Below, piece by piece: positions 1 through 64,000 of a DNA stretch of 64,000 nucleotides. Positions within the stretch are counted from its first letter, which is position 1. Every line of letters starts with the position of its first letter. The DNA is from Rosistilla oblonga (GTDB lineage: Bacteria > Planctomycetota > Planctomycetia > Pirellulales > Pirellulaceae): the NCBI RefSeq assembly GCF_007751715.1, contig NZ_CP036292.1, forward strand, positions 2,418,001 through 2,482,000. The letters are read 5' to 3'. The translations under genes and the position numbers were made by a program. The notes below the pieces were generated by a model. The model ran no database searches, was not told the origin of the DNA, and saw only the letters and a list, made by a program, of their open reading frames with translations.

Positions 1-78
1 CAGCGTCGCTGGTGTTTATAATGCTGATCCCCCGACGAAATCTCTCCTTCCTCCTTTCCCCACCTGAATCTCGCTCCT

Positions 79-1485
79 ATGAAAAATCCATTCCCTCAAG
101 AACTCAACCGTCGTGGTTTCATTTCGGCAACGGCCGCGGCAACGCTCGCTAGCGGTATCGCCCCGCTCCCCGCACTAGCCGCGGAATCGGCTGGCAACCT
201 TCACCTGGGAACCTTCCGGTTCGACGTCACGCCGCCGATGGGACATTCGCTGTGCGGCGGGTGGATCAAGCCTGTCGTAGGAGTCGACGATCCGTTGGAG
301 GCGATTGGGTATGTGTTGTTGGGGGCGGGCAAGCCGATCGTCGTCTGTGTCGTCGACTGGACGGGGCTGCTGAATTCAGCTCACATCCAGTGGCGGCAAG
401 CGTTGGCCGACGCTGCCGGCACGACGATCGATCGCGTCGCGGTTCACTGCGTGCATCAACACAATGCCCCCTTTGCATGTCTGGACTCAGAAGAGATCGT
501 TCTGGCACAAGGCGATCTGCCGCACATCGTCGAACGCGACTTCTTCCTCGAGTGCTTGGACGCCGGTCGCGAGGCGGTTGGCAAAGCGATGAAACAGACG
601 ACGCCGGTCACACACGTCGCTCGCAGCCAAGCGAAGGTCGACAAGGTGGCGGGGAATCGCCGACTGATCGGTCTTAATGGCAAGGTGATCTCGCAGCGTG
701 GCAGCAGTTCCAAAAACGCTATGCATCACGCGTTCCCTGAAGGGCTGATCGATCCGATGCTCAAGACGGTCGCGTTTTACAACGGCGACAAAAAGCTGGC
801 GGCGTGCCATTATTACGCCTGCCATCCGATGAGCTACTACGGCGACGGTCGCGTTAGCGCCGACTTCTGTGGGCTGGCACGCAAGCAGATGCAGAAACAA
901 GAACCCGACTGCACTCACATGTACTTCAACGGGTGCGGCGGCAACATCGGAGCGGGCAAATACAACGATGGCTCCAAAGTGATGCGTCCTATCTTAACCC
1001 AGCGGATTCTCGACGGGATGGTCGCCGCTCAAGAGACGTTGGTCCCCGAAGCGATCGAATCGATTCGCTGGGAGACCGAAGACATCCTGCCGCCGATCAA
1101 TCCGGCCTTCGATGAAGAGGCGCTGATGCGACAGATCAGCGACAAGACGCAGCGCGTTGTCCATCGCAACCGGCCATCATATACCGTCGCGTGGATTCGC
1201 CGGATCCAGGCAATGGTGCCGATCACGCTCAGCTGCATGCACATCAACGATGTCTCGTTGGTCCATCTGCCGTCGGAGAGTTTTATCGAATATCAATTGC
1301 GAGCCCAAGCTGCGGCTCCCAATCGTTTCGTCGCCTGCGCCGCCTATTCCGACGGCGGTCCGTGGTACATTCCAACCGCCGACGCCTATCCGCAGGGTGG
1401 CTACGCTGTCAGCGTCGCCCATTGCTCAGCCGGTATGGATCCGATCCTCAGCGGCGGAATCGCGAGCATGTTGTCTCGCGTCTAA
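79..1485 (+). CDS. Tat-exported neutral/alkaline ceramidase-like protein
   Basis: 468 residues. The N-terminus carries a twin-arginine signal (NRRGFISATAAATLASG) followed by a hydrophobic stretch and an Ala-rich cleavage region near residue 35, so export of a folded protein is predicted. The mature part opens with a FRFDVTPPMG motif and has HCVHQHNAP near residue 125 and a GGCGGN-like segment (NGCGGNIGAG) near residue 287, the pattern of planctomycete proteins annotated as 'neutral/alkaline non-lysosomal ceramidase' N-terminal domain. The His-rich motif fits a metal-dependent amidase/hydrolase. Real lipid substrate is unknown; ceramidase activity is family-name inference only. It is shorter than true neutral ceramidases (about 650-750 residues), so it would lack their C-terminal domain. 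Convergent with the barrel gene downstream. Confidence 0.75.
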   Translation: MKNPFPQELNRRGFISATAAATLASGIAPLPALAAESAGNLHLGTFRFDVTPPMGHSLCGGWIKPVVGVDDPLEAIGYVLLGAGKPIVVCVVDWTGLLNSAHIQWRQALADAAGTTIDRVAVHCVHQHNAPFACLDSEEIVLAQGDLPHIVERDFFLECLDAGREAVGKAMKQTTPVTHVARSQAKVDKVAGNRRLIGLNGKVISQRGSSSKNAMHHAFPEGLIDPMLKTVAFYNGDKKLAACHYYACHPMSYYGDGRVSADFCGLARKQMQKQEPDCTHMYFNGCGGNIGAGKYNDGSKVMRPILTQRILDGMVAAQETLVPEAIESIRWETEDILPPINPAFDEEALMRQISDKTQRVVHRNRPSYTVAWIRRIQAMVPITLSCMHINDVSLVHLPSESFIEYQLRAQAAAPNRFVACAAYSDGGPWYIPTADAYPQGGYAVSVAHCSAGMDPILSGGIASMLSRV

Positions 1486-1506
1486 GCGTGTCGCAGACCA
1501 ACTCAA

Positions 1507-1545
1507 AACACGCTCCCCGCCAAAGATATCGGCGGGAAGCGTGTT
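1507..1545. terminator. Hairpin between convergent genes
   Basis: A 15-bp inverted repeat (arms 1507-1521 and 1531-1545, one mismatch, GC-rich inner half) with a 9-nt loop lies just after the ceramidase-like gene and before the stop of the minus-strand barrel gene. There is no T-run after it, so it may be a bidirectional terminator or an RNA-stabilising hairpin. Confidence 0.5.
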
Positions 1546-1585
1546 GCTGCACAGAAGATGACATCCGCGGGGGACAGGCGGAGTC

Positions 1586-2452
1586 TTAGCGTTGCCAAGT
1601 CAGCGAGAAGACGGGGCCAGCCAAGGCGAGATCGACATCTTCGGGATCGATCGATCCGGCCAAACTGCTCAGGCTGCTGAATTGCTGATGTTCGTAGCCG
1701 ACACCCGCGATCAGTTTGTTGCCACCGGCAAAGACGTGTGCGTATTCGGCACCAAGGCGTAGCTCGGTGACCGGGACAACGACGTTATCGAGTCGGTTGC
1801 CAGTGCTACTTTGGGTTTCACCGTAGAGCATGCTTTGACGGAATCCTGCGACCAACGAGAATCCATGAGCAACATGCCGTCGCACATCGGCCCCCAGCGT
1901 GAATCCGAAGCCGTCGAATTCATGGTTTTCAAATCCGCCCCAGCGGGACTTCGAAAAATCGATCGAACCCCAGCGGAGGCCGCCAAATCCCTGAATCTTC
2001 CACTCACCCAGCTTGAGGTCGGTGGTCGCTTCGAGATCGTAGGTTTGCACGCCAAAACTGCTCTGCGGCGTGCTGTTGTTCGTCGCATTAAAATCGAAGA
2101 AGCGAAACCGGAACCCCATGATGCCCGTCGTTTGATACGCAGCGGTGACTCGCAATGCAGCTTCGGTATCGTAACCGTCGCTCCAAGTACTACTGGATGG
2201 GTTCAAACCATGATTTGCATAGGTCGACAGCAAAGGCAGTTCCGCCCCGATGGAAAAGACGCCACGCGGTCGGAACTTCTGCAACTGGCTGCCGATCGGG
2301 CCAACCGATTTGTATCCAACCAATTGAACAGGCTCTTGATCCGCGATCATCGCCTCTTCATACAGACTAGTCACAACCGTTTCTTCCGCCGACGCCGTGG
2401 CGCCACAGACCAGACCGAGTGCTACACCGACGTGTTGCAGTAACTTTTTCAA
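1586..2452 (-). CDS. Predicted outer-membrane beta-barrel (Lpg1974-like)
   Basis: 288 residues with a short signal peptide (MKKLLQHVGVALGLVCGATASA). The rest consists of alternating hydrophobic/polar strands rich in Gly and aromatic residues (for example GFRFRFFDFNAT, FGGLRWGSIDF, LRLGAEYAHVFAGG) and it ends in an aromatic/charged strand LTWQR, as expected for a transmembrane beta-barrel. The composition resembles Lpg1974-type pore-forming major outer-membrane proteins, which are abundant in planctomycetes. A second protein of similar design is encoded at 53375-54343. Pore or receptor function is inference; no catalytic motif is visible. Confidence 0.6.
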   Translation of the reverse strand: MKKLLQHVGVALGLVCGATASAEETVVTSLYEEAMIADQEPVQLVGYKSVGPIGSQLQKFRPRGVFSIGAELPLLSTYANHGLNPSSSTWSDGYDTEAALRVTAAYQTTGIMGFRFRFFDFNATNNSTPQSSFGVQTYDLEATTDLKLGEWKIQGFGGLRWGSIDFSKSRWGGFENHEFDGFGFTLGADVRRHVAHGFSLVAGFRQSMLYGETQSSTGNRLDNVVVPVTELRLGAEYAHVFAGGNKLIAGVGYEHQQFSSLSSLAGSIDPEDVDLALAGPVFSLTWQR

Positions 2453-2871
2453 CTTCGATTTCCTTTGCTATATCGCGCATCCGCCAAACGACGCACCCTC
2501 CCGGTGCCTCTTGCCTGTTTTCATCGACGCGCCGAGATCGCAAGTCATGGCATTCCGGTCGGGTGGGATGAGGCGGAATCTCCGGAAAAGTTGACGCGAA
2601 TTCGCCAGGATCCATCACAATAGGTGAACTTGACACCACCACCTCCCCGGCGGGACAACGGTCATCCGTTAGTGGCGTCGCGTCGCGGATTACCAGTCTT
2701 TCATTAGACGATAAGCAGGCTTGGCGGGGCTGAAAGGAACTTTGCAGCGGCGATAGAAAGGGGCAGAACTTCCCTGCTGGTAAATGTCAGCTATCCGTTT
2801 GGGTGGACGCGACAATTCGAAATCCATCCCTATGGGGGCGAACGGAATCCACTGCACGGCGGGCGATCTGT
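2453..2871. other. Intergenic region, no gene seen
   Basis: About 420 bases separating two minus-strand genes. It must contain the promoter of the barrel gene. I see no convincing small gene, RNA gene or repeat here. Confidence 0.5.
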
Positions 2872-3975
2872 TTACAGCACTTCAACAACCGCGGGGCCGA
2901 TCACATCAAAATGGGGAGTGATGCCTAGACCAGGTGCGGCGCTCGCCTGCATGAATCCGTGCTCCCGTTTTGGCGCCCCGTCGGCATTGCAAACGGTGAC
3001 GTAGCTGTTGAAGTCGGTGCTGGTGAAACGCAGCGGTTCGGGAGTGCTATGGGCCAGGTGAGCGATCGCGGCGGTGGTGATATCGCCACCCCAGCTGTCT
3101 TCGATCGTCATCGCGATCCCCATCGAAGCGCAGACGTCGCGGGCCTGCCGGGCTTTCGTCAGTCCGCCAAGTTTGCTGATCTTCAAGTTGACGACGTCCA
3201 TCGCCAAGTCGGCTTTGGCGCGGAACAACATCTCCAGCCCGTCGATGTTCTCGTCCAGGATAAACGGATGCGTTGTGTTGCGTCGCACCGCCAGACACTC
3301 TTCGTAAGTCAAGCAGGGCTGTTCGATGTAGACGTCCAGATCGGCGACCGCGCGGACGACGCGTTGCGCTTCGTGCTGCGTCCATCCAGTGTTGGCGTCG
3401 GCGACCAAACGATCCGACGGACGCAAGACATCCCGCGCCGCGCGGATCCGCTGGATATCGGTATCGGGGTCGCCCCCAACCTTCAATTGAAAACGCGTGT
3501 AACCCTGGTCGCGATAGCTGGCGACGTTTTCGGCCATCGCGTCGGGAGCGATCTGCGAGATCGCGCGATACAGTCGCACGCTCTCCCCAACCCTGCCTCC
3601 CATCAACATGCAGACCGGCAGCCCGCTGGCATTCCCCAACAGATCCCAACAAGCGATGTCGATTCCCGACTTCACATACGGATGCCCCTTCAACGCCGCA
3701 TCCATACGTTGATTCAACACGCCCAGTTCGCGCGGGTCGAGTCCGATCAAATGCGGCCCCAGTTCGCGCAATCCAGCCCGCACACCTTCGGCATACGCCG
3801 GCAGATAGAATGGGCCCAGCGGACAGACCTCACCATACCCAACCAATCCCTCAGCCGTCTCGACAGCGACGATCGTGCTGTCGAAAACGTTGACCGATTT
3901 GCCACCCGACCAATGATAAGCCCCTTCGATCAAAGGAAGTTCGACGCGGTGGGCAGTGATCCGGGTGATTTTCAT
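2872..3975 (-). CDS. Enolase-superfamily dehydratase (cis-3-hydroxy-L-proline dehydratase-like)
   Basis: 367 residues, the normal length for the mandelate racemase/muconate-lactonizing enzyme group. The N-terminal capping domain starts [15 protein letters not shown]. The barrel carries the expected catalytic and metal ligands: a KVGG lysine near residue 166, DANTGW, an EQPC segment (second metal Glu), DEN (third ligand) and the KISKLGG lysine near residue 266. The two opposing lysines with the [19 protein letters not shown]-type N-terminal loop look like cis-3-hydroxy-L-proline dehydratases rather than muconate cycloisomerases. Substrate remains an inference; no proline or hydroxyproline catabolism genes lie beside it. 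The start at the first ATG matches the family N-terminus. Confidence 0.75.
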
Positions 3976-4127
3976 CGGCAGTGTTCCTTTCCGTTATCGG
4001 TACCAAAAGCCAGTTTTCAGGCGATCCTCACAGGCCATCACGATACCCGATGCAGAACTCCACGTCCGAACCTTCAACGAAATTTTGCGTCGTGCTTGTG
4101 TGACAAATGATGGTGCCGAGGCATACC

Positions 4128-4263
4128 AGCACGAAGCGCAAGCGAGTGTTCCGGGTGCAATCACTCGCTGGCGCTTCGTGCTAGTATGGTCGCCTTTCGC
4201 TCCGCGAAAGTGCGTACCCTGATTTTTCTTTCCGTCCGCACTTTCGCGGAGCGAAAGGCGACC
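4128..4263. repeat. Composite palindromic repeat (two inverted repeats)
   Basis: Two adjacent palindromes. The first has 21-bp arms (4128-4148 and 4162-4182, one mismatch) around a 13-nt loop; the second has perfect 27-bp arms (4188-4214 and 4237-4263) around a 22-nt loop. The second palindrome recurs at 5934-6010 and, diverged but base-paired, at 48574-48634; half of the first recurs at 4380-4394 and near 11993-12014. This is a dispersed REP-like intergenic element of the genome. Confidence 0.85.
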
Positions 4264-4394
4264 ATCTGCGATCTTGGACTCGGACCGACTCACGAAGGAA
4301 TACGATGAACGTTACCGCAACATCCAAACATCGTCGTGTGTGACACTTAATGGCGACAACGGTGGTACCGAGGCATACCAGCACGAAGCGCAAG

Positions 4395-5913
4395 TTTTGA
4401 TGTTGCGCCGATGGATGCTTTAATCAGGCGAGGCACCGGTATTCCTGGGATAAAAGCTCAGTGTAGCGTTTCCTCAGTGTGCGGAGGCCGTGGTTGGTTT
4501 TTAGCCGTCGCAGATGCCACTGGTGCTCGCGATAGCGAATGCCTACCAACAACGCCTCGCGGACGGTGTAGCTGCGAGCGTGCTTCCAGCATTTGCGCTG
4601 CCGATCGTCGATTCGACGATCGGCCAGCTTGCGGCGACGAGTCCATTCCAGATAGCAGAACGTGATCAACACGATCCCCATCCAGCTCTCGACCGCCTCG
4701 AAATCTTTGAAGCTGTACTGGTTCATTCCCAGCGTGCTCTTGAGTTCTTTGAAGAACAACTCGATCTGCCAACGTAGACTGTACAGCTCACACACCTGCC
4801 GAGCCGACAAGTGCTTTGCATTGGTCATCAACAACTTCGTCCCTTCACGTTGAATCTTTTTGCCAATCGGCTTACTCGAGGAAAAGACGAGCATGACCAT
4901 GCCCACATTGTGGACCTCGCTTCTCTCGCTGTGGACGTGATACGTCCGAGTTGACTTCGTCCCGTCGCGGCGGCGTGCCGTTCGATGGCAGGAGGCTCGT
5001 CGCTGAGCAGCGTAAGGCCCCGCACCGATCGAAAGACGAATGGTTTGGAAACGTGATGCAGGAAGTTGTTCGATTCGCAAACTCACACGAGGCCGCTTGC
5101 CGTGCTTCTTTGCAGAGAAGACGCGATTGGTGTTGACCGGAACGATCCAAAAATAGCCTCGCTCCCGGCAAGCCGCACGCACGCATTTGGCGTCAAATGC
5201 GGTGTCTCCGAGCACAATCAGTTCGGTGCCGGCGGGTACTTGCGCGTCGCAAATCAACTGCGCCGCAAGCTGCGCCTGCGTCCGATGTTTGATCTTGTGG
5301 GCCTTCGCATAAGGCTTGGTGTAGTACGGCAGCCACATCGGTACTCGCAGTCCGTCAGGAGTCAGCAGCAATGCGAACACGAAACAGTGGCAACTCTTTC
5401 GTTGATACTTGTACTTGGTGTAGCGGCGATTCTTGGCTGGTCGTCGCTTGGAGTTACCGGTGCTGAAGGTGTTTTCGATGGTCTGGCCGGCAGTGGCGAC
5501 GAGCGTTGAATCGAGCAGCAGGAGATAGCGGCCGTTCCAATCCTGATCACGAAGCATCTTCAGTGTGATCGCCGCGAGCAAATCGGCGATAGCCTGCCGG
5601 TACCGTTTAAGGAAGCGTCCGGGGTGTGCCCGATGCCGCGGTTTTCCCTCGATGGCGGAGACAGCAGACATGCACGAGTTTCGACCGTGCCGCGTAAGAA
5701 TAGCGATCAAGAATCGCAGCAGCATGCTTCGAAAGTGAGCAGAAACCTGCGTGTTCGGCAGAAACGACTTGATTGCGGGGAGGGAATCTTCCATGATTGC
5801 CATCGGTGAGCTCCTGGGCTTTGTTTGTGTGGTAACTCACAAACTCAGGATGTCTCACCTCTTTCTGCAATACCAATTCTCGCTAGCAACCCCATCAACG
5901 CGCAACATCAAAA
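4395..5913 (-). mobile_element. IS4-type insertion sequence, complete
   Basis: A 1519-bp element bounded by perfect 14-bp terminal inverted repeats (TTTTGATGTTGCGC at 4395-4408, its complement at 5900-5913), with weaker similarity continuing inward. It contains a single intact transposase gene. It sits between the two halves of a palindromic repeat whose uninterrupted relative lies at 4128-4263: the left flank ends with the repeat arm 4380-4394 and the right flank begins with the opposite arm 5914-5927. No direct target duplication is visible because the flanks are inverted copies of each other. Confidence 0.85.
4424..5803 (-). CDS. IS4-family DDE transposase
   Basis: 459 residues, full length for this family. 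The DDE catalytic residues are visible: first Asp in LLLLDSTLVATAGQ, second Asp in IVLGDTAFDAKCVRA, and Glu in the SLRWQIELFFKELKSTLG helix, which corresponds to the Y-(2)-R-(3)-E-(6)-K region of IS4 enzymes. An AGGAG sequence lies 7 nt before the chosen ATG. The gene fills the element between the terminal inverted repeats with no frameshift, so the element may still be active. Confidence 0.92.
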   Translation of the reverse strand: MAIMEDSLPAIKSFLPNTQVSAHFRSMLLRFLIAILTRHGRNSCMSAVSAIEGKPRHRAHPGRFLKRYRQAIADLLAAITLKMLRDQDWNGRYLLLLDSTLVATAGQTIENTFSTGNSKRRPAKNRRYTKYKYQRKSCHCFVFALLLTPDGLRVPMWLPYYTKPYAKAHKIKHRTQAQLAAQLICDAQVPAGTELIVLGDTAFDAKCVRAACRERGYFWIVPVNTNRVFSAKKHGKRPRVSLRIEQLPASRFQTIRLSIGAGPYAAQRRASCHRTARRRDGTKSTRTYHVHSERSEVHNVGMVMLVFSSSKPIGKKIQREGTKLLMTNAKHLSARQVCELYSLRWQIELFFKELKSTLGMNQYSFKDFEAVESWMGIVLITFCYLEWTRRRKLADRRIDDRQRKCWKHARSYTVREALLVGIRYREHQWHLRRLKTNHGLRTLRKRYTELLSQEYRCLA

Positions 5914-6049
5914 CTCGCGCTTCGTGCGAGTATGGTCGCCTTTCGCTCCGCGAAAGTGCGTGCACCGATCTTAACTTTCCGTCCGCACTTTCGCGGAGCG
6001 AAAGGCGACCAAGCCTCCGGCGCGCGGCCCGATGGGCACGCGGTTAAAC
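5914..6049. repeat. Palindromic repeats right of the IS element
   Basis: Contains the right remnant of the interrupted palindrome (5914-5927), a perfect 27-bp inverted repeat (5934-5960 with 5984-6010) identical in its arms to the one at 4188-4263, and a half-copy (6021-6049) of the element present twice at 11893-12117. Confidence 0.8.
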
Positions 6050-6086
6050 GAATTTGGTATGGGCGAATGGCGACGGCTTGGTAATC

Positions 6087-7493
6087 TTAATAGGCTTCGG
6101 GTTGTCGCCAGGCGACCAACAGCGTCTTGAACAGGATGCGGATATCGAGCCACAACGACCAGTCGCGGATGTAGCGATGGTCGAAGTCGACGCGGCGTTG
6201 CATCTTGTCCAGCGTGTCGGTCTCACCGCGACAGCCTTCGACTTGGGCCAAGCCGGTGATTCCCGGTTTGATCTTATGTCGCAGCATGTAGCCGCGAATC
6301 TGGCCGCGATAATGTTCGTTGTGAGCCGACGCGTGAGGGCGTGGGCCGACCAGCGACATCGAGCCTTCGAGGACGTTGAACAATTGAGGCAGTTCGTCCA
6401 GCGAAGTCTTGCGGAGGATCGCTCCCAGCGGCGTGATCCGAGCGTCTCCCTTGGTCGCTTGGCGAACGACCGAGCCATTGTCGCAGGTCGTCATCGAGCG
6501 GAACTTCCAAACCAGGATCTCGCGGCCATCGACGCCATAACGTCGTTGCCGGAAGAAGACTGGACCGGGGGAGGTCAGTTTGATCGCAGCGGCGATCATC
6601 AACATCGGGATCGCCGCGGCGACAAGCGCCGAGATCGTGACAGCGATATCGACCAGTCGTTTCGAGACGCCATCGACGCCGTACAGCGGCGATTCGAACA
6701 CGCTGACCGCAGGGATTCCGCCCATGTTGGTCCATTGCGAGTGCATCAGTTCGAAGACGAAGAAGTCGGGAACGATGTAGACCGACGCGGTCGAATCACT
6801 CAGTTTTTCCAGGATGAATTTGATCCGCTCCTCCGCCCGCATCGGCAGCGAGATCATCACGATATCGAATTCATTGTTCTGAGCCGCGACGATCAGGTCG
6901 TCGATCTTGCCGAGCAATTGCGGATCGTTGGGCCCAAGTTCCGAACGACGCTCGCGCTCGCGATCGTCATAAAACCCGGTCAACTGAAAACCGAGACCGG
7001 GCGATTGTTCGATGTTCCGCGAAACCTGCAGGCCGAGGTCGTTTAAGCCGGCGATGGCAACCCGCCGCGTACCGATTCCTTGTTTCAAAAGCATCCGTTG
7101 GCCAACCCTCCAAATCATCCGGATCAGGCAGATCATGACCGGTGCTATAATGCACCAACCGAGAACCACCGAACGAGCGAAATGTTGTCCGTAGCGAGCG
7201 AAGAACGCCAACCCGGCGATCACCGCCATGGTCAGCACCCACGTCGTCGTCACGCGAACTACTTCTTGATTTGCCGTCATGTCCAGGCCCGCGCGATACA
7301 GACCGGTGACGTGTCCCAGCAACAGGAAGGCCAGGATCGCTGTCAGTCCGGCGACGATCGCTTGGTTGTCGAACCAACCGGGCGAGAGTCCTTTGACGAT
7401 GGCCAGCGTGCCGATGATGGCGGCGCCGTCGATCAACAACCTCAAAAACTCGATGGATCGTTGTCGCGGGCGAATGGGAGTAATCGATTGCAT
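6087..7493 (-). CDS. Undecaprenyl-phosphate sugar-1-phosphate transferase (WcaJ-like)
   Basis: Initiates exopolysaccharide repeat-unit synthesis by moving a sugar-1-phosphate (often glucose-1-P) onto undecaprenyl phosphate at the inner membrane. The N-terminal half has about four membrane segments followed by a CoA-binding-like domain (RRVAIAGLNDLGLQV). A further membrane segment (AVTISALVAAAIPMLMIAAA) precedes the catalytic domain with the hallmark SPGPVFFRQRRYG, KFRSM, LRKTSLDELPQL, SLVGPRP and KPGITGLAQV motifs. I chose the ATG at 7493 because it is followed directly by the family N-terminus; a GTG at 7544 would add 17 residues. It is separated from the flippase and glycosyltransferases by one unknown gene and transcribed away from them, but probably serves the same polymer. 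Confidence 0.9.
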   Translation of the reverse strand: MQSITPIRPRQRSIEFLRLLIDGAAIIGTLAIVKGLSPGWFDNQAIVAGLTAILAFLLLGHVTGLYRAGLDMTANQEVVRVTTTWVLTMAVIAGLAFFARYGQHFARSVVLGWCIIAPVMICLIRMIWRVGQRMLLKQGIGTRRVAIAGLNDLGLQVSRNIEQSPGLGFQLTGFYDDRERERRSELGPNDPQLLGKIDDLIVAAQNNEFDIVMISLPMRAEERIKFILEKLSDSTASVYIVPDFFVFELMHSQWTNMGGIPAVSVFESPLYGVDGVSKRLVDIAVTISALVAAAIPMLMIAAAIKLTSPGPVFFRQRRYGVDGREILVWKFRSMTTCDNGSVVRQATKGDARITPLGAILRKTSLDELPQLFNVLEGSMSLVGPRPHASAHNEHYRGQIRGYMLRHKIKPGITGLAQVEGCRGETDTLDKMQRRVDFDHRYIRDWSLWLDIRILFKTLLVAWRQPEAY

Positions 7494-7708
7494 GGATCGG
7501 TTCGGTCGTGACAGGAGGTTTGCAAAGCGTCGCCGACCACTCACACGACGGTGGGCAGCGAGACACGAAACTCTAGGTCAAAACTGAGGCCGAACCAAGA
7601 AAAACTCAGTTGACGCGATGCGGTTCCAACGCCTGGGTCGTCGCGTTGGGTCCCCCGCTGTCAGCTGGTTCGATTTTCGCCGAAGGGAGTGCTGTGCAGT
7701 CCCCGGAA

Positions 7709-8086
7709 TTAGCGAGGCGACTTGGGATACAAAACGTTCTCGAGATTGGCTGGCATGACGCGACGCGGTTCCAATCCCGCCGAGACAAACAATCGGCTGA
7801 CACCCGTCATCAAACGGTGCCATTGGTCCAGAAGGATTGGTACTTCGAACTCGCCAGCGTCGCTGCGGCCGAGCCCACATTCGCTGACTCGCACGGTCGA
7901 GCTCAAGTGCAGCAACGCTTCGAGGCTCAGGTGGTCGCGACGGTCTTGTTCGCTGAGATCCGCGTCGTCGTAGATCCAAGCGTGAGCTGCCATGGCTTCG
8001 TCCATCAATCGCATCGCAGCGAATTCCGCGGTTGGAGCCGAGATGATGAGAGTTTGAGATCCGCAGCTTACGTAGAACTTTGCCAT
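7709..8086 (-). CDS. Conserved-looking hypothetical protein
   Basis: 125 residues, soluble, no signal peptide or membrane segment. The start at 8086 (MAKFYVSCGSQTLIISAP) is favoured because an AAGGA lies about 9 nt upstream; an in-frame ATG at 8125 would add 13 residues without such a site. The N-terminal part looks like an alpha/beta fold (alternating beta strand and an Ala-rich helix), the middle is acidic. I do not recognise a family. It lies between the WcaJ-like gene and the flippase, in the opposite orientation to the latter. Confidence 0.55.
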   Translation of the reverse strand: MAKFYVSCGSQTLIISAPTAEFAAMRLMDEAMAAHAWIYDDADLSEQDRRDHLSLEALLHLSSTVRVSECGLGRSDAGEFEVPILLDQWHRLMTGVSRLFVSAGLEPRRVMPANLENVLYPKSPR

Positions 8087-8738
8087 CGCAGTGTCATCCT
8101 TGAAAGGTGGATTGGATGTTGCCATCCGGTCGAATAGGAGAGTCGTTTGCCGAAGTGAACTGTTTCGTTCCCCTCGACACCACTAATCATCGCGACCGGT
8201 AGGGACAACTTAGGTCACGCAGCGGAAAGGACTGGAAATTTACTGCTCGGTGGCTGCGAGAGTCGCCAATAAGTCTCTGCGGCGGGGTGACAAGTAGCCT
8301 GCCCCCCCCGGATGTTCCCCAGCGGAAATTGTTAGCTAGCTCACGTTCGCCGTGGTGGTCGCGATAACCCGGCCCGCGGTCCGTTTTTTCTGCGTTTGAC
8401 CTTCTGTTTAGCGTTGCTATGGCCATGTTCTCGGTTCAATCTATGGGTAAACTCACAGCAGCTAGTGCCCAGCCCAACAGTTCGGGTTTACCGTCAGAAT
8501 AGGAACACTCGTTATTTCGTCCGAAATCTCCGCCAGTTCTTCGATCGAGTCTCCCGAATCGGAAGCGACGACGCCCGATGGGAACATTCTTTCGAAGCGG
8601 CGTATTCGCTCGCTCGCCAGCGCGATCGCCGCAGCGTTTGGAACCTTTGGATTCTTCGCGATCCAAGGGATCCTGCTCGCGCGCCTGCTGGGGCCCGAGG
8701 GACGCGGAGCCTACGCGACGATCGTCGCCTACCCTCAG
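8087..8738 (+). other. Upstream region of the flippase, hidden coding sequence likely
   Basis: From 8466 the flippase reading frame is open but contains no ATG, GTG or TTG until 8739. The translation of 8595-8738 nevertheless reads as a good first membrane helix followed by LLARLLGPEGRGAYATIVAY, typical of Wzx-type flippases, so translation must begin upstream of 8739. A 27-codon ORF in another frame starts with ATG at 8419 and stops at 8500-8502, overlapping the open frame. The first 300 bases (8087-8400) contain no gene that I can support. Confidence 0.55.
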
Positions 8739-9827
8739 ATGTTTTTGTACATGGGGTTGTTGGGATCGGCAGATATCTTCGCCCGCTTGGCAGCCAAGTT
8801 GCCAGCGTCAGCCGGCGACTCCGCGGCCAGGCGTGCTGCGATGCGTTACGGTCTCACGACGGGAATCGTCACCGCGGCGGTCTGCGTCCTGTTGGCCTGG
8901 TTCGCGTTGCCCGTCGACAAACGCTACCTCGCTCCGTTGGCTTCGTTAGTCGCACTGACTTTGCCGCTGCAGCACATCCGCTTGGCGGTTCAAGGCGTCG
9001 ATCATGGCCGCGGCTACTTCTACCGCCTCAGTTCGCTGCGAGCCGCCGCGGCCGCATTTTTTCCGCTGCTTCTTTTGGGCATGTGGCTGGCCGGATGGAG
9101 CGAATTACGCGACGTGACCTGGGCTTTTGTCGGCTCCTGCGTCGCCGGCCTGTTATTGTGCCAAGTCGGAATGCGAGGCAGTTGGTTCGGGCCGCCACAA
9201 CAATCGGTGCTCGAATCGCTGAGCGAAAATCGCGGGCTGGCGATTTCGCAGATAGCCGCCGAACTGCTGGATCGGGCCGACCTGTTCCTGATTCTGTTTC
9301 TCGGAACGCTGACCGACCAAGGCTTCTACACCAGCGCGATCCCGATCGCTAGCACGATGATTATCGTCCCCAATGCGTTGGCGTTGTTTTCGTTCCGGCA
9401 TGGTGCCGATCCCAATACTCCGTTGACTGCGGCGGGAGTGACCCGTTTTATCGCGTTAATGTTTGCGGGGCAGATCGCGACCGGATGCCTGTTGGCGATC
9501 GTGATCCCCTACGCCGTGCCGATCCTTTACACACAAGCGTTTACCGGCACCGTGATGTTCGCCTGGTACCTGTTGCCTTCGGGCGGCCTGCGAGGAATGC
9601 TGATGACAGCCGATGGGTACCTTCGCGGCCGCGGAATGCCCACGCCAGGAATCATCGGGCGGATCGTGGCGCTGATGATTCTGATCGGACTGACGTTTGC
9701 ATTGCAACCACGGATGGGAATCTGGAGCATCCCCGTGGCGCTTGCCGCCGGGCAATTCGTCTGCTTGGTGATCGTCTTCTTCGCGATGTATCGCCAAACG
9801 CAAGCGAATTCACAGAACAAGGTCTAG
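8739..9827 (+). CDS. Wzx-like polysaccharide flippase (5' end uncertain)
   Basis: The part following the first standard start codon has 362 residues and about ten hydrophobic segments, with charged short loops, as in polysaccharide-exporting MATE/Wzx transporters that move undecaprenyl-linked repeat units across the inner membrane. The missing first helix and the RLLGPEGRG loop are encoded in the same frame directly upstream (about 8595-8738), so the true protein is longer, probably about 410-440 residues. Either a rare start (ATT at 8514 or similar) is used or the 5' end is frameshifted relative to the small ORF at 8419-8502. It is followed after 42 nt by two glycosyltransferase genes and forms an exopolysaccharide operon with them. 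Confidence 0.75.
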   Translation: MFLYMGLLGSADIFARLAAKLPASAGDSAARRAAMRYGLTTGIVTAAVCVLLAWFALPVDKRYLAPLASLVALTLPLQHIRLAVQGVDHGRGYFYRLSSLRAAAAAFFPLLLLGMWLAGWSELRDVTWAFVGSCVAGLLLCQVGMRGSWFGPPQQSVLESLSENRGLAISQIAAELLDRADLFLILFLGTLTDQGFYTSAIPIASTMIIVPNALALFSFRHGADPNTPLTAAGVTRFIALMFAGQIATGCLLAIVIPYAVPILYTQAFTGTVMFAWYLLPSGGLRGMLMTADGYLRGRGMPTPGIIGRIVALMILIGLTFALQPRMGIWSIPVALAAGQFVCLVIVFFAMYRQTQANSQNKV

Positions 9828-9869
9828 GGAGAACGTGCAGGTGCAACGCACAGGAAAGACGTTTCGATC

Positions 9870-11084
9870 ATGAATACGGAATTGCAATCGCATCCGAAAC
9901 CAACGCACTGCGACGCTCCGGTCGTCGATGCGCGCGTGGTTTTGTTGACGCATTACATTCCGATCTATCAGCTGCCGATCTATCAAGAGCTGTCCCGGCA
10001 GATCCGCGACTTCCACGTGCTGTTGTCGACCGATGTCGAACCGAACCGGCACTTCCAGCCGCGTTGGGAAGGGCTGGACGTGACGCTGCAGAAGACGCTT
10101 ACGCTGCAACGCCATTGGCGACATTCGGCCGGTTTTGACGACACCTTATATGTTCACGTCCCCTACGATACCGGCCGTCAATTACGGCGACTGCAGCCCG
10201 ACATCGTGCTCAGTCTGGAGCTGGGGTTTCGCTCGTTAGCCAGTTCCCTGCATCGGATCTTGCACCGGCGCAGCAAGCTGATTCTGTGTACGTATATGTC
10301 GCAGCATACCGAACAGGGACGGGGGATGATGCGAGCCGCAGCTCGGCGATGGCTGATCGGCCGCGCCGACGCGATCACCTACAACGGCCCCAGTTGCTTC
10401 GATGTGCTCAGCGATCTCGGCGCCGATCCCAAACGACTGTTCCACTTTCCTTACGCGGCCAACCCCGACAGCATCTACACCGGCCCGCTGCAGCCCTCCG
10501 GTTCGCCAAGCGTCACGCGGATGTTGTACATCGGCCAGATGACGCAGCGGAAAGGAGTGGAGGCGATGGTCCAGCAAGTCGTCCGTTATGCGCAGCAGCA
10601 CGCGGAACAAACGTTCCAGTTAACGATGGTGGGTGAGGGACCGTTGCGTGAGTCGTTGAGTGCTGTCGCGACGCCGGCGAATTTGGCGATTGAATTCACC
10701 GGCAATCTGCCCAGCGAGCAATTGCCGACGCTGATGCCGGCGCACGATCTCTTGATCTTTCCGACGCTAGCCGACGAGTGGGGCTTGGTCGTCAATGAAG
10801 CTTTGCATTCGGGGCTGCCAGTGATCGGCAGCCGCTTGGCGCAGGCGAGCACCACGCTTTTGCAAGACGATCGCAACGGCTGGCTTTACGATCCTCGAGA
10901 CGACAACGGTTTGGCTGGCTGTTTGGACCGCTGGCTCGCTTGCGACGTGGCGGCTCGCGCGTCGATGGCCGGAGGCTGCCGCGATTCGGTTCGCGATCGA
11001 ACTCCCGCGTTTGCGGCCTCCGGTTTGATCGACGCCTGCCAATTTGTAATGGGCCATTCAACAAACGATCGATGCGATGATTGA
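9870..11084 (+). CDS. GT4-type glycosyltransferase
   Basis: 404 residues with a GT-B fold. The C-terminal domain has the nucleotide-sugar site of GT4 enzymes: LYIGQMTQRKGVEAM, VGEGPLRESL and the E-x7-E region DEWGLVVNEALHSGLPVIGS. The N-terminal domain starts with VVLLTHYIPIYQLPIYQEL, the glycine-poor acceptor-side Rossmann strand. It probably adds one sugar to a lipid-linked repeat unit on the cytoplasmic face. Donor and acceptor cannot be read from the sequence. Its 3' end overlaps the next glycosyltransferase gene by 8 bp, indicating co-transcription. Confidence 0.88.
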   Translation: MNTELQSHPKPTHCDAPVVDARVVLLTHYIPIYQLPIYQELSRQIRDFHVLLSTDVEPNRHFQPRWEGLDVTLQKTLTLQRHWRHSAGFDDTLYVHVPYDTGRQLRRLQPDIVLSLELGFRSLASSLHRILHRRSKLILCTYMSQHTEQGRGMMRAAARRWLIGRADAITYNGPSCFDVLSDLGADPKRLFHFPYAANPDSIYTGPLQPSGSPSVTRMLYIGQMTQRKGVEAMVQQVVRYAQQHAEQTFQLTMVGEGPLRESLSAVATPANLAIEFTGNLPSEQLPTLMPAHDLLIFPTLADEWGLVVNEALHSGLPVIGSRLAQASTTLLQDDRNGWLYDPRDDNGLAGCLDRWLACDVAARASMAGGCRDSVRDRTPAFAASGLIDACQFVMGHSTNDRCDD

Positions 11085-11883
11085 TTCGGGAAAACACAGT
11101 GTGATCGGCGTCAATGTCGATGCGGTCGACTATGAAGCCGCCGTTGCCAAGATCATGCATGCAGCGATCGAGCGGCAATCGATGTCGGTCACGGCATTGG
11201 CGGTGCATGGCGTGATGACCGGCTATTTGGATCGCGAGCAGAACTATCGGCTGAATCGATTCGATTTGGTCTGCCCCGATGGGCAACCGGTCCGTTGGGC
11301 GCTGAACCTGTTGCACGGCTGTGGGCTCAGCGACCGCGTCTACGGGCCCGAATTGACGCTGCGGTTGTGCCAGGCGTGCGTCGAACAACAGCAATCGATT
11401 TTCCTGTTCGGCGGGACCGACGAGATGAATGCGGTTTTGATCGACAAGCTGGCCGAGAAGTTTCCCGGACTGAAAGTCGCTGGCGCACGAGCCTCTCGTT
11501 TTCGGACGCTCTCTCCGGAGGAGTGTTCCGAACTGGCCGACGAGATCAACGCCAGCGGTGCCAGTTTGTGTTTCGTCGGGATCGGATGCCCACGGCAGGA
11601 AACGTTTGCGTTTGAAATGCGCGATCGGATCTCGATGCCACTGATCGCAGTGGGGGCTGCGTTTGCGTTTCATGCCAACCTGCTGCCGCAGGCACCTCCT
11701 TGGATGCAACGCGCCGGGCTGGAGTGGCTGTTTCGTCTCGTCAAAGAGCCGACGCGACTGTGGCGTCGCTATCTGTACCTCAATCCGCTGTACCTAAGCT
11801 TGTTGGCCTTGCAACGGCTGGGTATCTTCAAAGGCCGTACCGACGACGGCACTCCGCCCCAGCAAGAGGTTTTGTTTGGGTGA
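11077..11883 (+). CDS. WecG/TagA/CpsF-family glycosyltransferase
   Basis: 268 residues, normal for the GT26 family that transfers ManNAc, ManNAcA or glucose to lipid-linked acceptors. The family pattern is clear: NRFDLVCPDGQPVRWALN near residue 67, VYGPELTLRL, IFLFGGTDEMN, a Gly-poor helix and GIGCPRQETFAFE, then VGAAFAFHANLLPQAPPWMQ and a basic membrane-associating C-terminus (RLWRRYLYLNPLYL). The catalytic Asp is expected in the CPDG motif. It overlaps the GT4 gene by 8 bp and is the last gene of the exopolysaccharide run. Confidence 0.9.
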   Translation: MIDSGKHSVIGVNVDAVDYEAAVAKIMHAAIERQSMSVTALAVHGVMTGYLDREQNYRLNRFDLVCPDGQPVRWALNLLHGCGLSDRVYGPELTLRLCQACVEQQQSIFLFGGTDEMNAVLIDKLAEKFPGLKVAGARASRFRTLSPEECSELADEINASGASLCFVGIGCPRQETFAFEMRDRISMPLIAVGAAFAFHANLLPQAPPWMQRAGLEWLFRLVKEPTRLWRRYLYLNPLYLSLLALQRLGIFKGRTDDGTPPQQEVLFG

Positions 11884-11892
11884 ACGGCCCGC

Positions 11893-12117
11893 GATCGTTT
11901 AACCGCGGTGGCAACGCCCCGCGCGTTTCGGTCGGCTGAAACCTCGATTCCAACGCGCGGCCCGTTGGGCACGCGGTTAAACCCAATATTACTAGCACGA
12001 AGCGCAAGCGAGTGAAATCGTGAACGAGATCGTTTAACCGCGGTGGCAACGCCCCGCGCGTTTCGGTCGGCTGAAACCTCGACTCCAACGCGCGGCCCGT
12101 TGGGCACGCGGATAAAC
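11893..12117. repeat. Tandem pair of a 90-bp palindromic element
   Basis: Two nearly identical 90-bp copies (11893-11982 and 12028-12117) 135 bp apart. Each begins with GATCGTTTAACCGCGG and ends with a GCACGCGGTTAAAC-like arm, so the ends pair with each other. A half-copy of the repeat seen at 4128-4148 lies between them (about 11993-12014), and a half-copy of this element lies at 6021-6049. The stretch from 11884 to 12233 contains no gene. Confidence 0.85.
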
Positions 12118-12233
12118 TAAGCTGTCACGTGGTGCCGCAAAAAACTAAACCATCCTTTTAAAAGATCGATCCCTTCGATCGTGTTCCGCAGCGATTGCGT
12201 CGCTGTATGGCGAGACGTTGGGCCGACATCAAT

Positions 12234-12956
12234 ATGCCCAATAAAACCGCTACTCGATTGATCGAAGCTGCCGCGAACCTGGCCGATGAAGTCGACCGAT
12301 TGTTGTTCGCCGAACCGGTGACGCACGTCTACAACCCGCTGCGGTATGCCGCCGCGGCGCATCGGATGTATCTGTCGCGATACGCCAAACCGACCTGCAA
12401 GGTTCTGCTGTTGGGAATGAATCCCGGGCCGTGGGGGATGTCGCAGACCGGCGTTCCGTTTGGCGAGATCGATGCGGTGCGGAACTGGATGAAGATCGAA
12501 ACCGAAGTCGAAAAGCCCGATCCCGAACATCCGAAGCGGCCGATCGAAGGGTTCGCTTGCCAACGCAGCGAGGTCTCCGGACGTCGCCTGTGGGGACTGT
12601 TTGCCGAACGTTTTCCCGATCCCAAAGATTTTTTCAAGACGCACTTTGTGGCCAACTATTGCCCGCTGGTCTTCATGGAAGCGTCGGCTCGGAACGTGAC
12701 TCCCGACAAGTTATCCAAAGCCGAACGGGGCGCGTTGGAACAGGTCTGCGACGCGCATTTGGCTGAAGTGATCGAGGCTCTCGATCCGACTTGGGTTGTG
12801 GGAGTCGGTGCGTTTGCTGAAAAATGTGCCGGCCGCGTGCTGACGGGAGATCGCAAATTGGCGAAAATCTTACACCCCAGCCCCGCCAGCCCTGCTGCCA
12901 ACCGAGGCTGGGCCGAAGCGGCGACCAAGCAACTCGAAGACCTCCAGATTTGGTGA
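12234..12956 (+). CDS. SMUG1-type uracil-DNA glycosylase
   Basis: 240 residues from the ATG at 12234. Base-excision repair enzyme that removes uracil and oxidised pyrimidines. Motif 1 is GMNPGPWGMSQTGVPFGE, the SMUG1 signature with the catalytic Asn; motif 2 is HPSPASPAANRGW, containing the catalytic His and the wedge residues. A third family segment, VANYCPLVFMEASARN, lies between them. The upstream in-frame ATG at 12195 would add a basic extension that falls inside the preceding repeat region and is unlikely. A gene of unknown function follows after 4 nt, so the two are probably co-transcribed. Confidence 0.9.
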   Translation: MPNKTATRLIEAAANLADEVDRLLFAEPVTHVYNPLRYAAAAHRMYLSRYAKPTCKVLLLGMNPGPWGMSQTGVPFGEIDAVRNWMKIETEVEKPDPEHPKRPIEGFACQRSEVSGRRLWGLFAERFPDPKDFFKTHFVANYCPLVFMEASARNVTPDKLSKAERGALEQVCDAHLAEVIEALDPTWVVGVGAFAEKCAGRVLTGDRKLAKILHPSPASPAANRGWAEAATKQLEDLQIW

Positions 12957-12960
12957 AGCG

Positions 12961-13527
12961 ATGATTTCTATGACCGAAGATTTTTGTTCGCTGCCGCTGC
13001 CGCAGGAACTCGTCGACGCAATCGCTGGGTCGCAATTGCCAGGCCTGGGCGACGGCCCCGCCAATCCGGCGATCGTCGATTGGATCAGCGGCAATCGGCT
13101 GCAGGATTCTCAAGGAAAACCGCACGACCGCGACGCGGCCGCCTGCTGCGACAGCGGTTTGTGGTTGCTGGCGGGCGATCTCGACCGATCGCACTCGATC
13201 AGCCAGGATATCCACACCGCCGACGGCAGCTTTTGGCATGGCATCATGCATCGCCGCGAGCACGACTTTGGCAACGCAAAATATTGGTTCCGCAATGTCG
13301 GAACCCATCCAGCGTTCGAGACCTTGGCCGAGGCCGCAGCGCCGTTGATGACCGATCAGACCGCGTCTCTGATCGCCGACGACCGCTGGGATCCCTACGC
13401 GATGGTCGACCTGTGCCAGCAAGCGGTTCGCAGCGGCGGCGATTTGCAGTCGCAGTGTCAACAGCTGGCTTGGCTGGAGTGGCAGGTGCTGTTCGCAGCC
13501 AATTTCCGCTACGCTTTTATGGACTAA
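12961..13527 (+). CDS. Hypothetical protein co-transcribed with SMUG1 gene
   Basis: 188 residues, acidic, soluble. A second ATG (12970) is possible. Recognisable segments are a CCDSGLWLLAGDLDRSHSISQ stretch (shown in part), SFWHGIMHRREHDFGNAKYW and WLEWQVLFAANF near the C-terminus. The HxxxHRRE/HDF cluster suggests a metal or phosphate site, but I do not recognise a family. It starts 4 nt after the SMUG1 stop codon, so a connection to DNA repair is possible but unproven. Confidence 0.65.
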   Translation: MISMTEDFCSLPLPQELVDAIAGSQLPGLGDGPANPAIVDWISGNRLQDSQGKPHDRDAAACCDSGLWLLAGDLDRSHSISQDIHTADGSFWHGIMHRREHDFGNAKYWFRNVGTHPAFETLAEAAAPLMTDQTASLIADDRWDPYAMVDLCQQAVRSGGDLQSQCQQLAWLEWQVLFAANFRYAFMD

Positions 13528-13539
13528 TCCGCAGCGCGC

Positions 13540-13665
13540 AAGCGGCTTGTCGGTTTAGTCACAACGAGCTTCATTGCATTAGCCGTTTGGGCGTTAGCCC
13601 CGGTTTAGTGGCAGCGGAACCGGGGCTAACGCCCAATCGGCTGATTAAACCGACAAGCTGCAAGC
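13540..13665. repeat. Long palindromic intergenic repeat, copy 1
   Basis: A nested inverted repeat: outer arms AAGCGGCTTGTCGGTTTA and its complement, inner arms GGGCGTTAGCCCCGGTT and its complement. A second copy lies at 54424-54554 in the opposite orientation. It fills most of the gap before the IlvD/Edd gene. Confidence 0.85.
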
Positions 13666-13698
13666 CCCTTTTTTCCGCCTCCAACCAAGCAACCGATC

Positions 13699-15435
13699 AT
13701 GAGTCAGCGACCACGCAAGACGCCCGAACAACTCCGCAGCTACCGCTACTTCGGCCCCGACGACCTGCGTTCCTTCGGGCATCGGTCGCGTCAGAAGCAA
13801 GCCGGGTTTGCAACCGAGGAGTTTAAAGACAAGCCGGTTATCGGGATCTTGAACACCTGGAACGATCTGATTTCGTGCCACGCCCACTTCCGCCAGCGGG
13901 CCGAAGACGTCAAGCGAGGCGTTTGGCAGGCGGGTGGATTTCCCGTCGAGATTCCCGTGATGGGACTCAGCGAAACATTCATGAAGCCGACCTCGATGTA
14001 CTATCGCAATCTGTTGGCGATGGAGACCGAAGAGACGCTGCGGACCTATCCGTTGGACGCAGTGATCTTGATGGGAGGCTGCGACAAGACGACGCCGGCG
14101 ATGTTGATGGGAGCTCGCAGCGTCGATATCCCCAGCATCTTCATGCCGGGCGGGCCGATGTCGCGGACCAGTTGGCGCGGCGAACCGCTGGGGAGCGGTA
14201 GCGACGTTTGGAAGTATTGGGATCAACGCGGCGCGGGGCGTCTGTCGTGCGAAGCCTGGTGCGAATTGGAAGACCACATCGCCGCATCGCCCGGCCACTG
14301 CATGACGATGGGAACCGCATCGACGATGACGGCGATCGCCGAAACGATGGGGCTGTGTCTGCCCGGATCCTCGTCGGTTCCCGCGACGCATTCGTCTCAC
14401 TCGCGGATGGCATCGGCCACCGGATCCCGCGCCGTCGAACTCGCTTGGTTGGACATCAAGCCGTCGGAGTTCATGACCCCCGAATCGTTCGACAATGCGA
14501 TCACCGCGTTGATGGCGATCGGCGGATCGACCAACGCGATCGTTCACTTGATGGCTTTGGCCGGACGAGCCGAGGTGCCGTTGACGCTGGAACGCTTCGA
14601 CGAGATCTCGCAGAAGACGCCTGTCGTCGGCAACTTGCGTCCGGCTGGAAAATACGTGATGGCCGATCTGTTTGATGCTGGCGGGCTGCAAGGGCTGCTG
14701 CATCGGATCGGCGACCTGTTGAATCTCGATTGCCCCAATGTCGCCGGGACGACGCTGGGGGAAGCGATCGAAGGCGCGGAGGTGTACGACGAGGATGTGA
14801 TTCGTCCGCGCTCGAATCCGCTGAGCGAATCGAGCAGCCTAGCCGTGCTGCGCGGCAACTTGGCTCCCGACGGTTGCGTGATCAAACCGCCAGCGGCTGA
14901 GAAACATTTGTTGCAGCATCGCGGGCCGGCAGCCGTCTTCAAGAACTACCCCGATCTGAAGGCTCGGATTCATGATCCCGCCTTGGGACTGACCGCAAAC
15001 CATGTGATCGTCTTGCAAAACGCAGGTCCCTTGGGCGCTCCGGGGATTCCCGAATGGGGCATGCTGCCGATTCCAAAATATCTGCTGGAACAGGGCGTGA
15101 CCGATATGGTCCGGATCTCCGACGCGCGGATGAGCGGCACCAGTTACGGCGCGTGCGTGCTGCACGTGGCACCGGAATCGTTTGTCGGCGGACCGCTAGC
15201 GTTTGTCCAAGATGGCGACATGATTCGTTTGGATGTCGCCGGGCGGCAGATCGAACTAGAGATCAGCGACGAGGAACTCGCCAGCCGCCGCAGCGGTTGG
15301 ACGCAGCCGGAGAACAAGTTCACTCGCGGTTACGGCAAGCTGTACTTCGAACAGACGACGCAGGCCGATCTCGGCTGCGACTTCCGCTTCTTGCACGCCG
15401 ATGGCAGCCAAGATCCAGATCCCGAGATCTATTAG
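13699..15435 (+). CDS. IlvD/Edd-family sugar-acid dehydratase
   Basis: 578 residues, full length for the [2Fe-2S] dehydratase family. The N-terminus (RSYRYFGPDDLRSFGHRSR) is that of the sugar-acid branch (L-arabinonate/D-xylonate-type dehydratases) rather than of housekeeping dihydroxy-acid dehydratase. Cluster ligands are seen as DLISCHAHF, MGGCDKTTPA and SPGHCMTMGTASTM; the C-terminal swivel domain contains DARMSGTSYGACVLHVAPE, with the catalytic Ser region. It would convert an aldonate to a 2-keto-3-deoxy acid in the cytoplasm. Isolated from other sugar genes here; substrate is not determinable by eye. Confidence 0.85.
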   Translation: MSQRPRKTPEQLRSYRYFGPDDLRSFGHRSRQKQAGFATEEFKDKPVIGILNTWNDLISCHAHFRQRAEDVKRGVWQAGGFPVEIPVMGLSETFMKPTSMYYRNLLAMETEETLRTYPLDAVILMGGCDKTTPAMLMGARSVDIPSIFMPGGPMSRTSWRGEPLGSGSDVWKYWDQRGAGRLSCEAWCELEDHIAASPGHCMTMGTASTMTAIAETMGLCLPGSSSVPATHSSHSRMASATGSRAVELAWLDIKPSEFMTPESFDNAITALMAIGGSTNAIVHLMALAGRAEVPLTLERFDEISQKTPVVGNLRPAGKYVMADLFDAGGLQGLLHRIGDLLNLDCPNVAGTTLGEAIEGAEVYDEDVIRPRSNPLSESSSLAVLRGNLAPDGCVIKPPAAEKHLLQHRGPAAVFKNYPDLKARIHDPALGLTANHVIVLQNAGPLGAPGIPEWGMLPIPKYLLEQGVTDMVRISDARMSGTSYGACVLHVAPESFVGGPLAFVQDGDMIRLDVAGRQIELEISDEELASRRSGWTQPENKFTRGYGKLYFEQTTQADLGCDFRFLHADGSQDPDPEIY

Positions 15436-15609
15436 GTTTAGATTGAATGACAATTACCCGCAGTTGTTCGCAGTGGCGATGGCTTTGAGGTCGTCGGAAG
15501 CAAACGAACCTCGCGATCGCCCCGCGACAGCTTTGGCAATCATTCCTCAGGGGCTTCATTGGGTTTGACCGAAAGTGACTCACTCTCCGCAGAAGCAAAT
15601 CACCTGGTC

Positions 15610-16656
15610 CTAAGCCAGATGAGCTTCCGACAACGGAGTGCCGCGACCGATGGCTGTCGCTGCCTTTCGTTTTAAAACGCGTTCCAGGTGTTTGGGGGCC
15701 AAACCGTATCCGGGACGAATCGAGCGTACGTTCTGCCTCGTGAACGGTTCTCCGGGGGCTACGTCGTTGACGACGAACAGCGACCGTCTAAAGACCTTGC
15801 TGGACTGTTCCTTGTCGGTGAGTTGATAGTTGACGGTTCCAATCGCCTTTTCCGTCGTCCTCACCGAATCGACGAGCTGGCGGAATTCCGCAGGCTCTAG
15901 CGAAAACGCGCTGTCGGGCCCCGGTTGTGATCGTGACAAGGTGACATGCTTTTCGATAATGCATGCCCCAAGCGAAACAGCAGCCACGGGAACGGAGATT
16001 CCCAGCGTATGATCCGACAACCCTGTTGGTACATCAAAGGCTTCCGCCAAGTGCGGAATGGTGCGCAGGTTCATCGATTCGGGAGGCGAAGGGTAGGCAC
16101 TTGTGCACTTCAACAAGGCTAACGGCACCCCCGCCTGTTTCACGACGTCAACCGCTTCGGCGATTTCGGCAAGGGTCCCCATTCCGGTCGACATGATGAT
16201 CGGACGCCCCTTCGACGCGACGTATTGAATCAGGGGCAGGTCGATCAGTTCGAAGGAAGCGATCTTGTAGCAAGGCGGGTCGAGTGTTTCCAAAAAATCC
16301 ACAGACGTCTTGTCAAATGGTGTGGAAAAACAATCCATCCCCAGATCACGGGCAAGCTGAAACAGTGCGGAATGCCACTCCCACGGCGTATGCGCTTCCT
16401 GATACAGATCGTGCAGGGTCCGACCCTGCCAAAGCGTTCCTTCGCCCACGCGAAACTCGGGCCGGTCCGAGTCGATTGTAAGCGTATCGGCGGTGTAGGT
16501 TTGCAGTTTCACGGCATCCGCCCCGGCATCCTTCATTGCCCGAACGACGTCCAGGGCCTGATCCAAGCTTCCTCCGTGATTGGCTGAAAGTTCGGCAATT
16601 AGATAAGTTGATAAGCCGGGAGCGATGTCGCGGGAATTAAGTGTAAATTGCTTCAT
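15610..16656 (-). CDS. pseI: Pseudaminic acid synthase
   Basis: 348 residues from the ATG at 16656, which gives the family N-terminus MKQFTLNSRDIAPG. It condenses 2,4-diacetamido-2,4,6-trideoxy-L-altrose with phosphoenolpyruvate to pseudaminic acid. The NeuB-type barrel shows AELSANHGGSLDQAL, DAVKLQTYTADTLTID, STPFDKTSVDFLE and LSDHTLG, and the C-terminal SAF (antifreeze-like) domain shows VRSIRPGYGLAPKHLERVL. TLTIDSD and the GEGTLWQGRTLHDLY insert match PseI better than sialic-acid NeuB. Last gene of the six-gene operon, 1 nt after the acetyltransferase stop. Confidence 0.92.
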   Translation of the reverse strand: MKQFTLNSRDIAPGLSTYLIAELSANHGGSLDQALDVVRAMKDAGADAVKLQTYTADTLTIDSDRPEFRVGEGTLWQGRTLHDLYQEAHTPWEWHSALFQLARDLGMDCFSTPFDKTSVDFLETLDPPCYKIASFELIDLPLIQYVASKGRPIIMSTGMGTLAEIAEAVDVVKQAGVPLALLKCTSAYPSPPESMNLRTIPHLAEAFDVPTGLSDHTLGISVPVAAVSLGACIIEKHVTLSRSQPGPDSAFSLEPAEFRQLVDSVRTTEKAIGTVNYQLTDKEQSSKVFRRSLFVVNDVAPGEPFTRQNVRSIRPGYGLAPKHLERVLKRKAATAIGRGTPLSEAHLA

Positions 16657-16657
16657 T

Positions 16658-17119
16658 TTATGATTGTGTTGTGAGGTCACGATAATAGGTACGCCATCGT
16701 CCATCGTCTTGAATCAGTCGAAAGCCGGCGGCTTCTGCAATCTTTTGTGATCCCGTATTGTCGCTGCGAGTTACGGCTTTGATCGGCGACTTGACGGCGC
16801 CAACGGCAGCCATCACCATGCGTTTTCCGAGGCCCTTGCCCCGAGCCTCGGGGGCGACCGTCCATGAAATCTCAGAGACCTCGTCGAGGTCCAGTCTTAC
16901 CGTTCCGATCGGCCTGCAGTCGATCTCCGCGATCAGCAGCATTCGTTTGTCGCTGCCAAGCGAATGCTGCATCCACTTTTGATGCGACTCATGATCCACA
17001 GCCGCCGTGTTGCGACTTGCATTGCGGGTCGCCGGATGGTTTCTCCATTGCATCAGCAAATGCAGATCATCCATCGTGGCATCGCGTAAAACGATCTGGT
17101 CGGTTGTCGGTGGAGGCAT
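16658..17119 (-). CDS. pseH: GNAT acetyltransferase, probable PseH
   Basis: 153 residues with the GNAT fold. It starts with IVLRDATMDDLHLLMQWRN and has the acetyl-CoA loop in PEARGKGLGKRMVM, followed by a terminal NTGSQKIAEAAGFRLI helix-strand typical of small-molecule N-acetyltransferases. By position between pseG and pseI it should acetylate the 4-amino group of UDP-4-amino-4,6-dideoxy-AltNAc. Assignment rests on the fold plus its place in an otherwise complete pathway operon. Confidence 0.85.
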   Translation of the reverse strand: MPPPTTDQIVLRDATMDDLHLLMQWRNHPATRNASRNTAAVDHESHQKWMQHSLGSDKRMLLIAEIDCRPIGTVRLDLDEVSEISWTVAPEARGKGLGKRMVMAAVGAVKSPIKAVTRSDNTGSQKIAEAAGFRLIQDDGRWRTYYRDLTTQS

Positions 17120-17142
17120 TTGCCAGCTAGTTGTTTAGGGAA

Positions 17143-18204
17143 TCACGATGGATACAAATTCATTGGCTTGTTGTGTTTCAGTAGACGATCGACACACCGC
17201 CAGGCCCCCTTGCCGTCGACGAGCTTCAGCGCCTCAGCTCGCGCGACTTGCAACTTGGCCGGATTGTTCAACATTGCGTTGACCGCAGCCTTGACGTCGC
17301 TGGGCTCCACATCAGCGGCAGGCCCCAAGTTGACCGCGATCTGTTTGCGCTGCAACGCGGCGGCGATTTCGATCTGATTGTCCGCTATCACCAGAACAAT
17401 TCTTGGCAGTCCATAATAACACATCTCCCAATTCGAACTGCCTCCTGCTGCGATTGCCAAGTCGGCCCAACGATACTGGTGCGACATCGCGGCAACATCT
17501 TGCAGGATTTCGATCCTTGCGTCACCGCCAATCGCTTGCTTAAGCGAGTCGACGTGCGAATTCATCGCGCCGACGATCACCCGGACCGACAAATCGCTGT
17601 CGCTGTCCGAACGGAGTGCTTTGATGATTGCCGACGTGACATTATCCGGGTCGGAGCCCCCCAAGGTTACCAGGATCCGCTTCCCTGTCGGCTCGTCCCG
17701 CACCGTGTCGAACGCATCGACCAGCTCGCGTCTCAATAACGCATACGAAGTTCCCAGTAGCAGTTGGGTCTGGGGCGAGAGATTGGGATACCGCGATTCC
17801 GCAACGTCCGCGTTTTGATTGAGCACAAAATCGGTGCTGTAATGTGCCAGGTGAGAACAATCGTCTATCGCCAGCGTCGAATGCTTTGAACGACCAATCG
17901 CAGCGTGGTAATCTGCGCCGTACGTATAGCCGTCAAGGACGATGGCAGCGGCCCGCATCCTGTCCGCGACGGCAAGCAGTCTACGGGCATCTTCGCTGCT
18001 GCCGGGAGGGTCTGTCACGGAGATCAGACGAAATCCTTCCGCGGCGATTCTCGACTTCAATGCATCGGGCAGCTCCGAGCTCGCAAACGTAACCTCCCCG
18101 CCTCGGTCCTGCCAGGCTTGAGCAATTGCCAGGGATCGCATGACGTGTCCGGCCCCGATCGTTCTGGAGGCATCGGATCTAATGATCAGTTGAGGGAGGG
18201 CCAT
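17143..18204 (-). CDS. pseG: UDP-2,4-diacetamido-2,4,6-trideoxy-altropyranose hydrolase
   Basis: 353 residues, GT-B/MurG-like fold used as a nucleotide-sugar hydrolase. The family start RSDASRTIGAGHVMRSLAIAQAW contains the catalytic His of the GxGHxxR motif. C-terminal donor-site segments are RILVTLGGSDPDN and LAIAAGGSSNWEMCYYGLP. It removes UDP from the diacetylated sugar before the synthase step. Its start lies 26 nt inside the cytidylyltransferase gene, so translation is probably coupled. Confidence 0.92.
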   Translation of the reverse strand: MALPQLIIRSDASRTIGAGHVMRSLAIAQAWQDRGGEVTFASSELPDALKSRIAAEGFRLISVTDPPGSSEDARRLLAVADRMRAAAIVLDGYTYGADYHAAIGRSKHSTLAIDDCSHLAHYSTDFVLNQNADVAESRYPNLSPQTQLLLGTSYALLRRELVDAFDTVRDEPTGKRILVTLGGSDPDNVTSAIIKALRSDSDSDLSVRVIVGAMNSHVDSLKQAIGGDARIEILQDVAAMSHQYRWADLAIAAGGSSNWEMCYYGLPRIVLVIADNQIEIAAALQRKQIAVNLGPAADVEPSDVKAAVNAMLNNPAKLQVARAEALKLVDGKGAWRCVDRLLKHNKPMNLYPS

Positions 18205-18901
18205 GGGATTCTTGCGCCAGAAGCTCGAACATTAGCTCGGCACGCCGCCAATCTTCCGCAGTGTCAATATCTTGCACCCGGTGCCGAGGAATCGGAATAC
18301 CAACTAATGATGCTGAAAGAATTCCGCCCGCCAGTCGTCGCCACGTCGGTTCGGCTGCCCAGTAGAACTGTCCCGCATCGTGCCACGCTTCGGGAAGGTC
18401 CTGCGAGCGGGTTGCTTGGTGCTCCGGGTAGAGCATTGCATGCAAGCCATTTTGCTGCAACGCCAAGGACCGGAAAATCGAGTAGGGAAACGTCGTCACG
18501 GGGAGTGCAAAGTCTGCAGCCGGGGTTCGTTTGAGAGTCTCCAGTCCACGTCGGATGTCTTCTGGAGAGACAAAAGGCGCGGTCGCGTAGATGCAACAAG
18601 CATATCCCACAGGGTCTGCTGTGGAGGTCAATTGAGCGATCGCGTGTTGCACTACGGGAGTCGTCGTTGCAAATTCGTCTGCCAATTCAGGCGGACGGAC
18701 GAACGGGACTTCCGCTCCGCAGCGGATTGCGGCGTCAGCAATTTTTTCGCTGTCTGTCGAAACGATCACGCGGTCAAAGACGCCCGCCTGTTGCGCCGCT
18801 TCGATCGAATATTCGATCATCGGACGTCCGCAGAACGGACGAATATTCTTATCCGGAATGCGTTTGCTTCCGCCTCGCGCGGGGATCACGGCCAAGATCA
18901 T
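18179..18901 (-). CDS. pseF: Pseudaminic acid cytidylyltransferase
   Basis: 240 residues from the ATG at 18901. Activates pseudaminic acid with CTP to CMP-pseudaminate. The nucleotide-binding motif is ILAVIPARGGSKRIPDKN, followed by GRPMIEYSIEAA, VSTDSEKIADAA and a C-terminal DIDTAEDWRRAE segment with the metal-binding Asp. The start overlaps the stop of the aminotransferase gene by 4 bp (ATGA at 18898-18901), which supports this start rather than the longer frame beginning at 18928. Confidence 0.92.
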   Translation of the reverse strand: MILAVIPARGGSKRIPDKNIRPFCGRPMIEYSIEAAQQAGVFDRVIVSTDSEKIADAAIRCGAEVPFVRPPELADEFATTTPVVQHAIAQLTSTADPVGYACCIYATAPFVSPEDIRRGLETLKRTPAADFALPVTTFPYSIFRSLALQQNGLHAMLYPEHQATRSQDLPEAWHDAGQFYWAAEPTWRRLAGGILSASLVGIPIPRHRVQDIDTAEDWRRAELMFELLAQESHGPPSTDH

Positions 18902-20088
18902 GCGACCACACTCAAGCGAGTAACGCAACCGATCACATGCTGGACGTCTTGATCACTCATGGCCGGATAAAGCGGCAGGCTCAGGGCACGTTGGTAAAAC
19001 CGCTCAGCGACCGGACATTTGCCGACCCGATAGTCGAACATCTTGCGATACCAAGGCTGTAAATGAACTGGAATGTAGAGCACCTGGGTTCCGACACCCT
19101 GCTCATGCAATCGCCTCATGAATTCGGTGCGGGTGGTTGTCAATGCGTCAAAGTCGATCTGAAGTGTATATAAATGCCAGGAGGTCAGCGATGCATCCGC
19201 AGGGTTCCGCAAGCGGGGTGTTTGGATTGTTTGGATATCAGAAAATGCGGCATTGTATTCTGCGACGATCGATCGACGTCGAGATAAAAAAGCCTCCAGA
19301 CGCTCAATTTGGCTTAACCCCAGCGCACACTGCAGGTCGGTGATTCGGTAATTATAGCCAAGATGCTGCATCTCGTAATACCACGGTCCGCGCTCCTCGA
19401 ACGAGGGATCGCCAAGGCCATCAAAATTTTCACTCGATCGGACCATGCCGTGTGTCCGCAACGCCCGCGCCCGCGCCGCATACTGATCATTGTTGGTAAC
19501 CAGCATCCCGCCTTCGCCGGTGGTCATTGTTTTCACCGGGTGAAAGCTGAACGTTGTCAGATCCGCCCAGGGGTGGCCGCCGATCTTCCATGTTTTCTCT
19601 TCATGCTGGAATTGCCCCGCCACGGCATGACATGCGTCCTCGATAACGACCGCACCGTTGGTTCGCGCCACGGCGGCGAGTGCCGGCATGTCAGCCGCTT
19701 GGCCCGCATAGTCCACGGCCACCACCGCTTTGGTGTCATCCTTCCAGTTCTGCCGCAAAGCATCCGGACATAGATTGTAGGAAACCGGATCGATGTCGAC
19801 GAAATCGGGGACGGCGCCGGCAAACGCTGCCGCGTTTGCTGATGCAAGAAACGTGTTCGGGCTTGTGACGACTCGGTCCCCCGGCCGGACTTCTGCCACC
19901 AGCATCGCCAGATGCAAGGCAGCCGTTGCGTTGCAGACGGCGATCGCATGCTTTGCCCCGACAGCTTCCGAAAAACGCCGTTCAAACTCCGCGACACGCG
20001 GCCCAGTTGTCAAGAAATCCGAACGCAGGGCGTCCACGACGGCCTGGATGTCCGCTTCATCGATCGATTGTTTTCCGTAAGGAATCAC
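18898..20088 (-). CDS. pseC: UDP-4-amino-4,6-dideoxy-N-acetyl-altrosamine transaminase
   Basis: 396 residues, DegT/DnrJ/EryC1 aminotransferase fold. PLP Lys is in TFSFHPVKTMTTGEGGML near residue 190; substrate-site motifs include MIPYGKQSIDEADIQAVVDA at the N-terminus, AIAVCNATAALHLAML and the C-terminal HEQGVGTQVLYIPVHLQPWY. PseC uses glutamate as amino donor for the 4-keto product of PseB. It precedes pseF with an ATGA overlap and follows pseB after 72 nt. Confidence 0.93.
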   Translation of the reverse strand: MIPYGKQSIDEADIQAVVDALRSDFLTTGPRVAEFERRFSEAVGAKHAIAVCNATAALHLAMLVAEVRPGDRVVTSPNTFLASANAAAFAGAVPDFVDIDPVSYNLCPDALRQNWKDDTKAVVAVDYAGQAADMPALAAVARTNGAVVIEDACHAVAGQFQHEEKTWKIGGHPWADLTTFSFHPVKTMTTGEGGMLVTNNDQYAARARALRTHGMVRSSENFDGLGDPSFEERGPWYYEMQHLGYNYRITDLQCALGLSQIERLEAFLSRRRSIVAEYNAAFSDIQTIQTPRLRNPADASLTSWHLYTLQIDFDALTTTRTEFMRRLHEQGVGTQVLYIPVHLQPWYRKMFDYRVGKCPVAERFYQRALSLPLYPAMSDQDVQHVIGCVTRLSVVA

Positions 20089-20160
20089 AGTGATTCTTTG
20101 CCACAGGAGAGGGAGGGGGACACACGACGTCGCGATTCAACAATCCAAAATCCAACGCAC

Positions 20161-21192
20161 CTAAGCCCGGTGGTTGGGATCCACATGCAGCTTGATCAGA
20201 TCGCGAATCTGGGCGACGGTCAGCCAGTCGTCGTTGTGTTCGCTGCTGTAGCGAAAATCGTGAGGCACCGGGGTCCCTTTGTGATACTCAGCAAACTTCT
20301 GGCTCATTTCGTTCTGGTTGGTTTGGTGCATCATCGGGATGATGACAAAATAGCGATCGTTTTCAATCGTGTTTTGACTATCGCTCGCTGTCACCATTTC
20401 TTCGTGTAACTTCTCGCCCGCACGGATGCCAACGATCGGTTTTTCACATTCCGGACCAATCGCTTCGGCAACGTCCATAATCCGATACGAGGGGATCTTG
20501 GGAACGATAATCTCTCCGCCCAAGTTGTTTTCCAGTGAATACAACACCATCGCTACGCCTTCGTCCAACGAGATGTTAAACCGTGTCATGCGTGGGTCGG
20601 TAATCGGCAACACGCCGGACGAGCGGCGGTTCAAAAAAAATGGAATCACGCTGCCACGGCTGCCCATAACGTTACCATAGCGAACGACCGAGAACTTTAT
20701 GTCCCGACGCCCCCGCAGGTTGTTTGCCGCAATGAACAGCTTGTCACTGCAAAGCTTCGTCGCACCATAAAGATTAATTGGTGCGGCGGCTTTGTCGGTT
20801 GACAATGCGACGACTCGATTAATGCCTGAATCCAGAGCCGCCTCGATGACATTCTGAGCACCCAACACGTTCGTTCGTATGGCTTCAAAGGGGTTGTACT
20901 CTGCAGCGGGAACCTGCTTCAACGCCGCAGCATGAACGATCGTGTCGACCCCCTCCATCGCACGCTTAAGCCTGCCGGCATCGCGCACGTCTCCAATAAA
21001 GAAGCGAATCGCGGGATACTTGTCAGCCGGAAACTGTTGCGCCATTTCGAATTGCTTGAGTTCATCTCGCGAGTAGACCACGACCCTTGGAATGGCCGGA
21101 TACTCTTCAAACAAACGCTGGATAAAACGTTTGCCGAATGACCCCGTGCCACCGGTGACGAGGATCCGCGAATCGTTCAAGCTACTTGCCAT
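20161..21192 (-). CDS. pseB: UDP-N-acetylglucosamine 4,6-dehydratase (inverting)
   Basis: 343 residues, extended SDR fold. The NADP motif is VTGGTGSFGKRF; the catalytic region shows ALSTDKAAAPINLYGATK with the Asp-Lys pair and the Tyr-x3-Lys of this dehydratase family. RYGNVMGSRGSVIPFF and RAGEKLHEEM are further family signatures. PseB is the first enzyme of pseudaminic acid synthesis (dehydration with C5 epimerisation) and here the first gene of the operon, so the promoter should lie in the preceding gap. Confidence 0.94.
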   Translation of the reverse strand: MASSLNDSRILVTGGTGSFGKRFIQRLFEEYPAIPRVVVYSRDELKQFEMAQQFPADKYPAIRFFIGDVRDAGRLKRAMEGVDTIVHAAALKQVPAAEYNPFEAIRTNVLGAQNVIEAALDSGINRVVALSTDKAAAPINLYGATKLCSDKLFIAANNLRGRRDIKFSVVRYGNVMGSRGSVIPFFLNRRSSGVLPITDPRMTRFNISLDEGVAMVLYSLENNLGGEIIVPKIPSYRIMDVAEAIGPECEKPIVGIRAGEKLHEEMVTASDSQNTIENDRYFVIIPMMHQTNQNEMSQKFAEYHKGTPVPHDFRYSSEHNDDWLTVAQIRDLIKLHVDPNHRA

Positions 21193-22167
21193 GCCTCAAT
21201 TTCCTTCGATATGGTGTTAATGTGGCCAGCGGCCCGAAACGAACTGGTAACGTTCCTGTGTCCAGCGGACTTCGTATCTGCGCGGCACACACACCCTGCA
21301 CGCGATCTCCGAAGCGAATAAAACTCGGTTGCCGTTTGCGTGGTGGGCTTCCTGGCCGTAGGTCTGCTAAGTACGTAGTCGCAGACCGCTACGACAAAGT
21401 CCTTCCCCCAGCCCCCCTTGCCAATGAACAACACGTCCGTTTCCAACAATGCCGACTGCGATAGGGTTATCAGGGCTTGCTCGCGACTTAAAAAATCTGG
21501 ATTCAGGTCCTAATGCATCTAACACTCTGGACTTGTTGGGACGCGAAACACTCGGTCCGAACTGCTACGTCTGGCTGCACTTCTAATTTCAGCTGCGCAG
21601 GCCGCCTTGGTTGGAACTAGCGCCGATACCAAGCATGATAAACGACTCTTGACTTTATCCGCAATACAGATATCGGGTCACCCTTGTGTGAGTTCATGCG
21701 GGTCGAACATTCGCGGTGTCCGGGAAGCAAACAGTGGCCCCGGCAGCTTGGCCGGCTAATTTTGTCGCCCCCGTTTCGCTGCGTCTGTGCATCGGCGTGT
21801 TGCATCGGCTGGCTAATCCGAAATTCACGCTCTTGCGGCGATGCCGTGTTATCGCCATCCTGGTGCAGCGAGCCGCCCGTCCCCGCCCGGGGCCTTGCTT
21901 GCCGCCTCCAGTGCCCGCTGGGGATCGACGCGGGGCGCTCGTCCGCAGCGAGCGGTACAAGGCGTCGGCCGTGGCCCCGACCCTGGTGATGCTTCCAGCA
22001 GAAGCCCAAAAGGATGACGTTGCCACGCCACCGCCATCCGAGGTATACATGACACATAGCACACCCATCTTGAGTGCCAAGGGCAATGACTTCAGGTAGG
22101 AGACGCAGGAACACTTGAAGATCGATAACCGAATTCAACGCAGACACTTAACCATAGAAGAGTCGTT
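21193..22167. other. Long divergent intergenic region
   Basis: 975 bases between the divergently transcribed pseB and a glycosyltransferase-like gene. It must hold promoters for both. A stem-loop occurs near 21361-21395 (arms around GGTCTGC/GCAGACC). Open frames of up to about 175 codons on both strands show no recognisable domain and have unlikely compositions, so I do not call them; the region may be decayed coding sequence or hold an untranslated RNA. Confidence 0.5.
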
Positions 22168-23640
22168 ATGGATAGCAGCCAGCAGAATGATTCTGGGCAC
22201 CCCAGTTCAATGCTCTCACCGACCTCTTCGGTCAATGATCGCAAGCCGGGCTCGCGGGTATTAATTCAATTGCCGTCTCCCTACCAACGGCGTGTGTTTC
22301 TATTGGTTTTGGCTTACGCAAAACAGTTACAAAAAGTCGGGCAACAGCCAACGCTAGCATATTGTGGGGTCACCGGCGGCGCCTGCTCGGCCAACCTGGT
22401 CGGTAACCCCCTGGTCTGCATAGCATGCCAGAAAAGCACTCGAGAGTCGACCTCCGATACCGGCCTGCCTCTTGTGAAGCTAAACGCCCCCCCCTCGCAT
22501 GCGACAAAGAGCCGTCTAAGTCACTCCGAGCGCAAAGAAATTGCGGAGGGTGTGCAAAGCACTTTGATCTCGTATCTCAGGGTCCTGAAACGCGACCTAA
22601 ACAAAATTGGCATCGTTCGGGCTATCAAACGCAAGCACTACGAAACAGCGGCAACGCTTCTCGAAGCGGCGAATACCGTGATTGAAGAGCAGGGCATCGA
22701 GGAAACGGTGGTACCCAACGGGCGATTCGCGTGCCGAAAATCACTGATTATTGCATCGAAGTCAAAGGGGCTTCCTTTTACCACCTTGGACTTTAATATC
22801 CTGGGGAGGCCGATGGTGTTTCGGGGGCATACGCCGCACGATCGCGATGCGATCCAAACCCGCGTGCTTAGCAACCCCACCAGCGCCGAAGTTGCAGATC
22901 GATATTACAAAGCCCGCGAAAACGCAAACCTAAACCCGTTTGCAGCCAAGCACAACCAGTTCGCCCCTCCCGAGCAAGCCGGTGACCATCAACGTCGCAT
23001 TTCATTCTTCCTGAGCAGTCAAGACGAATGCGAAGCACTTGGCCCGTTGTGGCGCTCACCATTTAGAGATAACGCGAATGTGATTTTTCAGGCAGCCACC
23101 AGATACCCCGAAACCTACTTTTGCGTGCGATTTCATCCCAACCAGGCCACCATTGCAAGTGATGTTTTCAGCGGCTTCGAGCAACTGAACGGGCTTAGCA
23201 ACGTCAAGATCTACGGCCCCGAGGATGATGTCAACACCTATGACATGATTCGATGGAGCGACGTCATCATCACGTTTGCATCAACGGTAGCAGCCGAAGC
23301 CTGCTGGAGACAAAAGCCGGTTATCCAGCTAGGCCCATCATTTACTGACAAGCTTGGCATATCTGAAACACCACAAAGCATCGAGGAATTTCTCGAACTA
23401 CTGGGCACCGAAATACAGCCCCGCGGATATGACGCTGCATGCAAATATGCGCACTACTCCGTTAAGGATTTCGATGAACTCGAATACCTCGAGTACAACG
23501 ACGGCAAACTGGCGGCAGTAGGGTTCCGCAGAAAGCTGGCGGGAGTCATTGTCCCACTGGCACAAGTCAACGAACTTTCAAAACGCGGGCTCAAAAAGCT
23601 AATCAAGTATCGCTTACAATCCGGTCGCAAAGCCGCGTAG
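22168..23640 (+). CDS. Cys-rich capsule-type glycosyltransferase-like protein, paralogue A
   Basis: 490 residues. It resembles a GT-B protein: the C-terminal half has RFHPNQATIASDVF, a NTYDMIRWSDVIITFASTVA donor-loop segment and WRQKPVIQLGPSF, as in capsule (KpsS/LipB-like) and Kdo-transferase-like enzymes. The N-terminal half carries a Cys cluster (Cys66, 73, 84, 87) around GNPLVCIAC, shared with the protein at 29006-30379, which could bind a metal. No signal peptide. Next to the pseudaminate operon, it is a candidate for transferring that sugar, but this is context only. Base composition is somewhat less GC-rich than in flanking housekeeping genes. Confidence 0.7.
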   Translation: MDSSQQNDSGHPSSMLSPTSSVNDRKPGSRVLIQLPSPYQRRVFLLVLAYAKQLQKVGQQPTLAYCGVTGGACSANLVGNPLVCIACQKSTRESTSDTGLPLVKLNAPPSHATKSRLSHSERKEIAEGVQSTLISYLRVLKRDLNKIGIVRAIKRKHYETAATLLEAANTVIEEQGIEETVVPNGRFACRKSLIIASKSKGLPFTTLDFNILGRPMVFRGHTPHDRDAIQTRVLSNPTSAEVADRYYKARENANLNPFAAKHNQFAPPEQAGDHQRRISFFLSSQDECEALGPLWRSPFRDNANVIFQAATRYPETYFCVRFHPNQATIASDVFSGFEQLNGLSNVKIYGPEDDVNTYDMIRWSDVIITFASTVAAEACWRQKPVIQLGPSFTDKLGISETPQSIEEFLELLGTEIQPRGYDAACKYAHYSVKDFDELEYLEYNDGKLAAVGFRRKLAGVIVPLAQVNELSKRGLKKLIKYRLQSGRKAA

Positions 23641-23807
23641 CAAGCACTGGAGCTTATGCATGTGCCAGCAAGTCGCCGCCCCACTAGCCTGCTATTGCTG
23701 ATTGAGGTGCAGCGGGAGCCCACCCGCACACCGCACAAGATGCCATCACATTTCAACGCCCCGCATGCAGCAGCCCGCTGATGTCGACCACACCCCAGAG
23801 AATATCA

Positions 23808-24833
23808 ATGGATATTGAAAACGTATCAATCGACGAAATCACCCAAAACATCCAAACCCAAACTTCGGTGAGTTCTGAATCGCTGCTGGGGACCGACCGC
23901 CAAAACGACCTGGACAAAGGCTGGCATGACACCGACAGGAAAGCAATTCACGAAGACTACTGGGGGAATGTGGTCTACCGAGAAGCCAAGGCACGACTGG
24001 ACGAGGGCGAGCTGAGCTTTGACGAGTTGTGGGAGCATCTAAATATTCACGAATTCCTGGAAGGTTCCGCCGCCGGGCGAAAAGCTCAAGCGAAGTCCGC
24101 TATGCGCGGACTGTTCACAAACACGGCAAGCGAAAACACAGCTGCATCTGGTGCAGCGCTACACCGCAACTGCATCAAATTCATGCACAAGGGGCACGTA
24201 GGCGACATCAGCCCGTTTTCAATGTGCTCATTGAAGCGGGACAGGATGCTGACTCTACTCAGCCGCTTTGTCAAGCCAGGCGATGCGATAGTTGACTTAG
24301 GTAGCGGTTGGGGTCGGTACTCCACGCTGTTCGCCCACCGCATGCGTGATGTCTCAATATATGCAGGCGAAATTTCCGAGGCTGGCAGAGCAACCACAAA
24401 GCTGATAAGCGACCACTATTCGCTTGGTATCGGCAGCTTTGCTTTTAACTACTATGAGTGGAACGGGCTGCTGTCGGTGCTGAAAGAATGTAAGCGGGAC
24501 AGGGTAGTGCTGTTTTCTAACTTCTCTATCGAGCAAGCAACGTATATTAACCTAGATCTTTATCGCGATGTTTTAGCACTAGGCAAGCAGATCCAGTTTG
24601 TGCATATCGAACCTGTCGGCTGGCAAACGTTACCCAGCCAAGACGCATTAAGATTTTCAACCCCGCCAGCCCGGCGGCTTGGCCCTGGCCAAGGTTACAA
24701 CAAAAACCTGCTAGTGGTCGTCAAGAAGCTGGCGGACACGGACGCAATTAAAGACGTCAACGTGGAGCCAAATTACATTGCCTTCGGCAACATCCGCAAC
24801 AGCGGGACGCTACTGACGTTTCGATCGAACTAA
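23808..24833 (+). CDS. Class I SAM-dependent methyltransferase
   Basis: 341 residues if started at the ATG at 23808; an ATG at 23781 adds nine residues without a clear ribosome site. Central SAM motif I is AIVDLGSGWGRYSTLFA near residue 165, followed by an acidic strand end in IYAGEISEAGR. The N-terminal 100 residues are acidic and helical with no known domain. Gene context among glycan genes suggests O- or N-methylation of a sugar, or of a surface-polysaccharide end. It converges with, and overlaps by 4 bp, the GSCFA gene on the other strand. Confidence 0.75.
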   Translation: MDIENVSIDEITQNIQTQTSVSSESLLGTDRQNDLDKGWHDTDRKAIHEDYWGNVVYREAKARLDEGELSFDELWEHLNIHEFLEGSAAGRKAQAKSAMRGLFTNTASENTAASGAALHRNCIKFMHKGHVGDISPFSMCSLKRDRMLTLLSRFVKPGDAIVDLGSGWGRYSTLFAHRMRDVSIYAGEISEAGRATTKLISDHYSLGIGSFAFNYYEWNGLLSVLKECKRDRVVLFSNFSIEQATYINLDLYRDVLALGKQIQFVHIEPVGWQTLPSQDALRFSTPPARRLGPGQGYNKNLLVVVKKLADTDAIKDVNVEPNYIAFGNIRNSGTLLTFRSN

Positions 24834-25891
24834 CGTCTGCGCTGCAACCATTTCGGGAGACGCAGGAATGTTGATGCGTCGCGGTGCAACTTGGCAGGAC
24901 TGTCGGGCGGTATCGCATCGACTCGGCGGGCCAGCGATTCTGAAAAATAGGACCGGCAAAAGGCAGATGTAATCTCCCGCACGGCCGCCGGGCGTATGTG
25001 ACGCAAATCGTCGGAGCGAAATGCCGTTCCCGACCACATCGCGTACTCATAACTCGGCCAATATGTCACCGCGGGGTAGCGGCATGTCAGCGTGTCGGCA
25101 CAACTGCGCAGGATCGACTTCGCTCGCATCGTTGCCGTGACAGCGTCGGCGCCCGAAAAGGTACGTGCAACCGGAATCGGCGATACTGTCAAGACGACAT
25201 GCTTTTCCGGGAAGGCGCTAAAAAGCAGGTCCAACGCGCGCGTCATCACCTGGAGAACTTGATCGTAGGACGCATTGACGAACCGCAACTTGGATTCGTC
25301 AACATGAGAGCTGTACTCTGCGAGATGCCCTTCCCACCCCGTGATCTGAAAGGACTCAACCAAGCCGAGCGTCATGACAATTACCTTTGCCTTGTCCAGC
25401 CCTTGCTTGATCCGTTCGCTCATACGTTCGCGAATCTCCAGCGCGTCGGCCCTCGAGCTGGCGTAGACGCTGCGTCTGAACGGATCCATGAATGCTGTTT
25501 TGCCCTTAAATCTGCATTCCAGAATCGTTTCGGGATCCGATTCCTTGACTCCCAGGGCAAGCTCAATCTCTTGGCAGATAGAAAATGGCGTGAAACACTG
25601 GTAATGCGCGCGCTCGTCCCACCTGCCCCAGCTAGGATCTATCTTAAGTTCATCCATCAGCAAGGCTCCGATTCGAGGGTCGATTGCTGGGTGAACCTTC
25701 ACGCCAACCCTTTCTAGAACCGCGCGGATTTCATTAGCGAAGCAAGAGCCGATCACGTATACCTGATCTGCTGCGGTGAGGCTAGCGTATCGGGGTACCG
25801 TAATCGCAGGCGACTGTACGACACGACGCCACACTTTCTGTCGCTTTGCTGAGGCTTCGCAACCAACCGTAAATTTCAAGCCAGCCAACAT
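24830..25891 (-). CDS. GSCFA-domain protein
   Basis: 353 residues. Contains the signature that names the family, YVIGSCFANEIRAVLERVG near residue 50, followed by the DPSWGRWDERAHYQCFTPFS region, PFRRSVYASSRADAL, VIVMTLGLVESFQ and VLTVSPIPVARTF. GSCFA proteins resemble GDSL/SGNH hydrolases, with the Ser of GSCFA as likely nucleophile, and are usually linked to polysaccharide acylation or deacylation. An AGGGA lies 10 nt before the start. It forms a same-strand pair with the PhyH-type oxygenase upstream (33 nt gap), so modification of a surface glycan is a reasonable inference. Confidence 0.82.
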   Translation of the reverse strand: MLAGLKFTVGCEASAKRQKVWRRVVQSPAITVPRYASLTAADQVYVIGSCFANEIRAVLERVGVKVHPAIDPRIGALLMDELKIDPSWGRWDERAHYQCFTPFSICQEIELALGVKESDPETILECRFKGKTAFMDPFRRSVYASSRADALEIRERMSERIKQGLDKAKVIVMTLGLVESFQITGWEGHLAEYSSHVDESKLRFVNASYDQVLQVMTRALDLLFSAFPEKHVVLTVSPIPVARTFSGADAVTATMRAKSILRSCADTLTCRYPAVTYWPSYEYAMWSGTAFRSDDLRHIRPAAVREITSAFCRSYFSESLARRVDAIPPDSPAKLHRDASTFLRLPKWLQRRR

Positions 25892-25924
25892 CTTGCTGTA
25901 TTCCCTGTGACGGTGTGTGTGCAG

Positions 25925-27106
25925 CTACGCTGCTTTCGTGGGGGCTTTGGGACGCTGCTTAAGCAGCCCTGCGATCCGCGACATGAATCCACGCCCCCCC
26001 CGGGACGGCGCGCCCGCACGCTCGCGATAATTTTGAAAAACGCGAGGAACCTGCTCGCGCAAGCGTTGGTTCGCGTCAGACAGATCCGAAAACGAGAATG
26101 CCGGCACGGGGTTGAAGTACAGCGAGCTAGCGTACTCGAACTGCAGAAGCAGGCGGTGCCCACGAAGCACGCTGGCACCCTTGTGGTAACCTCGGGTGTT
26201 GACAATAGCGATCGTCCCCGATTCGCCCGTGATCGCCTGGATCCGGTCGGCCCCAAATGCTTGCTGGATGGCTTCATCCGAAACTCGAGCCGACAGCTTC
26301 ACGCCGGGTAGCTTGTCTTCGTAATCACGCGCAGAACCTTTCACATAAACATGCGGCCCGTTGTCCTGGCCCACATCCGAGAGATACACAAACACCTTGA
26401 CAAAGTCAATAAACTCCATGTCTTGGTGAAACCACTGGGCGTTGCGCTTTTGTGTCGCTTCGGAGGTCGCATCGCCCTCCAGCGGGAAGGACCACCAGGC
26501 ATTGGTTTGAGCGTGTATTGGCGCAGCACCAAGCACCGACTGGGCAATCCCCAGCAGCGTTGGATCGAGCGCCAAGGCTTGCACTGCGCTGCATGTTGCC
26601 AAGTCCGCAGTATCGCTTACCCACCATGCCCCATGCAGACCCGATTGCGGCGAAACACCCGATGCTGTTTGCTTAGTGGAGCGATTCCTAAATGTCTTGC
26701 GACTCAGTGCCGAATGGATCGCTTCCAGCGATTCATGCGACAGTCGTTGCGGCAGCACAAAAACACCGTCTTCCTCAACAGCGTCCGCAGCGGATCGAAC
26801 CACGGCTTGGTCTGCTGCACCAAGCACCCCCGTCTGTCCCAACCACTCGATGCGCTCCGGAAACACTCTTGCCAGCAGCGCTGTCAACAATCGACAATCG
26901 GCAAACGACAGACTGGCCTTCTGCTCTACGGTCTTCTTGAAATGGCGAGGGTGGAAGTAGCTTTGGTTCCGCTCGGACCGCAGCAGTTGCTTTGCAAAGT
27001 ACAAAAAGCCCTGATTGCGGCTCAGCGTCTGTAGCTGTTGTTGCCAAGCGTCGGGAAGGGTAAAACTCGGATTCAAGCCCTTCGCTAAATCAACCAGTTC
27101 ATCCAT
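25925..27106 (-). CDS. Phytanoyl-CoA dioxygenase (PhyH)-family oxygenase
   Basis: 393 residues from the ATG at 27106, preceded by GGAG at 8 nt. Fe(II)/2-oxoglutarate-dependent oxygenase: the facial triad reads as His and Asp in NAQWFHQDMEFIDFVKVFVY and the distal His in NTRGYHKGASVLRGHRLLL, with the downstream Arg expected to bind 2-oxoglutarate. The N-terminal 100 residues are an additional helical region. Substrate unknown; together with the adjacent GSCFA gene it may hydroxylate or epimerise a glycan or lipid precursor. Confidence 0.82.
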   Translation of the reverse strand: MDELVDLAKGLNPSFTLPDAWQQQLQTLSRNQGFLYFAKQLLRSERNQSYFHPRHFKKTVEQKASLSFADCRLLTALLARVFPERIEWLGQTGVLGAADQAVVRSAADAVEEDGVFVLPQRLSHESLEAIHSALSRKTFRNRSTKQTASGVSPQSGLHGAWWVSDTADLATCSAVQALALDPTLLGIAQSVLGAAPIHAQTNAWWSFPLEGDATSEATQKRNAQWFHQDMEFIDFVKVFVYLSDVGQDNGPHVYVKGSARDYEDKLPGVKLSARVSDEAIQQAFGADRIQAITGESGTIAIVNTRGYHKGASVLRGHRLLLQFEYASSLYFNPVPAFSFSDLSDANQRLREQVPRVFQNYRERAGAPSRGGRGFMSRIAGLLKQRPKAPTKAA

Positions 27107-27341
27107 TGCACAACTCCAACCAATTCGTGAGATCCTCATTACCTGGGGACGCTCCGCGCGAACCCCACGCGAGCGTAAGCAATTTCACCCGGCGGAGCTA
27201 GAGCACTTTCGTCCAGCCATACCAGCAAGGCCTCTTGGCCTCAATCTACAATTAGGTTTCAGCCTCAGGCTCTTTCAATTTCGGCTGTCGGTGATGCACA
27301 AGAGACTGTTGGCGAACACGGGGTGGGAGAGCGAGCGCCCG

Positions 27342-28784
27342 GAGTAATTGTCAATTGTTGTGTTTTGAGAAATTGAATTAGGCGGCGATCTCATCCTGCA
27401 TGATTCCGTCTTTGCAGGAACGCCCTTCGATGACGAGAGTGATCTTTTCGTGGCAGTTCAGGCGTCTCCATTTCTTGGATGCTGATTGGGCGGGCCTGAA
27501 CATCATCGCCAAGCTTGCTCGCCGGGTTCCACTTCCTTTGGTCTTTCGATGGCGAAGCCGGATCGTCGCGAACGTGGACTCGATCGGGTTGGTCGTTCGG
27601 AGGTGACTCCAGTGCTCCGCCGGGAAGTCGTAGAATGCCAGCAGCACGTCGCGGTCCTTCTTTAAGCACGCGCATGCAGGAGCGTATTTCGCACCGTATT
27701 TTTCAAGGAAGTGATCGAACGCTTTGTTCGCTTCGGCCTTCGTCTCGGCTTGCCAGATTTCGTGCAGGTCACCCTTCGCCTTGGGCTGCACGCTCTTGGG
27801 CATCTTGTTCAAAACGTTGGCCGTCTTATGGACCCAGCAGCGCTGTTCGCGGGTCTCGGGAAACACTTTCCGAATCGCCGCCCAGAAGCCTAACGCACCG
27901 TCACCGATGGCGATCTTCGGAGCCATCTTCAGGCCTCGTTGCTTGAGATCGATGAGCAGTTCACTCCAGCTTTGTTCGCTTTCACGGTAGCCATCGAGGA
28001 CGGCGATCAGTTCCTTTTTGCCATCGGGCGTTGCTGCCATCAGCACCAGCAAGCACTGCTTTTTGTTGGCATCGTCTTCCAGGCGGACCTTCGCGTGAAT
28101 GCCATCAGCCCAGACGTAAACGTATTGCTTGTCGGATAAATCACGCTTGCTCCAATCGTCGTACTCGCTACACCACTGTTCCTTGAGCCGACAGACGACG
28201 TTGGGACTCAGCCCCGCGGCACGCGCGCCCACAAGCGACTGACGGGCTTCCGCGAAATCACCGGTCGAGATCCCTTTGAGGTACAGCCAAGGAATCAATT
28301 CTTCGATGGCCTTGGTCTTTCGCAGGTAGCTTGGCAACACGCTGGGCGAAAACGTGACCCGTCGTTTTCGATCGGGGTCATTGTCACGAACTCGCCCCTG
28401 GGTGATGGGAATGGATCCAGCACCGGTGAGGATGTCCCGCTCCGGCAAGCTTCCGTTTTTGACGACGAGTCGTCTGCCTCGCTCATCGGTTCGACTGGAA
28501 TGCATGCCGATGAACGCTTCGACTTCAGCGTCGATCGCAGATTGCAGCATTCGCCTGGCTCCTTCGCGGACAATTTCGTCGAGTGGACTTCGCTGGTCGA
28601 ACTGAGCCCGAAACGAAACCACTTCGGGATCGATCTGGTTGTCCACTGGCACGTCGGTTCGATCTGTTTTAGTCTGATTCATGGCGTATTCCTTTGCCCA
28701 CATCGGGCCGTTGGAGGGTGATAGTTCCAACAGGATGCGCCACCTTTTTCATTCACTCAAGAACACGACTTTCGACAATACCTC
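27342..28784 (-). mobile_element. IS256-family insertion sequence
   Basis: About 1443 bp. Imperfect terminal inverted repeats of about 28 bp are visible: 27342-27369 (GAGTAATTGTC...) against the complement of 28756-28784 (GAGGTATTGTC...). The transposase fills the element. I see no clear 8-9 bp target duplication. It separates the PhyH gene from the second Cys-rich glycosyltransferase-like gene. Confidence 0.75.
27378..28682 (-). CDS. IS256-family (Mutator-type) transposase
   Basis: 434 residues from the ATG at 28682, which has AGGAA at 8 nt; an upstream in-frame start at 28730 is less likely. DDE residues: Asp in YVYVWADGIHAKVRLE, Asp in KIAIGDGALGFWAAI, Glu in RTTNPIESTFATIRLR, with the conserved C/H pair in REQRCWVHKTANVLNKMP between them. 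The reading frame is intact and of normal length, so the copy could be functional. Confidence 0.93.
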   Translation of the reverse strand: MNQTKTDRTDVPVDNQIDPEVVSFRAQFDQRSPLDEIVREGARRMLQSAIDAEVEAFIGMHSSRTDERGRRLVVKNGSLPERDILTGAGSIPITQGRVRDNDPDRKRRVTFSPSVLPSYLRKTKAIEELIPWLYLKGISTGDFAEARQSLVGARAAGLSPNVVCRLKEQWCSEYDDWSKRDLSDKQYVYVWADGIHAKVRLEDDANKKQCLLVLMAATPDGKKELIAVLDGYRESEQSWSELLIDLKQRGLKMAPKIAIGDGALGFWAAIRKVFPETREQRCWVHKTANVLNKMPKSVQPKAKGDLHEIWQAETKAEANKAFDHFLEKYGAKYAPACACLKKDRDVLLAFYDFPAEHWSHLRTTNPIESTFATIRLRHRKTKGSGTRRASLAMMFRPAQSASKKWRRLNCHEKITLVIEGRSCKDGIMQDEIAA

Positions 28785-29005
28785 GCGGACAACAGGAGTG
28801 CGAGCTCTAGATTAACCGTCTGACGCGGGCACCCTGCAATCAATGTCGATGCGGCTGAGCCCCTTGCTGTAGGTTGCCTGCCGGTGGTCGGGGATTGCAG
28901 CCGCTGGAGCTTGGTTGGTTAGCGGGGATGTCATGTTAACGAATCCGCTCACGGAATAGCGGCTGCGATCGGGGCAACCTGCTTCGCTGCTGCATGGCCG
29001 GTTGT
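28785..29005. other. Gap after IS256 element
   Basis: About 220 bases containing no gene or clear hairpin; it holds the 3' flank of the glycosyltransferase-like gene and the outer end of the IS. Confidence 0.4.
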
Positions 29006-30379
29006 TTAGGCGACCGACCTTAGGACCTGGGATGACAACGTGTTTATGTTTCTAGCCAGGATGGGGATGAGCGGAAAGCTGCGGCTTAGTTCGGTTGATT
29101 TCATCACCTTGTTTTCCGTCATCAGGTAAGGCAGGTCATCGCCGGCGTGGGTAACGTAATACGCCAGCTTCGCTGCCCCGGTTCGGTCTTTTGGCTCTAG
29201 CCGCTGGACGCACATCAGTCCATGCAGTTCGTTTTCATTGGCCGGCGTGTACGCTACATCCAAACTGTCGTAAAACGACGGCCCGATCATAATGACGGGT
29301 TTGCCAATCCAACATGCCTCCACGGCGACGGTTGAATTAAATGCGATTACGGTATGGGCAGCATGTAATAGATCGTAGGTGTTTGCTTGGTCCTGTGGAT
29401 AGTAGATCCTCACGTTGGGCATCTGCTCGAGCGCCTGGTAGGGCCAGGTGATATCGCTGCGAATGCCAGCTTGGTTGGGATGAAAACGAATGCAGAACAA
29501 GGTTCTAGGATTGCGCTGACACAGCCGCATCAAGACAAGATGTTCTGAATCGAAGCTCGACTTCCAGGCCTTCCCCAAAGAAGCAAATTCGTCCTGACTG
29601 CTTAGGAAGATCGGAACCATCCGATCAAACCCGGTCGTGTCGGGCACCTCGAAGGCTTCGCATTGGTGTTTCGCAAATTGATTGGCGCTGGCTGCATGCT
29701 GCCGGTCGGAAAAGAACTTTTCTGCTAGTTGCCAGTCAACTTCTTGCTGCATTACTCGCTTCTGGATGCCTACCCGATCGTGGGCCGTGTGGCCGAGGTG
29801 GATGATCGGACGCTTTGCTGCGGTGACTTCCAGCGTATTAAACGGCTTGCCCTGCTGTTTGGCTGCGATGATACCGAACTTGCTGCAGGCGTGGCGGCCA
29901 TTAAAAACTTCGAACTCATCGATGCCGTGTTTCGTTATCAGGCGTTTCATTTGGACCAGCAGCCGCGTGCTGGTCACATAGTATCGCCGCTTGAGCCAAC
30001 GCAGCAAGCGATGCGATCGAATGTCTTTGGGCAGCAGACGGAACGATGAAATAAAGGCGCTCAGAACTCCCTCAACAATCTCCTTGCGTTCGCTAATCGA
30101 CAGTTCTTTCTCCACCTCGATATCGACCTTGTCGGGACATAGTGCCACGACGGGCAAGCCGAATTTTTTTGCAGTTCGTTTGGTTGCGAAATGGCACATC
30201 GTGCATACCAGCGGATTGCCCGCTTCGTTGCAAACGCAGACGCCACACTTCGCATTGCAATAGGTAACCGTCACGTCATGCCCCTGGTCTTGCAGTTGCT
30301 TGGCGCGTGCAAACCCGACCAACGCGTTCTTTCTCCATAGCGGGTAGGCTGCATGAACAAAGATTTTTTTCAGCTTCAT
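29006..30379 (-). CDS. Cys-rich capsule-type glycosyltransferase-like protein, paralogue B
   Basis: 457 residues, homologous along its length to the protein at 22168-23640: shared KQLQ-x-GH/GQ strand, GNPLVCTMCHFATKR cluster, SISERKEIVEGVLSA, VFNGRHACSKFGIIA, FLSSQDEFASLGKAW, RFHPNQAGIRSDI and NTYDLLHAAHTVIAFNSTVA. Cysteines at 41, 45, 48, 50, 59 and 62 make the N-terminal cluster richer than in paralogue A. The C-terminal half looks like a capsule-synthesis GT-B donor domain. Function is inferred as a glycosyltransferase acting on a surface glycan. The 18-copy tandem repeat lies 240 bp upstream of its start. Confidence 0.7.
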   Translation of the reverse strand: MKLKKIFVHAAYPLWRKNALVGFARAKQLQDQGHDVTVTYCNAKCGVCVCNEAGNPLVCTMCHFATKRTAKKFGLPVVALCPDKVDIEVEKELSISERKEIVEGVLSAFISSFRLLPKDIRSHRLLRWLKRRYYVTSTRLLVQMKRLITKHGIDEFEVFNGRHACSKFGIIAAKQQGKPFNTLEVTAAKRPIIHLGHTAHDRVGIQKRVMQQEVDWQLAEKFFSDRQHAASANQFAKHQCEAFEVPDTTGFDRMVPIFLSSQDEFASLGKAWKSSFDSEHLVLMRLCQRNPRTLFCIRFHPNQAGIRSDITWPYQALEQMPNVRIYYPQDQANTYDLLHAAHTVIAFNSTVAVEACWIGKPVIMIGPSFYDSLDVAYTPANENELHGLMCVQRLEPKDRTGAAKLAYYVTHAGDDLPYLMTENKVMKSTELSRSFPLIPILARNINTLSSQVLRSVA

Positions 30380-30620
30380 CTCTAGTCCCAGAAAGACAAA
30401 CGTTTCGACACAGCCAGAACCTGCTTCCCACCTTCCCGACGTTGTATGGTCAAGCGTGAAACGCCCTTATCTCCGTCAGCCAAACGCAAACGCCCATGCG
30501 TATGGGGTGTCGCGATGATCTAGCAAAACCGCGTGCAGAGTGAAAGGGCAATCCAGTCCGCAAGATGTCCCCAAAAGCCAACCAGTGAACACGACTGGGG
30601 CCGCTGCCAACAGACCATTT

Positions 30621-30800
30621 CAAGCAGGTTCAAGCAGGTTCAAGCAGGTTCAAGCAGGTTCAAGCAGGTTCAAGCAGGTTCAAGCAGGTTCAAGCAGGTT
30701 CAAGCAGGTTCAAGCAGGTTCAAGCAGGTTCAAGCAGGTTCAAGCAGGTTCAAGCAGGTTCAAGCAGGTTCAAGCAGGTTCAAGCAGGTTCAAGCAGGTT
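30621..30800. repeat. Minisatellite: 18 perfect copies of a 10-bp unit
   Basis: CAAGCAGGTT is repeated 18 times without a mismatch from 30621 to 30800, followed by a partial unit. The unit length is not a multiple of three, so copy-number change would shift any reading frame through it. It lies upstream of the minus-strand glycosyltransferase-like gene (start 30379). The frames across it on the plus strand encode only low-complexity FKQVQAGSSR-type peptide and are not called as genes. Confidence 0.97.
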
Positions 30801-31768
30801 CAGGAAAGTGGTCCTGGGCGTTCGGTTAGAACGCCTTGCTAGCGTACCGGTGCGCCACGCCGAAGGGCTGGCCTTCGCCGAAACTAGAGGGGGCGAGTTG
30901 GGGACAGGCTCGGTGCCGGATCGATTGTGCAAGGGCACGTCGGGTTGGGAGAGGTGGCGCGGTCGGTTCGGTTTTGACGTATGGCAAGCTGGTCGGTGGG
31001 GCGATCCGCGACTCTCCCCCCCACGAAGTTTTGACCGGCAACGCTACGCAACGTAGGAAATGTCAGATGATTTTGTCGTCGTCCAAGGAATTGTGCTCAA
31101 CTGGCGCGTTGCGATATTTGCTTGCGGCCACCGTTCCACCTCGATCCACTCAAAATCATTTGGCCCCCTTTCCCCTGCAGCGTGTAAGCGAGACGCCGCT
31201 CTTCCATTATAAAGTACTTATGGCTCGTTCGTCACGGATTAAAAAACGATAACAAACCGCAGGCTCTTCGAACGGCGTCACCGGACGACGTTTCAAGGGG
31301 AACGCTGGTCGAGCGCCCGCAGCAGAGCCGGCTGCAGCGTCGCCGGCAGAGCGATTGCGCGTTTCAATTTGGGGTCTCTGCCGGCACCAGGGGCCCCGCT
31401 GGCAATCGCTCAGTGCAATGCGGCCCCCCGATGTCGAGGGATGGAAGGCGGCAGCCAAATACCCCAAACCTCCCCTCTCTCCACGCCGCAAGAACAGCTG
31501 ACACGATCTCGCTGAAAAGTCCCCAGGTTTGTATTGCATTAATTTGCGATTTGTCCGACCATTCGTTTGGCTCGCTATAACTCCGAGAATCCATTCATGA
31601 GGAATGATCGTCCGGCGTGCGAGATCCGATACAGAATTACAGGCGATCGCTTTTCCCGCATCGCTAGTCCCGCCGGTTGTCCCGACCCGAGCGACTTTGA
31701 TAGCAATGTCAGAGAGGTTCGAGTCGCGACAATCGATATTGCTCAGTCCTCTCGACCGGAATATTTCG
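30801..31768. other. Intergenic region with nested palindromes
   Basis: About 970 bases between the minisatellite and the E1/KAS III fusion gene. A perfect 10-bp inverted pair (31342-31351 with 31376-31385) lies inside another inverted pair (AGCGATTGC near 31350 with GCAATCGCT near 31402). Several short GC-rich hairpins occur near 30850-30890. No gene is supportable. The promoter of the fusion gene should lie in the last 200 bases. Confidence 0.5.
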
Positions 31769-34700
31769 ATGGATCGAAATCAACTGCTGTCGCTTTATAA
31801 GTCGCTGTTCACGGCCCGCGAAGTTGATCGTGTTGAGCAGGAACTCACCCGCCGCGGCGAGGCCTTCTTTCACGTTTCGGGGGCCGGCCACGAAGCGCCG
31901 GCAGTCCTCGCGCGTCATCTGACCAAACACGATTGGTTGCATCTGCATTACCGCGACAAGGCGTTGATGATTGCTCGCGGTGTGACTGCGCGCAAATTCT
32001 TCGATGCGTCGCTGTGCAACGACACCTCGCACTCTCGCGGCCGCCAGATGTGCGCCCAGATGAGCGATGCCGACCTGCATATCCTCAGCCTCGGTGGCCC
32101 CGTTGGAAACGCCGCTCTGCAAGCGGTAGGCGTTGCTGCGGCGACCAAGGAAAACAAAAACAAACCGGTCACGATCTACTGCATCGGCGACGGATCGACT
32201 CAAGAAGGCGAGTTCTTGGAAGGCGTTGCCGAAGCGGTTCGCTTGCAAGTTCCGCTGATGATCGTCATCCAAGACAACCAATGGGCGATCTCGACCGAGA
32301 CGCGCGGGCAAACGTTCTTCTCGCGCCCCGATGGCGATGCCGATTCCTTTTATGGTCTGCCGATCCACCGCGTCGATGGCCGCGATATCATCGGTTCCGA
32401 CGAAGCGATGGGCGACTTGGTTCAACAGGTTCGCGAATCGCGCGGCCCGGCTTTGGTGCTGTTGCAAACCGAACGGCTGAGCAACCACACAAACGCCGAC
32501 GATCAATCGATCTATCGGCCGACCGAAGATATCGAAGCGGCTCAAAAAGAACGCGATCCGTTGGTCCGTTTCGAGCAACAGTTGCTCGAGCGTGGGATCA
32601 GCGAAGCCGAACTGGCAGCGATTCGCGAGACCGTCGTGGCCGAAGTGGTTGCCGATGAAAACGACGCGATCTACGCGGCTCAACCCTCCGCGACGCACGA
32701 AGCCAAGAAACCATTGCTGGTCGAATTGACCCATCCCTCGCGCGAACAACGCGGCGATCGGGAGGCCGACGGCCAATTGACGATGAAAGACGCGATGCGT
32801 TCGGTCCTGCGTGATCGCTTGGGCAACGACGACCGCGTCTTCCTTTACGGTCAGGATATCGAAGATCCTAAGGGTGACGTCTTTGGCGTCACGCGTGGAC
32901 TCAGCACCGCGTTTCCCGGACGCGTCTGCAACGCTCCGCTGTCGGAATCGACCATCCTGGGAAACGCCATCGGCCGCTCTCTCGTCGGACAACGACCGGT
33001 TGCCTTCATTCAGTTCGCCGACTTCCTGCCGCTGGCCTACAACCAATTGACCAGCGAACTGGGCAGCATGTACTGGCGGACCAACGGCACTTGGGAATCG
33101 CCCGTGATCGTGATGGTTCCCTGCGGCGGTTATCGCCCCGGCTTGGGCCCGTTCCACTCGCACTCGTTCGAATCGGTCTGTGCTCACATCCCCGGCGTCG
33201 ACGTCTACATGCCCAGCACCGCCGGCGATGCGGCGGGAATGTTGAACGCTGCGTTTGAATCGGGACGTCCCAGCGTCTTCTTCTATCCGAAGGCGTTGCT
33301 GAACGATCCGAGCCAATCGACGAGCCCCGACACCGCGAAACAGTTCACGCCGATCGGAGTTGCACGCAAGGTGCGAGCCGGCCGCGACATCACCTTGGTC
33401 GGCTGGGGAAATACCGTCGGCCTGTGCGAAAAATCGGCGACTGCTTTGGAACAAGCTGGGATCGAAGCCGAAGTGATCGACCTGCGTTCGCTCTCCCCTT
33501 GGGACGAAGCGACCGTGCTGGCGTCAGCTGAAAAAACAGCTCGCATGATCGTCGTTCACGAAGACAATCACACCTGCGGAATCGGTGGCGAAGTCGTCGC
33601 GACGATCGCTGAAAAGACCCGCGTTCCCGTGGCGATGCGACGCGTGACGCGAGCGGACACCTTGATTCCGTGCAACTTCGCCAACCAGATCGAAGTCCTG
33701 CCATCGTACAAACGCGTTCTGTCGACAGCGGCTGAGCTGTTGAACATGGACATCGAATGGATTCCGCCGAAGGAATTGGAAGTCGGCATGGCGGAGATCG
33801 AAGCGATCGGTTCGGGCCCGTCGGACGAAAACGTTCTGCTGGTCGAACTGAATATCAAGCCCGGCCAACAGGTGTCTCGCGGAGACATCGTCGCATCGTT
33901 GGAAGCGACCAAAAGCGTCTTCGATCTGACAAGTCAAATCGACGGCACGATCGAAGAGATCTTTGTTGCTGAAGGGGATACGGTTCCCGTCGGCGATGTG
34001 ATCGCCAGCGTCCGTTGTGCGACCGACAACAAGCGACCGAAACCGGTCACTACCGAAAACCCTGGCACTCCGGTCCTGCGTCGCCGCGTGACCGATCCAA
34101 ACCGCTTGCTGGTTCCTCGCCAGACGATCGAACGTCGGCCGTTCGATGTTGGAATCTCCAGCGTCGCAACGGTTCAAGGCAGCCGGTTGATCACCAACGA
34201 AGAACTTGTCGAAGGCAAGTCGATGTCGCCCGAAGACATCATGCGTCGCACCGGAATCCAGTTCCGTCACTGGGTGCAAGGAAGCGAGACCGCTCAGAGC
34301 ATGGCCAGTCAGGCGTGCTGGGAAGTCTTGGACAAAGAAGGCTTGATCGTCGACGACATCGATCTGGTGATCTGTGCGACGACTTCGCCAAGCGTTGTCA
34401 CGCCGTCGATGGCTTGCCAAGTCCTGCACCAACTGACCGGCGGTGCCAGCGAAGCGATGATCCAAGCCTACGACATCAGCGCGGCTTGCTCGGGATATCT
34501 GTACGCGTTGCAAGCTGGTTACGACTTCTTGCAAAGCAAGCCGCACGCCCGCGTGTTGGTTGTGACCGCCGAGGTCCTTTCGCCACTGTTGGATCTGGGC
34601 GACCTGGACACCGCGATTCTGTTTGGCGATGCCAGCAGTGCGACCGTGTTGTACGGCGAAGATCACTTCGGCCAATCGAAGGCGCGGCTGCACCGTCCCG

Positions 34701-35092
34701 AGCTGTCGGCTCGAGCCGATGATGGCAGCACCTTGTCGGTACCGTCGCAAAACAATGGCTTCATCAAAATGAAGGGCCGCAAAGTGTTTGCCGAAGCGGT
34801 TCGCGCGATGATCGGCAGCATGACGCGAGTCTGCGATCAACAGGGTTACGGCATCGACAACCTCGACCTGATCATCCCGCACCAAGCGAACCAACGGATC
34901 ATCGATGCGATCCAGAGTCGCGTGTCGTCGTCGGTCTTCAGCAACATCCGCGAGCACGGCAACACGTCCTCGACCAGCATCCCACTGTGCCTGGACGAAG
35001 TCCTGCCGAAGATGAAACCTGGCGAGCGATTCGGCATGTGCGCCTACGGTGGCGGTGTCACCTTCGGTGCCGGCATCCTGGAAAAGAACTAG
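31769..35092 (+). CDS. Fused 2-oxoacid dehydrogenase E1 alpha-E1 beta-lipoyl-KAS III protein
   Basis: 1107 residues from the ATG at 31769, which opens with MDRNQLLSLYKSLFTAREVD, the usual E1-alpha N-terminus; upstream in-frame ATGs (31604, 31706) add unrelated sequence. Domains: E1 alpha 1-320 with the thiamine-diphosphate motif CIGDGSTQEGEF and DNQWAIST; E1 beta 335-660 with PLSESTILGNAIG, FADFLPLAYNQL and HEDNHTCGIGGEV; lipoyl/biotinyl-type domain 680-750 with a candidate modified Lys715 in SLEATKSVFDL; KAS III 790-1107 with Cys907 (DISAACSGYL), His1038 (IIPHQANQR) and Asn1065 (EHGNTSSTS), a complete FabH triad. No E2 acyltransferase domain is present. It could decarboxylate a branched-chain 2-oxoacid and hand the acyl group straight to the KAS III site to start fatty-acid or polyketide synthesis. 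That channelled reaction is inference. Confidence 0.88.
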   Translation: MDRNQLLSLYKSLFTAREVDRVEQELTRRGEAFFHVSGAGHEAPAVLARHLTKHDWLHLHYRDKALMIARGVTARKFFDASLCNDTSHSRGRQMCAQMSDADLHILSLGGPVGNAALQAVGVAAATKENKNKPVTIYCIGDGSTQEGEFLEGVAEAVRLQVPLMIVIQDNQWAISTETRGQTFFSRPDGDADSFYGLPIHRVDGRDIIGSDEAMGDLVQQVRESRGPALVLLQTERLSNHTNADDQSIYRPTEDIEAAQKERDPLVRFEQQLLERGISEAELAAIRETVVAEVVADENDAIYAAQPSATHEAKKPLLVELTHPSREQRGDREADGQLTMKDAMRSVLRDRLGNDDRVFLYGQDIEDPKGDVFGVTRGLSTAFPGRVCNAPLSESTILGNAIGRSLVGQRPVAFIQFADFLPLAYNQLTSELGSMYWRTNGTWESPVIVMVPCGGYRPGLGPFHSHSFESVCAHIPGVDVYMPSTAGDAAGMLNAAFESGRPSVFFYPKALLNDPSQSTSPDTAKQFTPIGVARKVRAGRDITLVGWGNTVGLCEKSATALEQAGIEAEVIDLRSLSPWDEATVLASAEKTARMIVVHEDNHTCGIGGEVVATIAEKTRVPVAMRRVTRADTLIPCNFANQIEVLPSYKRVLSTAAELLNMDIEWIPPKELEVGMAEIEAIGSGPSDENVLLVELNIKPGQQVSRGDIVASLEATKSVFDLTSQIDGTIEEIFVAEGDTVPVGDVIASVRCATDNKRPKPVTTENPGTPVLRRRVTDPNRLLVPRQTIERRPFDVGISSVATVQGSRLITNEELVEGKSMSPEDIMRRTGIQFRHWVQGSETAQSMASQACWEVLDKEGLIVDDIDLVICATTSPSVVTPSMACQVLHQLTGGASEAMIQAYDISAACSGYLYALQAGYDFLQSKPHARVLVVTAEVLSPLLDLGDLDTAILFGDASSATVLYGEDHFGQSKARLHRPELSARADDGSTLSVPSQNNGFIKMKGRKVFAEAVRAMIGSMTRVCDQQGYGIDNLDLIIPHQANQRIIDAIQSRVSSSVFSNIREHGNTSSTSIPLCLDEVLPKMKPGERFGMCAYGGGVTFGAGILEKN

Positions 35093-35917
35093 GTTGCGAC
35101 GCTCGTAACCGCGGGGCTGCCTAGTCGCAAAGCGACGGCATGCAAAAGCCTGGGACTCGCGTCCTGTCAGTTATACGTAAGTCATGGTGAGTTATCGCGA
35201 CCGAACGCTTGCCAGGCCAGTGGGAAGTCTTTCGTTCGTCGCAGACCGTTCCACATCGCATTCATCCGAGTCAGGGCCGCAGGCTCGACCGTTTGCATAG
35301 CCCAGGCCATCGGCCTGGGTTCTAGCGGCGATGATTGACATGGTTGGGCTGTAGGCCCGGTCGATTGTCACCACCCACCCCGGGACGTTGCCCCTTCGCC
35401 TGTTGTGAAATGAAACCGGGCGCCGTCGGCTGATACCCAGCCCTGCAGGCTGGGCTATGCAAATTGCTGGACCTTCGGCCCGCGCCAGGCGTGCCAGGAA
35501 TGTGCCTGTCCCTTTCGCCCCTGCACTTCGCGGCCAGAGCGTTGAGTTGGTCTTTGCCGACGACAAAGGTAATCGCTGGCCCGCAACCTGTTCCGCCTCG
35601 ACAAGCTCCAGCAAAGTGAAAAAAACTCAACAAAAGCCACACCCTGAAAACCGGACAACCTCGTTGCCGGGCGGGTGAAGTTGAGTTGTTGCTACCGCAA
35701 TTATTCACCCTCCCCAAACGCAGTTTGCGGGGGAGGGTCGAACCAGCGCAGCGAGGTTCTGGGAGGGGCGTCACGCGGTGATTGATCGTGCGGTATGCCC
35801 TCCCCGAAAAACTTGCTAAACGCACGTTTTTCGACCCTCCCGGCGTTGCCGGGCGGGTGTAGGTTGGCGGTTGTGGCGAATGCGAATCGACGGATTGTAA
35901 AACTCTGCCGCCGGCGA
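35093..35917. other. Intergenic region with planctomycete-type palindromic repeats
   Basis: About 825 bases without a supportable gene. It holds a small hairpin after the fusion gene (around GTCGCAAAGCGAC near 35125), and between 35705 and 35865 two related CCCTCCCC-type elements, one with a GAAAAAC/GTTTTTC stem. These look like dispersed intergenic repeat elements. The region ends at the degenerate metG 3' fragment. Confidence 0.55.
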
Positions 35918-36060
35918 TCAGTGGACGCGTTGGCCGGGGAGAGCTCCTTCGTCGACGCCGAGCACAAAGACTTCGACGCCGCCGGGACCTGCCGCTGTGG
36001 CCATGCCTTCGCTATGGGCGAACCGCATCATGCGCGGCTTGAAGTTAGTCACCAGGTACA
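35918..36060 (-). pseudogene. Detached duplicate of the metG 3' end
   Basis: About 130-140 bases closely match the 3' end of metG (39053-39190), with only two differences in the first 62 bases and more further in. Translated on the minus strand it reads [20 protein letters not shown] and ends [10 protein letters not shown] before a TGA stop, against the same segment and end in MetG. Upstream (36061-36127) the frame continues with unrelated sequence. It is therefore only the tail of the MetG tRNA-binding domain and not functional. Confidence 0.85.
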
Positions 36061-36142
36061 AGATCAAGATTCCGATACGGAACAGCTCGATGAGCCGTTG
36101 CCGTATCGGAAATGCTTGATGAGTCAAACCGGACGGTTGGAA

Positions 36143-37690
36143 CTAGTGTCCGCCGCCAGCTTCTGACAGCTTCTTCATCACGTCGTCGAGATTAAAGCTG
36201 GCCGGTGGTTGCCGTGGTGGATACTCCTTGAATGTCTTCAAAAAGTTAGCTGCATATTGCTGTGCAGGAACGATCAAGAAGGCATGACGCAGCAACCAGT
36301 CGTAATAGGTGTTGGAGGTGATGTCGGCTTGTTCAAATGGATCGGCACGGAGGTCGAACATCTTTGGCAGGCGAAGCGGTGTAAACGGTTCGGCCCAAAT
36401 CCTCAACGTTCCCTGGGCCCGTTGCTCCAGAAAGACGAGCTTCCAGTTTGCAAAGCGAATGCCAACCAATTGAGTGTCATCGTTGAAGTAGAAGAACGAT
36501 TCTCGCGGCGACTTCTCCTCCTTGCCCGTCAGGTAGGGCAAGAGGTTATAGCCATCCAGATGAACCTTGAAGGTTTTGTCATTTGCTTTGTAGCCCTTCA
36601 GCAACTTCTCTTTAACTTTTGGTTCGCCCGCAGCGGCGACAAACGTTGGCAGCCAATCGAGTCCGCTGACGATTTCATTTGAAACCGAGCCAGGCTTGAT
36701 GTTGCCAGGCCAGCGGATAACACACGGCACACGAAATGCGCCTTCCCAGTTCGTCTCCTTTTCGCTCCGGAAAGGGCTAATCCCGGCGTCGGGCCAGCTG
36801 TTCTTGTGAGGACCATTATCCGTTGTATACACGACGATCGTGTTGTCGGTAATTCCGAGGTCATCGAGCCCCTTGAGCAGTTTTCCGACATGCCCATCGT
36901 GTTCTACCATTCCGTCGGCGTATTCGGTGCGAGCCGTCAGCCCCGGTTTATCGCGTCGATCTTCTTGGACGTGCGTGTAGAGGTGCATGCGTGTCGAGTT
37001 GTACCAGCAGAAGAAAGGCTTCTTTGCCTTGACTTGGCGATCCATGAAGTCGACGGCAGCATCGGTCGTTTCATCGTCGATCGATTCCATACGCTTCTTG
37101 GTAAGCGGCCCCGTATCCTCGATTTTGCCATCGGCAAAACTATGGATCACCCCGCGAGGACCATAACGTTTTTGGAACTCAGGATTGCGGGGATAGTTGC
37201 GGTTTTCCGGTTCTTCCTCCGCATTCAGATGATAAAGGTTTCCGAAAAATTCATCGAAACCGTGATTGGTCGGAAGGAACTTGTCCAAATCACCGAGGTG
37301 ATTTTTGCCGAACTGCCCCGTCGAATAACCGTGCGGCTTGAGCAATTCCGCAATCGTCGGATCCTCTGCCTGCAGGCCTACGTCGGAACCAGGAAGGCCA
37401 ACCTTGGAGAGCCCAGTGCGGTAGGTGCACTGCCCGGTGATGAACGTCGATCGTCCCGCGGTGCAACTTTGTTCAGCATAATAATCGGTGAACATCATGC
37501 CTTCTTTGGCAATTCGATCGATGTGCGGGGTACGATATCCAACGATCCCGTGCGAATATGCAGAGATCTGGGTCTGCCCGATGTCATCCGCCATGATGAC
37601 CAAGATGTTGGGCCGATCCTGCGCGAAGATCGGACTGACGAATAGTGTTAACAACACATAAAGCGTTGCTGTGCGAACGGGGTAGAACAT
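36143..37690 (-). CDS. Secreted type I (formylglycine) sulfatase
   Basis: 515 residues from the ATG at 37690, which has an AGGAG upstream and starts a signal peptide (MFYPVRTATLYVLLTLFVSP...A). Metal-binding start DRPNILVIMADDIGQ; the sulfatase signature C-T-A-G-R is present (QSCTAGRSTFITGQ) with Cys76 as the residue matured to formylglycine. FGKNHLGD provides the Lys/His pair and YTTDNGPHKNSWPD the second metal site and substrate Lys. Planctomycetes use many such enzymes on sulfated algal polysaccharides; substrate here is unknown. It is divergent from an AraC-type regulator that may control it. The C-terminus IFDLxxDPFEQAD-type region is complete. Confidence 0.92.
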   Translation of the reverse strand: MFYPVRTATLYVLLTLFVSPIFAQDRPNILVIMADDIGQTQISAYSHGIVGYRTPHIDRIAKEGMMFTDYYAEQSCTAGRSTFITGQCTYRTGLSKVGLPGSDVGLQAEDPTIAELLKPHGYSTGQFGKNHLGDLDKFLPTNHGFDEFFGNLYHLNAEEEPENRNYPRNPEFQKRYGPRGVIHSFADGKIEDTGPLTKKRMESIDDETTDAAVDFMDRQVKAKKPFFCWYNSTRMHLYTHVQEDRRDKPGLTARTEYADGMVEHDGHVGKLLKGLDDLGITDNTIVVYTTDNGPHKNSWPDAGISPFRSEKETNWEGAFRVPCVIRWPGNIKPGSVSNEIVSGLDWLPTFVAAAGEPKVKEKLLKGYKANDKTFKVHLDGYNLLPYLTGKEEKSPRESFFYFNDDTQLVGIRFANWKLVFLEQRAQGTLRIWAEPFTPLRLPKMFDLRADPFEQADITSNTYYDWLLRHAFLIVPAQQYAANFLKTFKEYPPRQPPASFNLDDVMKKLSEAGGGH

Positions 37691-37935
37691 ACCTGCAGTT
37701 CTCCTAGCTGTTGTGGAGGTAAAAGAGTCGCGCGCCGATCGATCTTTGTCGCGAAGAGATAGAGACCGCATTAGGAAACGCGCAACGGAACAGAGCCACG
37801 GCGTGATGTAGCGTTATTCACGCCCGTAGCTTTGTGGCAACGGCAACACGCCACCCCAGCTATGATACGATCCGGTATAGCCGGGTCAATCAAACCGGTG
37901 CGCTCATATGAGCCAACGGCAACCTAAACTTTGTA
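37691..37935. promoter_or_regulatory. Divergent promoter region of sulfatase and AraC regulator
   Basis: About 245 bases between divergently transcribed genes. AraC-type regulators often bind such shared regions; no defined operator can be read by eye. The stretch 37858-37880 (TATGATACGATCCGGTATAG) is AT-richer than its surroundings and could contain promoter elements. Confidence 0.4.
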
Positions 37936-37947
37936 TTGATAGACACA

Positions 37948-38952
37948 GTGAAAATTGAACTCTTTGACGCCAGGGCACTACATCCACTGGTGAGGTACCT
38001 AGAACAGAACGGTGCCGATTCGCAATCGGTTCTCGATACCGTACGGATACCTCAGCAGATAATCGTCGAAGGCGGATGGGTTTCCAAAAAGCAAGCCTAC
38101 GACTTTGCGTTGGAAGTGGTCCGCCATGCTGGCACCGAAGAAGCAGTTTTTGCCGCCTACCAGGATTTCGACCTTAGCGACCTGGGCCCAATCGCAACTG
38201 CAATGCAATCGTGCAAGACGGTCAAAGATGCGTTGGAGACCGCAGCTCGGTTAGGTGCTATCGCGTATGAAGGAAGCAGCTACTTTCTCCAAGTGCGTGG
38301 CGACGTCACGTGGTTTTGTTTCAGCGAAACGCAATTCATATCGAACGGTCAACAGTACGTCGATGATTTGACCGTCACGATCTTTTGGCATTTGATCCAG
38401 AGCGCAACCAACCAGAACTGGCAACCCGATCAAATCATCTTTTCGGGAAGGGCGCAGGACAGACATCGAGCGATGCTTCCGTTGCAAGAATGTGCAACGG
38501 TCCCAAGAAGCAGCTTCTCGGGACTCGCATTTCCAACCGATTTCCTACGGCAGCGCGTGGCATGGAGCCCACCAGCAGTTGCGTTGGATGAAAGCAGCGC
38601 CTGGCGTTTTGGGCCCGACGGCAGCGTGGCGATCGTCGAAACACTGCACAGGGTGCTAGAGTCCCAGTTTCGGATGGACAATCTCCCGACACTTTACCAA
38701 CTGGCTCGAGTGTGTGGATGTAGCCCAACGACCTTAAAAAACATGCTCCGCAGCTCGGGCACAACCTATACCAATGTTCTCGATCGTTTGCGTTTCGACA
38801 GCGCCTGCGATCTGCTTGCCGTGCCGCAGGCTTCGATCCGCGAAATCGCCCATGAACTTGGTTACTCCACGACAAGTAACTTTGTTAGAAGTTTTCGTCG
38901 CATGACCAACATGACTCCCGGACAGTACCGTCGTCGGGAGTTCGATCTCTAA
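37948..38952 (+). CDS. AraC-family transcriptional regulator
   Basis: 334 residues from GTG 37948 (a TTG at 37936 would add four). N-terminal 190 residues match the 'arabinose-binding domain of AraC-type' proteins of the OruR/ArgR-like group: ALHPLVRYLEQNGADSQSVL and DFALEVVRHAGTEEAVFAAY. The C-terminal HTH_18 domain carries two helix-turn-helix units, LPTLYQLARVCGCSPTTLKN and ASIREIAHELGYSTTSNFVR, followed by SFRRMTNMTPGQYRR, the family signature. Likely a local regulator of the divergent sulfatase gene. Confidence 0.88.
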   Translation: MKIELFDARALHPLVRYLEQNGADSQSVLDTVRIPQQIIVEGGWVSKKQAYDFALEVVRHAGTEEAVFAAYQDFDLSDLGPIATAMQSCKTVKDALETAARLGAIAYEGSSYFLQVRGDVTWFCFSETQFISNGQQYVDDLTVTIFWHLIQSATNQNWQPDQIIFSGRAQDRHRAMLPLQECATVPRSSFSGLAFPTDFLRQRVAWSPPAVALDESSAWRFGPDGSVAIVETLHRVLESQFRMDNLPTLYQLARVCGCSPTTLKNMLRSSGTTYTNVLDRLRFDSACDLLAVPQASIREIAHELGYSTTSNFVRSFRRMTNMTPGQYRRREFDL

Positions 38953-39052
38953 ATGCATCGGGCGATCGGGAGCGTTTGAGCGCATCGTCGCTGGTGAAAG
39001 TTATGCACCGTCGCCGACGATTCGCGACGCGTATTCACAATATGCACCACTT

Positions 39053-41098
39053 TTAGTGGACGCGCTGGCCGGGGAGAGCTCCTTCGTCGACGCCGAGCAC
39101 AAAGACTTCGGCGCCGCCGGGACCAGCGGCGGTGACCATTCCTTCGCTGAGTCCAAACCGCATCTTGCGCGGCTTCAAGTTGGCGACCATCACGACCAAT
39201 CGGCCAACCAGTTGCTCGGGCGTGTAAGCCGCTTTGATGCCAGCGAAGACGCTGCGAGTCTCGTCGCCGCCCAGGCTGAGGGTCAGGTGCAGCAGCTTGT
39301 TTGCCTCAGGCACCTGTTCGGCTTTGATCACGCGAGCGACCCGCAGATCGACTTTGGCGAAGTCGTCGATCGTGATCTCGTCGGCCAGCGGTTCGTCCTT
39401 CAGCGGTTGATCGCTGTCGTTCCATTGGTTCGCGGCGGGGGCTTCGGATTCGGTTGCGGCGGATTCGTCTTTGCTCTCGTCGATCATTTTTTGCAGGTCC
39501 TTAACTTCGATACGTTTTAACATGTGTTTGAACTTCGCCACCGGAGTTCCCAGCAGCGGCGATTGGCTCTGCTGCCAACCGGTGATCGGATCGCCCAACA
39601 GTTCGCCACACTTCTCGGCCAGCGATGGCAAGACGGGCGCCAGGTAGACGCACAGTTGACGGAACAGGTTCAGTCCGACGGTGCAGACGTCGCGCAGTTC
39701 GGCTTCCCGCGCGGGATCCTTTTTCATCTCCCACGGCTTGGCGTGTTCGACATATGGATTGGCGCGATCGGCCAGTTCCAAGATCAATCGCATCGCCTTG
39801 CTGTAGTCGCACGCTTCGTACGCCGCGGCAATCTCGTCTCCCGCATCGGCCGCCTGTTGGAACAGACCGCCATCGTCGGGATAAGCTTCCGACAGGCCCA
39901 GTTGATGCGCGAACTTGGCGACTCGCGACGCAAGGTTGACAACTTTGCCGACCAGATCCGAATTCACCTTCTCAGCAAACTCTTCCAACCCCAGGTCGAG
40001 GTCTTCGACGCGCGAGGTCAGCTTCGATGCGTAGAAGTAACGCAGGTAGGTCGGATCAAAATGTTCCAGGTACTTTTCGGCCGAGACCAACGTCCCGACA
40101 CTCTTGCTCATCTTATGGCCGTCGACCGTCAAGAAGCCATGGATATGAACCTTCGTCGGCAGCGTGAAGCCAGCCGTCTTGAGCATCCCCGGCCAGAAGA
40201 GCGTATGGAAATAGGTGATGTCTTTGCCGATGAAGTGGTGGATCTCGGTGTTCGGGTTCTGCCACCAATCCTCCAGCTTTTCGCCGTTGGCGTTGCACCA
40301 TTGCTGGGTGCTGGCGACGTAGCCGATCGGCGCGTCGAACCAGACGTACCAGTAATTGCCGGGGCTGTCGGGGATCTCGAATCCGAAATAGGGAGCGGGT
40401 CGAGAGATGTCCCAGTCGCGAAGGGCATCGCTGAGGAAGTGGCCTAACAAGTAGTTCGCCGTCTCGCTCTGCAACGCTCCCGATTCCTTGACCCACTCGG
40501 CTAGGAAGCTGTGCAGTTGTTCCAGTTCGACAAACAGATGGGTCGCTTCGCGCAGCTCCGGTGCCGCACCGCTGAGCGTGCTGACGGGATCGATCAGATC
40601 GGCGGGGCTGTAGGTGTGCCCGCAGGCCGAACAATTGTCGCCCGGCTGGTTGGTGGCATTGCACTTGGGGCAGGTGCCACGAACAAACCGATCGGCCAAA
40701 AACGTCTGCTCTTGCGGATCGAACAACTGCTGAACCGGACGCTCGACGATCAGGTTGGCATCTCGCATCGCTTGCCAGAACCGACCGCACAGCTGACGAT
40801 TTTCCTCGCTGTTGGTGCTGCCGTAATGATCGAATTGGACATCGAAGCCGGCGAAGTCGCGTTGGTGCGATTCCTGCATCGCCGCGATCAATTCCTCTTC
40901 GCTGCGGCCTTCGCGACGGGCTCGCATCATGATCGCGGTGCCGTGCGTATCGTCGGCACAGACGTAGATGCAGCGGTTGCCGCGAAGCTTCTGGAAACGG
41001 GTCCAGATGTCGGTTTGGATGTATTCGACCAAATGCCCGATGTGAATCGGCCCGTTGGCGTACGGCAAGGCGGCGGTGACCAGGATCTGTCGCGTCAT
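39053..41098 (-). CDS. metG: Methionyl-tRNA synthetase
   Basis: 681 residues from the ATG at 41098 ([19 protein letters not shown]). Class I signature motifs: HIGH as PIHIGHL and KMSKS as [11 protein letters not shown]. The CP/zinc domain has [18 protein letters not shown], the four-Cys type. A linker rich in Glu/Ala precedes a C-terminal EMAP/Trbp111 tRNA-binding domain ([20 protein letters not shown] ... [10 protein letters not shown]), which supports dimerisation and tRNA binding. A longer frame reaches 41230, but the added residues are unlike the family. The last 130 bases are duplicated at 35918-36060. Confidence 0.97.
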
Positions 41099-41200
41099 TT
41101 TAAGTTCAAGTGCAGTTTGCTGGCGAAATGGATGGCGAACAACCATAGAGGCCAGCATTGTAAAGAAAAGCTGCACGACGCGAAGGGCCTGGGGTGAGGT

Positions 41201-41238
41201 CGCGTGATTTGCGGGGCGATTCCGCTGCAAATCACGCG
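41201..41238 (-). terminator. Terminator-like hairpin
   Basis: A perfect 12-bp inverted repeat (CGCGTGATTTGC at 41201-41212 and its complement at 41227-41238) with a 14-nt loop. It lies between the stop codon of the secreted acidic protein gene and metG, both on the minus strand, so it would end the sigma-factor operon transcript. There is no T-run. Confidence 0.5.
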
Positions 41239-41266
41239 GTTCCTCGAGTTCTTCCCGGCCGTGGGC

Positions 41267-42109
41267 CTACAGTTCGGCCTGCTTCTTGATCGCAGCGACC
41301 TCGGTTTCCAGTTTGTCCAGCCGATTCAGAATGCGATCGATTTTCTCGTGCATCGTCTTTTGCTCGGCTGCAATCGCTTTAGCGGCGGCTGGCAATCGGA
41401 CCTGCTGTTGAGCTCGGTTTCGCAGCGTTTGCACCTGTTTTTCGATCCGCTGCTTCGCTTTCATCAGTTCGACAGCGACATCGGCCGGAATTTCCACTCC
41501 CGATTCGATGATCGCTTGTTCGATCGATTTCGCCAGTTCCTGACCGGCGGGGGCGAGTTCTTCGAAGTCGAAGTTGAACTCCTTGCCATCGGGACCGATC
41601 ACCTGGATCTCTCCTTCGACTCCCGCATCCGAAGTGATGCTCTTGCCGATCAACGTGCTGATCGTGACCGGCAACGCGTCGAGTTCCTCCAGGATTCCAT
41701 CGTTCCCCAGTTTCATAATCTTGCTGAGATTCAAAACGCGGCGACGCTTGATGCCACGACGCGGCGAATCGCCATCGCTCTCTTCGCTCTCTGCCGATTC
41801 GGCGCCGGGTAGGTCGCTGACATCGACCTGGCCACCGGGACCGACGTGGATCACTTTGCCGAAGCTGCGAACGACGATCGTCGTCTCGCCATCCTTCGAT
41901 TCGACCTTCACCTGCGTTCCAGGCTTCCGCGCCTCAACGTCGGCCGATTCGGCCTCCGCATCAGCCAGCGCGTCGGCATCGGAATCAGCTTCGGCGGCAG
42001 GTGCCGGAGGAGCGGGAATCGCTGGCGCCGCACCATCATCGGCGTTTGCAGTGGGAAGCGTTGCCGAAAACAGCAAGGCGGCGATCGTCAAAGAGTACAT
42101 CGATTTCAT
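41267..42109 (-). CDS. Secreted acidic protein of unknown function
   Basis: 280 residues from the ATG at 42109, which has GGGAG upstream and starts a signal peptide (MKSMYSLTIAALLFSATLPTANA). After an Ala/Glu/Asp/Pro-rich linker there is a KPGTQVKVESKDGETTIVV strand segment, a basic patch (RRGIKRRR) and a C-terminal helical region with coiled-coil character (KTMHEKIDRILNRLDKLETE). No recognised domain. It follows the sigma and anti-sigma genes on the same strand after a 130-nt gap and may be an envelope protein of the same regulon. Confidence 0.65.
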   Translation of the reverse strand: MKSMYSLTIAALLFSATLPTANADDGAAPAIPAPPAPAAEADSDADALADAEAESADVEARKPGTQVKVESKDGETTIVVRSFGKVIHVGPGGQVDVSDLPGAESAESEESDGDSPRRGIKRRRVLNLSKIMKLGNDGILEELDALPVTISTLIGKSITSDAGVEGEIQVIGPDGKEFNFDFEELAPAGQELAKSIEQAIIESGVEIPADVAVELMKAKQRIEKQVQTLRNRAQQQVRLPAAAKAIAAEQKTMHEKIDRILNRLDKLETEVAAIKKQAEL

Positions 42110-42239
42110 TTCAATTCTCCCAAGGAAGTTGGATAGCACATTCAATTCGGCAAAGCGTGGTCGCGGTCGGAGCGCAGCGTCCCACCGGGAGACCACGCCG
42201 CAAGCGTTGGTTCATTCGAGTTCAGAGGCTGCACCGCAG

Positions 42240-42977
42240 CTACGGCTTGACGTAACGCAGGTTTGCGTTGTGTGTCGGTACGGCGTATTGCTCGCCGTCG
42301 TCGGTGCTGAAGACATAGATCAGCGGCTCTTCTTCGACTTCCCAGCCATCGCTGCGGAGCTTCGATTTGGCTTGGTCGCTGAAGATCGGCTCGCGTTGGG
42401 CACCGCGGAACAGTTCGGCAAGCAAGCTTCCCAATTGGCGAGCGGCTTGGTTTTCGGGAGTCTCCGAAAGATCGGCCTCCGCCTCCGGAGGCAGTTCCAC
42501 AAAGCGTGGATCATGTTTGGGGCTGCCCCCAGGATCAGCGGGACCGCCGTCCTGCTGCAGCGCGATCTGCGAGTTGCCGCCGGTCTGTGGTGGGGCCTGT
42601 GCTGGTGCGATCGCTTCTGTCGCTGCCGGTTGCGATTCGGCGAGCTTGTCGTTCATCGCGTCGCCGCGGCCGATCGCTCCCAAAAAGTAGCCGCCGACGG
42701 CGACCGCTGCGATCGCCGCCGCTATGGCAAACGTCACACCGTGGGACTTCGCCTGCGGCGGATGCGGGGCGACTTGAGCGGCGGGCGTCGGTTGGCTTTC
42801 GGGAAACGAAAACTGAGCCAACGCGTCGCTGATCCGGCGGTGTTCGACCAGCGCCAACGCGGCAGCTCGGTAGCGAGTCGGTTCGATTTCGCAGCGAGCC
42901 AGAAAATCGTTCTCCTGGGCAACACTCATTTCACCGGCGGCGAAGCGTTCCAAAGTTTGTTCGTGTTCGGGATTCAT
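42240..42977 (-). CDS. Membrane anti-sigma-factor-like protein
   Basis: 245 residues. Residues 1-70 form a helical cytoplasmic domain (MNPEHEQTLERFAAGEM ...) like anti-sigma N-terminal domains but without the His/Cys zinc motif. A single membrane segment (VTFAIAAAIAAVAVGGYFLGAI) lies at about 82-104, followed by a Pro/Gln/Ala-rich extracytoplasmic region ending in a compact segment (EEEPLIYVFSTDDGEQYAVP). Its start overlaps the stop of the ECF sigma gene by 4 bp (ATGA), the usual arrangement of a sigma/anti-sigma pair. Confidence 0.75.
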   Translation of the reverse strand: MNPEHEQTLERFAAGEMSVAQENDFLARCEIEPTRYRAAALALVEHRRISDALAQFSFPESQPTPAAQVAPHPPQAKSHGVTFAIAAAIAAVAVGGYFLGAIGRGDAMNDKLAESQPAATEAIAPAQAPPQTGGNSQIALQQDGGPADPGGSPKHDPRFVELPPEAEADLSETPENQAARQLGSLLAELFRGAQREPIFSDQAKSKLRSDGWEVEEEPLIYVFSTDDGEQYAVPTHNANLRYVKP

Positions 42978-43501
42978 GACAGATCCTCTTGGTCGATTCC
43001 ACGCTGGGTCAACATTTGCCGCAGGCGTTTTTTCGCTTGGGCGACTCGGTATTGAACGACATGCTCGGCGACGCCCAGTCGCTGAGCCAATTGCGGGTAA
43101 GTCAATTTCTCGACGAACTTCGCCAGCAGCACGCCGCGGACGTCGGGTTCCATCTCGTGCAACACCTGGCGGACCAGATCGCGTCGTTCCTGGTCCATCA
43201 ACCAGAAGATCGGATCGTTTGCGGCGGGGCTGTCGGGCGACTGATGGGCGTAGTCTTTGTTCAAACGATCGCGACGCATCGCCGTGCGGTTGGCCAATGC
43301 GGACTGCCGGATGGCGATCTTGCACAACCAAGGAGCGAGCGAACTGTCGTCGCGCGGCCGATGATCACTCTTCGCGATCGCCAGCAGAACCTCCGAATAA
43401 ACATCCTCGACGGCACTCGCTAGCGTGGTCCTCGCCTGGATCACCCGCAGCAGCCAAGGGCGATGCCGGTCCAGCAGTTCGTGGATCTCGTCGGCGATCA
43501 T
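42974..43501 (-). CDS. ECF-type sigma-70 factor
   Basis: 175 residues from the ATG at 43501. Region 2 shows SAVEDVYSEVLLAIAKSD and SSLAPWLCKIAIRQSALANR; region 4 shows LTYPQLAQRLGVAEHVVQYRVAQAKKRL, the helix-turn-helix that binds the -35 element. Small size and lack of regions 1 and 3 fit the extracytoplasmic-function class. A longer open frame back to 43690 has unlikely composition. It is translationally coupled to the anti-sigma-like gene and probably autoregulated. Confidence 0.9.
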   Translation of the reverse strand: MIADEIHELLDRHRPWLLRVIQARTTLASAVEDVYSEVLLAIAKSDHRPRDDSSLAPWLCKIAIRQSALANRTAMRRDRLNKDYAHQSPDSPAANDPIFWLMDQERRDLVRQVLHEMEPDVRGVLLAKFVEKLTYPQLAQRLGVAEHVVQYRVAQAKKRLRQMLTQRGIDQEDLS

Positions 43502-43884
43502 GCTCACGCGGTCTACCAGCAACAAAGGTGTGAAATCGGTCGGTTCACAGCGATTATTGCCGTCGCCGACAAACCTCAGACAAGAAATTGAAAAAAAGTT
43601 TCCCTTGCCTTTTCGCTTTCCACGTGGCGACAGGTCGATTAGAGGACTCAAACAAAGCCAGTGAGCCCGACTTAGGTGCTCCGATCGCAAGTCGCTCGAA
43701 ACGTCGTTCCTCCATTGACGTGTCGTCTGTGCGAGGAAGTTCAGCCCGGACGAAATTGCCGTGTCCCCTACGCATCACGTGGGGCTTGCGGCCGAATTTG
43801 CACCGTTCCCTGGTGTTGCGTGAAGGCCATTGGAAATGTCGAATTTCATGCTCCAGAGGCCGAAGATCAAAAACAGCTTTTCGG
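43502..43884. other. Intergenic region upstream of the ECF operon
   Basis: About 380 bases between the ECF sigma gene and the toxin gene, both on the minus strand. It includes the sigma-operon promoter. I see no gene, repeat or RNA here. Confidence 0.45.
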
Positions 43885-44196
43885 TCACTCCGCACTGCCG
43901 AGGTCGCGTTTGTCGAAGATTTGCGAACTGTGGAAAACGGCGAGGATATCGACCCGCCGCTCTGAAACGCGATAGATGATGCGGTAATTCCCTTGGAGCA
44001 CTTCACGCAAGTCTTCGCGTCCAATTTCGGGTACAACCTCACCGGAGAACGGGAATTGTTTCAGACGACCAACGGAATTTCGGAGTTTACGACCATAGGT
44101 CATCGCGGTTGCCGGAGCGTCACGCGCGATATGATCGCGCACCGAACGGAGATCTTCTCGCGATTGTCGCGTCCAGAAGATCTTATTGTTGGGCAT
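43885..44196 (-). CDS. ParE/RelE-superfamily toxin
   Basis: 103 residues. Typical plasmid-stabilisation toxin features: an N-terminal WTRQSREDLRSVRDHIARD helix pair, FPFSGEVVPEIGREDLREV and the strand pair NYRIIYRVSERRVDILAVFHSSQIF. ParE members poison gyrase and RelE members cut mRNA; the sequence is closer to ParE (long N-terminal helix hairpin, conserved Arg and no catalytic RelE set that I can see). It overlaps the antitoxin gene by 14 bp, in the order antitoxin-toxin. Confidence 0.88.
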   Translation of the reverse strand: MPNNKIFWTRQSREDLRSVRDHIARDAPATAMTYGRKLRNSVGRLKQFPFSGEVVPEIGREDLREVLQGNYRIIYRVSERRVDILAVFHSSQIFDKRDLGSAE

Positions 44197-44371
44197 CTTC
44201 CGCCTCTAGTTCATCCATGAAAGCGTCGTGCTCCATCACATCACCAGTATCGGCCTGGACAATTCCAAGTTCGATTTTGCGCAGAAGGTAGAGTCGATCG
44301 ATGACATCGTCGATCGAGACGTCATCGTCAAGATTTTGAATGAGCGATATCGCCTTTTCTTTCGAAGACAT
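44183..44371 (-). CDS. Antitoxin of the ParE-type pair
   Basis: 62 residues, acidic. The N-terminal SSKEKAISLIQNLDDDVSIDDVIDRLYLLRK helix region is shown only in part (SIDDVIDRLYLLRKIELG) and matches small antitoxins found next to ParE toxins; the C-terminus is highly acidic (DELEAEDAQQ), as expected for neutralising the basic toxin. It begins the two-gene operon, and the pair presumably represses its own promoter in the 44372-44450 region. Confidence 0.82.
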   Translation of the reverse strand: MSSKEKAISLIQNLDDDVSIDDVIDRLYLLRKIELGIVQADTGDVMEHDAFMDELEAEDAQQ

Positions 44372-44842
44372 TGAGTGTCCTTTGGTCTGCGTGAACGAAA
44401 TGAGTGACTCTGCGTACGCTAAATTGCACCAATTCGAACGCCCGTTTCAAAAGAGCGAAGGTGAGTCGAAGGGGTTTGCGTAAACAACATCTTGGGAGTC
44501 TCTTGAATTACGGAAAACGCCCCAGTTTAAAAGACGTACAAACCAACGGCCCAAGCAGCGGGAGATTTGAACTACGAAAAACCCGAATCGAAAGCGACGG
44601 TTTCGTGTCTTTTGTAGTTGATTCAGAAGTCCGCGCCAGCTGTGCACCCAAAGCCCAGCGGGCTGTGTACGACAACCCATCACATCTGCAGGTCGTCTGT
44701 TTTCTATCTACCCAAATTGTCGAGGGTTAAAGAGGCTCGGGCAAGTGCTTAGGGTTCAAAAATGGTTGCGCGCTCGCTTTTGCTTCGCTGCAGTTTATCA
44801 GCCACAGTGTGTTCGACTTGCTCTGCCGATTGGACACCAAGC
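44372..44842. other. Intergenic region, no gene seen
   Basis: About 470 bases holding the toxin-antitoxin promoter and the 3' flank of the adenylate-kinase-like gene. An open frame on the plus strand (44404-44730) has no recognisable domain and unlikely composition and is not called. Confidence 0.45.
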
Positions 44843-46048
44843 CTAACCGCGGCGGATCTCCGATCCCTTGAATGAGATCTTGGTGCGGATGATCGTCTTC
44901 AAGCGGTTGTGGATCTGCCCGGTCTCCAAATCGATTCGCTCGGGCGTCGCTTGGATATGTTTATCGACGACGGCGTGGTAGCCGCGTTCGGAGAAGATAT
45001 CGATCAACATCCAGAGCGCCAGCGGATCGGTGAACAGTTCGTCTTCGGAGTTCACAATCGCTTGGCCCGAGAGGGCGTGGCGTTCGATGATCGGCATAAA
45101 TTTCCGATCGATCGTGTCGACGGTGCGAATGAACAGATCGCGGTGTTCCAATTCGTAGGAATCGAGGCGGCGAACGAGTTCCTGCCGCGCGTGGACTGTG
45201 ATCTCGCTCGCTAGCGGCAAACCACGTAGCCGATCGTAGGTGCTGGGATCGAGTTCCAACGAGCTTTGGTACGCCAATTCGCCGATGATGTTCGCTTCGA
45301 CTTCCGCGATCGGTCCCTCGGCGTTGATGAAGTGGTAGTGATAGATCTCTTTCAGGGACTGCAGCGCGTCCCACGTCATCTCTTTAAAGACGCGGTAGCG
45401 ACGCTTCGCCTTTTCCGGACTCAGATCGGTCGCTCGCAATTCGATCGGGCGGCCGATACCTGTCTCGGCGACTTCTTGGTTGTGCGCTTCGATCTCTCGG
45501 CCGCGTTGCAGTTGGCGGCTGATGCTTGTCGCTTCGCTGATGAACAACAGCATCGCGTGGATCGTGGGGCGGCGGAAGTTGACCGCCAGTTCGGTCCCTT
45601 GGAACTCGGCGTGCAGTTGCGTGATCTTATCGACCAACAACTTCAGGCATTCGACTTGCACGCGCGTTCGCGGAAAGCCATCCAGGACTGCTCCATCGCG
45701 AAAGATCGGTTCCAACAGTTTCCGCAGCAAGATCCCGATCACCTCGCCATCGCCGACGATTCCGCCCTGATCTTTGATCCGCTGGGCTTCGGGAGTGACC
45801 AACAGATCGCTGACTACGATCGGCGGGCAGGTCAGCCCGCGAGCGGCCATGATGAACTGCGTTTGCGTTCCCTTGCCCGCACCCGGCGCACCGCCCAGCA
45901 GGATCAGTTCTTTCGGGAAACGCAGGTTCTCGTGCCCGACCTCCTGTTCCAATTCCTTCCACACCGATTTGAAGATTACTTGAGCATCTTTGATTTCCAA
46001 GTCGATCGGCTCGTTGACGGGGTGGTCGGATTTGTTATTGGACTGCAT
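44843..46048 (-). CDS. Adenylate-kinase-like protein with C-terminal extension
   Basis: 401 residues, almost twice a normal adenylate kinase. The N-terminal half has the Walker A LGGAPGAGKGTQTQFI, the AMP-site DGFPRTRVQVECLKLL and an enlarged LID-like segment with RATDLSPEKAKRRYRVF. The C-terminal 160 residues (from about SSLELDPSTYDRLRG) are not part of adenylate kinases; they contain QELVRRLDSYELEHRDLFIR and a region predicted as helix and strand, possibly a regulatory or second catalytic module. Phosphotransfer to nucleoside monophosphates is inferred; the true substrate may differ. Confidence 0.75.
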   Translation of the reverse strand: MQSNNKSDHPVNEPIDLEIKDAQVIFKSVWKELEQEVGHENLRFPKELILLGGAPGAGKGTQTQFIMAARGLTCPPIVVSDLLVTPEAQRIKDQGGIVGDGEVIGILLRKLLEPIFRDGAVLDGFPRTRVQVECLKLLVDKITQLHAEFQGTELAVNFRRPTIHAMLLFISEATSISRQLQRGREIEAHNQEVAETGIGRPIELRATDLSPEKAKRRYRVFKEMTWDALQSLKEIYHYHFINAEGPIAEVEANIIGELAYQSSLELDPSTYDRLRGLPLASEITVHARQELVRRLDSYELEHRDLFIRTVDTIDRKFMPIIERHALSGQAIVNSEDELFTDPLALWMLIDIFSERGYHAVVDKHIQATPERIDLETGQIHNRLKTIIRTKISFKGSEIRRG

Positions 46049-46112
46049 AGGTGTTGATCGCTGATCTGAATTGCACGAGGTGGGTTCGGCCCAGTGTCAG
46101 CGACCATCGCCA

Positions 46113-47543
46113 TCATGCTTTGGTCTGCTGCTTCAGGGCCATGATCTGCTGGCGCTCGGGCATCGCTTTATAAAACGGATCGAGAGGGAAGCAACCCGAG
46201 ATCATACCATTTCGCGGCCCGGTTGTGCATTCGCTGAACGTGCGACAAATTTTCTTCCGCGGCATCGTCCGCCCCGCGATCACGTCGGCCGGCAGTTCGG
46301 GATACGAAAGGACCATCCGCCCCAAACCGATGAAGTCGGCCATGCCTTGCTGGACAACCGCCTGCCCAACATTGGGCAGCCAATCTTGCAGGTAGGTGTA
46401 ACCCGATCCGACAAACAGCAGATTTGGGTGCGCTCGTTTCAGCATCGCCGTCGCGTCGATCTGCCGCGCCACGCCGACCAACGGATCTTCTGGCGGAGCG
46501 TAGCCGTCGGAGGGAGGGAAGATCGCCGGCCGCTGGATGTGCGGACAATAATAAGGACTGCCAACGGTCGAGCAGACGAGCTGGATCCCCAGTTCTTCCA
46601 ACAGCTGCATCAGTCGCGAGGGTTCGGTCAGATCGTATCCGACACCGGTCCCATCGCCACCGAAGGCGCTCCGGTATTCGCCCGTCTGGCTAGGTTGCCC
46701 CAGCCCTTCGGGACCCGGTTCAAACGGGATGAAATCGAAGATGCTGATCCGCGTGCCGATCTGTAAACCAGCCGCTTCGCTGCGGATTCCGTCGACGATC
46801 GATCGCAAAAAGCGAGTCCGATTCTCGAAGCTGCCACCATATTTCCCAGGCCGATCGTAGCCCGAGAGGAGTTCGTGCCCCAAGTAGCCGTGGCAGTGTT
46901 TGACATCGACAAACGCGTATCCAGCCTGCTGAGCGAGCTTGCTGGCGGCGACGAAATCGTCGACTAAGCGATCGAGGTCGTCGTCGCTCAAAATCGCCGC
47001 GTCGCTGTCGACGCCAAACTTCGCGTCGAGCACTGCATGCCGATACGCGACTCGCGGTTCGAGTTGCTTCTTGTCGTTGGGACGCGCGAAGCGGCCCGAG
47101 TGGGTCAGCTGCAAACCGACTAACAAGTCGTCGACCGTGCCAAAATGCTCGCGATGCGTGTCGACCAACAGCGTCCGCAAGGCTTCGATCTCGGCGAGGT
47201 TGTCCGAGTTGATCACCAGTTGATTTGGATTGGCGCGGCCGTCGTGACGGACCGCCACCGCTTCGCCACCCCAGATCAATTTCGCTCCGCTAAGTCCAAA
47301 GTTCTTCCAACGACGACGCGTCAGATCGGTCGGCCGCCCGTCGGTCGTGCCGTCCCAACCTTCCATCGGCAGGATCGCAAATCGGTTCCCAATCGTGCCG
47401 CCGTTCCAATCGCACGACTGGGCCAACGGCGCCGCGTCGCCACTTTGCATCGCAGCATCCAACGGGATCTGGATCTCCAGTTCATCGAGCCGCGATTGAA
47501 AAGCGTCGAGGGTTTTCAGACTGTTGATTTTTGGATAGCTCAT
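46113..47543 (-). CDS. NADH:flavin oxidoreductase (old-yellow-enzyme family)
   Basis: 476 residues, FMN-dependent TIM-barrel ene-reductase or dehydrogenase. Family motifs: [18 protein letters not shown] near the N-terminus, [44 protein letters not shown] and [16 protein letters not shown]. Cysteines in [20 protein letters not shown] resemble but do not clearly make the four-Cys cluster of the larger 2,4-dienoyl-CoA reductase type. Its start overlaps the stop of the dihydrodipicolinate-synthase-like gene by 4 bp, so both act together, probably in catabolism of an unsaturated or keto acid. Confidence 0.87.
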
Positions 47544-48499
47544 GCGTTGCCTCCCTTTGCCAGCGAGATGCCTAGCTGCCGCGCGACGTCTTCCAGAATT
47601 GGCAGGTCGCTGTCGGGACGCTGCGGGCTGCCGGGATAGGTTTTGTTGGTCGCGATCCAGCCGCGGAGATGCAGGAACATCGCGGCAGAATGTTTGTACC
47701 CCGGGACCGGCTGGCGGAACGTCAAGAAGCCCAGATACTGCAGGGCGTCGTTGAGTTCATAAAACGCCGGATCGCCCGCGGCCCAATAGGCATCGCGTCG
47801 AGCGAACAGGTCGGGAGCAAATGTGCTGAGTCCCAGCAGATAATCGCTGCCGTACATCACCATGTCGATCGCCAGATCGTTGCCGGTGAAGACTTTGAAT
47901 TCGGGACGCAGTTGGTCGCGAAGGGCCAAGCGTTCCCATTCCGCCGCGCGGCTGAGCGACGAGTGTTTCGCACCGATACACTGCGGCAACAGCATCAATT
48001 GGCGATAGACGTCGGTCGAATAGATCTTGCCAAACGGCAGGAAACATTGCCCCAGTTCGAACCCGATAAACTGGTCGCACGCTTGGCCGATCTTCTCGTA
48101 ACTGGCAACGATCTCGGCGTCGCCTTGGTCGGTCAGACCGTAGGACTGGAAGATCACCGGCGTCGCTCCACGCGCGGTGATCTCGTCGATCCGAGACTTG
48201 TAGGCATCGAGAGCCAACGTGCTGCCGGGCGTGTCGCCAACAAAGGCTCCCGCGACAAACGGTCCCGATCCCAGCACCTCTCGCGTCACGTCCAGGACCT
48301 GCAGGCGAGTCGCTTCGTCGATCAAGTTGACATAGCCGGTGTCCATGTTCACGGCGGGAGTCAATCCCGCGTCGGCGGTCCGCAGGACATGCTGGCGAAA
48401 ACCGTCCCAGTCGACTTCGTTGTTTTCGAGCAACGGCAACAGAATCGCCGAGATCCCGGTGATCTTGCGTCGGGGACGCAGCAGTGTGGTTGGATCCAT
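47540..48499 (-). CDS. Dihydrodipicolinate synthase/NAL-family aldolase-like protein
   Basis: 319 residues, DapA/NanA-type TIM barrel. It starts with [20 protein letters not shown] and has the conserved [12 protein letters not shown] segment and [20 protein letters not shown]. The Schiff-base Lys would be in [14 protein letters not shown], in place of the usual GIKE/GIKD. The canonical TTGE and Tyr motifs are altered (DTGYVN), so this is not DapA itself. It is coupled to the OYE-family gene by a 4-bp overlap. Aldol cleavage or hydration of a 2-keto acid is the most likely activity. Confidence 0.82.
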
Positions 48500-48573
48500 G
48501 TCTTCTAATTTTCTTTGCGTTGTGAAAGTCGCCTAGGGTAGCGCATCGCTCCGAGACGGTCAGTTGAACGGTT

Positions 48574-48634
48574 GTCGCCTTTTGCTCCGCAAAAGTGCGT
48601 GGTGCATCCGCACTTTCGCGGAGCGAAAGGCGAC
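48574..48634. repeat. Diverged copy of the 27-bp-arm palindrome
   Basis: Arms 48574-48599 and 48609-48634 match those at 4188-4263 and 5934-6010, with a shorter loop and several substitutions in the left arm. It lies in the 270-base gap between the DapA-like gene and larE. Confidence 0.8.
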
Positions 48635-48770
48635 CAAGCGGTCGATCGACGTCGGTAGGGCGGAGTATAACGCCACAAGCGGATGCGGGCATTGCAATCC
48701 GGGCGAACGGAATTCGCAAATCGGGCAACTGCCAAGCTACCAAGCTAGAAGGTTTGTCCGCGGCGAGCGA

Positions 48771-49595
48771 TCAATTGCCGATCGAGACCAATTGATTCAG
48801 GTTGCCCGACCGCAGCCCTTCGATATCGACGGTGATGAACTGGAAGCCGAGCGAACGGAAGTGTCGGCTCATCCGCTGGCGAAACTCCGGCTGCACCAAT
48901 TCAGCGATCCGCGCCGCGGGGACTTCGATCCGCGCCAACTGTCCCGGATGCAATCGGACGCGAAGTTCGGCAAAGCCTTCGTCGCGGAGCCAGTTTTCCG
49001 CGCGATCGATCTGTTGCAGCTTGTCGACGGTGACCGGTTCGCCATACGCGATCCGGCTGGCCAAACAGGGACCCGCTGGCAGATCCCAAACCGACAATTC
49101 CCAGTGCTTTGCCAGCTGGCGGACCATCGTTTTGGTGATCCCAAGATCGGCCAACGGCGTCTGCACCGCGGCGTCGCGACCGGCTTGGATGCCCGGTCGG
49201 TGATCGCCTAGATCGTCGGCGTTCGTTCCGCTGCAGATCACGCTGTCGCGGTGCTCGTCGGCGATCGTCGCCAGCGTTTGATAGAGTGTCTGTTTGCAAT
49301 AGAAGCAGCGTTGGCCATCGTTGCGTTGGTAATCGGGACGTTCGGTTTCGTGAGTTGAGATCGTTTGTAGATTGATCCCAATTTCCGCAGCCACCTGCGC
49401 CGCCAATTCGCTCTGCCGCTCCGGCACGCTGGGGCTGATCGCCCTCACGGCCAACGCCTTGTCGCCCAATGCTCGCTGCGCAGCGGCGGCGACCACCGCG
49501 CTGTCGACTCCGCCTGAAAACGCGACGACGACGCGGGAATGCCGCTGCAGTTCATCGATCAAACGTTGGGCGGTCGCTTCAGTTTGCATCATCAC
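48771..49595 (-). CDS. larE: ATP-dependent sacrificial sulfur transferase LarE
   Basis: 274 residues, PP-loop ATP pyrophosphatase. P-loop VVVAFSGGVDSAVVAAAA, then NDGQRCFYCKQTLYQTLA, SGTNADDLGDHRPGIQA and WDLPAGPCLASRIAYGE, where the Cys of PCLASR is the sulfur-donating residue that becomes dehydroalanine in LarE. LarE builds the nickel-pincer cofactor of lactate racemase-type enzymes. No larA, larB or larC lies in the window. Three successive ATGs make the exact start uncertain by two residues. It begins 17 nt inside the preceding methyltransferase gene. Confidence 0.9.
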   Translation of the reverse strand: MMMQTEATAQRLIDELQRHSRVVVAFSGGVDSAVVAAAAQRALGDKALAVRAISPSVPERQSELAAQVAAEIGINLQTISTHETERPDYQRNDGQRCFYCKQTLYQTLATIADEHRDSVICSGTNADDLGDHRPGIQAGRDAAVQTPLADLGITKTMVRQLAKHWELSVWDLPAGPCLASRIAYGEPVTVDKLQQIDRAENWLRDEGFAELRVRLHPGQLARIEVPAARIAELVQPEFRQRMSRHFRSLGFQFITVDIEGLRSGNLNQLVSIGN

Positions 49596-50463
49596 TTGAG
49601 TCCGTGTTGGAAGGACTGTCCAGGTGCCAGGTCGCGCGAACGAAATATCCGGCGTCGAGCGAGCGGCCCGAGCTGTCGGGAATCTTGCAACGCCCCTGTT
49701 CGATCTCGAGCCCCGCCGGTTGGTTCTGCCGCAACCAGTCGCTGATATCCGAATCGAAAATCGTATCGGAATGGCCGGTGATCAACATCGCCGCGCGAGG
49801 CGTCAGCAGCGACAGACAATCTTCCAACAGCGGCCAGAGGTCGTGTTGGATCCGCCACGAATCGCCTTTGGTTCCGTGACCGTAGGCCGGCGGATCCAGC
49901 ACGATCACGCTGTGCTTTCGGCCGCGGCGAATCTCGCGAGCGGCAAACCGGCGGGCGTCTTCGACGATGTAGCGAATCGCCGCGTCGCCCAGTTCGCTGC
50001 GGCGGGCGTTGTCGCCGGTCCGCGCGACGCTCGGCTTAGACGCATCGATATGGGCGACGCGGAATCCGACGCGAGCAAGAGCCAGCGTGCTGCCGCCGGT
50101 ATACCCAAACAGATTCATCGCGTCGCGACAGTCGGCTGGCAACCGGTCGGCCAAACTCGCCAGCCACTGCCAATTCGCAGCCTGTTCGGGGAAGAATCCG
50201 ATATGCCCAAACGGCTTCGGTTCCGCCGCCAACCGGAACGCACCGGTGTCGAGTTCCAGCGACTCGGGCCACTCGTTGAAGATCGTCCAGGACGAACCAT
50301 CGTAGACGGCATCGGCTTGCTGCCAGGCATCGGCCTGCGCAGGAGCATCCCATTCCGCCGCGGGACTGGGGCGGTCGAGCTTGTAGCCGTCGATCGATTC
50401 GAGTTTGCGACCGTCGCCAAAGTCGATCAGTTGGTAATTCTGCAGCAGGGATTCAGCGGACAT
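49579..50463 (-). CDS. Class I SAM methyltransferase (RlmI/RlmK-like)
   Basis: 294 residues. SAM motif I is AMNLFGYTGGSTLALARVG, followed by an acidic VAHIDASKPSVARTG strand, RYIVEDARRFAAREI and the DPPAYGHGTKGDSW motif, which is the DPPxxG form found in rRNA m5C and m2G methyltransferases. The N-terminal 70 residues are a small extra domain. RNA is the likely substrate; exact base unknown. It is first in a two-gene unit with larE, overlapping by 17 bp. Confidence 0.85.
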   Translation of the reverse strand: MSAESLLQNYQLIDFGDGRKLESIDGYKLDRPSPAAEWDAPAQADAWQQADAVYDGSSWTIFNEWPESLELDTGAFRLAAEPKPFGHIGFFPEQAANWQWLASLADRLPADCRDAMNLFGYTGGSTLALARVGFRVAHIDASKPSVARTGDNARRSELGDAAIRYIVEDARRFAAREIRRGRKHSVIVLDPPAYGHGTKGDSWRIQHDLWPLLEDCLSLLTPRAAMLITGHSDTIFDSDISDWLRQNQPAGLEIEQGRCKIPDSSGRSLDAGYFVRATWHLDSPSNTDSSDDAN

Positions 50464-50525
50464 AAATAGAGCGGGATCGACTTTCGAAAGCGGGAATAGT
50501 GGTTGGAAGTGGAGATATTAAAGTT

Positions 50526-50910
50526 GGTGAACCATCGCGTAGCGGAACTCGTCAAGAGTTTCGGAAGGAAGACTCGCCGTGGATCGAAAGTCTTGACGAC
50601 TTCCGCTACGGCAACAATACGGTGAACCACCCCGTAGCGGAACTCGTCAAGAGTTTCGGAAGAGCGGGTAACTGCCGTGGATCGAAAGTCTTGACGACTT
50701 CCGCTACGGCAACAATACGGTGAACCACCCCGTCGCGGAACTCGTCAAGAGTTTCGGAGGAGCGGGTAACTGCCGTGGATCGAAAGTCTTGACGACTTCC
50801 GCTACGGCAACAATACGGTTCAGGATCGCGTCGCGGAACTCGTCAAGAGTTTCGAGAGGAGCGGGTAACCGCCGTGGATCGAAAGTCTTGACGACTTCCG
50901 CTACAGCCGA
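50526..50910. repeat. Four tandem hairpin units upstream of the pup-like gene
   Basis: Four similar units begin at 50526, 50621, 50719 and 50817 (period 95-98 bp). Each contains arms GTAGCGGAACTCGTCAAGA and an approximate complement ending GACTTCCGCTAC, so each can form a long hairpin. Units 1-3 are closest to each other; unit 4 has a different first ten bases and extra changes. The repeat fills the gap between the methyltransferase gene and the promoter at 51023. Confidence 0.92.
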
Positions 50911-51022
50911 GAACCGACATCCTCTATAACGAAAAACGCGTTGCGGCGTTGCTCGATGGGGAAGAGCCTGCTGGCAAGATTTGCCCAGTTCGCCCAACGC
51001 CCCACACCGCGAAATCACTTGA

Positions 51023-51051
51023 TTGTGACCCGCAAATCTTTCTTCTATAAT
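51023..51051 (+). promoter_or_regulatory. Sigma-70-like promoter of the pup-like gene
   Basis: TTGTGA (51023-51028) and a perfect TATAAT (51046-51051) are separated by 17 bp. A transcript starting near 51058 would have a leader of about 65 nt before the GTG start at 51124. The promoter lies downstream of the alternative in-frame ATGs at 50941 and 50956, which excludes these as starts of this transcript. Confidence 0.7.
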
Positions 51052-51111
51052 CAAGCGAATGGAGTGGGAACGATTCCGCATCGCCCATTGTATCCGATCA
51101 CCTATCGATTC

Positions 51112-51116
51112 AGGAG
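51112..51116 (+). promoter_or_regulatory. Ribosome-binding site fixing a GTG start
   Basis: AGGAG with 7 nt spacing before GTG 51124. This decides the start of the Pup-like protein as a 51-residue peptide rather than a 112-residue product of the longer open frame. Confidence 0.8.
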
Positions 51117-51123
51117 CGCCCCT

Positions 51124-51279
51124 GTGAAGACGGACACCATTCTCGAAGCACCGCAGACCAGCGAAACGTTGCCTCAACCGCAAACCTTGGAACAGATCAT
51201 CGACCGAGTCGCCGTCGATGCCCAAGATCAACCGCAGCGATATCTGGACGAGGTTGTCGTTCCCGACGGCGGCGAATAA
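51124..51279 (+). CDS. Pup-like small modifier protein ending in Gly-Gly-Glu
   Basis: 51 residues from GTG, chosen because of the AGGAG site and the promoter just upstream. The N-terminal half is polar and probably disordered (KTDTILEAPQTSETLPQPQ). The C-terminal half, LEQIIDRVAVDAQDQPQRYLD followed by EVVVPDGGE, aligns by eye with the Pup C-terminus (helix with acidic residues, then a short tail ending KGGQ). A terminal Glu means it could be ligated without prior deamidation, as for Pup homologues encoded with Glu. The next gene on the same strand, after 109 nt, is a Pup-ligase homologue, which strongly supports the call. It is shorter than mycobacterial Pup (64 residues). Targets are unknown. 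Confidence 0.82.
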   Translation: MKTDTILEAPQTSETLPQPQTLEQIIDRVAVDAQDQPQRYLDEVVVPDGGE

Positions 51280-51388
51280 ATCGATCGGCGAATCTTTTAA
51301 AGGGTGGGGCGACGATCGATCATCGCCCGACCGAATCAGCCCGTCGGGGCGTGCTGTTTGAATTTGCGCACCCCGGCAGGCGAAGCTC

Positions 51389-53071
51389 TTGAAAACCAAC
51401 GCTCCAATCTTTCAACGCTTACTGGGGCTGGAGACCGAATACGCGATCCGCTTTCGGCCGCACCAAGACGGGCCGCCCGTAAAACAGATCGAACTCTATC
51501 GCTCGCTGTTGGAGAAGTTCCGGGAGCGATTGCCGACGGCGACCGGCAGCCTCTTGGAAGAGAAGCACTTCACGGCCAACGGCGGCACGATCGGTTTCGA
51601 ACGCGTTTTGCATGCGGGCGGTTTTGGGCTGATCGAAGCGGCGACGCCGGAGTGCCAGAGTCCTCGCGATGCTTTGGTCTGGCAGCGTGCTCAAGATCGT
51701 TTGCTCAGCGAGTCGGCGGCCAGTTGTCGCGACGATGGCGAACTGGTCTTGATCAAGAACAGCCGCGACAGCCAAGGGAACGCCTACGGCACTCACGAGA
51801 ACTACGAGATCCAAGTCACCGGCTGGCTGGGGCTCGCGTGTTGGCGTGTTGTCTTGTTGTTAGCGGCGACGATCTGTCTGCTGTTTTGGGTAATCATGGT
51901 CCCGTTGGTGATCGTCGCGATCCCCGCGTACCTGTTGATTGCTGTGGCGGTCTATCCGTTTGCTGTGATGCGAACCGACAGCGGGCAGCGAGCGGAATTG
52001 TTCCGTAAGTTCTTCGGCGATGGATTCGACACATCCGAAGATGCCACGCCGATCCCACGCTCGGTCGAACGGGCACTGAACCGCGTGGCGATGATCGCAC
52101 TGAGTCCGATGCTGTTGACGATCATCGTCGCTGCCAGGTTCTGTCTGTATCGTCGACATGTCCGAATGTTGACGCCGTTTTTGGTCAGCCGATCGATCCT
52201 CTCGGGAAGCGGTTGGGTTTCCCATAGCGGCGATTTTTTGTTGGCTCAGAAAGCTCCCGTGCTGCGATTTATCTTTGGTCCGCTGGGCAACCACGCTTAT
52301 CCTTTGTTCAGCGTCGCCCATCTGATGGATGCTTGCCTGATCGGATGGTTTAATCCGATGGACCTCTTCAGCAACCTGGGTTCACGCCAACGGATGCAAG
52401 TCTGTTTGGGAGACTGCAACATGGCGGAGGAGGCTGAATATCTGCGGCTCGCCACGACCACATTGATGATCGATGCGATCGAAGCGGGCGCGATCAAAAA
52501 TCCACCGCGCGTTCGGCGACCGATGCGCGCATTGCAAGCTGTGGTTCGGGACGAACCGATCGAGCGTGCGATCGCCGTCCACAACGGCCGACCGATGACA
52601 GCACTCGACGTCCAGCGATGGTACCAAGCCGCTTGCCGCCGATTTGTGGAAGCCAATCAGAATCGGCCCGATGAAGCGTACGAAGTGCTACAGCGGTGGA
52701 GCGATGTGCTGGATGGATTGGCCGGTGATCGCACGATCCTTGTCGGCCGCATCGACTGGGTGACCAAGAGGATGTTGTTGAAACAAGCGGGCCAGAACCT
52801 GCCGTTGCCGGCCAACCGCAAGCTCGACATCAAGTACCACGAACTCTCATCCGACGGGTATTACTTGCTGCTGGAATCGGCGGGTGAGACCGAGCAGATC
52901 GTCAGCGAGCAGGAGATCCTGCGAGCGATGCGCCAGCCGCCTCCCACACCACGCGCGATGCGGCGTGGCAGTTTCATCCGCGAATTCTCCGGCACCGACA
53001 CTCCCGTGCATGCCTCGTGGAACAGCATCCGTCTGGGCAAAGCCTTCGGCAACCGCCGCGTCCGACTGTAG
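51389..53071 (+). CDS. Membrane-inserted Pup ligase/deamidase (PafA/Dop)-family protein
   Basis: 560 residues; TTG is the only usual start after the in-frame stop at 51359-51361. PafA/Dop features in order: LGLETEYAIRF (residues 13-22, metal/ATP Glu), NGGTIGFER and LIEAATPEC (64-89), LIKNSRDSQGNAYGTHENYE (121-140), LTPFLVSRSILSGSGWV (261-277), QVCLGDCNMAEEAEYLRLAT (337-356), ALDVQRWYQ, IDWVTKRMLLKQ, LDIKYHELS and PPPTPRAMRRGSFI. Between residues 143 and 256 is an insertion not found in PafA or Dop: two adjacent membrane helices (about 146-194) and a third (about 232-254). The residue matching the catalytic Asp of the HPEYATPEC-preceding region is not evident (see findings). It would ligate, or remove, the adjacent Pup-like protein at the cytoplasmic membrane face. 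No proteasome genes lie in the window. Confidence 0.85.
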   Translation: MKTNAPIFQRLLGLETEYAIRFRPHQDGPPVKQIELYRSLLEKFRERLPTATGSLLEEKHFTANGGTIGFERVLHAGGFGLIEAATPECQSPRDALVWQRAQDRLLSESAASCRDDGELVLIKNSRDSQGNAYGTHENYEIQVTGWLGLACWRVVLLLAATICLLFWVIMVPLVIVAIPAYLLIAVAVYPFAVMRTDSGQRAELFRKFFGDGFDTSEDATPIPRSVERALNRVAMIALSPMLLTIIVAARFCLYRRHVRMLTPFLVSRSILSGSGWVSHSGDFLLAQKAPVLRFIFGPLGNHAYPLFSVAHLMDACLIGWFNPMDLFSNLGSRQRMQVCLGDCNMAEEAEYLRLATTTLMIDAIEAGAIKNPPRVRRPMRALQAVVRDEPIERAIAVHNGRPMTALDVQRWYQAACRRFVEANQNRPDEAYEVLQRWSDVLDGLAGDRTILVGRIDWVTKRMLLKQAGQNLPLPANRKLDIKYHELSSDGYYLLLESAGETEQIVSEQEILRAMRQPPPTPRAMRRGSFIREFSGTDTPVHASWNSIRLGKAFGNRRVRL

Positions 53072-53374
53072 ATCTCGGCCGCGTGACGGAAAGATCCTCT
53101 CTAGGCAGAGGCTGCGAATTTTGCAACGTTCGCCAGCGAAAGTGTGAAACATAAGACGCACTGGTAAACTCTGTGTCAGCACGGGTTTACAGTCCGGCCC
53201 CGCTTTCGTCCTCTCGGCTAGGGTTGCTTTCCGTCGGCTTGCGACAGCTTTCTTTAAGTCTTTGAAAGTTGGCCAGAAAACGAGGGGAATTTGGCGACGA
53301 AATGCTCGATATCGAACTGTAGGGGATCACCGATAAACCACTTAGCCGAATGCAAACGTCGGGAATCGAAAATC
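53072..53374. other. Intergenic region, no gene seen
   Basis: About 300 bases between the ligase-like gene and the barrel gene. A small hairpin (CCTCT/AGAGG near 53096-53111) follows the ligase stop codon. The barrel promoter should lie here. Longer open frames into this region have unlikely composition. Confidence 0.45.
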
Positions 53375-54343
53375 ATGCTGAAGTTCCGTCGGAAACGATT
53401 TCAAGTAGCCGCTTGGTTCCTCTTGTCGATGGGGATCACATCGATCGCGCAGGGGCAAGGTGAGTGTGCCGACCCAAGTCTCGACGATGTCGTTGGCGGG
53501 TGTGAGACCACGAGGTGGAGCTTCGGTGCCAAGGCTCTGTTTTTGGAACGGACCGACGACGACAATCGAATTTTCTGGGGCCCCAACGGCAACTTTGATT
53601 CCGACGAATTCGATTTGGGATTCCAACCTGGCTACGAACTCAATGGCCGCTACAACCTCAATGACTCCTACGCGTTGACCGTGCGATGGATGAGTGTCGA
53701 TCAATGGAGCGACAGCCACCGCGACCTGGTTGGACCGGCGAGCAACGCGACCCTGAACGCTTCGCTACCGTTCACCTTTCCCGGTGTCACGTCGATCGAT
53801 GGCGTTCGCACATCCGACTTGCATAGTCTGGAACTTGGCATCAGTCGGCGGTTTACCGACGCGATCCGATTCACGGCAGGTTTTCGATACCTGGAGATCG
53901 ACGATCGGATTGGCTTTCGTTTAGACTCTTTCTCAACAACAACGATCGACACTGCGGCGCAGAACCGGCTGTACGGTGGACAGATTGGCCTGGAATCGGA
54001 ACTGTTCCGCAGTGGGAAATGGTCGCTCGACGGCTTTGGGCAGGTCGGTCTTTTCGGCAATGCCGCAAAACAATCGACATTGCTCGACACGGGACTCGTT
54101 CAGCTTCGCGATGCGGGGGACCGTGGAAAGCTCTCTTTCCTGGCAGAACTGGGGCTGAATGCACGGCGAAGCCTGACCAGCCAGCTAGATCTCGTCGCGG
54201 GCTATCAGATCATGTGGATCACATCGGTGGCCGTCGCGTCGGATGAACTTGTGCATTCGAACATCCTCGTACCGCACGGCGTCGACGCTTCCGACAGTCT
54301 CTTCTATCACGGAGCGACTGTGGGGCTGGAATATCACTATTAG
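53375..54343 (+). CDS. Predicted outer-membrane beta-barrel protein
   Basis: 322 residues from ATG 53375, beginning with a basic region and signal peptide (FRRKRFQVAAWFLLSMGITS) with cleavage near residue 28. Strand pattern of a barrel throughout, for example LTVRWMSVDQWSD, HSLELGISRRFTDAIRFTAG, LYGGQIGLESELF and a C-terminal TVGLEYHY aromatic strand. Similar in architecture to the protein at 1586-2452. Function as a pore is inferred only. An upstream in-frame ATG at 53291 would place an unlikely Cys-rich extension ahead of the signal peptide. Confidence 0.65.
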   Translation: MLKFRRKRFQVAAWFLLSMGITSIAQGQGECADPSLDDVVGGCETTRWSFGAKALFLERTDDDNRIFWGPNGNFDSDEFDLGFQPGYELNGRYNLNDSYALTVRWMSVDQWSDSHRDLVGPASNATLNASLPFTFPGVTSIDGVRTSDLHSLELGISRRFTDAIRFTAGFRYLEIDDRIGFRLDSFSTTTIDTAAQNRLYGGQIGLESELFRSGKWSLDGFGQVGLFGNAAKQSTLLDTGLVQLRDAGDRGKLSFLAELGLNARRSLTSQLDLVAGYQIMWITSVAVASDELVHSNILVPHGVDASDSLFYHGATVGLEYHY

Positions 54344-54423
54344 CCAGCCAGGGCAATTAAGCGTTTGTGCTTAGGCGAGTTGCCCGGCAAACGCTGACGA
54401 GGCGTCGTTCAAGCCAACCGGAC

Positions 54424-54554
54424 GCTAGCGGCTTGTCGGTTTAATCAGCCGGTTGGGCGTTAGCCCCGGTTCCGCTGCCACTAAACCGGGGCTAACGCCC
54501 AAACGGCTAATGCAAGGAAGCTCGTTGTGACTAAACCGACAAGCCGCTAGCGCG
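54424..54554. repeat. Long palindromic intergenic repeat, copy 2
   Basis: Inverted orientation relative to the copy at 13540-13665; the same outer (GCTAGCGGCTTGTCGGTTTA) and inner (GGGCGTTAGCCCCGGTT) arms. It lies between the convergent barrel gene and the giant dockerin protein gene, where it may terminate transcription from both sides. Smaller hairpins follow at 54618-54638. Confidence 0.85.
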
Positions 54555-54758
54555 TGTCGGGTGATACCTCAAATTAATACAAGCACTGCTTCGTTCTTCT
54601 AATCAGCCAACAGTGCACCCCCGCGGTTTCTCGCCGCGGTGTCAGCCGACATGCGGACCGGTGGCCAGATCTCTCTGCCCGGCACCATCAGCCAGCGACG
54701 GCTGACTGGTTTACCTCTCATCTCAAAACGATGCTGTTGTTTTGGGATCCTGCTCGGC

Positions 54759-57700
54759 TTAGAACAACTCGCCGAAGACAAGGTCGACAGCGTTCTCGTA
54801 CTCGTCCTTGGAGTTGGCATCTTGTTCCTGCAGATCGCTGGGGCTGTCTGGCGACTGGATTTCGACGGAGTTCGGCGAATCGAAACTCGCTGCTTTGGTC
54901 GTCTTGCTGCCTGACAGGAACGCGTCGACTGCGGCGTCGTAAAGTTCGGGACTCTCGTTCGAGGAGTCGCGATCGTCGAACTCGCCCTCCGGTGGTAGCC
55001 CGGTGCCTGCCAACGCAGCCGCTTGGTTCACGTGGTTGAGCACTTGCAGCGCGTCGAAGGGAGTGACCCGACGATCACCATTGACGTCAATCATCGATTC
55101 GCCATCGCTACTTTGGTCGGACAACGACGCATCGCTGGTCGTGTTCAATCGGTTGATCACAATCAACGCATCGATCGGCGTGATCGCCCCGTCTCCGTTG
55201 ACGTCTCGCGGTTCGGAGACGTTCTGCCAGACGCTGCGGTCCTCGACGGAGCGTAGAACAAACGTCGTGCTGGAAAATTGGACCGGCGTGCCGCGATCGG
55301 TCGCCGTGACTCGGATCGACCACTGGCCCGATTCGGGAATCGAATCGCTGTGGAAACTCTGCGACGTCGGATCGAACGACAACCAGTCGGGCAACGGCGA
55401 TCCATCGGTCAGGCGTGCGTTGTAAACGAGTGTTTGATCCGAATCGGGATCGACAAAGGAGTCGCTTGGAACGTCAAACGCAAACGGCTTGTCGACCGTC
55501 GCCGTGAAACTCGGCAGGTCGTCGGACAATTCGGGAGCTGCGTTGTCGGGAGCTGCGTTGTTCTGAGTGACGACGAGGGGAGAACCGGCGATACTCAACG
55601 GCAAGACATTGGTGACCTGCGGATTGGGAGCCAATTCAAATGCTTGGAACAGATAGTCTTGGCCCTCCATCGTCAATGGAATCGGAAGCAAGCCGGAAGT
55701 CGTCCCGTCGCTTCCACCTTCGGCCAGGGAGGCGAGGGTGGGATTCGCGATTCCCAGCGTCACCCCAAATTGCGGAAAGTAGGTTGAGCCCGGTTCGGTC
55801 CCCCAGACAAAGACGACCACTCCGTCGGGCGTAACCCCCGAAACTTCCAACCAGAGCTGTTCGTTAAGCACTTGCTGGAAGCTGATGATCGGTCCATCAC
55901 CCGAACTGGTGACCTGCAGGTTATCCAAGGGCATCGCGTCGTACTTTGGATCGTCGCTGGCGACGGTGGGTTCAATGGCAAATGTCGCGATGCCATCGTC
56001 AACGCCATCATCCTGCCCCTGGATTGTCAGCGTTTGAGGTTGATCCCAATTGGCTGGCGTAAAGGTCAGCGTCGTCGTCGCGGCAAACGGTTCGCCATTG
56101 GTGGAAACCAGTCCTTGGGTGGAGTCCGTCGTGGTCCACTGCACCGTGACCACGTCGGTCGGTTGCGATTCAAGAACGACGGTCACGTCGCTGGAACCAC
56201 CATCATCCGATACCGTTAGCCCGGCCGTCGGTTGAACAGCGATCCCCACGGTGTCGTTATCGAGAATGGTTCCCGTCGCGGTCCCCAGTGAAACGGGCCT
56301 CGAACCAAACGACGTGCCCGAGGTGAGATCGACTTGGAAGTCTTCGTCGAATTCATCGATTGCGTCCTGCACGCTGGCAACCGAGAAACTCTGTGATTCC
56401 ACGCTCCCCGCCGCAAAGGTAACCGTCTTCGCCGTGCTGTCGTAATCGACGTTACCGCCGGTCGCGGTGCCGTCGGTAACGTTGACAGTCAAACTCACAG
56501 CGGTGTCGATCGGATTGTCCAACGAAACGGTGAAGAGAGCGTTTCCGCCTTCTTCGATCGATACGTTTTCGACAGTAAACGTTGCCGAGTCGTCGTCGGT
56601 GATCGTGCCCGTTGCGGTATCGGTCGCCGTGACGTCGCGAGCACCAAGCGTCGTCGCGGTGCTGAGCGTTGCGGTGAAGGTCTCGGTCAGTTCGACAAGG
56701 TTTTCTTCAGTCGTGGCGACACTGAAAGTCTGCCCGGTTGTCGACCCGGCGGCAAACGTTACCGTTTGCGCCGCGTTGTTGTAGTCCGATCCTGTGGCGG
56801 TTCCGCCGCTGAAATCGATGTCGACAACGACGGCGGTGTCGATCGGGTTGTCGAGAGAAACGGTGAACAGAGCGTTTCCACCTTCTTCGATCGACACGTT
56901 TTCGACGGTGAAGGTTGCCGAGTCGTCGTCGGTGATCGATCCGGTTGCGGTATCGGTCGCCGTGACGTCACGTGAACCAAGCGATGTCGCAGTGCTAAGC
57001 GATGCGATGAAGGTCTCGGTCAGTTCGACGAGGTTTTCCTCGGTCGTGGTGACACTGAAAGTCTGACCGGTCGTCGAACCGGCGGCGAAGGTGACCGATT
57101 GCGCCGCGTTGGCGTAGTCCGCGGCGCTGGCGGTGCCGCCGCTGAAATCGATGTCGACCACGACCGCAGTGTCGATCGGGTTGTCGAGAGAAACGGTGAA
57201 CAGAGCGTTTCCGCCTTCCTCGATCGTTACGTTTTCTACAGTAAACGTTGCCGAATCGTCGTCGGTGATTGTTCCCGTTGCCGTATCGGTCGCCGTGACG
57301 TCGCGAGCACCAACAGCCGTCGCTGTACTGAGTGCTGCGGTGAAGGTCTTGGACAGTTCGACAAGGCTGTCTTCGGTCGTGGCGACACTGAAAGTCTGAC
57401 CGGTCGTCGAACCAGCCGTGAACGTGACCGTTTGCGCCGCGTTGTCGTAGTCCGAGCCGCTGGCCGTTCCGCCACTGAAATCGATGTCGACAACGACCGC
57501 GGTGTCGATCGGGTTGTCCAACGAAACGGTGAACAGAGCGTTTCCGCCTTCTTCGATCGACACGTTTTCGACCGTGAAGTTTGCCGAATCGTCGTCGGTG
57601 ATCGTTCCCGTTGCGGTATCGGTCGCCGTGACGTCGCGAGAGCCAATCGCCGTCGCGAGGCTGAGCGATGCGATAAAGGTCTCGGTCAGTTCGACAAGGT

Positions 57701-60700
57701 TTTCTTCGGTCGTGGCGACACTGAAAGTCTGCCCGGTTGTCGACCCGGCGGCAAAGGTGACCGTTTGCGCTGCGTTGTCGTAGTCCGATCCGCTGGCGGT
57801 TCCGCCGCTGAAATCGATGTCGACCACGACCGCGGTGTCGATCGGGTTGTCCAACGACACGGTGAAGAGAGCTGTACCGCCTTCTTCGATCGTGGCGTTT
57901 TCGACGGTGAAGGTCGCCGAATCGTCGTCGGTGATCGTTCCCGTTGCGGTATCCGTCGCCGTGACGTCGCGAGCACCAATGGCCGTCGCAGTGCTGAGCG
58001 ATGCGATAAAGGTCTCGGTCAGTTCGACGAGGTTTTCCTCGGTCGTGGTGACACTGAAAGTCTGCCCCGTCGTCGAACCGGCGGCGAACGTGACCGTTTG
58101 CGCTGCGTTGTCGTAGTCCGCGGCGCTGGCGGTCCCGCCGCTGAAATCGATGTCGACCACTACAGCGGTGTCGATCGGATTGTCCAACGAAACTGTGAAG
58201 AGAGCGTTTCCGCCTTCTTCGATTGTGACGTTTTCGACGGTAAACGTTGCCGAATCGTCGTCGGTGATCGAATAGACATGCGTCGATTGGATCGTGTTGT
58301 CACCGTCAGCATCTTCAATTCGCAGCCCCGAGGATGGATTGGTAAGACGCAACTGAACATCTTCGGACAGCTCGACCGAGTTGTCGTCGGTGATGTCCAG
58401 GGAAATCGCAACGGCTGTTGCCAGAGTGCCGTCGTAGGTCCCCGCGGGGATCGTGACGCTGGTGGGGAGAGTGAAGTCCGTGCCAAGCGTTGCGGAGCCG
58501 CCTGTGATGGTCAGGTCGATGGTTTGCGGCGTGTTGACGATCCCGTCGATCAACAACTTGGGAAGGTTGCCTCCATCGGCCTCGGAATCGCTGGCGGTCG
58601 CAACACTAAATTCGACATCGGCATGGAACCGGAAATTCGCTACCGAATCGAGTTCGCCTTGAATCAGGTACGCATCCGCTTCCCCCGTGAATCCGGCCGG
58701 GGTGACCAATGCTGCTGCGGCAGCGGTGGCGTCGGCACGCGTCTCACCGAGAATCGTAAGCGTTGCCAGTCGAAGAGTTTCACCGGCGGGGACGGTGACA
58801 TCGAAAGTCCAATAGACATTGTCGTCGATCACCTGCACCGCGGAAGGTGCCAATCTGCCGGGACCATAGATGTAGTGAATGATTGCGGGTGAACCGGTTC
58901 CATCGGCATCGTCGGTGCCGATCCAACGATCGGTGACGTCCGCGGTTGCGTCGCCGCTGGACGTGGTAAAGACGTTGGTCGCCGCGTCGGAACCGAGATT
59001 TCCGACAACCCGAACGGTCGTGGTGATATCCGCGCCCGTCGCGTTCTGCAATACTTCGATCGTGCGCACGAAGTCTTCGCTTCCGTCGGCGAGCAGGGTG
59101 ACTTCCCGCGATACCGTCAGACCGCTGAGAGCCTGTGAACCGGTGGCGACGGTTGCTCCCGAATCGGTGAGCGTTCCGGAGGCAGTCGGTTGGAAGTCGA
59201 CGCCGTCGATCTGCAAGCGGTTCAGGCCGTCGAACGCATTGTCGGGCCCCTCGATCAACTGGCCACTTCCATGGTTTGCCATGTCGATTTCAATATCCGC
59301 TCCTCCCGCGGACTCTACATCGACAACAAAATCAATCCGGAAGCTGCCGCCGGCGGCTCCATCGCCGTCACCGTCGATTGGATAGCCTGCGGGATCGGTC
59401 AACGTGTCCGCAACCACCAATCGGTAAACGCTTTCGGTGAGTCCAGCGAAGGCCAGCGTGACCGAATCGCCGTCGTAAGTCGCCGACGTGATCGTCACTT
59501 CCACATCGTCGCCGCTTCCCAACAGGCCGTCTTGCCCGACCGAAACCAGCGTAAAGGGAGCTGTCGCGGCAGTCGGGTCGACGTCACGACTGAAGTCGAT
59601 CGTCAATTCGGTTGTTCCCGAAACGATCACCCCCGCGTCCAGATCGGGAACCGTGACAGTGACCGGTTGGAAGTCCGTTACCGTCACCGTTACAGTGCTC
59701 GAAGAGGTCGCGCCGTTCTGATCACGCATCGTGTAATCGATCGCGACGGTCGCTAGTTGGCCGGCGGAAAGTTCATCAAACGCGGGGCCGGGATCAAAGA
59801 CAACCCGATTCGCAACGATGCTGACCGAACCGGCTGCGGCGGGGGAACTGGCGAGTCCGGTTGTCGAGGCGATCGATACGCCGGTCAGTAAGAAATTGCT
59901 AGGACCGTCGTCGCCATCGACATCGGTGTCGTTAGCCAGGGCGTCGATCGTGACCGGGGCACCCAGCAAAGTCGACGCCGCATCGGCCGCCGCGACCGGA
60001 TCGTCGTTCACCCCGTTGACCGTGACGGTAACCGTTGCGGAATCGGTTAGGCCTTGGGAATCTTCAATCTGATAGGTAAAGGTCACATCGACCGAATCGC
60101 CAAGATCCAGATCGTCAAAGTCGCCATCGGGATCGAATGTGATCGTGCCATCGGCGTGGTTGTTCAGCGTTCCTAACGCGGGAGCGCTTAGCGCTACGGT
60201 GAGTGTGCGATCCAGATTGTCTTCGGCATCCGAATCGACCCCATTCCCATTGTCCGCAAAGAGATCGATCAACACCGACGCATCTTCGGTCGTGCTGACG
60301 GCGTCGGGTTGGGCGACAGGTGCCGTGTTGACGACAAACAACAGTTCCACGTCATCTCCGTCCCCTCCTCGATACGTGATCCAAGCGGGACGCCCCGAGC
60401 CGAGGAAATCGCTGCTGATCGTCGCGCCTTCGGGAAGGCCGTCGAACGTCCCAGACCCGCCGGTGCGTTGGATGATCGTGTAGCGCTGGTTGCCGACCGG
60501 AGTGTAGCCGATCATTCCTGCAACGTTCAGCGCGACCCCGGTTCCAATGTCGACCGATCCGGTTGCGTCGATTTGGTCGTGAAAACCGCTGCCGTTGCCC
60601 GCACCGGAGCCATCGAGGTCGACAGTGAAGCTGCTGTTATCGGCAAGCAGCATGTCGCCGTCGGCGCTGAAAATGCCGACCGATGCACCTGGCTGCAGGT

Positions 60701-63700
60701 TACCGAACAGACGTAGCGTTTCGACAGTCAGGTCGGCGCCGGCGGTATTTGTGTCGGTGATCGCACCGTCGCTGTGGATTTCCAGCAGCTGTGCGTTGCC
60801 GGTCAGATCGATCGCCGCGTTGATCGTCACATCGCCACTGCTGGCGTCGCCGACAATCAGCCGTGGGGTCGAGATCAAATCGAGTTCGGCATCGGTCAGC
60901 CCAAGACTGTCCGCGACGTGAGTTCCCAGGCTGATCGGTCGATCCGTTTGCGCCGAAGCGATGGAAACGCCATCGGTCGATAGGATCTCGGCTTGCAAGT
61001 CGACGTCTGCCGCGTGCAGCGCGATCGAGCCATCGCCAGCATCCAACGCACCCGTGCCCAGCCCAAAACCAGACTCCTGCGAACCAAGGACCACTCGGCC
61101 ACCGCCATCGTTGGGAAGCCGAATAAATAGACTGTCGCTATTTTCATCGGCCACCACCGTCCAGTAATCGACCCCTACGTTTGTGGTGCCAATCACGCTG
61201 TTGGTGCCGGAGATTACACCGCTGATCCCCGCGCTGCCGCTGACCCAGGTCAAAGCCGCTACATCGGTCGCCGCACCGTTGTCCCAGTCGGGACTAATCA
61301 CGACAAAATTGCCGTTGGCAATCCTCGTAAGAAAGCCACTGCCGACCATATCGTCTGCCTGGGAACCGACAAGGCTGTTGGCCGCGCTGACTTCGCCGCG
61401 GACTCCCGTGCTGCCGTCACCCCAAGTAACAGCACCGGCGTTGGCGACGGTCCCGTTGGCCCAGTTGGGACTGAAGACCAGATAGTTGCCGTTGCCGAGG
61501 TCTGCGATAGAGGACCATCCCACTCGGTCATTTGCGGTGGAACCGACAAGGCTGTTGCTGGCGCTGATCTCGCCGGTGATTCCCGTGCTGCCGTCTGCCC
61601 AAGTAACCGCCCCCGCATCGGTTACCGCACCGTTGTCCCAGGTGTGACTGCCGACCACATAGTTGCCGTTGTCGAGCGCCCTCACACCCAAGCCCACTTG
61701 GTCTCCAGCCGTGGAGCCGACGAGGCTGTTCGCAGCGCTGATCACGCCGGTGCTTCCCGTGCTGCCATTACCCCAAGTAACCGCCCCCGCATCGGTTGCT
61801 GTGCCATTGTCCCAATACTGGTTGTGGATCACAAAATTGCCGTTGCTGAGCGCCGTCAAATCGGACCGCCCTACATTGTCGTCGGCCGTGGAACCGACGA
61901 GGCTGTTAGCAGCGCTGACGATGCCAATCGTGCCGGTGCTACCGTCTCCCCAAGTAACCGCTCCCACGTCGTCTGCCGTATCGCTGTCCCACAAATGACT
62001 ACTGACGACATAGTTGCCGTTGCTAAGCGCCAGTACATTGGAGAATCCCACTTGGTCATTCGCGGTGGAACCGACGAGGCTGTTAGCCGTGCTGACCACG
62101 CCGCTAATTCCGGTGGTGCCGTCGCCCCAAGTAGCCGCGCCCACATCGGCCGTAGCTCCGTTGTCCCAATCGGAGCTGGAGACGACATAGTTGCCGTTGC
62201 TGAGCGGCGTCACCCCGGCGTTGCCGACATAGTCATACATATTGGAACCAACGAGGCTGTTAGCGTCGCTGACCACGCCGGTAATTCCCGTGGTGCCGTT
62301 GCCCCAGGTAACCGCGCCCGCATTGTCTGCCGCTCCGTTGTCCCAGCGGGGGCTGGCGACGAGATAGTTGCCGTTGCTGAGTTCCGTCACGCCGTAACTG
62401 CCGACTGCGTCATACGCCGTCGAACCGACGAGGCTGTTGCTGGCGTCGATCACACCGCGGACTCCCGTGCTCCCATTGCCCCAAGTTACCGCCCCCGCAT
62501 TGGTTTCTGTGCCATTGTCCCAATAGTAGCTAACGACAACGTAGTTACCGTTGCTAAGAGCCGTGACGTTGCCGTTGCCGATGTTGTCAGACGTGTTGGA
62601 ACCGACAAGGCTGTTGCTGGCGCTGATCTCACCGCTGACTCCCGTGCTGCCATCGCCCCAGGTAACCGCTCCCACATTGAAATCCGTCCCGTCATCCCAT
62701 AATGGTGACTGGACGACATAGTTGCCGTTGCTGAGCGGCGTCACCCGATGCAAGCCCAGCATGTCAAAATCGCGGGAACCGACAAGGCTGTTGCTGGCGT
62801 TGACCTCACCCTGGACTCCCGAGCTGCCGTCCCCCCAGGTAACCGCCCCAGCATTGGTCGCTGCACCGTTGTCCCAGAGGGAACTGCGGACGACATAGTT
62901 ACCGTTGCTTAGTTCTGTCACGCCGCTATTGCCGACGCTGTCATCCGTCCGGGAACCGACGAGACTGTTGCTGGCGCTGACCGCGCCGCGGACTCCTGTG
63001 CTGCCGTCGCCCCAGGTCACAGCCCCTGCGTCGATCGCCGCACCGTTGTCCCAGAGGAGACTGCGGACGACATAGTTGCCGTCGGTAAGCACTGTCAAAT
63101 ACTCGTCGCCGACGTTGTCATCCGCCGTGGAACCGACCAGACTGTTGCTGGCGCTGACCACGCCACTGATTCCAGTGCTGCCGTCGGCCCAGGTTACCGC
63201 ACCGGCGTTGGTTGCCGCACCGTTGTTCCAATGCGGGCTTTGGATCACATAGTTGCCGGTGGCAATCGCCCTCACGCCGCCGCTACCGATCCGGTCATCG
63301 TCGCCAGATCCTAGCAGCGTGCTCAGTAATTCCCCTGTCTGACCGTTAAAGAGATAGACAGCGCCTGCGTCGTTGCCGCCAGCGTCATCATAGGGGGAGG
63401 TGACGACGACGTTGCCCGACGTCAACGGCACAACGGTGGCACCAAATTGATTGCCGGTGGCTGGGTTGGGATCGACAAACTGAGCCAGCGCCATCGCGAG
63501 TGTCAGCGTGCCGCTGCCATCCCCATCGCTATCGGCTTTTAAGGTCTGCAGGCCGCCGTTCGAAAGCAGGGGAGCCGCGATGGTGATGTCGTTTGTTGCA
63601 TCGAGCGAAATCGATCCGCCGCCGGTCTCGATCGAAGCCTCTGTGTTGATCGTGTCGGAAGTGATCGCCAACTGTTTGTCAGCCAGCGAAATCGAACCGT

Positions 63701-64000
63701 TGATGTTCACGGTATCGTCGCCCGACTGGCCATCGATGATCAGATCGGCAGCGTAATCGGAGGCGAGTCCATCGACGTTGATCTGATCGGCACCGTCCCC
63801 GGCGTTAATCGTTAATGAACCACTCGGATTCAGGAACGTTACCACTTCGCCCGCCGTCGAATCGACGGTGGTGCTTCCTGCACCGGCATCGGTCACTACG
63901 ATCGTTTCGTCGACCGAACTGTAGTTCAACGTCACGTTCGTTGCATTGATCGTCGACGCGATCGGCTCGAGCCCCAAATACGAAATCGTCGGATTGCCGC
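54759..64000 (-). CDS. Giant Calx-beta/cadherin-like/dockerin surface protein, N-terminus outside window
   Basis: At least 3080 residues; the frame is still open at the right edge, and the start lies beyond it. From N- to C-terminus the visible part has: a haemagglutinin-like beta region (to about 63,400); about 12 repeats of roughly 50 residues with NSLVGS...NGNYVV.S..WDNG...AGAVTWGDGSTG (61,190-63,400); two cadherin/VCBS-type domains (AEDNLDRTLTV, NDTDVDGDD, 59,700-60,350); a sortilin-like/unique region; six Calx-beta repeats of 111 residues (56,250-58,260) plus one diverged; a cadherin-like domain (DLPSFTATVDKPFAFDVP); two type I dockerin calcium loops (DVNGDGAITPIDALIVINRL and DVNGDRRVTPFDALQVLNHV); and an acidic tail of about 85 residues. 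An extracellular or surface adhesion/scaffold role is inferred. The dockerin could bind a cohesin partner. Confidence 0.9.
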   Translation of the reverse strand, partial: GNPTISYLGLEPIASTINATNVTLNYSSVDETIVVTDAGAGSTTVDSTAGEVVTFLNPSGSLTINAGDGADQINVDGLASDYAADLIIDGQSGDDTVNINGSISLADKQLAITSDTINTEASIETGGGSISLDATNDITIAAPLLSNGGLQTLKADSDGDGSGTLTLAMALAQFVDPNPATGNQFGATVVPLTSGNVVVTSPYDDAGGNDAGAVYLFNGQTGELLSTLLGSGDDDRIGSGGVRAIATGNYVIQSPHWNNGAATNAGAVTWADGSTGISGVVSASNSLVGSTADDNVGDEYLTVLTDGNYVVRSLLWDNGAAIDAGAVTWGDGSTGVRGAVSASNSLVGSRTDDSVGNSGVTELSNGNYVVRSSLWDNGAATNAGAVTWGDGSSGVQGEVNASNSLVGSRDFDMLGLHRVTPLSNGNYVVQSPLWDDGTDFNVGAVTWGDGSTGVSGEISASNSLVGSNTSDNIGNGNVTALSNGNYVVVSYYWDNGTETNAGAVTWGNGSTGVRGVIDASNSLVGSTAYDAVGSYGVTELSNGNYLVASPRWDNGAADNAGAVTWGNGTTGITGVVSDANSLVGSNMYDYVGNAGVTPLSNGNYVVSSSDWDNGATADVGAATWGDGTTGISGVVSTANSLVGSTANDQVGFSNVLALSNGNYVVSSHLWDSDTADDVGAVTWGDGSTGTIGIVSAANSLVGSTADDNVGRSDLTALSNGNFVIHNQYWDNGTATDAGAVTWGNGSTGSTGVISAANSLVGSTAGDQVGLGVRALDNGNYVVGSHTWDNGAVTDAGAVTWADGSTGITGEISASNSLVGSTANDRVGWSSIADLGNGNYLVFSPNWANGTVANAGAVTWGDGSTGVRGEVSAANSLVGSQADDMVGSGFLTRIANGNFVVISPDWDNGAATDVAALTWVSGSAGISGVISGTNSVIGTTNVGVDYWTVVADENSDSLFIRLPNDGGGRVVLGSQESGFGLGTGALDAGDGSIALHAADVDLQAEILSTDGVSIASAQTDRPISLGTHVADSLGLTDAELDLISTPRLIVGDASSGDVTINAAIDLTGNAQLLEIHSDGAITDTNTAGADLTVETLRLFGNLQPGASVGIFSADGDMLLADNSSFTVDLDGSGAGNGSGFHDQIDATGSVDIGTGVALNVAGMIGYTPVGNQRYTIIQRTGGSGTFDGLPEGATISSDFLGSGRPAWITYRGGDGDDVELLFVVNTAPVAQPDAVSTTEDASVLIDLFADNGNGVDSDAEDNLDRTLTVALSAPALGTLNNHADGTITFDPDGDFDDLDLGDSVDVTFTYQIEDSQGLTDSATVTVTVNGVNDDPVAAADAASTLLGAPVTIDALANDTDVDGDDGPSNFLLTGVSIASTTGLASSPAAAGSVSIVANRVVFDPGPAFDELSAGQLATVAIDYTMRDQNGATSSSTVTVTVTDFQPVTVTVPDLDAGVIVSGTTELTIDFSRDVDPTAATAPFTLVSVGQDGLLGSGDDVEVTITSATYDGDSVTLAFAGLTESVYRLVVADTLTDPAGYPIDGDGDGAAGGSFRIDFVVDVESAGGADIEIDMANHGSGQLIEGPDNAFDGLNRLQIDGVDFQPTASGTLTDSGATVATGSQALSGLTVSREVTLLADGSEDFVRTIEVLQNATGADITTTVRVVGNLGSDAATNVFTTSSGDATADVTDRWIGTDDADGTGSPAIIHYIYGPGRLAPSAVQVIDDNVYWTFDVTVPAGETLRLATLTILGETRADATAAAAALVTPAGFTGEADAYLIQGELDSVANFRFHADVEFSVATASDSEADGGNLPKLLIDGIVNTPQTIDLTITGGSATLGTDFTLPTSVTIPAGTYDGTLATAVAISLDITDDNSVELSEDVQLRLTNPSSGLRIEDADGDNTIQSTHVYSITDDDSATFTVENVTIEEGGNALFTVSLDNPIDTAVVVDIDFSGGTASAADYDNAAQTVTFAAGSTTGQTFSVTTTEENLVELTETFIASLSTATAIGARDVTATDTATGTITDDDSATFTVENATIEEGGTALFTVSLDNPIDTAVVVDIDFSGGTASGSDYDNAAQTVTFAAGSTTGQTFSVATTEENLVELTETFIASLSLATAIGSRDVTATDTATGTITDDDSANFTVENVSIEEGGNALFTVSLDNPIDTAVVVDIDFSGGTASGSDYDNAAQTVTFTAGSTTGQTFSVATTEDSLVELSKTFTAALSTATAVGARDVTATDTATGTITDDDSATFTVENVTIEEGGNALFTVSLDNPIDTAVVVDIDFSGGTASAADYANAAQSVTFAAGSTTGQTFSVTTTEENLVELTETFIASLSTATSLGSRDVTATDTATGSITDDDSATFTVENVSIEEGGNALFTVSLDNPIDTAVVVDIDFSGGTATGSDYNNAAQTVTFAAGSTTGQTFSVATTEENLVELTETFTATLSTATTLGARDVTATDTATGTITDDDSATFTVENVSIEEGGNALFTVSLDNPIDTAVSLTVNVTDGTATGGNVDYDSTAKTVTFAAGSVESQSFSVASVQDAIDEFDEDFQVDLTSGTSFGSRPVSLGTATGTILDNDTVGIAVQPTAGLTVSDDGGSSDVTVVLESQPTDVVTVQWTTTDSTQGLVSTNGEPFAATTTLTFTPANWDQPQTLTIQGQDDGVDDGIATFAIEPTVASDDPKYDAMPLDNLQVTSSGDGPIISFQQVLNEQLWLEVSGVTPDGVVVFVWGTEPGSTYFPQFGVTLGIANPTLASLAEGGSDGTTSGLLPIPLTMEGQDYLFQAFELAPNPQVTNVLPLSIAGSPLVVTQNNAAPDNAAPELSDDLPSFTATVDKPFAFDVPSDSFVDPDSDQTLVYNARLTDGSPLPDWLSFDPTSQSFHSDSIPESGQWSIRVTATDRGTPVQFSSTTFVLRSVEDRSVWQNVSEPRDVNGDGAITPIDALIVINRLNTTSDASLSDQSSDGESMIDVNGDRRVTPFDALQVLNHVNQAAALAGTGLPPEGEFDDRDSSNESPELYDAAVDAFLSGSKTTKAASFDSPNSVEIQSPDSPSDLQEQDANSKDEYENAVDLVFGELF
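56250..58260 (-). repeat. Six Calx-beta repeats of 333 bp within the giant protein gene
   Basis: Six tandem units, each encoding 111 residues from FTVENVTIEEGGNALFTVSL to TGTITDDDSA. They are very similar at DNA level, so recombination between them could change repeat number. Calx-beta domains bind calcium and build rigid stalks. Confidence 0.9.
61190..63400 (-). repeat. About twelve repeats of roughly 50 codons within the giant protein gene
   Basis: Eleven clear copies of a module with NSLVGS, then NGNYVV, WDNG and GAVTWGDGSTG, plus one diverged copy at each end. They differ more between copies than the Calx-beta units do. Confidence 0.85.

Follow-up and report, generated by a model that had tools for sequence, protein, structure and literature searches.

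A probable membrane-anchored, proteasome-independent Pup-like tagging system in the planctomycete Rosistilla oblonga

Experimental knowledge of pupylation comes from actinobacteria, where the tag mostly directs proteins to the proteasome. PafA and PupE are stated to pupylate proteins of E. coli (PMC7947786). Closest to the locus described here is the type reported by Iyer, Burroughs and Aravind in 2008 (PMC2588565), who found Pup in planctomycetes, unannotated in Rhodopirellula, together with ligases of Rhodopirellula (R. baltica) and Plesiocystis pacifica that carry an insertion of four transmembrane segments after strand 4. These ligases showed no proteasome linkage, and tagging of membrane proteins was proposed as a possible function (PMC2588565). 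In the same account Pup has 50–90 residues and a G[EQ] end and is said to be invariably adjacent to its ligase; two ligases, where present, are neighbours, and a heterodimer was proposed for paralogous Pup ligases (PMC2588565). In the searched parts of the papers found, no experimental test of that prediction was met, and the searched parts of two pupylation reviews from 2021 and 2025 do not mention planctomycetes. Planctomycete PafA/Dop homologues, single-copy in some species, have been used as an outgroup equally near to PafA and Dop (PMC7947786, in the parts consulted). These are probably the same enzymes as the ligase type described below, with the difference that the consulted parts of that paper name neither a membrane insert nor a modifier for them.

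The stretch analysed here, termed the window, comprises 64,000 nt of Rosistilla oblonga (GCF_007751715.1, NZ_CP036292.1, positions 2,418,001–2,482,000, forward strand). It encodes a 51-residue protein (MKTDT...VVPDGGE, GTG start) and, directly 3' of it, a 560-residue protein of family PF03136 (TTG start), which is the arrangement of a small Pup-like modifier followed by a PafA/Dop-type enzyme that had been read from the DNA originally (Table 1). Because a membrane-inserted ligase with Pup is described in PMC2588565, the window system belongs to a kind already predicted in 2008, and the statement in the original prediction that no such system was known has to be withdrawn. Like the type of Iyer et al. 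(PMC2588565), it has a Pup-like neighbour with a G[EQ] end and an insert that directly follows core strand 4, and proteasome genes are not linked to it; Plesiocystis pacifica itself was retrieved in our search for relatives (L244), with a GGE modifier. With the actinobacterial Pup–PafA–Dop–proteasome system it shares the ligase fold, the ATP motif and a short, predicted two-helix modifier with a GG[EQ] tail. It differs from that system in having no 20S proteasome, no Mpa/ARC over the cut-off and no Dop partner, in a Glu that replaces the catalytic Asp, in the membrane insert, and in a modifier that is unmatched by PF05639 and encoded with Glu, compared with Gln in actinobacteria.

Table 1. Positions of the features of the modifier–ligase locus in the window
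Feature	Positions	Strand	Basis or remark
Promoter-like TTGTGA-17-TATAAT	51023..51051	+	10/12 matches; unchanged in two congeners
AGGAG, ribosome-binding-site-like	51112..51116	+	7 nt 5' of the modifier GTG
Pup-like modifier gene	51124..51279	+	positional conservation, purifying selection, two predicted helices
Modifier–ligase spacer, 109 nt	51280..51388	+	read from the sequence
Membrane-type Pup ligase gene	51389..53071	+	PF03136 match, AlphaFold2 model, PDB matches
GLETE (GhExE ATP/Mg motif), residues 13–17	51425..51439	+	alignment of membrane-type rows
Glu71 codon, place of the PafA/Dop catalytic Asp	51599..51601	+	alignment
Membrane insert, about residues 145–255, after the HENY strand	51821..52153	+	hydropathy and model helices

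The modifier gene and its conservation

The small gene had been credited with a promoter and a ribosome site of its own. The ribosome site is borne out by the AGGAG before the start codon; a promoter belonging to the modifier is plausible at most, because 1.1 sites of the TTGTGA-17-TATAAT type are expected by chance over the scanned stretch. Just upstream of the gene (50542–50901) lies an array of four tandem units, each about 98 bp long, with palindromic GCGGAASTCGTCAAGASTTTCG arms. Exact copies of GCGGAASTCGTCAAGASTTTCG number 8 in this interval and 35 genome-wide, the reversed pattern is absent, and the units look like REP-type repeats. Elsewhere in the window, the minus strand encodes a LarE sulfur transferase (48774–49595; TIGR00268, 304.3 bits) and a 3072-residue ORF (54759–63977), whose many repeats resemble Calx-beta and cadherin-like segments when the sequence is read.

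An ORF ending in GE was found upstream of the ligase in 104 of 143 loci and one ending in GQ in none of them, and the antisense (143 loci) and downstream (136 loci) controls each held two loci with any G[EQ]-ending ORF; the 143 loci are sequence-distinct, scored as membrane-type and have at least 500 nt upstream, close relatives are counted separately, and the soluble-type L154 is included. Positions that played no part in the selection are conserved as well: among the 101 ORFs picked by their GE end, 90 have Asp at −20, 86 have Tyr at −12, and 91 have Ile or Val at −23. Conservation is limited to about the last 30 residues, which are expected to be the part that meets the ligase; both length and sequence vary in the first half. 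The pooled pN/pS of 16 related ORF pairs is 0.45, and the modifier ORF is under purifying selection. Three of these pairs (L213/L215 and two near-identical pairs from Rosistilla itself) have dN above dS, and sequences within the genus are too alike for a selection test.

Co-occurrence was assessed with a profile built from the 32 C-terminal residues of the modifier and run on the genomes of the family to which the window genome belongs. The profile matches 105 of 120 ligase-bearing and 2 of 121 ligase-free genomes and, after removal of 29 family genomes that were sources of profile rows or congeners, 76 of 91 against the same 2 of 121. The Fisher value for this co-occurrence, 1.9e-39, overstates independence because the genomes are related. 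The two ligase-free genomes with a match are a draft that is 86% complete (G571) and one in which the match lies inside a 348-residue frame (G544); 15 of the 120 ligase-bearing genomes have no modifier match at E 0.02 or less. A lack of conservation of the ORF and its GGE end in related genomes had been named in advance as the result that would speak against the original prediction, and this survey of neighbourhoods and genomes found strong evidence of the opposite.

Adjacency of modifier and ligase is rejected as a rule. Among 149 loci with enough upstream sequence, 35 have no upstream candidate ending in [GAS][EQ], and when 10 genomes without an adjacent modifier were searched whole, nine proved to have one elsewhere (E < 0.01), in every case with a DGE end and, where it shares a contig with the ligase, about 0.6 Mb or more away. 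The tenth genome, G592, yielded none (best E 2.44), and in two ligase-free control genomes nothing scored better than E 0.98. In this respect the system departs from the adjacency described by Iyer et al. (PMC2588565): several genera have an unlinked modifier, and in R. oblonga two ligases lie far apart, each with a modifier of its own (see below).

With 51 residues and a GGE end, the window modifier falls within the length range and end described for Pup. Its predicted fold consists of helices 22–35 and 37–43 with flexible ends (mean pLDDT 78.2, pTM 0.42), which agrees, at moderate model confidence, with the two-helix core and extended tail of Pup. The profile search suggested in the original prediction as a check came out negative. 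No Pfam family, PF05639 included, matches the window modifier at E 10; PF05639 has no match in the same genome, in any of 39 modifier rows or, above its cut-off, in any of 392 planctomycete genomes. A sequence search against solved Pup chains likewise gave nothing at E 10, and comparison of the modifier profile with a profile of five soluble-type modifiers showed no kinship (probability 1.7). As the comparisons with the Pup profile and with the soluble-type modifiers both fail, we do not file the modifier under PF05639 and call it ‘Pup-like’ on the strength of its context, length, predicted form and terminal Glu.

The ligase, its insert and its active site

The ligase matches PF03136 with an E-value of 4.3e-81 (273.6 bits; cut-off 25), and it stays below both equivalog models, with 176.1 bits for PafA (TIGR03686; cut-off 551.3) and 184 bits for Dop (TIGR03688; cut-off 492.3), so that the two scores are about equal. 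Its AlphaFold2 model, built with 61 sequences, has a mean pLDDT of 93.3 and a pTM of 0.93. The best PDB matches of the model are Dop (7oxy; TM 0.82 by target length) and PafA (4bjr; 0.73), and the best 11 fold matches are all PafA or Dop; weak matches include YbdK and gamma-glutamylmethylamide synthetase. The motifs of the family are in place, with GLETE at residues 13–17 corresponding to GhExE of strand 1 and HEN at 136–138 to [HQ]x[NH] of strand 4; G13, E15 and E17 are present in all 116 membrane-type rows of the alignment.

The protein is a PF03136 member of the membrane type. The insert that had been noticed in it from the letters is confirmed by hydropathy, which reaches 2.83 in 19-residue windows against at most 1.25 elsewhere in the ligase, and in the model it forms helices at 146–195 (50 residues), 198–209 (short) and 224–253 (30 residues). 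From hydropathy and model, the ligase seems to be anchored in the membrane via this helical insert. Because both ends of the insert return to the catalytic domain, the passes should be even in number, and either two or four may fit the model. This set of one 50-residue, one 30-residue and one short helix is unlike the four transmembrane segments given by Iyer et al. (PMC2588565).

A catalytic Asp is common to PafA and Dop; as D94 of Dop, it likely activates water (PMC8599861, in the part consulted). The window ligase has Glu71 instead of Asp at the aligned place. Of 116 membrane-type rows, 115 carry Glu at this position; of the 20 soluble homologues in which the position is occupied, 19 carry Asp. 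The soluble homologues are all planctomycete, and the match to the named Asp rests on motif context.

A second pair in the genome

As originally stated, no further PafA/Dop paralogue is found nearby; the genome does have one. This second PF03136 gene lies about 1.9 Mb away (C1:584122-585714, minus strand); its product is 35% identical to the window ligase and scores 157.2 bits to the Dop model and 166.4 bits to the PafA model, again below the equivalog cut-offs. It is preceded by a modifier of its own, a 55-residue ORF that ends in QQQGE and has its stop 4 nt before the likely GTG start of the ligase. Both pairs, the window pair (A) and this one (B), are also carried by the congeners G552 and G553, each assembled as a single contig.

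In a tree of 121 ligases, the second ligase falls inside a 49-row clade (support 99) and the window ligase outside it; this is a quick tree with SH-aLRT support only, in which pair B is represented by the congener L066, L002 having been dropped since its first 200 residues are identical to those of L066. The tails of the adjacent modifiers divide in the same way: a GGE end occurs in 0 of 22 inside the clade, compared with 60 of 62 outside, a count that omits rows ending in AE (L016, L017, L025, L238) as well as those lacking a candidate next to the ligase and that includes two soluble-type rows (L154, L155) among the 62. Profiles of the two modifier types built without this genus assign the window modifier to the outside type (38.2 bits against 9.8) and the second modifier to the inside type (26.1 against 11.7), and leave-one-out assignment agrees with the clade in 83 of 84 cases. 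Modifier and ligase distances correlate with a coefficient of 0.584, the maximum in 1000 permutations being 0.274; part of this correlation is shared ancestry. Ligases of both types occur in Roseiconus nitratireducens (G595) too, where the inside-type enzyme has no adjacent modifier.

The second pair, with its differently ending modifier, is probably a parallel tagging system, which would operate separately from the first. One may go further and suppose that the ligases of pair A (GGE) and pair B (QGE) are anciently diverged membrane enzymes that each read their own tail, with an active-site Glu in place of the Asp of PafA and Dop, so that one cell would write two distinguishable membrane tags; we offer this as a tentative idea, which the odds do not favour at present. 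With two tags and two ligases in one genome, tail specificity would be measurable in this genus. Paired double systems, the Glu substitution and unlinked modifiers were not met in the published papers found, as far as these were consulted (PMC2588565 in its main text; journal papers as distinct from preprints), and may be new.

Proposed tagging and its alternatives

No 20S proteasome was found in the genome, where the lone PF00227 match is HslV-like and stands beside an HslU-like ATPase. Nor does any protein score over the cut-off for Mpa/ARC; of three matches below it, two appear from their sequences to be FtsH-like and the third, with 496 residues, to be an AAA+ protein. A link to the proteasome is rejected on these grounds, the combination of 20S and Mpa/ARC that marks the Pup–proteasome route being absent, and what had been stated for the vicinity of the locus extends to the whole genome. 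The surroundings of the pairs are equally bare. Clustering of the neighbours of 80 loci revealed no shared third gene, the largest cluster being present in 11 of them, and no recurrent gene for export, immunity, tailoring, a protease or an unfoldase; neither ligase has a match to a PADLOC defence system.

Our preferred reading, which we hold to be likely, is a two-gene, membrane-anchored tagging system that works independently of a proteasome. The analysis shows that both genes are present, conserved and found together across genomes, that the ligase has the fold and the insert and the modifier the terminal Glu, and that a 20S proteasome and Mpa/ARC over the cut-off are lacking; catalysis, an isopeptide bond, membrane targets and a regulatory role are what we infer. 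The modifier would be produced with its C-terminal Glu already encoded and, as was foreseen, would need no deamidase. Sitting on the cytoplasmic face of the membrane through its helical insert, the ligase would phosphorylate the gamma-carboxylate of this Glu with ATP, and the activated modifier would then be attached to lysines in proteins that are located at the membrane or close to it. The enzyme should act as a ligase because 104 of the 120 ligase-bearing genomes of the family have a single PF03136 match. The tag would probably alter the behaviour of its targets rather than send them to a proteasome; regulation is the simplest reading because there is no proteasome, no Mpa/ARC and no recurrent protease neighbour.

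Degradation by another route is an unlikely alternative, in which conjugates would pass to a membrane protease (FtsH) or to HslUV in place of the proteasome. The genome does encode two FtsH-like proteins and an HslUV-like pair, and FtsH has a membrane location that the ligase seems to share, but genes for proteases or unfoldases do not recur near the pairs, and the variable first half of the modifier leaves no common docking segment visible, which counts against degradation. Somewhat less probable again is that one or both enzymes resemble depupylases or work both ways, the paralogues dividing ligation and removal between them or forming a heterodimer of the kind proposed by Iyer et al. The Dop structures at the head of the fold matches and the near-equal Dop and PafA scores of both ligases would suit such a role. 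Against it, a lone remover would find nothing to remove in the many genomes with a single PF03136 match, and each paralogue has its own modifier type; in the ligase model the Dop-loop, 37 or roughly 40 residues long, was not seen, helix 33–45 and strand 59–62 being only 13 residues apart, and the place of Dop D94, credited with water activation in the consulted part of PMC8599861, is taken by Glu.

We give very little weight to the notion that the small protein is an end product in its own right, with a small amine or amino acid coupled to its terminal Glu in the way that related carboxylate-amine ligases mature peptides: fold relatives act on small molecules, and YbdK and gamma-glutamylmethylamide synthetase appear among the weak matches, yet PafA and Dop fill all the top ranks, genes for export, immunity or tailoring do not recur, and the form is that of Pup, with a flexible N terminus, two helices and a flexible GGE tail. 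The view of the small ORF as a product of chance, which its shortness, GTG start and lack of a Pfam family could suggest, is rejected as practically inconceivable in view of its conservation upstream compared with the antisense control, its co-occurrence with the ligase and its pN/pS.

The membrane-type class was found in Planctomycetota, Myxococcota, Acidobacteriota and Spirochaetota. If the preferred reading, a proteasome-independent membrane tag, is true, a proteasome-free class across four phyla would show that tagging with Pup-like peptides serves membranes too. A membrane-type ligase with a GGE modifier (L211, L222, L219) was also seen in metagenome bins of Leptospiraceae and in Candidatus Uabimicrobium amorphum, an engulfing planctomycete. 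Genomes of the family furthermore contain pairs of large soluble PF03136 proteins (L145, L148; also G448, G461, G578 and G579), which measure 673–1079 residues in the four checked, and some of these genomes carry a membrane-type ligase elsewhere.
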